This document shows positions 1 to 37,586 of a DNA stretch of 37,586 bases, in pieces. The DNA is from a virus. Positions within the stretch are counted from its first letter, which is position 1. Each line of letters opens with the position of its first letter. A model generated the notes under the pieces. That model made no database searches. It had not been told where the DNA came from and saw only the letters and a program-made list of their open reading frames with translations. The position numbers and the translations under genes were made by a program. The stretch lies in IMG/VR virus record IMGVR_UViG_3300031951_000530, positions 1-37,586 of that record. One strand, 5' to 3'.

Positions 1-116
1 CCAGCACTAGCGGGAGTTCTGTTCAAATACGCAGAGTCAGCAGAGTTAAACCGCAGACTGCGGGAGATTTGATAGCCAGCCTCCTCGCCTGAGATTCCTA
101 CAGGTAGCAACGACAT
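1..116 (-). CDS. Tail fibre protein, N-terminal fragment (LamG/DUF7483 type), cut by window edge
   Basis: Reading leftward, an ATG overlaps the stop of the preceding gene (TAATG). The frame stays open for 38 codons to the window edge, starting MSLLPVGISGEEAGYQISRS and continuing with RFNSADSAYLNRTPASAG. The phrase FNSADSAYL.RTP.SAG is the usual opening of a class of phage tail proteins that continue into a concanavalin/LamG-like domain and end in a DUF7483-type domain. A C-terminal half of exactly that type enters at the right edge of the window. I infer that both are parts of one receptor-binding tail gene. The middle is absent here. Confidence 0.7.
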   Translation of the reverse strand, partial: MSLLPVGISGEEAGYQISRSLRFNSADSAYLNRTPASA

Positions 117-547
117 TAAGCTAATGCTCCAGAGTTAACAACATAGACATTAGTGCCATCACTAAAGTAACTAAGTAGATATGTACCAGTGGCACTAATA
201 GTTGCTAGTGCAGTTGCACTTACTTTAGTATTAGCATGAGCAGATACTGTATAGTTAGAGCCATTAATCAACAGAATAAAACCAGACTGTCCTGCTGTGA
301 TGTTAGTAAAGGTTAATGTTGCAGCACCAGAAAGAGTACACTTAAAGTTGTTGGTGACAGCCATATCAAAACTACCATCATTATCTGTAGTAACAGTACC
401 ACGCTGAGATGCAGTATATGTTTGAGCAGCATCAACACCAGCTAAGGTAAAACTACTATCAGGTACAGTTACAGTGCGATCGGCAGTTGGTGATGCAGTA
501 AAGGTAGATGCAAAGTTAGTTGATCCACCGTTGATTTTAATACTCAT
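116..547 (-). CDS. Small tail-associated structural protein
   Basis: This 143-residue protein is rich in Ser, Thr, Ala and Gly with beta-strand-like alternation, as in short phage tail or fibre accessory proteins. It starts MSIKINGGSTNFASTFTASP and has the segment TFTNITAGQSGFILLINGSN, which resembles C-terminal parts of phage fibre proteins. A good ribosome site (TGGAGAAC) precedes the ATG. It sits between a small chaperone-like gene and the LamG-type fibre gene in the leftward late unit. No enzymatic motif is visible. A virion or tail role is inferred from composition and position. Confidence 0.6.
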   Translation of the reverse strand: MSIKINGGSTNFASTFTASPTADRTVTVPDSSFTLAGVDAAQTYTASQRGTVTTDNDGSFDMAVTNNFKCTLSGAATLTFTNITAGQSGFILLINGSNYTVSAHANTKVSATALATISATGTYLLSYFSDGTNVYVVNSGALA

Positions 548-573
548 TATATGTTCTCCACAATATTATTCAG

Positions 574-729
574 TTACTCGTCTGCTGGTTCAGGTTCGTT
601 GCCTTCAGCGACCCACTCTTGAAACGGTGGATGATCTTCTGTGCAAGTCAGTCGGCATAGCCCGTCATCGTCAATACGAGCGTAGATTTGTGGTTCGCCT
701 TCTTGGCGAGGTAGCATTTTGTAAATCAT
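574..729 (-). CDS. Small tail protein, chaperone-like C-terminus (51 aa)
   Basis: A 51-codon gene fills the gap between two tail genes. Its ATG overlaps the stop of the upstream gene (ATGA), so the two are translationally coupled. The product starts MIYKMLPRQEGEPQIYARID and ends FQEWVAEGNEPEPADE. The ending (E)W(V/L)AEGN.PEPAD is typical of small proteins encoded next to phage tail-fibre genes and often regarded as fibre assembly helpers. The coupling and the match of the ending make it a real gene. The exact role is inferred. Confidence 0.7.
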   Translation of the reverse strand: MIYKMLPRQEGEPQIYARIDDDGLCRLTCTEDHPPFQEWVAEGNEPEPADE

Positions 730-1892
730 AATTCAGCACTCCAACCCAAAAATGCAGTTCCATTTGCCCGAAGAGAACAGCCTTGGCCCGCTGTCAACCC
801 AGAAGCAACTGTCAGTGTAATCATTAAATTATTAACCGTGCTATTTCCAAAAATAGCAGGAACTACGCTACATGTAGTTGTAGTATTAGCATGTCTTACC
901 GAATAATCAGTAGCCGTTCCTGTTGTCTCTAATGCTGCTGGATTAGTCCTTAATTGAACTGGTGGAATTAAACATATTCTACTAGCCGTTGTTATCGCAT
1001 TAAATCCAACTCCCATGTCTGCCCCAGTTGTAGCATTGACCCTCCAATAATACCTCTGACACAACGCCAACTCAGCCCCATAAGGTCTGCGCTCAAACGG
1101 CGTGGCGACACTGCCGACCTCAAGTTGGACTCCTGTGATTTGCCAGGTTGCACTAGATACCGCTACTGTTGATGTTCCGCCAGTTGCTCCAAGATAGTTT
1201 GCTGCGGCCCAAGAATTAGGTGTTCCGAGAAAATTTGGTCCACTTCCTAAATCAAAGAAAACAAGTATTCCAATACCGTTATCTTTTAGCCATGTTCCAG
1301 TTGTATCACCTGGAATCGTTACCGTTTTATATTCCCATGTGTTTGTTGCAGAGATTGAGTATGTAAATGGATAAGAACGAGTCCCACCGTCATTTCTTAA
1401 ACAACCACCAAAAGTTCCGCTCTGACTAGCTTTTACATAAAAAGACAAAGTAACAGTTTTGGCGTTTGCAGTTCCCCAAGCAAAATCATCAACATTTAAT
1501 CCTTCAACTGGTTGATAAAATCTAGCCTGTTGAGATCCCGTACCTGCCGCACCTGTTCCAGTTGTAAATTTGTATGAATTTGAAAAGTTTGCTGGTGCAT
1601 CAGACACCCGCTGAATAGAACAAGTTGTTGCTTCTGATGTGTTCACTAAAGTAGCAAATCGATCAATGGCATAATTTGCTCCACCAGACACTATAGTAAC
1701 ACTCGCACCAGCATTCCTCTGGTCAATCCTCATGTCACCATTGATGATGCGGTTTCGGCCCATAATATCTGAAGCAGCCACTGGAGTAAAACCTAAGTTA
1801 CCAGCAGCAGCGCCACTTGCTAGATCAGCAGCAGTCACCACTCCATCTTGTACTAACGACACACCTGTGCTTCCATTAAGTTCTAGTGCCAT
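726..1892 (-). CDS. Tail receptor-binding / carbohydrate-binding-like protein
   Basis: The 388-residue product starts MALELNGSTGVSLVQDGVVT. It then carries the motif IINGDMRIDQRNAGA with a following Y..DRF, and later QLEVGSVATPFERRPYGAEL followed by LCQRYYWR. This arrangement is common in phage tail proteins with a carbohydrate-binding-module-like beta-sandwich, thought to contact the cell surface. The N-terminal 40 residues (ELNG.TGVSLVQDG.V..ADLASG.AAGNLGFTPV) look like a virion-attachment linker. The gene lies one base after the long fibre gene, so both are probably on one message. Receptor binding is inferred from the family resemblance. Confidence 0.72.
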   Translation of the reverse strand: MALELNGSTGVSLVQDGVVTAADLASGAAAGNLGFTPVAASDIMGRNRIINGDMRIDQRNAGASVTIVSGGANYAIDRFATLVNTSEATTCSIQRVSDAPANFSNSYKFTTGTGAAGTGSQQARFYQPVEGLNVDDFAWGTANAKTVTLSFYVKASQSGTFGGCLRNDGGTRSYPFTYSISATNTWEYKTVTIPGDTTGTWLKDNGIGILVFFDLGSGPNFLGTPNSWAAANYLGATGGTSTVAVSSATWQITGVQLEVGSVATPFERRPYGAELALCQRYYWRVNATTGADMGVGFNAITTASRICLIPPVQLRTNPAALETTGTATDYSVRHANTTTTCSVVPAIFGNSTVNNLMITLTVASGLTAGQGCSLRANGTAFLGWSAEL

Positions 1893-1893
1893 A

Positions 1894-3144
1894 TTAAATA
1901 ATCACCCAATTAGATCCGCTAGGAACTGTTACTGTTACTCCATTAGCTACAGTAATAGGACCAACAGACATTGCATTATAGTTAGTAGTAATGGTATAGT
2001 TTGTAGAGATAGTGTTAGAGTTTTCCCATAATCCATTTGGTGTTGTATTACCACCACCACCACCACCGATAGCACCCCAGGCAGTGCCGTCATAACCTTC
2101 AAACTCATCAGAATCATTGTTAAACCTAAACTGTCCTGCTACAGGTGTTCCAGGTCTTTCAGAATCTGAACCAACAGGAACCTTAATAGCACCAGTGTTA
2201 GTAAAGGTAGGATTAACATCATCATACTTTACAGTATCAGCATCGTAACCTTGTACTGTTACACCAATGTCAGCACTATCAAGATAATCAGAAGCAGTGG
2301 TTAATACTGTATGTCCACCATTTTGCAATGTTCCACTAAAGTTAGCAGTGGTGTCATCATACTTAGCAGTGTCAGCATCATAAGCCTGAACATCAACACC
2401 AATCTCTAGGTCAAGATTCTGCCTAGCAGTGGCAACATTAGTTAGATCAGAAAGATTATTTGCTTTGGCAAGGAAGGTTGAACCAGCAGCATACGCATCT
2501 ACCCAGACTGATCCAGTATAGACACGCATTGCATTGTCAACAGTATTGAAATACAACGCACCAGTCAACAGTGCATTGCCATCATTATCTAGTGTTGGAT
2601 TAGAAGATTTCTGTCCAAGATAACGATCATCAAAGTTATCATAAGCAGATAATGCCGCATCTCTAGCGGCTTCAGCAGCAGATTGTGCAGCAAGCGCACC
2701 AGTCTCTGCAGTTTCAGCATTAGTCTCAGCAGTCTCAGCAGCAGTCTGCGCTGCTTCTGCGGCTAACTGTGCTGCTTCAGCAGCGGCTTGCGCTGCCTCT
2801 GCGTTAGTCTCTGCTGTCTCAGCGTTGGTCTCTGCTAACTCAGCAGCAGTCTGTGCTGCCTCTGCCGCAGTCTGAGCAGCCTCTGCCGCTGTCTGTGCTG
2901 TTTCTGCATTAGTCTCAGCAGTTTCAGCATTGGTCTCTGCTGTCTCTGCCGCTGTCTGTGCAGCCTCAGCAGCGGTTTGAGCAGCACCAGCAGCACTGGC
3001 AGCACTGTTGGCAGTAGAAGCACTAGCAGCAGCGGCAGCAGCACTAGCACCTGCCTGAGTAGCAAAGTCTTGTGCTACCTGTGCAGCATTTGCTGAGTCA
3101 CCTGTAGCGTCACCAGGACCACCAGGACCACGATAGATAGCCAA
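1894..3144 (-). CDS. Tail fibre protein with Ala/Glu/Thr heptad-repeat shaft
   Basis: The 416-residue product has a short Gly/Pro head (AIYRGPGGPGD), then about 110 residues of seven-residue repeats of the types AAEAAQT and NAETAET. A typical fibre module follows (DDRYLGQKSSNPTLDNDG, GALYFNTVDNAMRVYTGSVW, LSDLTNVATARQNLDL). The heptads predict a long trimeric coiled coil; the rest fits host-recognition fibres. The start is TTG at 3144, chosen because AAGGAGAG lies just upstream and no ATG fits. It follows a terminator after the capsid gene, so its transcription may be reduced or separately driven. Confidence 0.8.
   Translation of the reverse strand: MAIYRGPGGPGDATGDSANAAQVAQDFATQAGASAAAAAASASTANSAASAAGAAQTAAEAAQTAAETAETNAETAETNAETAQTAAEAAQTAAEAAQTAAELAETNAETAETNAEAAQAAAEAAQLAAEAAQTAAETAETNAETAETGALAAQSAAEAARDAALSAYDNFDDRYLGQKSSNPTLDNDGNALLTGALYFNTVDNAMRVYTGSVWVDAYAAGSTFLAKANNLSDLTNVATARQNLDLEIGVDVQAYDADTAKYDDTTANFSGTLQNGGHTVLTTASDYLDSADIGVTVQGYDADTVKYDDVNPTFTNTGAIKVPVGSDSERPGTPVAGQFRFNNDSDEFEGYDGTAWGAIGGGGGGNTTPNGLWENSNTISTNYTITTNYNAMSVGPITVANGVTVTVPSGSNWVII
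2680..3010 (-). repeat. Degenerate 21-bp tandem repeats encoding fibre heptads
   Basis: Within the fibre gene the DNA repeats with a 21-base period, mixing codons for AAEAAQT and NAETAET. Units differ by synonymous and conservative changes, so the array is old or under selection against perfect identity. In-frame gain or loss of units would lengthen or shorten the fibre shaft without breaking the frame. Confidence 0.75.
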
Positions 3145-3155
3145 TTATCTCTCCT

Positions 3156-3194
3156 TACAGTTTCCAATATTGTCTTAATTGTAAAACAATATAG
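3156..3194. repeat. Inverted repeat element, copy 1 (shared with control region)
   Basis: The 16-base string TACAGTTTCCAATATT (3156-3171) recurs exactly at 9678-9693. In both places a second CAATAT half follows after about 15 bases (here 3187-3192) and is preceded by TAAA, giving an AATATTG...CAATAT inverted repeat. This copy lies in the gap between the capsid gene and the fibre gene. Its function is unknown; a protein-binding site or an RNA stem in the leader of the fibre gene are both possible. Confidence 0.55.
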
Positions 3195-3226
3195 AAAACT
3201 GCCCAGACCTTTTACAGCCTGGGCAG
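3195..3226 (-). terminator. Rho-independent terminator after capsid gene
   Basis: On the leftward strand CTGCCCAG and CTGGGCAG form an 8-bp GC-rich stem with a 12-base loop, followed directly by TTTTC. It lies 13 bases after the capsid stop codon. This would let capsid be made in excess over the fibre genes downstream. Confidence 0.8.
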
Positions 3227-3239
3227 AACTAGTTAAGAA

Positions 3240-4214
3240 TTAACCAGGGATGATCAGCGCAACAGCCGAGTCATCACGCAACTCACCAACACCGTAGAGG
3301 GTGTCAGCAGTCAACAACGTACCAAGATACTCTTGCTTGTACTGAGTCTGAACACGAATACCAAGTTGCTCAACCAGAACACCAAACTCAGGGTGTGCCA
3401 TCAAGCAAACACGGGGATTCACATCACCAGCACCAGCCGTCGTAGCCGTATCAGCGTTGGTAGAAACATAAACCTTGACACCGTAGATGTCACCGATTTG
3501 ACCATTGCGGATAGTGTTTCCAGAACCAACTTCACCAGTAAAGGCTTGCTCAGTGAAGCGAGCCAGTCCCATCAGAACATTACGAGCAACAGGAGGAACG
3601 ATGAAGAAACGACCAGACATCGGAACATCAGCATCATCCAGACGCTGAATAGCACGACGGATACCGTCATCAGTCAGAGCAGTCTCGTTTCCAGTGTTGG
3701 TGCTAGCCGTAGGATCAAACGCAGTAGCGCCATCACCACCGATGAAACCATTAGCATAAGTAAAGGTAGCATCAGTACCGTTCCAAGTACCGCCTTGCGA
3801 CAGACGACCAAGACGAATAACATCAGTATCAATCTGAGTAGCCAGCGAATAACCAGCATCATCAGTGTAGAACCGACGAAGTGACGACAGAGCCTGAACT
3901 TCAGCAAAGTCCTCGATCAGACGGCTGTACTCATAATGCTTGTTAATCGTAACAGTCTTCTCAGTACCGCTTTCAGCATTAACAGTAACCTGAGTGTTAG
4001 CAGCCTTAACAGCAGCAGATGCACGAGCAGGAGCAGGGAAATGAACAACATCGCCCTTCTTACCTTTCATGTTCATCTTCTTGATGAGGTTCGCAGCAAC
4101 AAGATTCTTCTTGTAAGCAGCGATGATCTCATCAGACCATACCTCAGGAATAAAACCAGCAGAGTTAACATTACTCTGAATTACATTACCAGAACCAGAT
4201 CCAAGTGCGGGCAT
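3240..4214 (-). CDS. Major capsid protein
   Basis: The 324-residue product has the features of an HK97-fold podovirus coat protein. It has an N-terminal segment FIPEVWSDEIIAAYKKNLV, a central KGKKGDVVHFPAPARASA with TINKHYEYSRLIEDFAEVQA, and later FIVPPVARNVLMGLARFTEQ and GDIYGVKVYVSTN. It ends with GIRVQTQYKQEYLGTLLTAD and LYGVGELRDDSAVALI. It follows the scaffold gene and is followed by a strong terminator, the usual setting for the most abundant virion protein. The start ATG gives MPALGSGSGNV. Identification rests on these familiar segments and on gene order. Confidence 0.88.
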   Translation of the reverse strand: MPALGSGSGNVIQSNVNSAGFIPEVWSDEIIAAYKKNLVAANLIKKMNMKGKKGDVVHFPAPARASAAVKAANTQVTVNAESGTEKTVTINKHYEYSRLIEDFAEVQALSSLRRFYTDDAGYSLATQIDTDVIRLGRLSQGGTWNGTDATFTYANGFIGGDGATAFDPTASTNTGNETALTDDGIRRAIQRLDDADVPMSGRFFIVPPVARNVLMGLARFTEQAFTGEVGSGNTIRNGQIGDIYGVKVYVSTNADTATTAGAGDVNPRVCLMAHPEFGVLVEQLGIRVQTQYKQEYLGTLLTADTLYGVGELRDDSAVALIIPG

Positions 4215-4244
4215 TTTGAATATCCTTTTTAAAAAGTTAAGTTA

Positions 4245-5039
4245 TTACCTAACTCGTCCTTCAGCATACGCAGCCATTATTTCAGGTTGCATAAGATCAT
4301 AACGGTCAGGATCAGTTTGCATCAATCGAATAATATCAGCCCTTCGATAAATCTTCTTAGATGGGGCTTCATCACTACCCTGTGCAGGAACCGTAGATGC
4401 AGCTTTGAGTTGGCGTTGACGATCAGTCTTTTCAGCGGCTACAGTTGCCTTTGCAACTTGGTTGCGCTCTTTCCATGTTGACAGCAACTCATCAGCAGAG
4501 TCATAATCGTATGCATTTGCTTCCGCAAACAACCGAGTACGAATCTTTGATGAAGCCACCCAATTCTGAAATGCAGGATCTTCAACAGTCTGCATAAAGT
4601 CTGGGTAATTCTGTTTCAACAAGTTAATCGTTTCTGCCTGTTTCATCTGAAGAGCAGCCATTTCTGCTTGCTTAACCTTCGGATGATTCTCAATCGCTTT
4701 TGCTACCGCCTGTTCAGGGTTGGCAAAGAAGTCAATCTCTTCTGCTACCTGGGGCTGTTGCTGCTGTGTTGAAGTTTGAGCCTTAATGAATTCATCAACA
4801 ATCTTACGCAGTTCACCAACTTCACTACCCTGTCGCCCAATCAGCTTTTCAGCCTCAGCATGCATTCGGATAATCTCTTTGACATCTTTGCCCCGATATT
4901 TTTCAGGAATGTCTTCTTCTTGTGGTGCTTCTGCCTCTTGTTGAATTTCCTCTTGAACTTCCTGACTTTGATCCTCAACTAAGGAATCAGTCGGTTCTGT
5001 AGAATCATCAGTACCTTCTTCTATAAACTGTGCAGCCAT
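4245..5039 (-). CDS. Scaffolding protein
   Basis: The 264-residue protein is acidic and Glu/Gln-rich in its first 50 residues. It then has the segment EDIPEKYRGKDVKEIIRMHA with helical, coiled-coil-like sequence through about residue 110. The basic C-terminus KKIYRRADIIRLMQTDPDRY with PEIMAAYAEGRV is typical of podovirus scaffolds, where it binds the coat protein. It lies directly upstream of the capsid gene. A strong ribosome site (AAGGAG) precedes the ATG. It would direct procapsid assembly and then leave or be degraded. Confidence 0.85.
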   Translation of the reverse strand: MAAQFIEEGTDDSTEPTDSLVEDQSQEVQEEIQQEAEAPQEEDIPEKYRGKDVKEIIRMHAEAEKLIGRQGSEVGELRKIVDEFIKAQTSTQQQQPQVAEEIDFFANPEQAVAKAIENHPKVKQAEMAALQMKQAETINLLKQNYPDFMQTVEDPAFQNWVASSKIRTRLFAEANAYDYDSADELLSTWKERNQVAKATVAAEKTDRQRQLKAASTVPAQGSDEAPSKKIYRRADIIRLMQTDPDRYDLMQPEIMAAYAEGRVR

Positions 5040-5108
5040 ATTAGTCTCCTTGAGCCTATGCTTTTTAAGAAGAACACTTTTACAAATTGTGCGGGGTGTT
5101 CTTGTCCG

Positions 5109-5348
5109 CTACCTTTCGGTCCTATCAGTCTTCTGTTCCCATCTCATGTGACTCTCTCTACGCCTTACCCAAGCATCGGATGCGGTAGGAAAGTCACTGC
5201 AACAACCATCAAGGCTGATTCGTGGGGCAGAAATTAACCTCATTGCTTCATTACCACAATGAGGACACTCCAGTGAAGTCACATCGGACTCCACTAAATG
5301 CTCTGTTACATGGCCTTTGGCGCACTGGAAGTCGAAGTATCTATACAT
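5109..5348 (-). CDS. Small zinc-ribbon protein (FmdB-like), virion-region
   Basis: The 79-residue product starts MYRYFDFQCAKGHVTEHLVE and has a second Cys pair in CPHCGNEAMRLISAPRISLD. The two half-sites C..GH and CPHC should bind one zinc, as in small FmdB-type zinc ribbons widespread in podovirus structural regions. I chose the ATG at 5348, which follows GAGAGG and overlaps the end of the upstream gene by 8 bases. An ATG at 5372 in the same frame is possible but lacks a good site. The function is not known; it may assist head assembly. Confidence 0.75.
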   Translation of the reverse strand: MYRYFDFQCAKGHVTEHLVESDVTSLECPHCGNEAMRLISAPRISLDGCCSDFPTASDAWVRRRESHMRWEQKTDRTER

Positions 5349-5568
5349 CTTCGTAAGCCCTCTCAGTAGCATCTTTAAGATTGATCAGATAATCAATCAT
5401 CGCTAACTGTCCACGCCTGTACCATAAATCTGAAAGATCATCGCACTTGTTAATGTCTGCAACGCTCTCTCGTAGGTTTTCAAAGTCCTTGACTAGTTCA
5501 TTCCACCCATCGTGGGAAAGCAAATCAAGGCGAATCTCATAAAAATCTTGTAGTTCTTTATCTTCCAA
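5341..5568 (-). CDS. Hypothetical protein upstream of scaffold
   Basis: The 75-residue product (EDKELQDFYEIRLDLLSHDG...YRRGQLAMIDYLINLKDATE) is acidic and predicted helical. The start is TTG at 5568, supported by GGAG eight bases upstream and by lack of an ATG. It is the first gene after the promoter at 5614-5642. The motif YRRGQL..IDYL(I)NL is common in short proteins encoded between portal and scaffold genes of podoviruses. I cannot assign a function. Confidence 0.65.
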   Translation of the reverse strand: MEDKELQDFYEIRLDLLSHDGWNELVKDFENLRESVADINKCDDLSDLWYRRGQLAMIDYLINLKDATERAYEDV

Positions 5569-5613
5569 GCGTTATCTCCAATGTGAGCGCTTACAAACTT
5601 ACTAATTAAACGA

Positions 5614-5642
5614 ATGCTACCACAACTGAAACAGTTTGTCAA
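5614..5642 (-). promoter_or_regulatory. Sigma70-type late promoter for scaffold/capsid block
   Basis: On the leftward strand TTGACA (5642-5637), a 17-base spacer ending TGG, and TAGCAT (5619-5614) form an extended -10 promoter. It is preceded by AAAAAGTACTTGAC (5651-5638), a 14-base string identical to that at the other late promoter at 9571-9599. It lies in the 100-base gap after the portal gene. A perfect AT palindrome at 5655-5670 just upstream may act as an UP-like element. Confidence 0.8.
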
Positions 5643-5671
5643 GTACTTTTTGTCAATATTTTAAAATATTT

Positions 5672-7612
5672 TTAGTTTTGCCTTGCAGCAATGACCTGTA
5701 GACGAGCAATATCAGCCTTGGTATCAATATCTTTCTCTTTCAAGGCTAGATCAGCAATCTTGACCCTACGCTCAAACTCTTTAGTAGGATCTTGTGAGTC
5801 AGAAAGATACTTAGAAGCAGAGGCAGCAATCCTGGCCTGAACCTCAGCAGGTTTCAACTGAGCCTCTACAATCTCTGACTGAGCCTTGGCCTGTTTCAAC
5901 TGTACATCTGCTTGCTTATCAGCCAATTCCAACTGAGCCGCTTGCATCTGTAGTTGCTGTGCCATTTGCTCTTGCTCAGAGGGCTGAGATAGTTGCTGGA
6001 GTTGCTGAATCAGTTCCTCACGATTCTCCAATCCAGAGTTTTCAATAATAGCAGTCAGGATAATCGGAGTGATCTTGCTATCAGGTCCAAGTGTTTTCAG
6101 CAAGTTAATAAATTGAACCTGTTCAAACTCCCTAGCGATAATACCAAGATGACTTGTAGGAATAAAAGTAAAGTCCCTGGTTGGGAATGCTTCAGGATCA
6201 AACTGCATATACCGATGAGCAGCCTTGGTAATAAAAGGAATCAAGAATTGCTCTTGAAAGTTAACCAGAGTACGCTTAGACTTCTTGATAATAGCCATCA
6301 GAGCAGGGTTAGTGCCATAGCCTTCAGCACTACCACCAGGCGCACTAACAGCACTGCTGTCAATAGTGCCTGTGGCTTGTAATAGCATCCTTTCAAACTC
6401 TTTAGCGGTAGCAAGATTGCTAGGATCTAGCGTACCAAACTTAAATGGTTGTAGAATCTCAGCAGGATTGCCGTTGGTGAGGATTGTTTTACCTGGTCTT
6501 ACTTCAAACTTAGCACCTCTGGGCAGCCTTGTAGCATCCATAGCCATCATAGGCACTGTTGTAAGGGCTAGAGAGTCCATGTGAGAGCGTACTTGGGCAT
6601 CAATGGCTCTCTGCATGTTGTAGCCCTTCTCAGCGATTCCACGGCCCCAGAAGCGGTTGGGCATAGAATCATTCTGGAAAGCCACCACAGGCCGATCCTT
6701 CATCATATAAGGGCTTTCTTCAGCCTTCAGAAGGAATTGATCATTGGCGATGACGACAATACCCTCAACCATCTCTGAAAACTCAGCCATTGATGAGGAA
6801 TACATCTCTTTATCTTCACCAAAGAGGTCAACATACTCGTTAGAGTCAGCAGCATCAAGCAATGCTTTAGGCACAAAGCCATAATAACGGGTTAGTTTGA
6901 CCTTATCATCCTGATATTCGACATCTTCTTGCACTGGCTCAAGGTCACGATCAGTGGCAGTAGGAGCAAGATTAACTTTCTTGTAAATTCCTGCCTCCAT
7001 TGCACGAACAACATTATGCATACCAACAAATTCCTCAATTGCACAGCCCAAAGCATCACCGATAGTGGTAGCATTAGGGTCAATCAAGAAGTTTTTAGGA
7101 TTGATTGGTCGAAGTTCAACAGCAAAGCGAGGCTTCTCAATTACACCAATGGCAGATAATGGCATATTAGGCATTGGTTGTGTTGCTGGAATCAGTTCAG
7201 TCTTCTGATTGACAATAATTTCACCGATACCAGTGCCATAAACAGCAGCAAGAAGCACAATATCAGATACTGACTTACGAACTTCATCCTTTTTAAAGTT
7301 CTTTGTCAACTGACGCTTCATAATCTCGACATCAGCCTTGTCTTGGTCATCATCAACGATGTCAAAGAACTTCTCACCACGACCAAAGATAGCCTCATCA
7401 ATCTCAGCAGAGAAGGTTTCAATGGCTTGCTGGAGCATTGGGGTTACAATCTTAGATCTTTCAGAGTCCCTGGTGGAGTCAGCACCATCCCAGATACCAC
7501 GCCAAAGACGCTCATAACGCTCCCAATCCTCAATGTAGTTGCCTTCCTTGTGCATTCGCCAAGAATCGCAACGACCAAGAACCCATTCTGCTAGTTGACT
7601 ATGATTGTCCAT
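5672..7612 (-). CDS. Portal (head-tail connector) protein
   Basis: The 646-residue product forms the dodecameric ring through which DNA is packaged and ejected. Typical portal segments include NYIEDWERYERLWRGIWDGA, SKIVTPMLQQAIETFSAEID, DIVLLAAVYGTGIGEIIVNQ, and DRPVVAFQNDSMPNRFWGRG followed by IAEKGYNMQRAIDAQVRSHM. The C-terminal 140 residues are a Gln/Ala/Lys-rich coiled coil, probably the barrel or internal helices. It lies immediately downstream of the large terminase gene, the standard order. The length fits podovirus portals. Confidence 0.9.
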   Translation of the reverse strand: MDNHSQLAEWVLGRCDSWRMHKEGNYIEDWERYERLWRGIWDGADSTRDSERSKIVTPMLQQAIETFSAEIDEAIFGRGEKFFDIVDDDQDKADVEIMKRQLTKNFKKDEVRKSVSDIVLLAAVYGTGIGEIIVNQKTELIPATQPMPNMPLSAIGVIEKPRFAVELRPINPKNFLIDPNATTIGDALGCAIEEFVGMHNVVRAMEAGIYKKVNLAPTATDRDLEPVQEDVEYQDDKVKLTRYYGFVPKALLDAADSNEYVDLFGEDKEMYSSSMAEFSEMVEGIVVIANDQFLLKAEESPYMMKDRPVVAFQNDSMPNRFWGRGIAEKGYNMQRAIDAQVRSHMDSLALTTVPMMAMDATRLPRGAKFEVRPGKTILTNGNPAEILQPFKFGTLDPSNLATAKEFERMLLQATGTIDSSAVSAPGGSAEGYGTNPALMAIIKKSKRTLVNFQEQFLIPFITKAAHRYMQFDPEAFPTRDFTFIPTSHLGIIAREFEQVQFINLLKTLGPDSKITPIILTAIIENSGLENREELIQQLQQLSQPSEQEQMAQQLQMQAAQLELADKQADVQLKQAKAQSEIVEAQLKPAEVQARIAASASKYLSDSQDPTKEFERRVKIADLALKEKDIDTKADIARLQVIAARQN

Positions 7613-7625
7613 TCTCTTTCCTTAT

Positions 7626-8882
7626 TTAATAACCGACTAAAGAATCCATTGGAACCCACTCATCTTCTTCAAAATCATCAGTTGCTATGTTTCTTGTCAA
7701 CTGAGACACATACGCTAATGCATCAACGAGATCATCATGGACCTGCGTTGAAGGGAACATCAATAACTGGTCTATAAACTCTGTCCAGTCTTCTTCATCA
7801 TTTAGGATAATCCTGGAATGTTCAAAGTTACCCTGCAATGCCCACATCACCCTATCAGTCTTCTTCTGATTACCGTGAGTTAATTCTTCAATGTGAAAGT
7901 AAGTACCATGCCTTCTCATCAACTGTTCTAGGTATCCAAGGATAGCCTGTCTAGCCATTCCTTTCTCAATACCGACAGCAGTGGGTTCATACTCTTTCAC
8001 ATTCTTCATAATCCGCATAGCCGTCTCTTCAATATCCCAACGACCGTACTCAATCTTCTCTACAAACCATAATCCATCATCAGTGACCTTGACCACTGCA
8101 ATGGCAGACTGGTCTAGTCTCTTATCTGCTGCCGATGATGCAGACCTAATATCTTTAAAACCAGCCAAGTCAATAGCAATGTACCAAGAACCTTGCTTAG
8201 GCTCATCACCATACTTTACCCACGATTCTTTAAATAAATCTGTTCCAGCGTTGTCAAACGAAGCCAAGTACTCTTGCTTGAATGCGAAGCTAGAGAGTGT
8301 CTTCTTAGCTGCTTCAATCTCTTTAGGATCAATCGTTTCATTGTCAATCGTTTTAAATAACCAACTCTTCCACTCTTCGTCAATACCACTGGAGCCTAGT
8401 TTGTAGATATCATAGAAGTGATTCCGACCACTAGGGGTAGAGATAAACATTGCTCTACCTTTCTTATCCGACAGTGCTGCTCGTAATACTTTCTCCCAGA
8501 TCTCCATCTTGATAAACGCAAACTCGTCCATCACAAGATAGGTTAAACTTACACCACGCAAACTATCAGGGTTGTCAGCACCCCTTAGCAGTATCTTTCT
8601 TTCGTTGACTAAAGTGATCTCAAGGTTGTTTACATGCGAAGACTTAATCACTGGTCTGCCTAGATCATGTAAGAGATCCCACATAATCGATCTTGCCTGA
8701 CCTAGTGTTGGTGCTACATACATCACAGCAGAACCAGCAGGACAGTTCAAAGCCTCAATCAACAAGGTAATCGCAGACAACCTGGACTTACCTGTACGAC
8801 GACCAGCAACAATAACTTTGAATCGAGTGTCATCTTGAAACACTGATTGCTGCCACTTCAGTAGTTGGAAGTTTAGTTCCAT
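7626..8882 (-). CDS. terL: Terminase large subunit (packaging ATPase/nuclease)
   Basis: The 418-residue product is the DNA packaging motor. The ATPase domain has Walker A AGRRTGKS (26-33), Walker B YLVMDE (D119, E120) and the coupling motif STPSG (148-152). The RNase H-like nuclease domain has D238 in YIAIDLAGF, E306 in VGIEKGM, and D383/D384/D387 in HDDLVDALAY. The start overlaps the small subunit stop, so translation is coupled. It cuts concatemers and pumps DNA through the portal encoded next to it. Confidence 0.95.
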   Translation of the reverse strand: MELNFQLLKWQQSVFQDDTRFKVIVAGRRTGKSRLSAITLLIEALNCPAGSAVMYVAPTLGQARSIMWDLLHDLGRPVIKSSHVNNLEITLVNERKILLRGADNPDSLRGVSLTYLVMDEFAFIKMEIWEKVLRAALSDKKGRAMFISTPSGRNHFYDIYKLGSSGIDEEWKSWLFKTIDNETIDPKEIEAAKKTLSSFAFKQEYLASFDNAGTDLFKESWVKYGDEPKQGSWYIAIDLAGFKDIRSASSAADKRLDQSAIAVVKVTDDGLWFVEKIEYGRWDIEETAMRIMKNVKEYEPTAVGIEKGMARQAILGYLEQLMRRHGTYFHIEELTHGNQKKTDRVMWALQGNFEHSRIILNDEEDWTEFIDQLLMFPSTQVHDDLVDALAYVSQLTRNIATDDFEEDEWVPMDSLVGY

Positions 8883-9370
8883 TACTTCTCTACCACATCA
8901 GTAGTAATATCTATAGTCTGCGTATCAGCATTACTGGCTATGTTGCTAGAGAGTCCAGATATATTGATCACTACTCCACCACCAGCATTACCACCATCCT
9001 TACTCTCAAAGTAACTGATCGGTAATGCTCTATCAAGACACATCTTCAATGCAGGTATTTGGTTTGGATGACCATCTGTTAGAGCCATATTGATCAGAGT
9101 CTTCAGCATCCTGTCACCCTCTGACACAAGCATCCTTGCACAGAGTTCTCTAGCCTTGGTGTAGTCACCGACAGGACGACCACGCTTACCTGGTTTTAAC
9201 TTTGCTTGGATGTCTGCTTTTTTAGGACGACCACCTTTGTTCTTGACAGTCGGTACAGTTCCCGTACTGTCAGTCACATTAAGGTTTAAGACAGGAGACC
9301 CAGACTCAGAGACCTGGGTAGCAGTCTCATCTAAAGAGTCGACAGAATCTAATTTATTCTTATTCTTCAA
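8882..9370 (-). CDS. Terminase small subunit (putative, AT-hook-like motifs)
   Basis: The 162-residue product precedes the large terminase and shares a stop/start overlap with it. Residues about 46-68 contain GGRPKKADIQ and GKRGRPVGDY, two AT-hook-like GRP motifs that could bind AT-rich DNA. The central part (ARELCARMLVSEGDRMLKTL, GHPNQIPALKMCLDRALPIS) is helical and resembles podovirus small terminases. The start is TTG at 9370; a stop codon lies directly upstream and the first ATG is far inside. This is the first gene of the late unit. Assignment is by position and resemblance. Confidence 0.75.
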   Translation of the reverse strand: MKNKNKLDSVDSLDETATQVSESGSPVLNLNVTDSTGTVPTVKNKGGRPKKADIQAKLKPGKRGRPVGDYTKARELCARMLVSEGDRMLKTLINMALTDGHPNQIPALKMCLDRALPISYFESKDGGNAGGGVVINISGLSSNIASNADTQTIDITTDVVEK

Positions 9371-9565
9371 ATTATCTTTCTTTAGAGAAAGGTTTAATAA
9401 ATATTCTTTGTTTACTATTCTATAGCGTTGATAATATCAACTGCATCTATATCGATCTACGCAGACCTCTGTATCACTGCTGGTTCTGTCGTTAAAGGCT
9501 TAAAGTTTAAAATTTAAAATCTTAAAACCTCTCTGATACAAGTCCTCTGCGTCAATCTATATAGA
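9371..9565 (-). promoter_or_regulatory. Structured 5' leader of the late (terminase) message
   Basis: About 195 bases lie between the inferred start site of the late promoter and the small terminase gene. ACGCAGA and GTATCA (in 9534-9551) can pair with TGATAC and TCTGCGT (in 9460-9476), forming a long stem with one internal loop around an AT-rich apical loop. Nearer the gene, GTTGATAATATCAAC (9427-9441) is a perfect 7-bp-arm palindrome. The leader could control translation or stability of the terminase message; that role is inferred. Confidence 0.5.
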
Positions 9566-9570
9566 GAAGT

Positions 9571-9599
9571 ATCCTAGCATATTTTTATGAAAAAGTCAA
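9571..9599 (-). promoter_or_regulatory. Sigma70-type late promoter for terminase/portal
   Basis: On the leftward strand TTGACT (9599-9594), a 17-base spacer ending TGC, and TAGGAT (9576-9571) make an extended -10 promoter. Upstream is the 14-base string AAAAAGTACTTGAC (9608-9595), identical to that at the scaffold promoter. It would drive the whole late unit. Confidence 0.8.
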
Positions 9600-9638
9600 G
9601 TACTTTTTAACATTATTTGAAAATAAAGTTATCTCCTA

Positions 9639-9678
9639 TGCCATCCTTCGCAGTGTTCATTGTCATCCTCCGCAGTGT
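9639..9678. repeat. Two 18-bp direct repeats spaced by 22 bases
   Basis: TGCCATCCTTCGCAGTGT (9639-9656) and TGTCATCCTCCGCAGTGT (9661-9678) match at 16 of 18 bases and start 22 bases apart, about two helical turns. They lie 30-70 bases upstream of the late -35 box. This spacing fits a regulator binding twice to one face of the DNA. Confidence 0.6.
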
Positions 9679-9715
9679 ACAGTTTCCAATATTACACCAG
9701 CGTTAAACAATATTA
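9678..9715. repeat. Inverted repeat element, copy 2
   Basis: The string TACAGTTTCCAATATT (9678-9693) is identical to 3156-3171 and is followed by a second half AAACAATATT (9705-9714), giving an AATATT inverted repeat. It lies in the control region next to the 18-bp tandem repeats. Function unknown. Confidence 0.55.
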
Positions 9716-9902
9716 TTTAATATCAATGACATAGCCAACATTAACCTGTGTTGTTGGTAGCATTATTTTTTTAAATAATCAAGTCCTATTTTACCTTTTT
9801 GTGTGCTTTCTATTTTTACTTTTTGTAGATCTATGTTGGTTCAACAAAATTATCACTACATCACTACACCCCTCCCCCGGCTATGTTAGTCAGTGCTTAC
9901 TT

Positions 9903-9921
9903 GTTAATGAGAATCATTATC
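9903..9921. promoter_or_regulatory. Fur-box-like operator A
   Basis: GTTAATGAGAATCATTATC matches 17 of 19 bases of the classical Fur box GATAATGATAATCATTATC. The core TGAGAATCATTATCA matches 14 of 15 of the 7-1-7 Fur motif. It overlaps a weak TTGTTA-18-TATGAG promoter-like pair (9901-9930). It is followed at 9942-9960 by the 19-bp inverted-repeat unit GTTGCACCACTATAGTGCA. Confidence 0.55.
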
Positions 9922-9966
9922 ATCTATGAGTGTGTGGCTATGTTGCACCACTATAGTGCAATGATA

Positions 9967-9985
9967 GTTAATAAGAATCATTCTC
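9967..9985. promoter_or_regulatory. Fur-box-like operator B (duplicate of A)
   Basis: GTTAATAAGAATCATTCTC matches the Fur consensus at 15 of 19 bases and box A at 16 of 19. It starts 64 bases after box A and is also followed by a GTTGCACCA..ATAGTGCA unit (9992-10010). The pair is therefore a duplicated two-part module, not a lone chance match. Confidence 0.5.
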
Positions 9986-10155
9986 ATCTAGGTTGCACCA
10001 ACATAGTGCATCACCGATCTACACTAGCACACACCATGCCAAGAGTAATCACTAACATAGCTGCCTGCCTGCGAACCCTTATATCACCGTCACTAGGGAA
10101 AACACCTAGTCAATTAAGATGGCTTGCCGTAGCCATTTTAATAACCTTACATTCG

Positions 10156-10184
10156 TTGTGGTACGATTCTCTCACCTATATACT
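10156..10184 (+). promoter_or_regulatory. Candidate early promoter
   Basis: TTGTGG (10156-10161), a 17-base spacer and TATACT (10179-10184) lie about 55 bases before the start of the first early gene. The -10 is good and the -35 is moderate (3 of 6). It is the best placed candidate for the rightward unit. Confidence 0.4.
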
Positions 10185-10240
10185 ATGAAGGGGTCGAAAA
10201 CGGCTTTATAATGGCAACACCAACCAACGGAGATTTAACG

Positions 10241-10507
10241 ATGACAAAGAAAATCACTTTCACTGTAGAATTCGCAGTCGATCCTACTTGGATTGCTGAC
10301 GGCTTCTACTTAGATGCTCAGCGCGCACTCGAAATGCTCGCCAATGACCTCTCACATGCCGACATCGGTGCAGAGCTGGATGCGCGCATTGTGAAGCATC
10401 CTGATGCCGCTACAGTGGCAAAGCTGATGGGCTACGCTAGCGTCGAAGATATGCGCGCCAAGTACCCTGAGACGATGCCATCGCATCAGTGGGCCAACGC
10501 TGACTAG
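10241..10507 (+). CDS. Hypothetical early protein
   Basis: The first gene of the rightward unit encodes 88 residues starting MTKKITFTVEFAVDPTWIAD. It is acidic, with EMLANDLSHADIGAELDARI and VAKLMGYASVEDMRAKYPET. I chose the ATG at 10241 because CGGAGA lies just upstream; an ATG at 10211 in frame has no such site. No known domain is recognised. As the first early gene it is a candidate for host takeover or defence evasion, an inference from position only. Confidence 0.65.
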   Translation: MTKKITFTVEFAVDPTWIADGFYLDAQRALEMLANDLSHADIGAELDARIVKHPDAATVAKLMGYASVEDMRAKYPETMPSHQWANAD

Positions 10508-10598
10508 TGTACTCTTCCAGTGCCTTGTTGACGCAGGGCATTGGAGGGTCTACATTAGACCTTCGCAGTATCCTAAACTTGGACAAAGGAGCTTTAAA

Positions 10599-10931
10599 AT
10601 GATCGTTGACACTATCACTAGCGTGTACCAATTCCGTGACGCTTTCGCTCAAGCCAATCGGCAGAATCAATTCTCTTATGAGGGGCTGGAAGTCTTATTC
10701 GACTACTTAGAAGAATTGTCAGACTCTATCGGTGAACCCTACGAGTTAGATGTTATTGCACTCTGTTGCGACTATGCCGAAGCATCGGCTGCCGATATCG
10801 CAAAAGCCTATGACATTGATCTCGAAGGCACTGATCCTGATGACATTGACGAAATGGTCAAAGAGTACTTGCAAGACCAGGGTGTCTTTGTCGGTGAGAC
10901 ATCATCGACGATTCTTTATCAACAATTCTGA
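10599..10931 (+). CDS. Conserved phage early protein of unknown function
   Basis: The 110-residue acidic product starts MIVDTITSVYQFRDAFAQAN and contains FSYEGLEVLFDYLEELSDSI followed by ELDVIALCCDYAEAS. The block SYEGLE.LFDYLEEL...G...ELDVIALCC.Y is one I know from many phage hypothetical proteins. A good ribosome site (AAAGGAG) precedes the ATG. Its strong negative charge and early location would fit a DNA-mimic or inhibitor role, but nothing in the sequence proves this. Confidence 0.75.
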   Translation: MIVDTITSVYQFRDAFAQANRQNQFSYEGLEVLFDYLEELSDSIGEPYELDVIALCCDYAEASAADIAKAYDIDLEGTDPDDIDEMVKEYLQDQGVFVGETSSTILYQQF

Positions 10932-10940
10932 GAGGTTTCT

Positions 10941-11111
10941 ATGTCATCACTCTTGACCACTTCATCATGGGTAGTTGTCCGTAAAAAAGACAACCATGCT
11001 ATGTTTGAGACTTATGACGAAAACTTAGTTTTCCATGTCAACAAGTCACTATATAAAGTAGTCCCAATCTTGGAATATTTGCAACAATTGAATAAGGAAA
11101 TTAAACAATGA
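10941..11111 (+). CDS. Small hypothetical protein (56 aa)
   Basis: A 56-codon gene starts MSSLLTTSSWVVVRKKDNHA and continues to LEYLQQLNKEIKQ. GAGAGG precedes the ATG by 7 bases, and the stop overlaps the next start (ATGA), a sign of coupled translation. The fold looks like a short beta-hairpin region plus a C-terminal helix. No family recognised. Confidence 0.6.
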   Translation: MSSLLTTSSWVVVRKKDNHAMFETYDENLVFHVNKSLYKVVPILEYLQQLNKEIKQ

Positions 11112-11245
11112 AAAAATATCCATTGCGACACAATCAATTCTACATTGACCCATTCGACCTATGGTGCGATCGTCACCCTATCGTCGCTGGATCAATCTTC
11201 GGTGCAATAATGTTGACATTGATCTTTGTCGGTTGTCTCGTTTAA
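11108..11245 (+). CDS. Small membrane protein (45 aa)
   Basis: The start overlaps the preceding stop (ATGA). The product is MKKYPLRHNQFYIDPFDLWC followed by DRHPIVAGSIFGAIMLTLIF and VGCLV. Residues 25-45 form one transmembrane segment with a charged N-terminal part facing the cytoplasm. Single-span early proteins of this size are common in phages; the function is unknown. Confidence 0.6.
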   Translation: MKKYPLRHNQFYIDPFDLWCDRHPIVAGSIFGAIMLTLIFVGCLV

Positions 11246-11263
11246 CTTAATGGAGATTTCATA

Positions 11264-11434
11264 ATGCAAAACAATGATAAACTTTTACCCTTAGATACAT
11301 GGCAGACCCAATACAGGGGAGATAATGATTCAGAGTATCAGATCTATTTATCCTGCGCCAATGATGGGAAAGGGGGTGATATAACCCGCAATGGTGCGCC
11401 ACTGAAAACCTATGACGAGTGGCTTGCTTCTTAA
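11264..11434 (+). CDS. Small hypothetical protein (56 aa)
   Basis: The ATG at 11264 follows TGGAG by eight bases. The 56-residue product (MQNNDKLLPLDTWQTQYRGD...KGGDITRNGAPLKTYDEWLA) is polar with no membrane segment. The C-terminal motif GAPLKTYDEWL is seen at the ends of other short phage proteins. Function unknown. Confidence 0.6.
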   Translation: MQNNDKLLPLDTWQTQYRGDNDSEYQIYLSCANDGKGGDITRNGAPLKTYDEWLAS

Positions 11435-11556
11435 TCGATCTATGACAGCCTTTCCTGCCTTGGACATAGGGTAGGATAGGCTAGGCTATATCAGAGGCAC
11501 AGAGAGGCTATAAAGGGCCTTGCTGAGCGTGTTTAACTTTAATGAAAGGGTTTACA

Positions 11557-11769
11557 ATGAAAGAATTCATCGTTTTGTATCGTCAAGAAGAAGTTATGAC
11601 CGCTTTAGACGCTCCGTTTGGCTTCGCTTGCTGGGCAGATGATGCAGACCATGCGGAAGAACAATGCTTGAACGCTTATCCTGACGCTGATATTGTTTGG
11701 GTCTGGGAAGGGTCTGATATGGTAGACGCTTTAGACGATTACTGGACTGTGTGCGATTGTTATCGATGA
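11557..11769 (+). CDS. Hypothetical acidic protein (70 aa)
   Basis: The product is MKEFIVLYRQEEVMTALDAP with CWADDADHAEEQCLNAYPDA and VWVWEGSDMVDALDDYWTVC. The start at 11557 is preferred over an in-frame ATG at 11542 because AAAGGG sits at the right distance. It is very acidic. The segment C.AD.ADHAEEQCLNAYP.A is familiar from phage hypothetical proteins. Before it lies a 120-base stretch with AGGCTA repeats and no gene. Confidence 0.65.
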   Translation: MKEFIVLYRQEEVMTALDAPFGFACWADDADHAEEQCLNAYPDADIVWVWEGSDMVDALDDYWTVCDCYR

Positions 11770-11783
11770 AAGGATTGGCAGCG

Positions 11784-12002
11784 ATGAATGATGATGAAAT
11801 AAGAGAGGATAGAGTCAAGACCTTAGCTGTAGGATTGACCATCTTTGCTGAAGAGAACGGATACACTGAAGCGGAAACTTGCTTTGCCTGCTTAGTGGCC
11901 TCTGCTGGAATTGCTCCAGTGGATATGAAAAGACAGGTTATGAGTTTCTTTGCCGATTGTCTTGATGGTGCAGAGGGTGTAAAATTGAAAGAAAGAGAAT
12001 AA
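11784..12002 (+). CDS. Hypothetical protein (72 aa)
   Basis: The product starts MNDDEIREDRVKTLAVGLTI and contains GYTEAETCFACLVASAGIAP. The ATG at 11784 follows AAAGGA; earlier in-frame ATGs overlap the upstream gene without a better site. It is predicted helical. Function unknown. Confidence 0.6.
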   Translation: MNDDEIREDRVKTLAVGLTIFAEENGYTEAETCFACLVASAGIAPVDMKRQVMSFFADCLDGAEGVKLKERE

Positions 12003-12003
12003 A

Positions 12004-12204
12004 ATGCTTACATTCAAAGGTAGAAGGCTAACATCAGTAACAGTGCAGGACATTGATTTTAAGGACTATCCTGACTTCTGTGACGCTTACATTGAGTCGG
12101 CAGTATGGGAGGACACTGGCGAAGCACTGACGGATGACGAACTAGACCAGGTCAATGAAGATGGTGAGCTTCGATGGGACGCTGTACACTCTGCTATTTA
12201 TTGA
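12004..12204 (+). CDS. Conserved small phage protein (66 aa)
   Basis: The product starts MLTFKGRRLTSVTVQDIDFK and contains DYPDFCDAYIESAVWEDTGE then ALTDDELDQVNEDGELRWDA. The pattern YPDFCDAYIESA...G..LTDDELD.LNED is typical of a small acidic protein found in many phage early regions. It starts one base after the previous stop. Function unknown. Confidence 0.75.
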   Translation: MLTFKGRRLTSVTVQDIDFKDYPDFCDAYIESAVWEDTGEALTDDELDQVNEDGELRWDAVHSAIY

Positions 12205-12217
12205 CTATGAAAGGACT

Positions 12218-12451
12218 ATGATGCGCTGCCGTTCTTGTGATGAGGCTTTGACTGATTACGAAACCACTAGAAAATCACTAGCCACTGGTGAATACATTAA
12301 TATGTGCAAGAGTTGTTTCGACAGCATCAAAGGGGACTGCCTTGCCTTTGGCAATCCTGCGCTGATGAGCGACGATGACGACATATACTCTAATGGAGAT
12401 TTCGATATCGACATTGTGGACTATGATGAAGATGACTACGACGAGAGATAA
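12218..12451 (+). CDS. Small zinc-ribbon protein with acidic tail
   Basis: The product starts MMRCRSCDEALTDYETTRKS and has CKSC further on, giving two CxxC pairs that should bind zinc. The C-terminal 30 residues are almost entirely Asp and Glu (DDDDIYSNGDFDIDIVDYDE). I placed the start at the ATGATG at 12218-12223, which follows AAAGGA. A longer frame from 12155 would overlap the upstream gene and add unlikely sequence. Nucleic-acid mimicry or protein binding is possible. Confidence 0.7.
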   Translation: MMRCRSCDEALTDYETTRKSLATGEYINMCKSCFDSIKGDCLAFGNPALMSDDDDIYSNGDFDIDIVDYDEDDYDER

Positions 12452-12485
12452 CATTGGCATGGTTCTTGCTAATATTATTAATATT

Positions 12486-12581
12486 ACTCTATAGTGCTAT
12501 AGAGCAACATTGCTCTATAGAGTAAAGTAGATAATTTATAATTATAATTTATACTCTATAGAGTTCTATAGAGCAACATTG
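12486..12581. repeat. CTATAG palindrome cluster with a direct repeat, before 12595 gene
   Basis: CTATAGAGCAACATTG occurs at 12497-12512 and 12566-12581. Each copy ends a hairpin: CTCTATAG-TG-CTATAGAG (12487-12504) and CTCTATAGA-GT-TCTATAGAG (12554-12573). A third palindrome CTCTATAGAG lies at 12513-12522, and an AT-rich stretch with TATAAT strings lies between. The unit sits in the 140 bases before the next gene. Operator clusters, an origin or RNA hairpins are possible. Confidence 0.65.
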
Positions 12582-12594
12582 AAAGGATATAACG

Positions 12595-12783
12595 ATGGAT
12601 TCTGAACGAGTGTTCATTTTTGCAGTGCATGATCTTGTCGAATTGATTGAGTCGAATGAGGTCGATCTTTTGTCGGTTGTCTCTTCTCTTCGTCGCCAAC
12701 TGCACAGACCTGACCAGCAGGTTGAGCAGGTCTACTCGGTGCTGTCTGCGAAGGTAGCAGAGGAAAGGTATTTTCAAAAATAA
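12595..12783 (+). CDS. Small hypothetical protein (62 aa)
   Basis: The product is MDSERVFIFAVHDLVELIES with VDLLSVVSSLRRQLHRPDQQ. It is predicted helical and follows a clear ribosome site (AAAGGA). It is the only gene directly behind the CTATAG palindrome cluster, so it may be the regulated or regulating partner of that cluster. No family recognised. Confidence 0.6.
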   Translation: MDSERVFIFAVHDLVELIESNEVDLLSVVSSLRRQLHRPDQQVEQVYSVLSAKVAEERYFQK

Positions 12784-12784
12784 C

Positions 12785-12813
12785 TTGACAAATGGCATGG
12801 ATTGTGTTAGCGT
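12785..12813 (+). promoter_or_regulatory. Sigma70-type promoter for HNH/primase genes
   Basis: TTGACA (12785-12790), a 17-base spacer ending TGT and TAGCGT (12808-12813) form an extended -10 promoter. The upstream string AAAAATAACTTGAC (12776-12789) matches the late-promoter string AAAAAGTACTTGAC at 12 of 14 bases, so early and late promoters are of one type. Confidence 0.65.
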
Positions 12814-12841
12814 TCACTTACAAACATGTAAGGAGGCTATC

Positions 12842-13420
12842 ATGAAAACATGCAAAACCTGTGGAGTTGAGAAAGAACTGACTGAATTTAGCACTAATGG
12901 GAAAAGTAGAAAAGGAACAACGATCTATTCTGCCCACTGTAAAAGTTGTCGTGCTTTGTCTGCCAGGACTGAAAGGAGTGAAAACCAAAAGAATATGAGT
13001 TGCGCTTGTTGCGGTGCTGTTTTTAAGTTTGTGAATAAGTGCAACAGAACGGAAGATTATTGTGGCTCTTGTTACCCAATGTACAGACAGGCTTATAAGA
13101 TGTTTCACAACATACAACATAGAAGCAAGACAAAGGATATTCCTTTTGACTTAACTTTAGACTTTATTTTAGGAGAACTAAAAAAGGGACAATGCCCACG
13201 AACAGGAATAAAATTCACTTTTGCCGATAACGGGAAAAACATGGGAGCAAGGAAAGCAAGCACTCCCAGCATCGATAAAATTGATCCAAATAAGGGATAT
13301 GTTAAAGACAATGTACAAATCGTTTGTTGGTGGTACAACCTTTCAAAATCCACTTTTACTGATAATGAGGTGATCGAATTATGCAAAAGAGTAGTCCAGC
13401 AGTGTTCGTCAAGCATATAG
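12842..13420 (+). CDS. HNH-type homing endonuclease with N-terminal zinc finger
   Basis: The 192-residue product starts MKTCKTCGVEKELTEFSTNG, a zinc-binding module common in phage HNH proteins, with more Cys pairs (CKSC, CACCGAVF, CGSC). The C-terminal half contains CPRTGIKF, then PSIDKIDPNKGYVKDNVQIV and WWYNLSKSTFTDNEVIELCK, the usual core of phage HNH-like nucleases. The start follows a perfect AAGGAGG site. Its 3' end overlaps the primase-helicase start by 40 bases. Free-standing HNH genes next to replication genes often spread by homing; that activity is inferred. Confidence 0.85.
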   Translation: MKTCKTCGVEKELTEFSTNGKSRKGTTIYSAHCKSCRALSARTERSENQKNMSCACCGAVFKFVNKCNRTEDYCGSCYPMYRQAYKMFHNIQHRSKTKDIPFDLTLDFILGELKKGQCPRTGIKFTFADNGKNMGARKASTPSIDKIDPNKGYVKDNVQIVCWWYNLSKSTFTDNEVIELCKRVVQQCSSSI

Positions 13421-14976
13421 CGTGTGATGAGTGCGGATCTTCCGACGCTAATGCGCTCTATTCCGACAATCATTCCTATTGTTTTAGCTGCATGGCACAT
13501 AAAACCCACGAAAACGGCTCAGGAGAGGCTCCAATGGTGCTGGACATACCTACACTACTACCAAGGCCTAAGAAGCCCACAGAGGCTGTTTTAGACTGTT
13601 CTAGAGGCATTGCTGACAGGAACATCACTGCCGATACCTGCAAACACTACGGAGTAGGATCAAATGATGATCTACACCATTATCCGTATGGTGCTGGTGT
13701 AAAGGTTAGAACAGTGGCAACCAAGGACTTTCATTGGCAAGGCAAAGCTGAACATGACCTATTTGGTATGGATCGCTTTCCTGCTGGTGGTAAGGCTGTC
13801 ACTATCGTTGAAGGTGAGTTAGATGCTTTGGCAGCGTATCAGATGCTTGGATCAAAGTATGCGGTGGTTAGCGTCAGAAACGGTGCATCAGGTGCGGTGA
13901 AAGACTGTCAGAAAGCCTATGAGTGGCTAGACAAGTTCGACAGCATTGTGATTGCCTTTGATGCTGATGAACCAGGACAGAAAGCCTCTAAGCAGGTCGC
14001 AGAGTTATTCGGCAACAAGGCCAAGGTGGTGAAGTTCTCGCCTGAGTTCAAAGATGCCTGTGATTATCTCAAGGCCAACAAGACGGCTCAATTCGTGCAG
14101 GATTGGTGGAGAGCAGAGCAGTATATCCCTGACGGCATTGTGGCAGGGACGAATCTCTACGATGAGGTGATGAAGCCTCTAGCAAAGGCCAATGCACACT
14201 ATCCCTATTCGGGGCTAGACTTGTTGACTGGTGGTATCAGAGAGCAAGAGATGGTGGTGGTCACTGCTGGTAGTGGTCTAGGTAAGTCACAATTCCTAAG
14301 AGAGGTTATCTGGTCTCTTCTGTCGCAAACTACCGATAACATCGGTCTAATGTTCCTAGAAGAAAGTGTTAGGAAAACTGGACTGTCTATTATGTCACTT
14401 GCAATTAACAAGCCTCTGCACTTGGCTGAGACTGTTGCATCTGATGATGATAAGCAGAGGGCTTTCGATAGCACACTAGGCACTGATCGATTGTTTCTCT
14501 ATGATTCATTTGGATCGAACACTATCGACAATATCGTTAGTAGAGTTCGCTACATGGCGAAGGCACTAGAGTGCAAGTATATCTTTCTCGATCATGTGTC
14601 GATTGTGATTTCATCACAGGAAAATGGAGACGAGCGCAAAGCCTTGGATGAGATAATGACTAAGTTGCGGATGATTGTGCAAGAAACTGGTATAGCCTTG
14701 TTTGTTGTTTCTCATCTGAAAAGACCTGAAGGCAAAGGCCACGAAGAGGGCGCTGCAACATCCTTGGCTCAGTTGCGTGGATCAGGTAGCATTGGACAAT
14801 TGGCTGATATGGTGCTAGGATTAGAGCGTCATGCTCAAGCTGATGACCCAATCGAGAGGAACACCACTAGAGTGCGAGTGATTAAGAATCGATACAGTGG
14901 TGAGACTGGTCCAGCCTGTGCTGTGCTATACGATAAATTCACTGGAAGGATGACGGAAGTGAGGGAGGCACTATGA
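13381..14976 (+). CDS. Primase-helicase, T7 gp4-like
   Basis: The 531-residue product combines primase and replicative helicase. The N-terminal zinc site uses C15, C18, C34 and C37. The Toprim domain has E145 in TIVEGELDAL and D194/D196 in IAFDADEPG. The RecA-like helicase has Walker A GSGLGKS (297-303), Walker B IFLDH (401-405), the motif VVSHLKRP, the DnaB motif LRGSGSIGQLADMVLGLER (466-484) and a probable arginine finger in NRYSGETG. T7 gp4 is slightly longer (566). It would unwind DNA ahead of the polymerase encoded at 17855. The start overlaps the HNH gene but is needed to keep the zinc site. Confidence 0.93.
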   Translation: MQKSSPAVFVKHIACDECGSSDANALYSDNHSYCFSCMAHKTHENGSGEAPMVLDIPTLLPRPKKPTEAVLDCSRGIADRNITADTCKHYGVGSNDDLHHYPYGAGVKVRTVATKDFHWQGKAEHDLFGMDRFPAGGKAVTIVEGELDALAAYQMLGSKYAVVSVRNGASGAVKDCQKAYEWLDKFDSIVIAFDADEPGQKASKQVAELFGNKAKVVKFSPEFKDACDYLKANKTAQFVQDWWRAEQYIPDGIVAGTNLYDEVMKPLAKANAHYPYSGLDLLTGGIREQEMVVVTAGSGLGKSQFLREVIWSLLSQTTDNIGLMFLEESVRKTGLSIMSLAINKPLHLAETVASDDDKQRAFDSTLGTDRLFLYDSFGSNTIDNIVSRVRYMAKALECKYIFLDHVSIVISSQENGDERKALDEIMTKLRMIVQETGIALFVVSHLKRPEGKGHEEGAATSLAQLRGSGSIGQLADMVLGLERHAQADDPIERNTTRVRVIKNRYSGETGPACAVLYDKFTGRMTEVREAL

Positions 14977-15029
14977 TGACTTTTTTGCTAGGGTTGGTTT
15001 CTTTTGTTGGTTTTATTCTAAGGAAATGA
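14973..15029 (+). CDS. Possible 18-aa hydrophobic micropeptide
   Basis: The ATGATG at 14973 overlaps the primase-helicase stop and follows a strong GAGGGAGG site. The frame encodes MMTFLLGLVSFVGFILRK, a single hydrophobic helix with a basic end. It ends just before the next gene. Micropeptides of this kind occur in phages, but an 18-codon frame could be chance. Confidence 0.35.
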   Translation: MMTFLLGLVSFVGFILRK

Positions 15030-15030
15030 T

Positions 15031-15303
15031 ATGAACGACATACTTGAATTTTTAGCAGACCTACAACATCCTGAGATGTACGGATGGGCAGTATCAGATG
15101 AAGTGCGTAAGAAAGCTAAAGCATTGATTGATGGTTTTGATCACGATGCAGATGTAGCAGAATTAAAAGAAGAGTTAGAGTATTACCAGGACTTTGCTAG
15201 GGCAGTGCGTAGTTTCATGGTGACGAGTGAGGATCGTAGAGCCAACAAGTTTATGCTGGAGTATGGCAGTGCTTGGATTGGTATGTACGATAAAGCAGCA
15301 TGA
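15031..15303 (+). CDS. Hypothetical protein (90 aa)
   Basis: The product is MNDILEFLADLQHPEMYGWA with DVAELKEELEYYQDFARAVR. It is helical with a short coiled coil in the middle. Its stop overlaps the start of the next gene (ATGA). It resembles small phage proteins beginning 'ILEFLADLQHPEMYGWAVSDEVR' by its opening, but no function is known. Confidence 0.65.
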   Translation: MNDILEFLADLQHPEMYGWAVSDEVRKKAKALIDGFDHDADVAELKEELEYYQDFARAVRSFMVTSEDRRANKFMLEYGSAWIGMYDKAA

Positions 15304-15455
15304 GTGTATACTTGATCTTGGTGGTAATGTTGATCTATGCTTCCATTGGAATCATGGAATTTCATAAGGGTAACTTTGCATTCTCGCTAATGTGGTTTGG
15401 CTATAGCATCAGCAATATTGCATTGGCATGGATGTCTCTAAAGGAGGGTTTGTGA
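15300..15455 (+). CDS. Small membrane protein, two spans (51 aa)
   Basis: The start overlaps the previous stop (ATGA). The product has two hydrophobic segments, MSVYLILVVMLIYASIGIME and FAFSLMWFGYSISNIALAWM, joined by FHKGN. The stop overlaps the next start. The tight packing on both sides supports it as a real gene. It would sit in the inner membrane; function unknown. Confidence 0.6.
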   Translation: MSVYLILVVMLIYASIGIMEFHKGNFAFSLMWFGYSISNIALAWMSLKEGL

Positions 15456-15751
15456 TGACTGATCGATTTGATCTTGAGCAGTGTATTATGAAGATTTTCA
15501 ATACCTGTGAAGACTTGGATGTTTTCCTTGAGCAGTACTATGATCGTGGTACACCGATGACTGAGGATGAAGTTTATAACTATGTCTTCGGTATCAGGAA
15601 TGTGCTGGAGTTGAGAGCAGAGAAGTTGTATGATGTTCACTGTAAGACTTTCAAAATTGATCACTACAGGGAAGAACCTACTATCCCTGCTTGGATGACT
15701 CAGGATGATGAAGAAGATGACAAACCAACAATCAAGAAGGAAGCAGCATGA
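15455..15751 (+). CDS. Hypothetical acidic protein (98 aa)
   Basis: The ATG at 15455 lies inside a TGATG overlap and follows AAGGAGGG, which decides this start over an in-frame ATG at 15428. The product starts MTDRFDLEQCIMKIFNTCED and contains LDVFLEQYYDRGTPMTEDEV, a pattern known from many phage genes of unknown function. The C-terminus is highly charged. Confidence 0.72.
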   Translation: MTDRFDLEQCIMKIFNTCEDLDVFLEQYYDRGTPMTEDEVYNYVFGIRNVLELRAEKLYDVHCKTFKIDHYREEPTIPAWMTQDDEEDDKPTIKKEAA

Positions 15752-15975
15752 AACTAGAACTTAAAGATGATCTTGCAGATCAAGTGGTGGTGTCTGCACT
15801 GTACACAACCATTAAACAGTTTGAACAAGACTTGGAAGATTATGAGACTGGTAATCGCACTTTTATCGCTATCTTCTCTACTGACAAGAAGGAAGATAAG
15901 AAGCAGATTAGGAAGCATATCAAAGCATTTAAGAAGGCCCACAATTACTTTTGTATGCCTGGAGAGCAGATATGA
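15748..15975 (+). CDS. Hypothetical protein (75 aa)
   Basis: The start overlaps the previous stop (ATGA). The product, MKLELKDDLADQVVVSALYT with DKKEDKKQIRKHIKAFKKAH, is helical and strongly charged. The opening KLELKDDLADQVVVSAL(Y/K) resembles small phage proteins of unknown role. Its stop overlaps the ThyX start, so it belongs to the same translational chain. Confidence 0.68.
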   Translation: MKLELKDDLADQVVVSALYTTIKQFEQDLEDYETGNRTFIAIFSTDKKEDKKQIRKHIKAFKKAHNYFCMPGEQI

Positions 15976-16622
15976 GTGATAATGTTCGTGTGGTTTGGCA
16001 CACTGTAGACATGGAAGACAGGGTTGCATACATGGCACGAGTATCTAACCCTGCTAACCAGCAAGGCAATGCAGGTTATGTGCAACTGATTAAGTATCTT
16101 ATCAGGCACAAGCATTGGTCTCCATTCGAGATGGTCAATGTCTGCTTTGAGATTGAATGCACCAGGGATATTGCTCGTCAGTTGTTGCGTCATCGTTCAT
16201 TCACTTTCCAAGAGTTTAGCCAGCGTTACGCTGAACCCTATGACTTTGAATACTTTGATCCTCGCTTCCAAGACCCTACCAATAGGCAGTCAAGTCTACC
16301 CTGTGAAGACAAAGAGTTGATTAAGATCTGGCATGAGAAGCAGAATGCAGTGATTCAATTCACCAAGACTGTCTATGATTGGGGTAAGAACATGGGCATC
16401 GCTAAAGAGTTGCGTAGGAAAGTATTGCCTGAAGGATTGACTATCAGTAAACTCTATGTTAATGGTACACTGCGTAGTTGGATTCACTATGTAGAACTGC
16501 GCTGTGGTATTGAAACACAGCAAGAGCATAGGGAGATTGCTTTACAAGTCAGGGATAAGTTGGTACAATTGTGTCCTAATGTTATGGCTGCACTGGAGAC
16601 AGCAGATTACTATCAACTGTAA
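15972..16622 (+). CDS. thyX: Flavin-dependent thymidylate synthase ThyX
   Basis: The 216-residue product converts dUMP to dTMP using FAD and methylene-tetrahydrofolate. The family signature RHRxxxxxxxSxRY is present as RHRSFTFQEFSQRY (73-86). Other typical segments are KHWSPFEMVNVCFEIECTRD upstream and GTLRSWIHYVELRCGIETQQ with EHREIA downstream. The start is the ATG at 15972 (ATGA overlap, GGAGAG upstream), 7 codons inside the longer frame. With the ribonucleotide reductase at 23147 it supplies DNA precursors. Confidence 0.95.
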   Translation: MSDNVRVVWHTVDMEDRVAYMARVSNPANQQGNAGYVQLIKYLIRHKHWSPFEMVNVCFEIECTRDIARQLLRHRSFTFQEFSQRYAEPYDFEYFDPRFQDPTNRQSSLPCEDKELIKIWHEKQNAVIQFTKTVYDWGKNMGIAKELRRKVLPEGLTISKLYVNGTLRSWIHYVELRCGIETQQEHREIALQVRDKLVQLCPNVMAALETADYYQL

Positions 16623-16651
16623 AGCGTGGTAACTGATTAAGGAGAACAAGA

Positions 16652-17311
16652 ATGAGCATCTCAGCAATGAAGCAAGCATTGGAGGCTTTGGAGCGTGGCA
16701 GATCGCAGATCATTGGCGCATTGGTTCAGCAAGACCAAGATGAAGCCATAACCGCACTACGCCAAGCCATCGCAGAGGCAGAGAAGCAAGAGCCTGTGGC
16801 GATTGGTGAGGAATGGAAGCCATGCGTGAAGTTGCCAATTATTGTTCATGTCCGTGAGCAGCGCAAAGGCGAAACCCATGTAAGTACACGGGAAGGCATC
16901 ACGCCAGTCAAAGAAGATGACCTAATCATGCGTGGTGTGGCTGGTGAGGAATACCCAATTGGTCGTGAATTATTTAATCGCACCTATACCTTTGACACCG
17001 CACCTGTACACGCCAGCGACATAAGCCAAGAACGTGTCGATGAAACGGCAAAACATGGACATGAGCCTGTGGCGTGGCGAGAAGTGGTTGGGAAGACCAC
17101 TAAGTACTACGACTACAACGAGGAAGGGCGGGGTGAGCCTTTGTATGCCGCACCGCAACCAGATTTGGCGAGGGTTGGTGAAGTCGGTGTGTGGGGCGAA
17201 TGGGTTGGGCTGACACGAGAAGAGTTTGAGCAAGTGGTCAATGGGCTGGAGGATTTAGAAGACTGCTGGATTGCTATCGAAGCCAAACTAAAGGAGAAGA
17301 ACTGTGGATGA
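16652..17311 (+). CDS. Mosaic phage protein with EPVA-type modules
   Basis: The 219-residue product starts MSISAMKQALEALERGRSQI and continues ITALRQAIAEAEKQEPVAIG, a helical opening shared by many phage proteins of proteobacteria. A middle block (WKPCVKLPIIVHVREQRKGE, THVSTREGITPVKEDDLIMR, EEYPIGRELFNRTYTF) is a separate domain. A second EPVAW unit with GEPLYAAPQP follows. Its base composition is visibly richer in G and C than its neighbours, which suggests recent acquisition. Function unknown. Confidence 0.75.
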   Translation: MSISAMKQALEALERGRSQIIGALVQQDQDEAITALRQAIAEAEKQEPVAIGEEWKPCVKLPIIVHVREQRKGETHVSTREGITPVKEDDLIMRGVAGEEYPIGRELFNRTYTFDTAPVHASDISQERVDETAKHGHEPVAWREVVGKTTKYYDYNEEGRGEPLYAAPQPDLARVGEVGVWGEWVGLTREEFEQVVNGLEDLEDCWIAIEAKLKEKNCG

Positions 17312-17558
17312 ACAACATCGACATGGTAGTGCTTATGATCGTGGTAGTGCTGATGCTTACTATGGCAGAGCACCTGACCCGCACTACTTCGTTGGAGATA
17401 CCTACGTAACTAAGCGTGTATCAAAGGAAGATATGACTCAAGATGAAATAGATAACTATCTACAAGGATACAACAACGAGACTGATCGTAAGGACTGGGG
17501 CTTTAACAATGACCTGTTCTTTGACGAAGTAGAATATGACACAGTTAGAGAAGATTGA
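17304..17558 (+). CDS. Conserved small phage protein (84 aa)
   Basis: The start is GTG at 17304, supported by AAAGGAG upstream. The product reads MDEQHRHGSAYDRGSADAYY with GRAPDPHYF, then MTQDEIDNYLQGYNNETDRK. The pattern DRGSADAYYGR...PHY followed by a short helix and GY...E is familiar from phage hypothetical proteins. It overlaps its neighbours at both ends. Confidence 0.72.
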   Translation: MDEQHRHGSAYDRGSADAYYGRAPDPHYFVGDTYVTKRVSKEDMTQDEIDNYLQGYNNETDRKDWGFNNDLFFDEVEYDTVRED

Positions 17559-17715
17559 ATCACCCTGTAGTTTAACTAGATGCGAATGGGATTACCAGAA
17601 AGGAATATGTAAAACATGCCTACGAACCGAGGAAGAACTAAGAAGTTGGATACACCTATCCCCGCAGCAAAGGAAGGAGATAATGATCTCACTGAAATCA
17701 AGAAAGCAACCATAG
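17536..17715 (+). CDS. DUF1289-like zinc-binding protein (59 aa), overlapping frames
   Basis: A 59-codon frame starts inside the end of the 17304 gene and extends 100 bases into the next gene. The product is MTQLEKIESPCSLTRCEWDY with QKGICKTCLRTEEELRSWIH and LSPQQRKEIM. The order SPC...C......C..C.RT..E(L/I)..W..(L/M)S...R..I is the DUF1289 signature, with Cys at 11, 16, 25 and 28. The start codon lacks a strong ribosome site and is probably coupled to the upstream gene. The family resemblance is clear; the function of DUF1289 is not known. Confidence 0.7.
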   Translation: MTQLEKIESPCSLTRCEWDYQKGICKTCLRTEEELRSWIHLSPQQRKEIMISLKSRKQP

Positions 17716-17855
17716 CCAGTGGCCTCAGTGTTATCCGTAACAGTAGCGGGTATATCACTGTGTATGTGCTGATGGAAGATGGTACAATCCTGTACAAAGG
17801 CGAAGAGGAAGAAGTCTGGAAGACAATGAGGGTTGATTATCCAAAGGAGAAATAG
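17616..17855 (+). CDS. Hypothetical protein upstream of DNA polymerase (79 aa)
   Basis: The product starts MPTNRGRTKKLDTPIPAAKE and contains ASGLSVIRNSSGYITVYVLM then EDGTILYKGEEEEVW. The second half looks like a small beta-sheet domain. The first 100 bases overlap the DUF1289-like gene in another frame. Its stop overlaps the polymerase start (TAGTG), so it is probably coupled to it. Function unknown. Confidence 0.6.
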   Translation: MPTNRGRTKKLDTPIPAAKEGDNDLTEIKKATIASGLSVIRNSSGYITVYVLMEDGTILYKGEEEEVWKTMRVDYPKEK

Positions 17856-19534
17856 TGAACAGATTAGTGTTTCTTGATATAGAAACGAACACTAAGCATG
17901 ACACAATCTGGTGCTGTGTAACAAAGTCAGACGAGGACATCCAAGTATGGACGGAAGCAGAAAAGTTGAAAGAGTATTTAAAAAAGGAAGACACGCTGGT
18001 TATGCACAACGGCATTTCGTTCGATGCACCGATATTAAATCGGCTATGGAATACGAAGATACGCTTGAACCAGTGCCGAGATACACTAGTCCTGTCGAGA
18101 TTGATGAATCCAAACAGAGAAAACGGACACAGCCTCGCAGCGTGGGGAAACAAGCTAGGTTATCCGAAGATTGACTTTTCTGACTATGATGGTGGACTCT
18201 CTGATGAGATGATCCAATACTGTATTAGAGATGTTGAAGTCCTTGAAAGGGTATACTATGCACTGGAAGATGAAAAAAGAAATTACGGATTTTCTGAACA
18301 ATCCATTACACTGGAGCATGAAGTCGCTGCAATCGTTAGCAGACAAGAGCGTAGAGGCTTTCGACTTGATGTGCCTTACGCTATGGTCTTGGTATCGTCC
18401 TTACGAGACAAAGCCAGCACTATTGAAGCAGAGTTCCAGCAACTCTTCCCGCCAATCGTCACCGAAAGAATCAGTGAGAAAACAGGCAAGAGGCTCAAAG
18501 ACGATATCGAAGTCTTCAACCCGTCCTCAAGGCAACAGATCTCAAAAAGGCTCATCAGCCTCGGCTGGAAGCCCACCAAAAAGACGGAGAAAGGCTCAGT
18601 AATCGTTGACGAGAAAACACTAGAGGAGATTAGCACCAATGCGAGATATGCCACTAAGCCCGTCCTTGTTTCAGTTGCTGCTAAACTCCAAGAATACTTG
18701 TTGCTTTCAAAACGGATCAGTCAAGTTCAGTCCTGGCTTGATGTTGTTCAAGAGGATGGGAGAGTTCGTGGTAAGGTCATCACCAATGGAGCAGTTACGG
18801 GGAGAATGACACACCATAGCCCTAACATGGCACAGGTTCCATCATCGTCTAGTCCTTATGGTGAAGAGTGCAGACAGTGCTGGACAGTTGATGAAGGTTA
18901 TAAACTAGTTGGTATTGATGCATCAGGATTAGAGTTAAGAATGCTTGCTCACTACATGAAGGATAAAGATTATGTTAGAGAAGTCTGTGAGGGTGATATT
19001 CATACCAAAAACCAAGTTGCTGCTGGACTTGAAACTAGGCCACAAGCGAAGACATTTATCTACGCATTCCTATATGGAGCAGGTCCATCAAAGATCGGGT
19101 CAATTGTGGGTGGTGGGGCAAAGGAAGGGGAAAGGCTCATTGACTCTTTTCTGGATAACACACCTGCGCTCAAAGCACTCAGGGCAAAGGTTGATGGGTT
19201 GGCTGAGAAAGGCCACTTACCTGGACTGGATGGCAGGAAACTATTCGTTCGTTCCGCACACGCAGCACTCAACACGCTACTCCAGGGTGCTGGTGCGATA
19301 GTAATGAAGCAGGCTCTGGTGATACTCAACAACAAGATAAAACAACACAAACTTAATGCACACTTTGTTGCGAATGTTCACGATGAATGGCAAATTGAAG
19401 TTAAGGAGGATGAAGCAGAGTTGGTAGGGCAGTTGGGTGTAAAGGCAATACAGGAGGCTGGTGAGGTTCTAGAGATGCGTTGTCCTCTCACTGGTGAATA
19501 TAGGGTAGGTAACAATTGGAAAGAGACTCATTGA
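17855..19534 (+). CDS. DNA polymerase, family A, with 3'-5' exonuclease
   Basis: The 559-residue replicative polymerase has a proofreading domain with D8 and E10 in LDIETN, N52...F56-D57 in HNGISFD, and Y122...D126 in YCIRD. The polymerase domain has motif A D355 in GIDASGLELRML, motif B R395...K399...Y407-G408 in RPQAKTFIYAFLYG, and motif C H509-D510-E511 in NVHDEW. It is compact compared with T7 polymerase (704). The start is GTG, overlapping the previous stop and following AAAGGAG. It should work with the primase-helicase and the SSB-like protein. Confidence 0.95.
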   Translation: MNRLVFLDIETNTKHDTIWCCVTKSDEDIQVWTEAEKLKEYLKKEDTLVMHNGISFDAPILNRLWNTKIRLNQCRDTLVLSRLMNPNRENGHSLAAWGNKLGYPKIDFSDYDGGLSDEMIQYCIRDVEVLERVYYALEDEKRNYGFSEQSITLEHEVAAIVSRQERRGFRLDVPYAMVLVSSLRDKASTIEAEFQQLFPPIVTERISEKTGKRLKDDIEVFNPSSRQQISKRLISLGWKPTKKTEKGSVIVDEKTLEEISTNARYATKPVLVSVAAKLQEYLLLSKRISQVQSWLDVVQEDGRVRGKVITNGAVTGRMTHHSPNMAQVPSSSSPYGEECRQCWTVDEGYKLVGIDASGLELRMLAHYMKDKDYVREVCEGDIHTKNQVAAGLETRPQAKTFIYAFLYGAGPSKIGSIVGGGAKEGERLIDSFLDNTPALKALRAKVDGLAEKGHLPGLDGRKLFVRSAHAALNTLLQGAGAIVMKQALVILNNKIKQHKLNAHFVANVHDEWQIEVKEDEAELVGQLGVKAIQEAGEVLEMRCPLTGEYRVGNNWKETH

Positions 19535-19716
19535 TGAACATTGAAGCAAAAGATATAAAGATGGGTGTATTTGTATGGGAAGATCAAGAAGGAGAACTTA
19601 ATGTAGGATTATCTAATAACCTTATGAATGATAGGGATACTGCTATATTGCTCTTGACAGAGGCAATTCAGTCACTTATCATGCATGCTGATGTTGTACA
19701 AGGACTAGCCCACTAA
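19534..19716 (+). CDS. Small hypothetical protein (60 aa)
   Basis: The ATG at 19534 overlaps the polymerase stop (TGATG), with GGAAAGAG upstream. The product is MNIEAKDIKMGVFVWEDQEG with NLMNDRDTAILLLTEAIQSL. It is predicted alpha/beta and acidic. No family recognised. It contains a near-consensus promoter for the SSB-like gene. Confidence 0.6.
   Translation: MNIEAKDIKMGVFVWEDQEGELNVGLSNNLMNDRDTAILLLTEAIQSLIMHADVVQGLAH
19654..19682 (+). promoter_or_regulatory. Intragenic near-consensus sigma70 promoter
   Basis: TTGACA (19654-19659), a 17-base spacer and TATCAT (19677-19682) match the sigma70 consensus at 11 of 12 positions. The site is inside the 60-aa gene, about 40 bases before the SSB-like gene, and would give that gene extra transcription. 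Confidence 0.6.
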
Positions 19717-19728
19717 TAGGAGAACTAA

Positions 19729-20148
19729 ATGTCTGAGCCACAAAAACCAGTTAAGTTTCGTGCAGAGATCATGTGGTCCTGCCACAATAAAGTTAATGAA
19801 ATGTCTGGCAAGTACCAGATGGAGTTGACTAACCTTTCACAGAATGCTGTGGACGCTATCAAGAGCCTTGGTCTTGAAGTCCGTAAGCGTGATGACAAGC
19901 CTGAGAAAGGTTTCTTTATTACTGCGAAGTCCAATAACCCTATCAAGGTCTTTGATGCAAAGGGAGAGGATTTGAGTAATGTTGCTATCGGCAATGGTAG
20001 CAAAGCTGTTGTAGTGCTTTCTTCTTATGATTGGGCCTGGAAGAACAAGAAAGGTCGTTCTGCTTCACTGAAGAAAGTTGTTGTAGAGGAACTTCAATCT
20101 TACGATGGTGGTGAGGCTGAAGATGATGGTGACGATGATGTTCTCTAA
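19729..20148 (+). CDS. Single-stranded DNA-binding-like protein
   Basis: The 139-residue product starts MSEPQKPVKFRAEIMWSCHN and contains NEMSGKYQMELTNLSQNAVD, then FFITAKSNNPIKVFDAKGED and VAIGNGSKAVVVLSSYDWAW. The C-terminus is an acidic tail (GGEAEDDGDDDVL), as in phage SSB proteins such as T7 gp2.5 where the tail contacts polymerase and helicase. The block is known from phage proteins annotated as SSB, placed between polymerase and exonuclease genes as here. A ribosome site AGGAGA precedes the ATG. Confidence 0.82.
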   Translation: MSEPQKPVKFRAEIMWSCHNKVNEMSGKYQMELTNLSQNAVDAIKSLGLEVRKRDDKPEKGFFITAKSNNPIKVFDAKGEDLSNVAIGNGSKAVVVLSSYDWAWKNKKGRSASLKKVVVEELQSYDGGEAEDDGDDDVL

Positions 20149-20158
20149 AGGAGATAAA

Positions 20159-20320
20159 ATGTATATCGTAAAAGTACAAGGTAAGAAGTTGACCCTGAAA
20201 ACATTCAAGGATGGTTTTAAGTCCTATGAACTGGCCCGTAACGCAGTCCGTAAGTATCTGCGTGATCTTGGCCTGGGTCGTAATCTTTCCGATAACTCTA
20301 TTGCGATTGTGCGTGTCTAA
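20159..20320 (+). CDS. Small basic protein (53 aa)
   Basis: The product is MYIVKVQGKKLTLKTFKDGF with KSYELARNAVRKYLRDLGLG. It is strongly basic, predicted as a beta-hairpin plus helix. AAAGGAG lies seven bases before the ATG at 20159, which decides this start over earlier ATGs inside the SSB gene. Nucleic-acid binding is possible from charge. It starts directly after the SSB stop. Confidence 0.7.
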   Translation: MYIVKVQGKKLTLKTFKDGFKSYELARNAVRKYLRDLGLGRNLSDNSIAIVRV

Positions 20321-21001
20321 ATGATTGCTCTGGTCGATGCCGATGTTGTTGCATACAGGATTGCCTTTGGTTGTAACGATGATCCTGATAAAGTCGCCAT
20401 CGCCAAAGCAGCAGAGTTCTTAGAGGATCTTGTCTTCACCTTTGCCAATGCTGATGACTGCGAAGGTTATCTCACTGGTAAAGATAATTTTAGACACCAG
20501 ATTGCTAAGACTGTGCAGTACAAGGCCAATAGAGTAGCAGAGAAACCTAGACACCTTGGGATTATACGAGAGTATATGATCAGTGCCTGGGCTTTCTCTG
20601 TGCAGGAAAAACAAGAAGCTGATGATGCAATCTCCATTCGTGCCTATGCTATGGGCGAGGAAGATTACATTATCTGCTCTATCGACAAGGATCTAAATAA
20701 TGTTAGAGGTTGGCACTATGACTTCAACAAGAATGAAAGATACTTTGTCAAAGAAGAAGAAGCAATTAAGAACTTCTATCGTCAAGTCTTAACTGGTGAT
20801 AGGGTTGATAATGTACCAGGATTGGCTGGTATTGGGCCTAAGAAGGCTGAGAAGATCTTACAGGACTGTAGTACAGAGGAAGAACTGTACAAGGCTGTCC
20901 TAGAAGCGTATAAGGGTAATGTTGAACTACTAACAGAGCAAGCGCAGTTACTTTGGCTACGAAGAAAGGAAGATGAACTGTGGCAACCACCAAGAATTTA
21001 A
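20321..21001 (+). CDS. 5'-3' exonuclease (T7 gp6-like)
   Basis: The 226-residue product belongs to the FEN/5'-exonuclease family. The PIN-like domain has metal ligands D6 and D8 in ALVDADVVAY, acidic residues in EADDAIS, and SIDKDLNNVRG. The helix-3-turn-helix DNA-binding motif is GDRVDNVPGLAGIGPKKAEK. It follows the previous stop with no gap. It would remove RNA primers and help host DNA breakdown or recombination. Confidence 0.92.
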   Translation: MIALVDADVVAYRIAFGCNDDPDKVAIAKAAEFLEDLVFTFANADDCEGYLTGKDNFRHQIAKTVQYKANRVAEKPRHLGIIREYMISAWAFSVQEKQEADDAISIRAYAMGEEDYIICSIDKDLNNVRGWHYDFNKNERYFVKEEEAIKNFYRQVLTGDRVDNVPGLAGIGPKKAEKILQDCSTEEELYKAVLEAYKGNVELLTEQAQLLWLRRKEDELWQPPRI

Positions 21002-21288
21002 AACCTACTGCATTGTATATTGAGTGGGTTGATGCTGTTGCATCTAATGGTTGGGAAGACAATCATAAAGCAGAGTTGCATCCTTGTGTCACAATGGGTT
21101 TCTTAATTGATGAGAACAAAGAAGCAATCTTAATTGCATCGACTATCAGCATGGGTAGCACTAACGCCCGTATGCATATTCCTAAAGCATGGATTCGTAA
21201 GCGTAAGGTGATCAAGTATGAAGACAAGCAGCGCAAAAGCCAAAGGAAGGCTACTACAGCAGTGGGTAGCAAGCCTGATCAAGAGTAA
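20980..21288 (+). CDS. Conserved phage protein (102 aa)
   Basis: The start is GTG at 20980, after GAAGGAAG, inside the end of the exonuclease gene. The product contains ALYIEWVDAVASNGWEDNHK, then PCVTMGFLIDENKEAILIAS and HIPKAWIRKRKVIK. The layout (EWVD...GW...C.(S/T).GFL..E...I.IA......(I)P.AWI) is found in many phage replication regions. Function unknown. Its end overlaps the resolvase-like gene by 71 bases. Confidence 0.72.
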   Translation: MATTKNLKPTALYIEWVDAVASNGWEDNHKAELHPCVTMGFLIDENKEAILIASTISMGSTNARMHIPKAWIRKRKVIKYEDKQRKSQRKATTAVGSKPDQE

Positions 21289-21574
21289 GTTTAAACTTGA
21301 GGATGAAGATGTCAGATCAACAAGTATGGGGGCAGGTGGCGAAGACATCCTCTTCAGTCCAGTTGCGGCAAGAAGAGTTGGCCTTTCTGTGGAGTGCAAG
21401 TCAAGGGATAGAATTGCCGTATACGGCTACTATGAGCAAGCGAAAACAAACACTCCAGAAGCAAGAGAAGCTATCGTTGTTGTTAAACAGAATCGGTCCA
21501 GCCCTCTTGTAGTGGTTGATGCCGAGTATTTTTTCACTATCCTAGAAAGGGCAAATAGAGATGAGCAAGTATAG
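21218..21574 (+). CDS. PD-(D/E)XK nuclease, Holliday-junction-resolvase-like
   Basis: The 118-residue product has AKGRLLQQWVASLIKSKFKL, then VRSTSMGAGGEDILFSPVAA and LSVECKSRDRI. The GGEDI...ECKSR spacing matches the catalytic D...ExK core of PD-(D/E)XK enzymes. Such proteins in podoviruses are taken as endonucleases that cut branched DNA before packaging. The ATG at 21218 follows AAGGTG. It overlaps the upstream gene by 71 bases in another frame, which is unusually long for this phage. Confidence 0.8.
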   Translation: MKTSSAKAKGRLLQQWVASLIKSKFKLEDEDVRSTSMGAGGEDILFSPVAARRVGLSVECKSRDRIAVYGYYEQAKTNTPEAREAIVVVKQNRSSPLVVVDAEYFFTILERANRDEQV

Positions 21575-21836
21575 ATTTGAGTACATGGAACTTGATGAAG
21601 AGATTTGTCATGGTGTCGCTAACAACAGGACTATCACATTTGAGGCACAGTTTGATGATTGTGAACAGTGGGAAGTACCACTAAAGTCCTTTGTTGACTT
21701 CCTAAGTAGTATCTATGGCTATGACATCTCTGATCAGATCACTCTTGAGACTAACTTTGAATCACACACATTCAAGAGTGTGCCTCGTGATGAAGAATAC
21801 TTTCGTCCATTCGATGATACGGATGATCTTAAATGA
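21561..21836 (+). CDS. Hypothetical protein (91 aa)
   Basis: The product starts MSKYRFEYMELDEEICHGVA and contains ITFEAQFDDCEQWEVPLKSF then VDFLSSIYGYDI. The part VPL..FV(D/E)FLS.IYGYDI resembles short phage proteins of unknown role. It overlaps its neighbours at both ends (14 bases and ATGA). Acidic C-terminus. Confidence 0.68.
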   Translation: MSKYRFEYMELDEEICHGVANNRTITFEAQFDDCEQWEVPLKSFVDFLSSIYGYDISDQITLETNFESHTFKSVPRDEEYFRPFDDTDDLK

Positions 21837-22618
21837 AACATCTAGTGATTCCAGATTGCCAGGTTAAGGATGGTGTTTGTCTGGACTATTTAGACTGGAT
21901 CGGACAATACATTGTGGATAAGAAACCAGATGTAATAGTTAACATTGGTGACTTTGCTGACATGCCTTCTCTGTCTTCTTATGACAAAGGCACTAAGTCT
22001 TTTGAGGGTAGACGATACAAGAAAGATGTTGAAGTTACTGTAGCGGCTATGGATCGTTTACTAGCACCGATGAAGGAATACAATGCAAGAGCAAAACGAA
22101 ACAAAGAAAAGCAATATAGACCGAGAATGGTTCTCACGCTTGGCAACCACGAACAAAGAATTGCCAGAGCAGTTGAAAGCGACCCTAAACTCGACGGAAC
22201 TATTAGCATCGATGATCTCAAATACAGAGAAGCTGGTTGGGAGGTGTTTGATTTCCTTGAACCTGTTGTTATTGACGGTGTGGTTTATTGTCATTACCTT
22301 GTATCTGGAGTAATGGGTAGACCTATCACTACTGCTGCTGCTATGGTGACTAAGGTGCATCAGAGTGCTGTTGTAGGGCATCAGCAAGGAAGACAGATTG
22401 CTTTCGGTCGTAGGGCCGATGGTGCTGACTTCACCTGCATCATTGCTGGTTCTTGCTACATGCATGATGAGGATTACATGGGACACCAGGGCAACAATCA
22501 CTGGCGAGGGATACTGATGCTTCACGAAGTCAATGATGGACACTTCGATGAAATGATGATCAGTTTAGATTACCTACGAAGGAAATATGAATCCAATCAA
22601 CCTACACAACATACATGA
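21833..22618 (+). CDS. Calcineurin-like metallophosphoesterase
   Basis: The 261-residue product has the metal-binding motifs in order: IPDCQVKDG near the N-terminus, NIGDFADMPS at about 37-46, TLGNHEQRIARA at about 102-113, CHYLVSG, and VGHQQGRQIAF. The first motif has PDxQ where many relatives have DxH, a known phage variant. It is expected to hydrolyse phosphate esters, perhaps of DNA or nucleotides. Start is coupled to the upstream gene (ATGA). Confidence 0.85.
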   Translation: MKHLVIPDCQVKDGVCLDYLDWIGQYIVDKKPDVIVNIGDFADMPSLSSYDKGTKSFEGRRYKKDVEVTVAAMDRLLAPMKEYNARAKRNKEKQYRPRMVLTLGNHEQRIARAVESDPKLDGTISIDDLKYREAGWEVFDFLEPVVIDGVVYCHYLVSGVMGRPITTAAAMVTKVHQSAVVGHQQGRQIAFGRRADGADFTCIIAGSCYMHDEDYMGHQGNNHWRGILMLHEVNDGHFDEMMISLDYLRRKYESNQPTQHT

Positions 22619-22913
22619 GTTTTTTGATAAAGCCATGACGATGAATGTTAAAGAAGAGCAAGATAAATTATTTGAGGAAGCGTGGATGGAAGCAACTAAG
22701 AAACAGATAGGAGGTGATCATTATCAAGGCCAGATTCAGCCTTGGGACGCTATCATGGCCTGGGAGTTAGATCCTTGGCTTGCCAATGTAGTTAAGTATG
22801 TGCAGCGTCATGCAAGGAAGAACGGCAAAGAGGATCTTGAGAAAGCATTGCACTATCTGGAATATGCTCTTGAGAACTATGATGTTATTCGTAGTAAATA
22901 TTACAAAAGTTGA
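22587..22913 (+). CDS. DUF3310 family protein
   Basis: The 108-residue product contains KQIGGDHYQGQIQPWDAIMA, then LANVVKYVQRHARKNGKEDL and EKALHYLEYALE. The order HYQ...(I/Q)P.D.I.A..L....N.VKY..R...K.G.EDLEKA..YLE is the DUF3310 signature, sometimes called a nucleotide-kinase-like phage protein. It starts inside the metallophosphoesterase gene after GAAGGA. A role in nucleotide metabolism is suggested by neighbours only. Confidence 0.85.
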   Translation: MNPINLHNIHEFFDKAMTMNVKEEQDKLFEEAWMEATKKQIGGDHYQGQIQPWDAIMAWELDPWLANVVKYVQRHARKNGKEDLEKALHYLEYALENYDVIRSKYYKS

Positions 22914-22922
22914 CCTAGATCA

Positions 22923-23024
22923 ATGACTTTTTTGTTTACTTGTGTTACAGTCCTCGGCTCACTTTTGACAGGAGGATTTTATGTAGGAGGGGACAATGCC
23001 TTTGACTTTACGAGATGTAGTTAG
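22923..23024 (+). CDS. Possible 33-aa hydrophobic peptide
   Basis: The frame encodes MTFLFTCVTVLGSLLTGGFY followed by VGGDNAFDFTRCS. It opens with the same MTFL as the micropeptide at 14973. It has no clear ribosome site and overlaps the next, better supported gene. It may be only a spacer that opens by chance. Confidence 0.25.
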   Translation: MTFLFTCVTVLGSLLTGGFYVGGDNAFDFTRCS

Positions 23025-23154
23025 TAAGATTGCTCAATTGGATGAGATAACTGTGCTAGAGATATTAGAGATTACCTCGGAAGAATTAGCAGAACGATTT
23101 GTAGACAAAGTAGAAGCAAAATACGAACAACTGGAGAAAGAACTAAATGACTAA
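22996..23154 (+). CDS. Small conserved helical protein (52 aa)
   Basis: The ATG at 22996 follows AGGAGGGG, a strong ribosome site. The product is MPLTLRDVVSKIAQLDEITV with LEILEITSEELAERFVDKVE, predicted fully helical and acidic. The pattern LRD.V..I..LDE.T(V/L)LE.L.I.SE(E/D)L.(E)RF.D.(V/I)E is a short phage protein I recognise from several podoviruses. It overlaps the reductase start by 8 bases. Function unknown. Confidence 0.75.
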   Translation: MPLTLRDVVSKIAQLDEITVLEILEITSEELAERFVDKVEAKYEQLEKELND

Positions 23155-25042
23155 AATGGATCAATACCAGCAGTTTATCGGCAAGAGCCGTTATTCACGC
23201 TTTATCACTGAAGATAATCGACGAGAGAATTGGGCTGAGACTGTAGAGCGATATATTAATTTTCTACAGAATCATGTGAAAGAGAAATACGATTATCACA
23301 ATCCTGAGATCTTTGATGAACTCTACAAAGCAATATACAACCTAGAAGTCATGCCATCTATGCGCTCTGTTATGACCGCTGGTAAGGCATTGGATCGTGA
23401 TAACACTGCTGGATACAATTGTAGTTATCTACCTATTGATGATCCTAAAGCATTCGATGAAGCTATGTACATCCTACTCTGTGGCACAGGGGTGGGTTTC
23501 TCTGTGGAGCAACAGTATGTCAATCAATTACCTGAAGTCCCTGATCAATTATTTGATAGTAAAACTACTATCGTGGTATCCGATAGCAAAGAAGGATGGG
23601 CTAAGTCTCTACGGCAACTCATTGCTCTTCTTTACTCTGGAGAAGTGCCAAAATGGGATCTATCAAAGATTCGCCCCGCAGGAGCAAGACTCAAGACTTT
23701 TGGCGGTAGGGCCAGCGGTCCTGGACCATTGGAGGAACTATTTAAATTCACAGTTTCCAAATTTAGAACGGCAGTGGGTCGTCGTCTGTCATCGATCGAA
23801 TGCCATGATATTCTGTGCAAAATCGGGGAAGTTGTTGTGGTCGGTGGTGTGCGTCGTTCCGCTATGATCTCTCTGTCTGACCTGCAAGATGATAAGATGC
23901 GTCATGCTAAAGCAGGTGCGTGGTGGGAACAGAATGGTCAACGAGCCTTGGCTAATAATTCAGCAACATACACTCAGAAACCTGATATTGGTCAATTCTT
24001 GGATGAATGGACATCGCTGTACCATAGTCACTCTGGTGAGCGTGGAATCTTCAGTCGTGCTGCCAGCATTGCTCAGGTGACTAAGACTGGTAGGCGTGAT
24101 CCTAACCATGAATTTGGTACTAATCCTTGCTCAGAGATTATTCTGCGTCCATACCAGTTCTGTAACCTCACAGAGGCCGTTGTAAGGGCTGAGGATAGTT
24201 TTGATGACCTCGCCAGGAAAGTCCGTATAGCGACGATTCTAGGCACATTCCAAAGCACATTAACACACTTCCCATATCTGCGTAAGATTTGGCAAAAGAA
24301 CACTGAAGAAGAGCGTTTGCTTGGTGTATCTTTCACAGGTATTTTTGATAACAAGTGGATGAGTACCATCTGCGATGATACAAGGAATAAACTTGAACAG
24401 TTACGACAAATCGCTGTTGATGTCAATGCTGACTTCGCTATCGCTATCGGCATCAATCCGTCATCTGCAATCACTTGTGTTAAGCCTTCTGGGACTGTTA
24501 GCCAGCTTGTTGATTCTGCCTCTGGCATTCATGCTCGACATTCTCATTATTACATTCGTCGTGTTAGAGGCGATAAGAAAGATCCTCTTACGAAGTTTAT
24601 GATTGATAATGGTGTACCTGCTGAAGATTGCGTTATGCGTCCAGAGTCAACAGTGGTGTTCTCATTCCCTCAGAAAGCACCAGAGGATGCTACGCTGCGT
24701 GACCATCTAAGTGCTATTGACCACCTGGATGTATGGTTGATGTATCAGCGTCACTGGTGCGATCACAAACCGTCAGTGACCATCTCTGTGAAGGAAGATG
24801 AATGGATGGATGTTGGAGCATGGGTGTGGAGACACTTTGATGAAGTCTCTGGAGTATCTTTCCTACCGCATGATGGAGGTACTTATCGTCAAGCACCTTA
24901 TGAAGAATGTTCTAAAGAAGTCTATGAAGCACTACTAGCTAAGATGCCTAAGAACATTGATTGGGACTCTTTGAAAGAGGATACTGATAATATTGAAGGC
25001 GCACAGATGTTGGCTTGTAGCGCAGGGAGTTGCGAAATATGA
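23147..25042 (+). CDS. nrdJ: Ribonucleoside-triphosphate reductase, class II (adenosylcobalamin-dependent)
   Basis: The 631-residue product reduces ribonucleotides to deoxyribonucleotides using adenosylcobalamin. It aligns with the monomeric Lactobacillus-type enzyme. C92 (AGYNCSYLP) and C339 (QFCNL) form the redox pair, C328 in TNPCSEIIL carries the thiyl radical, and N326 and E330 are the partner residues. The 11-residue spacing between C328 and C339 is conserved. The C-terminal swivel pair is C624/C629 in ACSAGSCEI. It needs cobalamin from the host. It supplies precursors with ThyX, and is the marker enzyme of cobavirus-type phages. Confidence 0.95.
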   Translation: MTKMDQYQQFIGKSRYSRFITEDNRRENWAETVERYINFLQNHVKEKYDYHNPEIFDELYKAIYNLEVMPSMRSVMTAGKALDRDNTAGYNCSYLPIDDPKAFDEAMYILLCGTGVGFSVEQQYVNQLPEVPDQLFDSKTTIVVSDSKEGWAKSLRQLIALLYSGEVPKWDLSKIRPAGARLKTFGGRASGPGPLEELFKFTVSKFRTAVGRRLSSIECHDILCKIGEVVVVGGVRRSAMISLSDLQDDKMRHAKAGAWWEQNGQRALANNSATYTQKPDIGQFLDEWTSLYHSHSGERGIFSRAASIAQVTKTGRRDPNHEFGTNPCSEIILRPYQFCNLTEAVVRAEDSFDDLARKVRIATILGTFQSTLTHFPYLRKIWQKNTEEERLLGVSFTGIFDNKWMSTICDDTRNKLEQLRQIAVDVNADFAIAIGINPSSAITCVKPSGTVSQLVDSASGIHARHSHYYIRRVRGDKKDPLTKFMIDNGVPAEDCVMRPESTVVFSFPQKAPEDATLRDHLSAIDHLDVWLMYQRHWCDHKPSVTISVKEDEWMDVGAWVWRHFDEVSGVSFLPHDGGTYRQAPYEECSKEVYEALLAKMPKNIDWDSLKEDTDNIEGAQMLACSAGSCEI

Positions 25043-25167
25043 TGGTAGAACTTAACTTTATTGCTGGACTCATGCTAGGGTTTGAGTTGGTTAGAAACCC
25101 TGAAGATGATGATATTAGTCATCTTGTGATTGATATATTATTTCTAAGGTTTGTTTGCACCTATTAA
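25039..25167 (+). CDS. Small protein at end of early unit (42 aa)
   Basis: The ATG overlaps the reductase stop and follows AGGGAG. The product is MMVELNFIAGLMLGFELVRN with DDDISHLVIDILFLRFVCTY. Two hydrophobic patches flank an acidic centre, suggesting membrane association. The pattern NFIAG.MLGFE(L/F)V...........VID(I/L)(L/F)F(L/V)R is seen in other short phage proteins. It is the last rightward gene before the terminator. Confidence 0.6.
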   Translation: MMVELNFIAGLMLGFELVRNPEDDDISHLVIDILFLRFVCTY

Positions 25168-25190
25168 TAGTTTTCTCCGTGTAGTAATTT

Positions 25191-25220
25191 AAAAAGCCCT
25201 CAATCGAGGGCTTCTTTTTT
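25191..25220. terminator. Bidirectional Rho-independent terminator between converging units
   Basis: AAAAAGCCCTC-AATC-GAGGGCTTCTTTTTT forms a 6-bp GC-rich stem extended by A:T pairs. The T-run on the plus strand ends the early unit, and the A-run, read on the minus strand, ends the late unit after the lysozyme gene. Confidence 0.92.
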
Positions 25221-25695
25221 ATTTGCTGTAGAGATTTAATTCATCTCTTCGTCGCTTAAGTAAACCAGGTAAGACTTTGCCACCTGCCTTGGCCCACTTT
25301 AGAAACTCTTCAGCAGCACCAGCATAGTCACCACGATTGTGTTTCATACGCAGTGAACTACGCTGGAGATTACCTAGACCAACATTAAAAGCGAAACTAA
25401 CGAGTGCATCAAAGCGATGCTGAGTAAGCCCATTAGGACAAAGTCGTAGTACACCTTTTTCAAACCTTCTAAGGTCTTCTGCGAGGATCTGATCGACTTC
25501 TTCCATTGATAATGTTCTATCCCATCCTTGGGGAATTGGTAAACTTTTGCGGTCATCAAACTTAACTCCTATATGAGAGGGATCAATGACATGACCCACA
25601 CCTACGGTCCACAAGAGTGCAGGACAGCGATATGGCTTCTGTCGCACACCCTCATGGTGCTTAATCATTTCAATGCATTCTTTACTTACGACCAA
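25219..25695 (-). CDS. Endolysin: GH24 lysozyme with E-C-T catalytic site
   Basis: The 158-residue product cleaves peptidoglycan. The T4-lysozyme-type site reads EGVRQKPYRCPALLWTVGVG: E15, C24 and T30 sit where T4 has E11, D20 and T26. A Cys at the Asp position is known from P1 Lyz. Other GH24 segments are RFDALVSFAFNVGLG and LLKRRRDEL. I chose TTG at 25695 because GGGAG lies seven bases upstream; the first ATG is at 25668. A longer upstream frame overlaps the holin gene and looks like a shadow. The start overlaps the holin end. There is no clear signal or SAR segment, so export would depend on the holin. Confidence 0.85.
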   Translation of the reverse strand: MVVSKECIEMIKHHEGVRQKPYRCPALLWTVGVGHVIDPSHIGVKFDDRKSLPIPQGWDRTLSMEEVDQILAEDLRRFEKGVLRLCPNGLTQHRFDALVSFAFNVGLGNLQRSSLRMKHNRGDYAGAAEEFLKWAKAGGKVLPGLLKRRRDELNLYSK

Positions 25696-26167
25696 AGGCT
25701 TGACTCCCAAACCAGAATGATATAATCGAAGCAAACAGTATCTGCGTATCCTCGTCCCATAATAGGTTAAGAGCCTCCGCAAATGGTACGCCTTGTTGGA
25801 CAGCATACCAACAGCCAAATATATTGATAAAAGCAAGCATACCAAACATACAGTAAGTGATAATAGGACGCACTGACGCACGAAGGTTAATAACCCATGT
25901 AGATGCGCCTTGACCAATTGCAATATCGTGTTGTAGCAATGCACTATGTACAGAGGCTTGAGATTGTATAGCAACTTGTTCAGTCCTTATCTCTTCTACC
26001 TTCTGCTGTGCAAGATAGCCACGCTCTGCTAACATAAGTTCACGCTCATTCTGCAATTGAGCAAGAGCAAGTTCTTGTTTCTTGTCAGAGCGATCCTGAA
26101 AGAAGTCAAGAAACTTAGGCAATCCTCCAGCAAGGAAAGATATTAGGGTTGATAAAAGAGTAATCAT
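25682..26167 (-). CDS. Holin, three-span type
   Basis: The 161-residue product has a hydrophobic N-terminus (MITLLSTLISFLAGGLPKFL), a charged Gln/Glu helix in the middle (about 28-90), then two spans, IITYCMFGMLAFINIFGCWY and ILFASIISFWFGSQAF. This layout, with NLRASVRPIITY before the second span, fits the 3TM holin family. It overlaps the lysozyme gene by 14 bases. It should time lysis by opening the inner membrane. Confidence 0.82.
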   Translation of the reverse strand: MITLLSTLISFLAGGLPKFLDFFQDRSDKKQELALAQLQNERELMLAERGYLAQQKVEEIRTEQVAIQSQASVHSALLQHDIAIGQGASTWVINLRASVRPIITYCMFGMLAFINIFGCWYAVQQGVPFAEALNLLWDEDTQILFASIISFWFGSQAFGRK

Positions 26168-26168
26168 G

Positions 26169-26660
26169 CTATCCTTTCATATTTATATACAGCCACCATA
26201 ACAAACCTACTAAGAATAAGAGTAATCCAGTCAAAATAGCACCATATTTTAAATCTTCATAGAATGACTCTTTAGCCCTCTGCTGTGCAGCAATGAGTTT
26301 TAGTCTATTAAGTTTAACCTGGTGACGAATATCTAAGAATTCATTATAGCCATCCATACCATAATGGCATAATGCGCCATAAAGAAACTCATGCCGTATC
26401 TCTTGTTCCATCTGGATTAGTTGCTTCCTAGCAGCAAAGATATTTAAGGCTTCTTTAGTTTCTGAATCCTTAAACTCAAAGTGCTTGAAGATTGACGGCT
26501 TACCTTGCTTGGTATTAAGGTAGTCATAGACATGACCAGCCTTATCTGCCCACTCCGTCAATTGTCCCCAGACATCTTGTACTTCTTGACCTGCTGCTAT
26601 GCAAGTCTTAATACCACTCCAAATGGCACTAGCGGCTGCTAATGCCGATATTGGGTCCAT
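26169..26660 (-). CDS. Conserved phage membrane-anchored protein next to holin
   Basis: The 163-residue product starts MDPISALAAASAIWSGIKTC and has a long charged helical middle (IRHEFLYGALCHYGMDGYNE, VKLNRLKLIAAQQRAKESFY). One C-terminal membrane span (YGAILTGLLLFLVGLLWWLY) follows. The opening MDPISA...A......IK..I..GKE(V/I)(Q)D is recurrent in phage structural or lysis regions. A tail-anchored membrane protein here could support lysis or DNA entry. The function is not known. Confidence 0.7.
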   Translation of the reverse strand: MDPISALAAASAIWSGIKTCIAAGQEVQDVWGQLTEWADKAGHVYDYLNTKQGKPSIFKHFEFKDSETKEALNIFAARKQLIQMEQEIRHEFLYGALCHYGMDGYNEFLDIRHQVKLNRLKLIAAQQRAKESFYEDLKYGAILTGLLLFLVGLLWWLYINMKG

Positions 26661-29335
26661 TATTCCCCCGACTGCATTTGCATTCTTAAATCATCGATAA
26701 CATCCTTTGTTGCATCTTCAATAGGAAGCAGCACATTTGTACCGTCGATGTTTACAACAACTTCACCATTAGGTTGCAAAGCAACAAATCCTGTTTTTAA
26801 TCCTTTAGCAGCAAAGAAAGTAGACAAAGGAGATAGATCTATTGCTTTTAGTGTTTCTATACCAAGTTGCTTTGGATCAGAAATTTCACCGCTTTTTTCT
26901 AACGCTGCTTTAAATCCAGAGGGATTAGACAAAACAGCCTTATAAACAGCATCTTTATTCTCTTCAATTTGTTTACCTAAGAATTTAGAGAATATTTGTG
27001 CAGTAGCTGTTGATGCGCTCAAAATAGGGTTTGTTACTTTACTAAAAATACCTGACAACGGTATTCCCAATTGTCTCTCACCTAATTCTGGAGAAGCACT
27101 AGTAACAGGAACACCACGAGCAGGAGTGACACGGCTCATCTCTATGCCTTTTAGAATTGTCAGTGCGTTCTGATAGTCTTCTCTGTTACTTTTAAACAAA
27201 GCGCCAACAAGATTATCATTTGCTTTTAGAAAATCTACAGGATTAGGTTGTTGTGCCGCTGCATTTATTACATAGTTACGCAAAGAATCAGTTGCTTCAG
27301 GATCTTTTAAAGCAAGACTTTTAATTCTATTAAACTCTCTCGCACCTACTGCATTACCTGAAGCAGCAGCTAACAAAGACTGATTTATTGAATCTTGAAA
27401 TTCAGCAGATTTTAAAGAAACAATCCCATCGTCTCCAAGAGTTATGAATTTGCTATAACTGTCTCCAAGAACACCAGCAAGAATATTATTCTTAGATTTT
27501 TCTACTTCTAATGCTTTTCTTTCAAGCCCGTCCAATAAAGTTTGTTTGGAAGTTAATTCTTGTTTAAGGTTAGGAAACTTTGAAAGACCTTCATCGTATT
27601 TATCTACAAATGCTTTAATATCGTTTGCCGATAAAGAATCTCCTTTATCCCTGATAAGCATTGTATAAACACCGTCTTTAAGAAGATTATAAGCATCTTC
27701 TCTGCCGCCATAAATAGCTGAGAAATCATCTAGGTTTTCTGGTTTTGCTAGGAATTTACGCACTACCTCGCTATTAGCTAGTGTTTGTCCACGCTGATTA
27801 GAACGAAGAAGATCATAGCCCATGCCCTCTCTAAAGCGTGGTTTAAAACCGTTCTTATAGTATTGGTTGGCAATTGAAATAACATTCTGATAATCTTGAT
27901 CCTCGACCGTAGACAATGCCGAAGACAAAGAATTACGAATGTTTTTAAGTCTTACTGCTTCTGTAAGTGCTTCAGGAGTAGCAGCACCGTCCAATCTAAA
28001 AATACGAGAATTTAAACTTTTAATTGCTCCATCTACTTGTGACGCTTTAAGGGTGCTAAACACTTCATTACCTTGTTCGTCTATCTGCGGGAGAACACGA
28101 GACAATAGTGCTTTTTCTTTCGTAGGTAACGATTGAATAAAGTTTAAAGGATTATCAACATCATCACTAATAGTTTTAAAAATATTAGCAACTTGATCTC
28201 CACCAACAACTAAGTTTCTATTTTCAGCAATCTCATTTGCTTTAGCATACAAACTATTTTTTACATCCGTAGCTGCTTTAAGTTGCTGATCGTAAATATC
28301 CCTTAACTTTAATCCAATTTCTTGTTCACTGCCTTTTTTTGCTTTTAATCCAGCACCAAGATTTGTAATAGCATCGTTAAGTTTTATCTGTGTTTCTAGT
28401 GCTGGTGTCAGTTCTTTGCGTAACTGAGTACTAGCAGTGTTAACAATTCCTTGAGACTGTATTGGAAAGTTTCTAGCGAGTATCTGTTGTGCTGCTTTCT
28501 TTGTTTTTTCTTGCGACTGATCAATTTGCCCTTTAAATGCAGCACCGCCCTCACGAGCAATCTGTCGTTTAATCAAAGACTCAGCAACAGAGCTTTCAGT
28601 TATCTGTGCTAGGTTAGGTTTAAAATTAGGATTCTGAGCAGCAAGTCTTTCAGCAATACTTAATCTTATATTAAGATCAGGAATCTCTTGCCTAATCTGC
28701 TCTAAAGAACCGCCAAGCTGAAACTGAGCAATTTTACTAGAAATTTCAGGAGAGGCTTTTACAGCACTCTCTAGTGTTTGCTTTGCTACAAAAGGAGCAG
28801 TTACAAGAGGAGCCGCTAAAGGTGCGCCTAATTCTCCTACGATACGAGGACCGCCTAGAGCCTGTGCTACATCTCCACCAGCCTCTGACAGCATTCCATA
28901 ACCAAACATACTGGGAACACCGCCAATACCAAGAGAGCCTGTAACAGCCCTAGAACCAGCGCCTAAGTATCTAGTACCGTAATCTGCTTTACCAGGATAA
29001 ACAAGTTGATCTACTCCAGGCGGTTTAGCTCTTTCAAGCACACCCATACCACCAGTGTACATCTCTGTAATTTCAGCATCGGAAAAACCTTGTGCTTTTA
29101 ATTCTGCTTTTTCTTGTGGACTAGGGCCAGACATGAGGCTAAGTTTAGCCAAATCTTTTAGACCTTCAAAACCTTGCTGATACATATACTGACCTGTATC
29201 AGACATGCCTTTTATACCTACCCTAGAATCACCTCGTTGACCCCGAGAAAGACGACGATATTCCTCAATGTCTTCTTTAGTTGGTTGCGTATCCCACTCA
29301 ACCTGCTGACCATCAATATTTACGATAACACTCAT
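26660..29335 (-). CDS. Large internal virion / DNA ejection protein
   Basis: The 891-residue product is the largest in the window. It starts MSVIVNIDGQQVEWDTQPTK and is followed by LSRGQRGDSRVGIKG. A Gly/Ala-rich stretch (about 110-190) is followed by long helical regions with many Lys, Gln and Glu. This matches the third, largest ejection protein of podoviruses in position (T7 gp16-like), after two medium-sized proteins. I see no lytic transglycosylase motif. It probably leaves the capsid with the DNA. Confidence 0.7.
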   Translation of the reverse strand: MSVIVNIDGQQVEWDTQPTKEDIEEYRRLSRGQRGDSRVGIKGMSDTGQYMYQQGFEGLKDLAKLSLMSGPSPQEKAELKAQGFSDAEITEMYTGGMGVLERAKPPGVDQLVYPGKADYGTRYLGAGSRAVTGSLGIGGVPSMFGYGMLSEAGGDVAQALGGPRIVGELGAPLAAPLVTAPFVAKQTLESAVKASPEISSKIAQFQLGGSLEQIRQEIPDLNIRLSIAERLAAQNPNFKPNLAQITESSVAESLIKRQIAREGGAAFKGQIDQSQEKTKKAAQQILARNFPIQSQGIVNTASTQLRKELTPALETQIKLNDAITNLGAGLKAKKGSEQEIGLKLRDIYDQQLKAATDVKNSLYAKANEIAENRNLVVGGDQVANIFKTISDDVDNPLNFIQSLPTKEKALLSRVLPQIDEQGNEVFSTLKASQVDGAIKSLNSRIFRLDGAATPEALTEAVRLKNIRNSLSSALSTVEDQDYQNVISIANQYYKNGFKPRFREGMGYDLLRSNQRGQTLANSEVVRKFLAKPENLDDFSAIYGGREDAYNLLKDGVYTMLIRDKGDSLSANDIKAFVDKYDEGLSKFPNLKQELTSKQTLLDGLERKALEVEKSKNNILAGVLGDSYSKFITLGDDGIVSLKSAEFQDSINQSLLAAASGNAVGAREFNRIKSLALKDPEATDSLRNYVINAAAQQPNPVDFLKANDNLVGALFKSNREDYQNALTILKGIEMSRVTPARGVPVTSASPELGERQLGIPLSGIFSKVTNPILSASTATAQIFSKFLGKQIEENKDAVYKAVLSNPSGFKAALEKSGEISDPKQLGIETLKAIDLSPLSTFFAAKGLKTGFVALQPNGEVVVNIDGTNVLLPIEDATKDVIDDLRMQMQSGE

Positions 29336-29345
29336 TGCTTATCCT

Positions 29346-30398
29346 TTACTGTGAAGGAAGAACTCTAGCCCTGTTTCCTGTTTTTGTTGTTAGTTCCCTA
29401 CTACGAGTTGCTCCTTGTGTCGATGTAGGCGATGTTCCAAGAGGCACAGCATTTTGACTATATATAGAAGACAAAGAAGGTGTGATAAAGTTAATATCTT
29501 TATTAGTAACTCCTTCAATACCAGATGCAAAGTCTCGATATTGTTTCCCTTTTTCGTCTGCTTGTCTTTGTAACTGACCTTGTAATTGATTAATTAAAGA
29601 TATGATTTCTTTTCTTTGGTCATCGGAATATGTGCCTTCAAGAAACCTGTTAATTGTACCAGCAATTCGTTGCCCAAGAGGACCAAAACTAGCAAAAGCA
29701 GCAACATCTTTATTAGAAAGACCAGAACCAGATTCACCCGATGCTTTTAACAATTGTCTTTTAGCTAGTTCATCACCAATACCAGATAATTGAGTAAGGG
29801 ATCTTTTTGCGCTATCTAATGAAGAAAACGCATCAAATTCTGGTTTTACTTCTTTTAAATAATCTCCACGAATACCTTGAATAGCAGCAATTTGCTTTGT
29901 TCCTGTAGGCGCTACAGTTTCTTGTCTGAGTGTACCATAATAAGGAACACGCTTACCATCTCGCAGATAATATTGTTGATCACCATCTTGGTATACCTGA
30001 AATCCTTGTGGTGTTTTTCCAATTTCATTTGCCTTTGTTTCTTTAGGAGAAAGTTCCTTAGACAGTTGAGCCAATCTAATAGCAGCGTTGGGTGCAACAG
30101 AGCCAAGCTCATTAGCCATGCTACGAAGAACACTAGGATTAGTAAAGTCTTGACCTTGATATTTCATCTTGATTGATTCTATTGCCTGTGCTTCCCTCAG
30201 AGCAGGGTCTGCTGCCTCTGGAAACAACCCAGACACTAGCGACTGACCCCCAGCACTTCCAAGCCTTCTAGCGGCCTGATAAAGCCCTCTAAACGGCCCT
30301 AGTTCTCTGCCTTCACCAGCAATCTGCTCTTCCATCTGCTGCATACGAGCTTCTTGAATCTGTGCAGGAGTAGGACCAAATAATGAAGTAATTGCCAT
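29346..30398 (-). CDS. Internal virion / DNA ejection protein (350 aa)
   Basis: The product starts MAITSLFGPTPAQIQEARMQ and contains GPFRGLYQAARRLGSAGGQS then AIESIKMKYQGQDFTNPSVL. The middle is charged and helical (LSNKDVAAFASFGPLGQRIA, LINQLQGQLQRQADEKGKQY). The opening and the position between the other two ejection-type proteins support a role in the internal core or ejection apparatus. The match to T7 gp15 is by position only. Confidence 0.7.
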   Translation of the reverse strand: MAITSLFGPTPAQIQEARMQQMEEQIAGEGRELGPFRGLYQAARRLGSAGGQSLVSGLFPEAADPALREAQAIESIKMKYQGQDFTNPSVLRSMANELGSVAPNAAIRLAQLSKELSPKETKANEIGKTPQGFQVYQDGDQQYYLRDGKRVPYYGTLRQETVAPTGTKQIAAIQGIRGDYLKEVKPEFDAFSSLDSAKRSLTQLSGIGDELAKRQLLKASGESGSGLSNKDVAAFASFGPLGQRIAGTINRFLEGTYSDDQRKEIISLINQLQGQLQRQADEKGKQYRDFASGIEGVTNKDINFITPSLSSIYSQNAVPLGTSPTSTQGATRSRELTTKTGNRARVLPSQ

Positions 30399-30410
30399 GT
30401 TAATTATTCC

Positions 30411-31442
30411 TTAAATATCCGTAGCAAAATAACCAGCACTACCAAATGCAGGATTTGCACTTAATATAGGTACAGTGCCTGACCCATAAGGACCATACAC
30501 ATTACCGCTACCATAAATCATTGGTGACATCATTTGTTGAACATTTCCAAATAAACCACCTACTCTTTGTTGAACTTGAGGATTCTTCAACAGATCAGCA
30601 AGAGCATTGGCTTGAAGTGTAGGTCCAACCATAGAACCCTGCATTCTTAGATTAGCAGCATTCTGTCCACCAGACAACAAAGCACTAGCAGCAGTGCCTC
30701 CAGCCTGTGCTGTTCTACCACCCAACTGCGCTCCAAGGTTTAGCGGATCTTGTGCGGCTGCTTCAAGTTGCTGTGCAGTACCAAACTGAGTCTGGAATGG
30801 TGCAAGAGCCTGTACAGGCAATTGATAAGCAGAACCGAGAAGACCTTGACCAAAGCCAATCTGTTGTTGTGCTTGTTGCTCTGCGGCAAGTGCATCAGCG
30901 GCTCTTTGCTCTTCTCTAGCCCTAGCAAGAGAGAACAATTCTGGTTGGCCCATGCCTGAGATATTCAACCCTGCTCTACCACGCCCAAAGACACCAGCGC
31001 CAAGTCTTTGCTCTTCTCTGATCTGGGCTGGCTCACGAACAGCCTGGAGTTGATTAAAGATACGCTGTCGTGCTGCTTCAGGAGTCTCTGATAGATAACC
31101 AGTACCAAGGTTAAACAAGCCTCTAGCAGTCTCAGGAGCCATTTCAGCAAGTCCAAGACTATCTCCATACAAAGCAGATAATCTATTCTGTAATGCTTGG
31201 ATCTCTGGTGATGCAGTATAACTCGCACCAGCCAATCGTCCTTCAGGACCAAACTGAAAAGCACTAGTACCAAACCTGCTGGTGATACCAACAGGACGGA
31301 ATCGTGCTTCTTCAGCGGCTATTTGTGCTGCTTGTAATTGAGCATCTGCGGCTGTATTAGCGGCTCTTTCAGCAGACCTTCCTGCCATAGAAGAACCAAT
31401 TAGACCTAAACCACCACCGATGAGTGCGGCTTCAATACCCAT
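30411..31442 (-). CDS. Internal virion protein, gp14-like (343 aa)
   Basis: The product starts MGIEAALIGGGLGLIGSSMA, a hydrophobic Gly-rich segment, then GRSAERAANTAADAQLQAAQ. Large parts are Ala, Gln and Gly rich (ADALAAEQQAQQQIGFGQGL, AGGTAASALLSGGQNAANLR). This fits the small hydrophobic-headed ejection protein of podoviruses. It is upstream of the 350- and 891-residue partners, the expected order. Function inferred from order and composition. Confidence 0.72.
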   Translation of the reverse strand: MGIEAALIGGGLGLIGSSMAGRSAERAANTAADAQLQAAQIAAEEARFRPVGITSRFGTSAFQFGPEGRLAGASYTASPEIQALQNRLSALYGDSLGLAEMAPETARGLFNLGTGYLSETPEAARQRIFNQLQAVREPAQIREEQRLGAGVFGRGRAGLNISGMGQPELFSLARAREEQRAADALAAEQQAQQQIGFGQGLLGSAYQLPVQALAPFQTQFGTAQQLEAAAQDPLNLGAQLGGRTAQAGGTAASALLSGGQNAANLRMQGSMVGPTLQANALADLLKNPQVQQRVGGLFGNVQQMMSPMIYGSGNVYGPYGSGTVPILSANPAFGSAGYFATDI

Positions 31443-31444
31443 AA

Positions 31445-31732
31445 CTATCTCCAGATATAAACATCATAGTCATTACCATCATTTCCTTTGATTGATTGAA
31501 GATAAGAAAAATCAAACATCTTTAAAAATTTCTCATGTTTCTTATCTGCTGGAGTATGAAGCGCATATAACTCTTTACCATACTCTTGTGTTAATAAATC
31601 AAATGCTAGTTTTAATCTTTGCTTTGTTGTTTTATTCCACTTTGCTAAAACATCACAGTGTACAAAACTATTTTCTCCGACTTCTTCTAAATATAAAACA
31701 AAATCATCTGTATCTAATACTGGTACTTTCAT
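31445..31732 (-). CDS. Hypothetical protein, possibly GNAT-like fragment (95 aa)
   Basis: The product is MKVPVLDTDDFVLYLEEVGE with LKLAFDLLTQEYGKELYALH and KKHEKFLKMFDFSYLQSIKG. The part LYALHTPADKKHEKFLKMFDF resembles the C-terminal half of acetyltransferase-like proteins in phage structural regions, but the full GNAT fold cannot fit in 95 residues. Function uncertain. Confidence 0.5.
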   Translation of the reverse strand: MKVPVLDTDDFVLYLEEVGENSFVHCDVLAKWNKTTKQRLKLAFDLLTQEYGKELYALHTPADKKHEKFLKMFDFSYLQSIKGNDGNDYDVYIWR

Positions 31733-32466
31733 TAAGCTTTCATAATATACGCAAGTGCATAGTACGGGGGTAGGTTAGCGTTAGTACCAGAAGAACCTGT
31801 TGAATTAACAGTAGTAGAGCCTGTTTGACTTGATGTAGGATTACTAGATAAGCCTACATTAGCAACAGTAGCTACTCCCTGGAAACTATATGCCTCATTA
31901 AAACCACCAGAACCTCCTTGGCTATTATATGAAAGATATTGAGAAGAAGAAAGATTAGGGGGAATAGAAGGACCAGAGTTAACATTAGCGGCTACATAGT
32001 GCTGGTGATCAGATACTGTTGTAGATGCAGTGTGCGTATGTGACACTACAATCGCATCAGCAGAGCCTCCTGTAGCGTCTACTGCATAGGTACTACCAGC
32101 ACCTACAACAAACCTGTTACGAAGGTCTGGAGTGCCGTTAGAGCCATTACAGAGATACCATCCTGATGGGATAGAAGCAATAGACCCAGACCACATAATA
32201 ATACCACCACTAGGGAATGAAGCAGCAACAGCAGTGGTTACAAACGCAGTAGTAGCGAGTTGAGTATTATTAGTGCCTGAGTTAGCCGTAGGTGCTAGTG
32301 GAGTACCAGTAAAGGTAGGGCTGTTACTGTCTGCCTTACTAGCGACAGCAGCAGCAATAGCAGTAAACTCTGTATCTAGTTCAGAACCTTTAACAACTTT
32401 ACTGGAGTTACCAGCAGGTAGCCCATCCTTTGCTGTAAAGTTAGTTGCTTTTGTGTAGTTAGCCAT
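31732..32466 (-). CDS. Tail collar-domain fibre protein
   Basis: The 244-residue product has an N-terminal linker (DGLPAGNSSKVVKGSELDTE), then LATTAFVTTAV, followed by a tail-collar domain: PSGGIIMWSGSIASIPSGWY, LCNGSNGTPDLRNRFVVGAG, and a His-rich HTHTASTTVSDHQHY. The end NANLPPYYALAYIMKA is typical of phage collar proteins. The metal-binding His pattern suggests a trimeric tip. It probably sits at the fibre tip. Confidence 0.85.
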   Translation of the reverse strand: MANYTKATNFTAKDGLPAGNSSKVVKGSELDTEFTAIAAAVASKADSNSPTFTGTPLAPTANSGTNNTQLATTAFVTTAVAASFPSGGIIMWSGSIASIPSGWYLCNGSNGTPDLRNRFVVGAGSTYAVDATGGSADAIVVSHTHTASTTVSDHQHYVAANVNSGPSIPPNLSSSQYLSYNSQGGSGGFNEAYSFQGVATVANVGLSSNPTSSQTGSTTVNSTGSSGTNANLPPYYALAYIMKA

Positions 32467-34115
32467 TATATTGTCTTTCCTTGCTTAACGAAAACATCTA
32501 TTTTTTGAATAGACAGAGGATTACCATCGATGTCTGCTTCTAATCCTAATTGAACAACAGTGCCGTTACCGCCAGCATTTATGTTGAATTTTTCTAACAC
32601 AATACCACCAGAGTAAAAAGCGGCTACAGCCTCGTCGTTGTTATTATCAAAAGGATCTGTGTACTGAGCCGAATTATACTCCGAAACTTCAGCAATGTCA
32701 AGTATTTTTGTTACTGCTAAGTAATTTTCTGTGTAATCAAACCCATATTTGATAGCCAACTCTTCACCAGAGCCACCAATGATAACAAAGCCAATCTTTT
32801 TCAGGATCTTTAACTGAGTTGGTTTCTCAAAGTCAAAGTAGTTGGTAAAGTATCTAAATCGATAAGAAGCAGAGTTATCTGTGTAACCTGAATACTTACC
32901 AATGTAGCCAGGTTTACCAATCAACAGTTCTTTATTACGATTGACGAAGAAAGCCTTTGGTAGAATACTATCCCAAATAGTTACTCTTGATGATCCGTCT
33001 TGGAGATATGCTCTAGTGTCAAAGCAATATACAAAACCAGTGGCAGGAAGACTAAGAAGATAAAAAGCATCTCTATCATAATATACTGCCTTTATATTAG
33101 CGGCTGTCTCAGAGTTAACATTACTAATCAATTCATCACGAACATTCTTTGATACATCTCTAAATGGCAGAGACTTCTCTTGAATCACTCGCTGTAAACT
33201 ACGAACACCAGCATCAGAGAGAAACAAAATATCTGTACCAGTAGATACTACAGAATCCCTAGAGATACATCCAACATTAGGGATAAAGTCTGCCAAAGCC
33301 AAAGCAGTGACATCAATAGGATTAGAATAGATTGCAATGTTGTTTCTTCCAAACACAATCAAGAATCCGTTGTGTGCGGCTAGTGCTACAATGTTATCAT
33401 TGTTTGGGAATACTGAATTCAATGATAAAGATCCAGAATCACCACCACTGAAATCTGAACCATCCAACAATCTACTAAAGTAAACTGTTTGGTTGTCGTT
33501 AATAATATCTGCTAACCAGATACGACCATACGCTGATAAAGCACAGTTAGGTTTAAAATCTGAAGTAGTATAACCAGGAGGTAGTGTGCCTACATCACCT
33601 AGTTGTTGGAAACCAAAAGTACCACTGTCGTGGTCATGTCCACCACCACCACTAGTAGGCAACTCATGGTACACAAGTGTGGGATGCCCTGCCTGAGCAA
33701 GATAAGCATGGGATATAGCGTCAGGACCATCACCATAAGGTATCGCTGCTGCTTGCCAGTTGTTACCAGTAATCGTGTAAGTAGCGTTACCAGAGTTATC
33801 AGCATTACGCACTGTCTTGGTAGTCATTGTCGTAGTGCCAGTAAACAACTTATTATTACCAGCAGAGATAGTGGTTGTATTACCATTATCAACCATCTCA
33901 AAGATAAACTCTACAGGATTACCTGCACCAAGATCAGTATTGACTGTGCTGTTAACAGCAGTCCACCCTTTCCTAGCACCGATACGACCATATCTATCGA
34001 TAACACAGTTCTGAGCCACTAGTGCATAACCACTAGACAACTGCACAGAACTTTCTTGAAGATTAAGCCCTAGAAACCCTGGCGCACCTATAGATGCTGT
34101 TAGTATTGGACGCAT
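32466..34115 (-). CDS. Tail protein, tubular / stabilisation type (549 aa)
   Basis: The product starts MRPILTASIGAPGFLGLNLQ and ESSVQLSSGYALVAQNCVID, followed by RYGRIGARKGWTAVN, an opening well known in podovirus tail proteins. It continues with repeated beta segments (FVYCFDTRAYLQDGSSRVTI, FNINAGGNGTVVQLGLEADI). The ATG at 34115 overlaps the previous stop (TAATG); five extra codons upstream are unlikely. It is next to the connector-like gene at 34115-34777. The analogy is to T7 tail tube protein B or P22 stabilisation proteins. It carries an internal promoter. Confidence 0.75.
   Translation of the reverse strand: MRPILTASIGAPGFLGLNLQESSVQLSSGYALVAQNCVIDRYGRIGARKGWTAVNSTVNTDLGAGNPVEFIFEMVDNGNTTTISAGNNKLFTGTTTMTTKTVRNADNSGNATYTITGNNWQAAAIPYGDGPDAISHAYLAQAGHPTLVYHELPTSGGGGHDHDSGTFGFQQLGDVGTLPPGYTTSDFKPNCALSAYGRIWLADIINDNQTVYFSRLLDGSDFSGGDSGSLSLNSVFPNNDNIVALAAHNGFLIVFGRNNIAIYSNPIDVTALALADFIPNVGCISRDSVVSTGTDILFLSDAGVRSLQRVIQEKSLPFRDVSKNVRDELISNVNSETAANIKAVYYDRDAFYLLSLPATGFVYCFDTRAYLQDGSSRVTIWDSILPKAFFVNRNKELLIGKPGYIGKYSGYTDNSASYRFRYFTNYFDFEKPTQLKILKKIGFVIIGGSGEELAIKYGFDYTENYLAVTKILDIAEVSEYNSAQYTDPFDNNNDEAVAAFYSGGIVLEKFNINAGGNGTVVQLGLEADIDGNPLSIQKIDVFVKQGKTI
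32673..32701 (-). promoter_or_regulatory. Perfect-consensus intragenic sigma70 promoter
   Basis: On the leftward strand TTGACA (32701-32696), a 17-base spacer and TATAAT (32678-32673) match the consensus at all 12 positions. The upstream string AAAAATACTTGAC is close to the AAAAAGTACTTGAC of the late promoters. It lies about 200 bases before the collar gene and could drive collar, ejection and lysis genes. Confidence 0.75.
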
Positions 34116-34777
34116 TACACACCATTCCAAGTAAGTTCATCAGGATAACGATTTGCTTCAGCAGCGATGTGATCAGACAACGACTGAAGATAAAGCTGAT
34201 ACGCTTCAGTAGAAGAAATACCAGAATCTTCACCACGCTCAAGCAATGCTTTGCTATAAGCAAGGAATATCACTGGCTCTGATGGAACTTTAAGTTGATT
34301 TGCGTTGGCTGTCAAAGGTGCTTGTGGTTTAATCACATTGAAGAAGATATTATATACACCACTAGGAATAGGGTACAAGTCAACTTGTGTATCTCCATTA
34401 GAGTCAACACCGTTGAAGTTATATCTATCAGGCGGTCCAGTTAATACAGCACCAGAGGTATTTAGAAACAATTCATTCATCTTAGAAGTTGTTTCATTGT
34501 ACAAGAAACCATTACTTTCTTGATTGATTACATCTAATACTCTAAATCTTTGCCCAACACCAGTCAACACATAGTTAAACAAATTTGCTGATGTAACAAC
34601 AGTAAGTGTCTCTGACAGAGCATTCCAGTTATAAGCATCTTCTACTTGACGCTTTGCATCGTTAATATATTTACCGATTAGTTTAGAATAAGCATTATCA
34701 GTCACTGCAGTGACTTCAGGCTCTCTAAGTCTTACCAGTGTTTCGTTAACTAATTCTAAGTATGTTGGATTAGCCAT
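34115..34777 (-). CDS. Head-tail connector / tail tubular protein A-like
   Basis: The 220-residue product starts MANPTYLELVNETLVRLREP and contains KLIGKYINDAKRQVEDAYNW, then FLYNETTSKMNELFLNTSGA and EPVIFLAYSKALLERGEDSG. The block YL.LVNE.L.RLREPEV is typical of the podovirus head-completion protein that fits between portal and tail tube. It precedes the long tail protein, the usual order. It would close the head and start the tail. Confidence 0.82.
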   Translation of the reverse strand: MANPTYLELVNETLVRLREPEVTAVTDNAYSKLIGKYINDAKRQVEDAYNWNALSETLTVVTSANLFNYVLTGVGQRFRVLDVINQESNGFLYNETTSKMNELFLNTSGAVLTGPPDRYNFNGVDSNGDTQVDLYPIPSGVYNIFFNVIKPQAPLTANANQLKVPSEPVIFLAYSKALLERGEDSGISSTEAYQLYLQSLSDHIAAEANRYPDELTWNGV

Positions 34778-35025
34778 TATTTACAATCCCATTTACGAAG
34801 TGCTAATGCTTTACGGGTTGGTCTACCTTTCTCATCCTTCAGTGGCCCAGGAACACCTGACATCCTACTGCAAAATGACTTCCTACGCTTTGCCGCTGTT
34901 GGTGACTTCTTTGCTTGCTCTGATGATACTGGTGGTTTAAGATTGGCTCCTTCTTTGGCTTTAAAGTAAGCCCTGCCTTTAGCGTTTAAACCACCTTCAG
35001 GGTTCTGATAAACTTTCTTAACCAT
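34777..35025 (-). CDS. Basic protein, DUF6321-like (82 aa)
   Basis: The product is MVKKVYQNPEGGLNAKGRAY with KEGANLKPPVSSEQAKKSPT then KSFCSRMSGVPGPLKDEKGR and PTRKALALRKWDC. The order GLN.KGR...(K)...G.NLKPPV...........KRRKSFC.RM.G.PGPLKDEKG.PTRK.LALRKW.C is a conserved small phage protein. It is highly basic and starts 8 bases before the end of its neighbour. Structural or packaging role inferred. Confidence 0.82.
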   Translation of the reverse strand: MVKKVYQNPEGGLNAKGRAYFKAKEGANLKPPVSSEQAKKSPTAAKRRKSFCSRMSGVPGPLKDEKGRPTRKALALRKWDCK

Positions 35026-35161
35026 TCTTCTTTTTCTTCTTTTTCATTTTTGCTTTAGCAAGCGCAATAGCAACGGCTTGCTTTTGAGGATATCCTGCTT
35101 TCATCTCTGTTCGAATATTCTCAGAGATTACCTTCTTTGATTTACCAGACTTGAGTGGCAT
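35018..35161 (-). CDS. Basic protein, DUF6496-like (47 aa)
   Basis: The product is MPLKSGKSKKVISENIRTEM with KAGYPQKQAVAIALAKAKMK and a Lys-rich tail. The pattern MPLK.G.SKK.IS.NI.TEM.AG.P.KQAVAIAL is that of the DUF6496 group, frequent in podovirus structural regions. Its start overlaps the previous stop (TAATG). Confidence 0.8.
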   Translation of the reverse strand: MPLKSGKSKKVISENIRTEMKAGYPQKQAVAIALAKAKMKKKKKKNG

Positions 35162-35313
35162 TACTTCTTCCTTTTCTTAGCAGTTTTGGCTGCATCTTTG
35201 AAATCTTGATTAGATGGTGCGCCTTTGCTACCAACCTTACGCATCTTTTCACCAGAGCCAGCAGCGATACGCTTTCTCTTAGCGTTAATGTTGGCATAGA
35301 GTCCTTGCTTCAT
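35161..35313 (-). CDS. Conserved basic phage protein (50 aa)
   Basis: The product is MKQGLYANINAKRKRIAAGS with GEKMRKVGSKGAPSNQDFKD and AAKTAKKRKK. The pattern M(K).GLYANI.AK(R/Q)KRIAAGSGE.MRK.GSKGAP is common in phage structural clusters. It is very basic, and its start overlaps the previous stop (TAATG). DNA or head binding is possible from charge. Confidence 0.8.
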   Translation of the reverse strand: MKQGLYANINAKRKRIAAGSGEKMRKVGSKGAPSNQDFKDAAKTAKKRKK

Positions 35314-35420
35314 TAGTAACTCTTCTTAGCAGGTTTCTTAGAATTCTTCTTCATACACTTGCCAGCTTTCTTACACTTAGCAGGAGTAGGACAACCAGGA
35401 CAGGGTTTAAATTCTTTCAT
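35313..35420 (-). CDS. Cys- and Lys-rich mini protein (35 aa)
   Basis: The product is MKEFKPCPGCPTPAKCKKAG with KCMKKNSKKPAKKSY. Five of its first 22 residues... precisely C7, C10, C16 and C22 are placed so that they could bind one metal ion. It opens the chain of small basic genes, coupled by TAATG. No family recognised. Confidence 0.65.
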   Translation of the reverse strand: MKEFKPCPGCPTPAKCKKAGKCMKKNSKKPAKKSY

Positions 35421-35422
35421 AA

Positions 35423-35770
35423 TTACGCTCCATGAAATTGAGTTGCTTGATTAGGGACTAACTCCAAAGTAAAAATATAAGTCACACTACTGGTTCCTGA
35501 CTGAGATATTCTTATTTCATCGTTCTCTTGAATTGCTACTTCAGCTTGGTTAAGAAGAATATACTCACCTGCTCCAAGATTCTTACCGCTAAAAACTACA
35601 TACTCAGTATTAGCAGAATGATCATACCAGTACACTGAAGGAGTATTAGTACCGCCAGTAGAGATTACATACATCACACTCCATAGACCAGTATTCTTAA
35701 CTGGTACAGTGTATATAGTATCCTTAGCAGTGGTGGTCTTAGTCTTGGCTAAACTAATCTTCCTTGACAT
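35423..35770 (-). CDS. Small structural protein (115 aa)
   Basis: The product starts MSRKISLAKTKTTTAKDTIY and contains YILLNQAEVAIQENDEIRIS followed by SSVTYIFTLELV. The alternating beta pattern resembles head-decoration or minor tail proteins in phages. It lies between the small basic genes and a membrane protein gene. Function inferred only from composition and place. Confidence 0.6.
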   Translation of the reverse strand: MSRKISLAKTKTTTAKDTIYTVPVKNTGLWSVMYVISTGGTNTPSVYWYDHSANTEYVVFSGKNLGAGEYILLNQAEVAIQENDEIRISQSGTSSVTYIFTLELVPNQATQFHGA

Positions 35771-35957
35771 CTTCTACTTTCTTTTTACCTAACAGTTTCT
35801 GAATAGTTTCAGTTTCGTAAATACGAATGGAAGTCCACACAATAGTAAATATAGCAGCAATGCTTGGGAGCACCTGTGCCAATGTACCTACTACAGTAAC
35901 TATTGAAACAGCGTCACCAACATGCTTGCCTGTTTCACTGATGTGTTCCATTGCCAT
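35754..35957 (-). CDS. Small membrane protein, possible second holin (67 aa)
   Basis: The product starts MAMEHISETGKHVGDAVSIV and contains TVVGTLAQVLPSIAAIFTIV then WTSIRIYETETIQKLLGKKK. One or two spans occupy residues about 15-48, and the C-terminus is charged. It has the size of the T7 class II holin (67 aa) and a position among tail genes as there. A full holin exists at 25682, so this may be a second holin or a different membrane factor. Confidence 0.6.
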   Translation of the reverse strand: MAMEHISETGKHVGDAVSIVTVVGTLAQVLPSIAAIFTIVWTSIRIYETETIQKLLGKKKVEDVKED

Positions 35958-35961
35958 TTAC

Positions 35962-36477
35962 TTACTCCCAAGACTGGTTGCTAACAACAGCAATCAATTG
36001 CTCCACAGTGGTACAAGCAGTGATTGCAGTTTCTAATCTATCTGCTTCAGCAACTATAGCAGTACGTTTATCCTGTACAGTCTGTGGAATATCTACTCCA
36101 CGCTCTGCTTTGCGGATCACCATCCAATCGGTCTGTGCAAGCATCAAGCCTGCGGTCTGCTTAACCTGTGCGATCCATTGGCTCTTGAGTCCCTTAGTCA
36201 CCAGACGCTCATCTGAGTCCACCATTGTCTCAGTCTCTGCATCGTAGACTTTGACGAACATAGGATTGCCATCCTCGTCTACTTCTTCCCTGTCATTGAG
36301 AAGTTTAGGATTGCCGACTCCCCACCAGAATCTTTGATCGTAAGACTCAGGATCGGGAGCCTCTGTTACACCGAGCGCAGAGCGAACCGCAGGGTCACGC
36401 AAGTTGGCGTACTTAGTCCCGTTTGGTGCGGTGTAAGGTGCGTCAATCGAAATCGGTTTGTTATCAAGTAAAAACAT
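35962..36477 (-). CDS. Tail-fibre-associated protein, assembly-chaperone-like
   Basis: The 171-residue product starts MFLLDNKPISIDAPYTAPNG followed by TKYANLRDPAVRSALGVTEA. The C-terminal part AGLMLAQTDWMVIRKAERGV with TVQDKRTAIVAEADRLETAI is typical of short proteins encoded after phage fibre genes and thought to help fibre assembly. GGAGAACATA precedes the ATG. It lies next to the large fibre C-terminus at the right edge. Confidence 0.72.
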   Translation of the reverse strand: MFLLDNKPISIDAPYTAPNGTKYANLRDPAVRSALGVTEAPDPESYDQRFWWGVGNPKLLNDREEVDEDGNPMFVKVYDAETETMVDSDERLVTKGLKSQWIAQVKQTAGLMLAQTDWMVIRKAERGVDIPQTVQDKRTAIVAEADRLETAITACTTVEQLIAVVSNQSWE

Positions 36478-36489
36478 TATGTTCTCCAG

Positions 36490-37586
36490 TTATCGTGCGA
36501 GAGAGTAGGCAAAGGGGTTTTCTGCGAAGGCGGCGTAGATGTAGGTTCCGCCACTGGTATTGATTACATTATCTGCTGACCTAACCTTGAAGCCGTTAGA
36601 CAAACAATCCATACCACGATTATTTGATCCTTGTTCTGCCGTAGAAGCGTCGGGGAATAGCTCTTTGTCCATATAGTTGTAAGTGTCTCTGGCTGTGTCG
36701 TGAATTACCCACGAATTAGGAGCACCAGAACCAGCAGTTACTTTTGTTAATACCCACCTCGGACGGAAGCCCGTGTAGAGGAAGGGCCCGTCAGTCGAAC
36801 CATTGCCTGTGTATGACCCAAACGCAGAATAGCCAGCGACAGGTGCGAAACAATATGCGACATAGGTTCCATTCAGTAAGTTGCCATTTCCACCAGTCCC
36901 TAAACTAAATACCGAAGATGTTGGCGATGTGTTGTTCCAGTATGCAGCACTTGGTGTTTGTGTTGCGGAAATATCGTTCAATAGTATGGCAGTAGTATTT
37001 CCAATGACGGCATGATATACATTCCAATTATTCCCAGATGCGTCACGCCTTTTAACAATAATCATCCGTGGAGCAACACCCAACCCATGTCCAACAGTCG
37101 CATTAGCACCCGTTCCCGTATAAGTAACAATCGAGAACCCACTCGTCGTATTGACTGAGACTGTGCTGGTAATCGTGCCTGCGGTGTTGGTTGAGCCTGC
37201 GCCATTGGCTTTCCAGTTCCATGCGACATAGGTTGTGCCATTTGTGTTTACTGTCTGAACGCCTGAGCCTCCGCTGGACAAAGAAAATCCATCAGAAGTA
37301 TTGTTAGAAACAAAACCAAACTGTTTGAATGCGTTCTCTACTTCAGTGGAATTTGAATAAAGTTGATTTGAAATACCTCTAACAGAGTCGGCAAGAGCAT
37401 GACCATCAGTAGTGCTTCTAGATTTAACCCAGACTAAATCAGGTGCGAATCCAACACCAGTAATCGATCTTGTGGATGCGCCATCCCCAGTCCACAACAC
37501 CGCATTAAAGTAATCGTCGCCCTGCTTAATAGTCGGCTCTGGCAGATTAGTCGTGACAAGTGCTTTGAAGCCAGAGGGTGCGGTGT
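36490..37586 (-). CDS. Tail fibre protein, C-terminal part (DUF7483 type), cut by window edge
   Basis: The frame is open to the right edge; before any internal start it reads TAPSGFKALVTTNLPEPTIK then QGDDYFNAVLWTGDGASTRS. The body repeats DUF7483-like segments (GVGFAPDLVWVKSRSTTDGH, GHGLGVAPRMIIVKRRDASG, TGFRPRWVLTKVTAGSGAPN) and ends AAFAENPFAYSLAR. Proteins of this type begin with FNSADSAYL.RTP.SAG and a LamG-like domain, which is what the left-edge fragment shows. The real start is outside the window. Probably receptor-binding. Confidence 0.85.
   Translation of the reverse strand, partial: TAPSGFKALVTTNLPEPTIKQGDDYFNAVLWTGDGASTRSITGVGFAPDLVWVKSRSTTDGHALADSVRGISNQLYSNSTEVENAFKQFGFVSNNTSDGFSLSSGGSGVQTVNTNGTTYVAWNWKANGAGSTNTAGTITSTVSVNTTSGFSIVTYTGTGANATVGHGLGVAPRMIIVKRRDASGNNWNVYHAVIGNTTAILLNDISATQTPSAAYWNNTSPTSSVFSLGTGGNGNLLNGTYVAYCFAPVAGYSAFGSYTGNGSTDGPFLYTGFRPRWVLTKVTAGSGAPNSWVIHDTARDTYNYMDKELFPDASTAEQGSNNRGMDCLSNGFKVRSADNVINTSGGTYIYAAFAENPFAYSLAR

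Follow-up and report, generated by a model that had tools for sequence, protein, structure and literature searches.

Bacterial promoters served by sigma-54 (RpoN) follow the consensus mrNrYTGGCACG-N4-TTGCW, and transcription from them starts about 12 nt after the GC. These promoters need an activated enhancer-binding protein in order to fire. The early genes of phages that depend on the host polymerase are usually assumed to be driven by sigma-70, and a search of the open-access literature, the coverage of which is incomplete, turned up no description of such promoters in lytic phages. Among described phages, a primase/helicase related to the one discussed here (45-51% protein identity) is found in the Pelagibacter phages HTVC103P and HTVC115P, in Siovirus and in the Zobellviridae (Methylophilales phage MEP402). 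No DNA relative of the region beyond 68% identity across 387 bp of the primase gene was detected among phage isolates.

The whole stretch of virus DNA analysed here, 37,586 nucleotides long and referred to as the window, has its structural genes encoded on the minus strand, and its plus strand holds an early/replication block. Its genes include those for a primase/helicase, DNA polymerase A, ThyX, ribonucleotide reductase, a 5'-3' exonuclease, a portal and a terminase. At the locus of interest the upstream neighbour is the gene of a 76-aa CxxC...CxxC protein (12221-12451, plus strand), recognized as an open frame and by alignment. This gene was used as the anchor for finding relatives, and at least 565 of them were present in viral contigs. 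The MEP phages have the CxxC gene too, and the exact -24/-12 motif described below is absent beside it in MEP401, MEP402 and MW202796. On the other side of the locus lie the gene of a 62-aa protein (12595-12783, plus strand), whose orthologs directly precede the primase gene, and the primase/helicase gene itself (13381-14976, plus strand; PHROG 239, E 9e-169), the main product of the operon. An endonuclease VII/HNH-like gene at 12842-13420, between the 62-aa and primase genes, is absent there in relatives and is probably a mobile insertion. The first scan for a host in genome contigs was empty, and the second yielded a single weak bin and otherwise just distant primases.

The conserved string TTGGCAYGRTTYTTGC, which we take to be the sigma-54 -24/-12 consensus, begins 3 bp past the stop codon of the anchor gene. 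The full element, TTGGCATG-GTTC-TTGCTA, occupies 12454-12471 on the plus strand, with its GG at 12456-12457 and its GC at 12468-12469, and these doublets stand 10 bp apart within the pattern TGGCAYR-N4-TTGC. A search with the stricter TGGCAYG-N4-TTGCW returned a single exact match in the window (12455-12470, 0 mismatches) where 0.03 would be expected. By the general sigma-54 rule, the predicted transcription start falls at 12481 on the plus strand, 12 nt past the GC of the -12 box. The element observed by sequence, spacing and position sits just outside 12486-12581 and immediately upstream of a cluster of CTATAG palindromes. We infer from the sequence the use of sigma-54, the start site and the activator.

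We consider it probable that this cluster is the 5' leader behind a sigma-54-type promoter of the phage replication operon; its palindromes are best read as RNA leader hairpins that vary from lineage to lineage. A closed complex of host RNA polymerase and RpoN would form on 12454-12471, a host enhancer-binding protein would activate that complex, and transcription would begin near 12481. Because the start is expected there, the cluster would lie wholly within the predicted 5' leader, forming roughly the first 100 transcribed bases of a leader that runs to GAAAGGA, ahead of the start of the 12595 gene. In the leader RNA, as far as the ribosome-binding site, the CTATAG palindromes would fold into stem-loops, and the promoter would drive the replication operon from the 62-aa protein through the primase/helicase and onwards. 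The role of the hairpins as RNA is the least certain part of this explanation.

Evidence for the promoter comes foremost from its conservation. Circularity was avoided by counting only loci that had been found by protein similarity, which left 70 distinct loci. TGGCAYR-N4-TTGC occurs within 120 nt 3' of the anchor gene in 60 of these, and the spacer measures 4 nt in all 60, with spacers of 1-3 or 5-8 nt in none. Both boxes are kept while N4 differs (GTTC, ATTC, GTTT, GAAC, AAAC or ATCC); N4 and the leader diverge among relatives and the -24 and -12 boxes stay constant. The remaining 10 loci comprise six with an inserted gene, two with a sigma-70 promoter (L020 and L021) and two in which the anchor pattern matched elsewhere (L022 and L029). 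In five of the six loci with an insertion the exact motif lies 3' of the insert, and the sixth contig apparently ends too early. In L017 the insert (4117-4668) is a DNA methyltransferase gene (PHROG 757) lodged exactly between promoter and CxxC gene, with similar cases in L086, L209, L214, L243 and L245; despite this insertion the motif of L017 remains adjacent to the leader.

Conservation of TTGGCATGGTTCTTGCTAAT could also arise from coding, if a small membrane peptide (GMVFAN...) spanned the promoter and leader. Open frames with a hydrophobic stretch do run across the motif in L006, L007 and L008, but even there, where a peptide is possible, the third-position bases are identical across the motif. 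In the window the peptide frame ends at the first CTATAG, and most relatives have ACG in place of ATG and closed frames. Variation in N4 while the boxes persist further argues against a conserved peptide: the variants GAAC (L197, L202, L228 and L229), AAAC (L234) and ATCC (L243) alter the peptide and leave both boxes intact. Based on the closed frames and the N4 variants, a coding origin of the motif was rejected for most of the family, and we regard it as very improbable overall. A possible small membrane-protein frame was nevertheless seen in one clade (L006:937-1140, L007:4557-4769 and L008:4051-4194), and the repeats of L007 are of the AGCGCT type instead of CTATAG.

Spacing was also compared across viral contigs at large, where the motif was present with correct spacing in at least 119 stretches and with one base added in 9; the 119 include some of this phage family, and most contexts lie outside it. 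Among the matches listed, a simple ORF test classed 85 of 115 distinct contexts as intergenic. Of 88 contexts outside the family, 16 have the motif with an inverted copy of itself immediately behind it, TGGCACG-N4-TTGC...GCAA-N4-CGTGCCA (among them L059, L078, L085, L097, L105, L113, L124, L130, L134, L137, L144, L146, L156 and L167), and it is not obvious how both copies could work as promoters in this arrangement. Further candidate sites were found closer to the locus. A second sigma-54-like site, TTGGCATG-GTGT-GTGCTA, lies on the minus strand at 10025-10042 in a divergent intergenic region and points toward the structural genes, and 24 of 50 relatives have sigma-54-like sites ahead of the anchor gene, some of these sites in facing pairs. 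Weak short-motif BLAST matches against phage isolates pointed to intergenic sigma-54-like sites in the Vibrio T5-like phages Thalassa and VCPH, 5' of A2/A2-A3 and A1 genes (L281:1503; L282:979-1518), with five such sites in VCPH, facing pairs among them.

Other polymerase arrangements for the window were examined as well. TTGACA-17-TATAAT-like sigma-70 pairs at the cluster score 9/12 at best, and their number in the region (14, with 10.1 expected) is unremarkable; TTGCTA-18-TATAGT, which overlaps the -24/-12 site, also has a sigma-70 score of 9/12 and does not exceed chance numbers. The T7-type RNA polymerase domain PF00940 was absent from the window and from the records of five relatives, with a positive T7 control, although the window record may be incomplete. 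A T7-type promoter was rejected on this ground, and unless the record is incomplete the host RNA polymerase is therefore assumed. The activator domain PF00158 was not found in the window record, and neither an enhancer-binding protein nor a sigma-54 gene was found within the window, so that an activator would need to come from the host.

At the corresponding position the two distant relatives L020 and L021 have TTGACA-17-TACAAT, which is a perfect sigma-70 promoter. The leader of L020 aligns with several leaders of the sigma-54 clade (e.g. L012, L060, L066 and L073) better than shuffled sequences do. A sigma-70 pair in the same place before a homologous leader therefore marks this position as a promoter slot, and one leader apparently stands behind two promoter classes, sigma-54 and sigma-70.

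The cluster itself (12487-12581) is densely built. It holds five CTATAG sites within 83 bp, out of a window total of 12; the expectation is 9.8 over 37.6 kb, or about 0.02 per 83 bp. An initial sequence-only reading had described a 16-base direct repeat occurring twice, 69 bases apart, hairpins with 8-bp and 9-bp stems and 2-base loops, and a third palindrome between them, and all of these were recovered. The direct repeat, CTATAGAGCAACATTG, is 16 bp long, lies on the plus strand at 12497-12512 and 12566-12581 (69 bp apart, start to start) and occurs exactly twice in the whole record; its second copy abuts the ribosome-binding site GAAAGGA (12581-12587, plus strand), of which AAAGG is invariant across 12 aligned leaders. 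The first inverted repeat, CTCTATAG-TG-CTATAGAG at 12487-12504, pairs arms of 8 bp across a 2-nt loop; in the other described hairpin, CTCTATAGA-GT-TCTATAGAG at 12554-12573, the arms measure 9 bp and the loop is again 2 nt. A further inverted repeat, at 12497-12520 with 11-bp arms and a 2-nt loop, exceeds every other short-loop inverted repeat of the window in length, and all three rank among the window's longest of this kind. At 12523-12562 there is an A+T-rich core (87.5%), unmatched in A+T content by any other 40 bp of the window, and 12470-12569 is its highest-A+T 100 bp, at 79%. Inverted repeats with arms of at least 6 bp span 72 nt of the 117-nt leader compared with 9 expected, and the longest direct repeat of the leader is 16 nt compared with 7.3 expected; each value was reached by 0 of 200 dinucleotide shuffles. 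The CTATAG/repeat cluster is not a chance product.

When the same interval is read in relatives, the palindromes differ from phage to phage. Of 27 leaders, only 7 show significant inverted-repeat coverage and 8 an excess of direct repeats. Turnover of the repeats is rapid. The palindrome at 12497-12520 forms, with its flanking bases, a 26-bp unit for which L002 has no equivalent, and in place of window 12554-12573 L002 carries precisely the reverse complement. Over the 9.1 kb compared, 14 positions distinguish L010 from L013, and nine of these changes fall in 16 bp of the leader (L010:4710-4725), giving rise to a perfect 18-bp palindrome; the near-identical pair reads as a natural example of template switching. 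The L250 leader contains a tandem repeat of 25 bp. These comparisons indicate that leader repeats evolve by duplication, inversion, hairpin-templated switching and slippage, and that the promoter is the conserved part of the locus and the palindromes a variable add-on.

The same events (the L010/L013 burst, the L002 inversion, the 26-bp unit and the L250 tandem repeat) would be expected if the palindromes were functionless and an A+T-rich non-coding leader simply gathered and perfected inverted repeats through hairpin-templated switching and slippage. Such a by-product leaves two observations unexplained, namely the enrichment of CTATAG at separate non-coding sites and the strand-specific wobble pairs at a hairpin of the early operon, and we consider it rather unlikely. 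CTATAG is the most enriched of the 64 palindromic hexamers in the 27 leaders (26 occurrences, 2.5 expected), and in the upstream non-coding regions, 38 in number, it comes second (32 occurrences, 9.0 expected), both counts being inflated by the shared ancestry of the genomes. Palindromes centred on CTATAG are present also at other non-coding places of related genomes, and because of this recurrence they are not random.

Whether the repeats could act as RNA was evaluated by folding. The sequence-only reading had held 2-base loops to be too tight for RNA hairpins. That objection was wrong, as the leader of the window folds well as RNA (z -4.6) and a 2-nt loop leaves an RNA hairpin possible because opening one pair yields a 4-nt loop. 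In a comparison of the two strands of this leader the complementary one folds even better (z -5.3, with -4.2 for the transcribed strand), both strands fold about equally across the family, and the median folding z of family leaders is only -0.75, most relatives showing no excess. Neither a consensus RNA structure among 12 aligned leaders, nor an Rfam match in the window, nor an intrinsic terminator (a G+C-rich stem and a T run) at 12487-12581 was found. Evidence at the RNA level comes from an intergenic hairpin in the early operon of relatives, CCTATAGTGTCTC...GGGGCACTATAGG (L010:3484-3545 and equivalents in L017, L118, L120, L122, L158, L166, L197 and L227). Its CTATAG-bearing arms are conserved, a second short hairpin comes after it, and in 8 of 8 variants the transcribed strand is the more stable one, because the changes pass through G-U pairs. 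This tolerance of G-U pairs is therefore RNA-level evidence at that site. By analogy, the hairpins of the window may act as RNA, a role to which we give somewhat less than even chances.

Near-equal folding of both strands is also what DNA-level symmetry predicts, as would be the case if the CTATAG palindromes were operators for a dimeric regulator, of phage or host, controlling this promoter and other early sites. The rank of CTATAG among leader and upstream hexamers and its recurrence in several contexts (e.g. CACTATAGTG and CTCTATAGAG) fit such operators, although the counts owe part of their size to common ancestry. CTATAG is missing from 13 of 27 leaders, one clade has AGCGCT-based repeats instead, and the outer flanks show little excess complementarity. 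The sequence-only reading had named the small helical protein at 12595 as the possible cognate regulator. Three helices are indeed predicted for this 62-aa protein (mean pLDDT 91.5), with no significant fold match, DNA-binding or other, in PDB or BFVD, no family match and no match among phage isolates. Its orthologs occur behind CTATAG-less leaders (e.g. L015 and L018), and in L269 (primase identity 55%; the sole related contig placed in a genome bin, Desulfocapsa) the ortholog overlaps the upstream gene, with zero spacer and no leader. Orthologs lacking palindromes or spacer count against a necessary protein-operator pair; the cluster does not travel with the gene, and the computable part of the observation named in advance as fatal to that pairing, orthologs without the palindromes, was thus encountered. 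Encoded just ahead of the primase, the protein may be a replication accessory. The further view that a regulatory interval splits the early unit here was borne out, a transcript start being predicted in it. Taken with the missing fold match of the neighbour, operators appear unlikely to account for the palindromes, and the leader of a sigma-54-type promoter remains our preferred explanation of the cluster.

If the locus were a replication origin, laid out like the T7 primary origin, its promoter, repeats and A+T-rich unwinding region would adjoin the primase/helicase gene, and synthesis would be primed by the leader transcript. The window's highest-A+T 100 bp do lie next to the primase operon, every leader in the set is 60-80% A+T, and by annotation the T7 phi1.1A/B promoters precede gene 1.1. 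The GC-skew minimum, on the other hand, is at 11200 and not at the cluster, the skew follows gene direction, and one relative has no leader at the junction; with the T7-type polymerase also missing, we hold an origin to be quite improbable. In T7 as here, a promoter and an A+T-rich leader are followed by a small gene. T7 differs in its single-subunit RNA polymerase, for which no counterpart was found, and although CACTATAG strings recur in the relatives, they have only the CTATAG core in common with T7-family promoters (CACTATAG core).

The wider reading of the sigma-54-type promoter is tentative: apparently lytic phages may tie the start of their replication operon to host sigma-54, the slot may be swapped between sigma-54 and sigma-70 with the leader kept, and CTATAG hairpins may be a shared early-region element. 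If this is true, phage replication would hinge on the signalling state of the host, e.g. nitrogen or envelope-stress sensing, because a sigma-54 promoter stays silent until a host enhancer-binding protein has been activated. Dozens of environmental phages have retained the element, and its sigma-70 counterpart is found in sister genomes. Compared with the sigma-70 early promoters of phages, of which TTGACA-17-TACAAT in L020 and L021 is an example in the same slot, the promoter of the window and of most relatives is of the -24/-12 type. It shares with bacterial sigma-54 promoters the canonically spaced GG and GC doublets, the 4-nt spacer, a T-rich N4, the W after TTGC and an intergenic position directly 5' of an operon, and it differs from them in standing before a replication module in a virus genome, in having CA-TG rather than CA-CG and in the repeat-rich leader that stands behind it.
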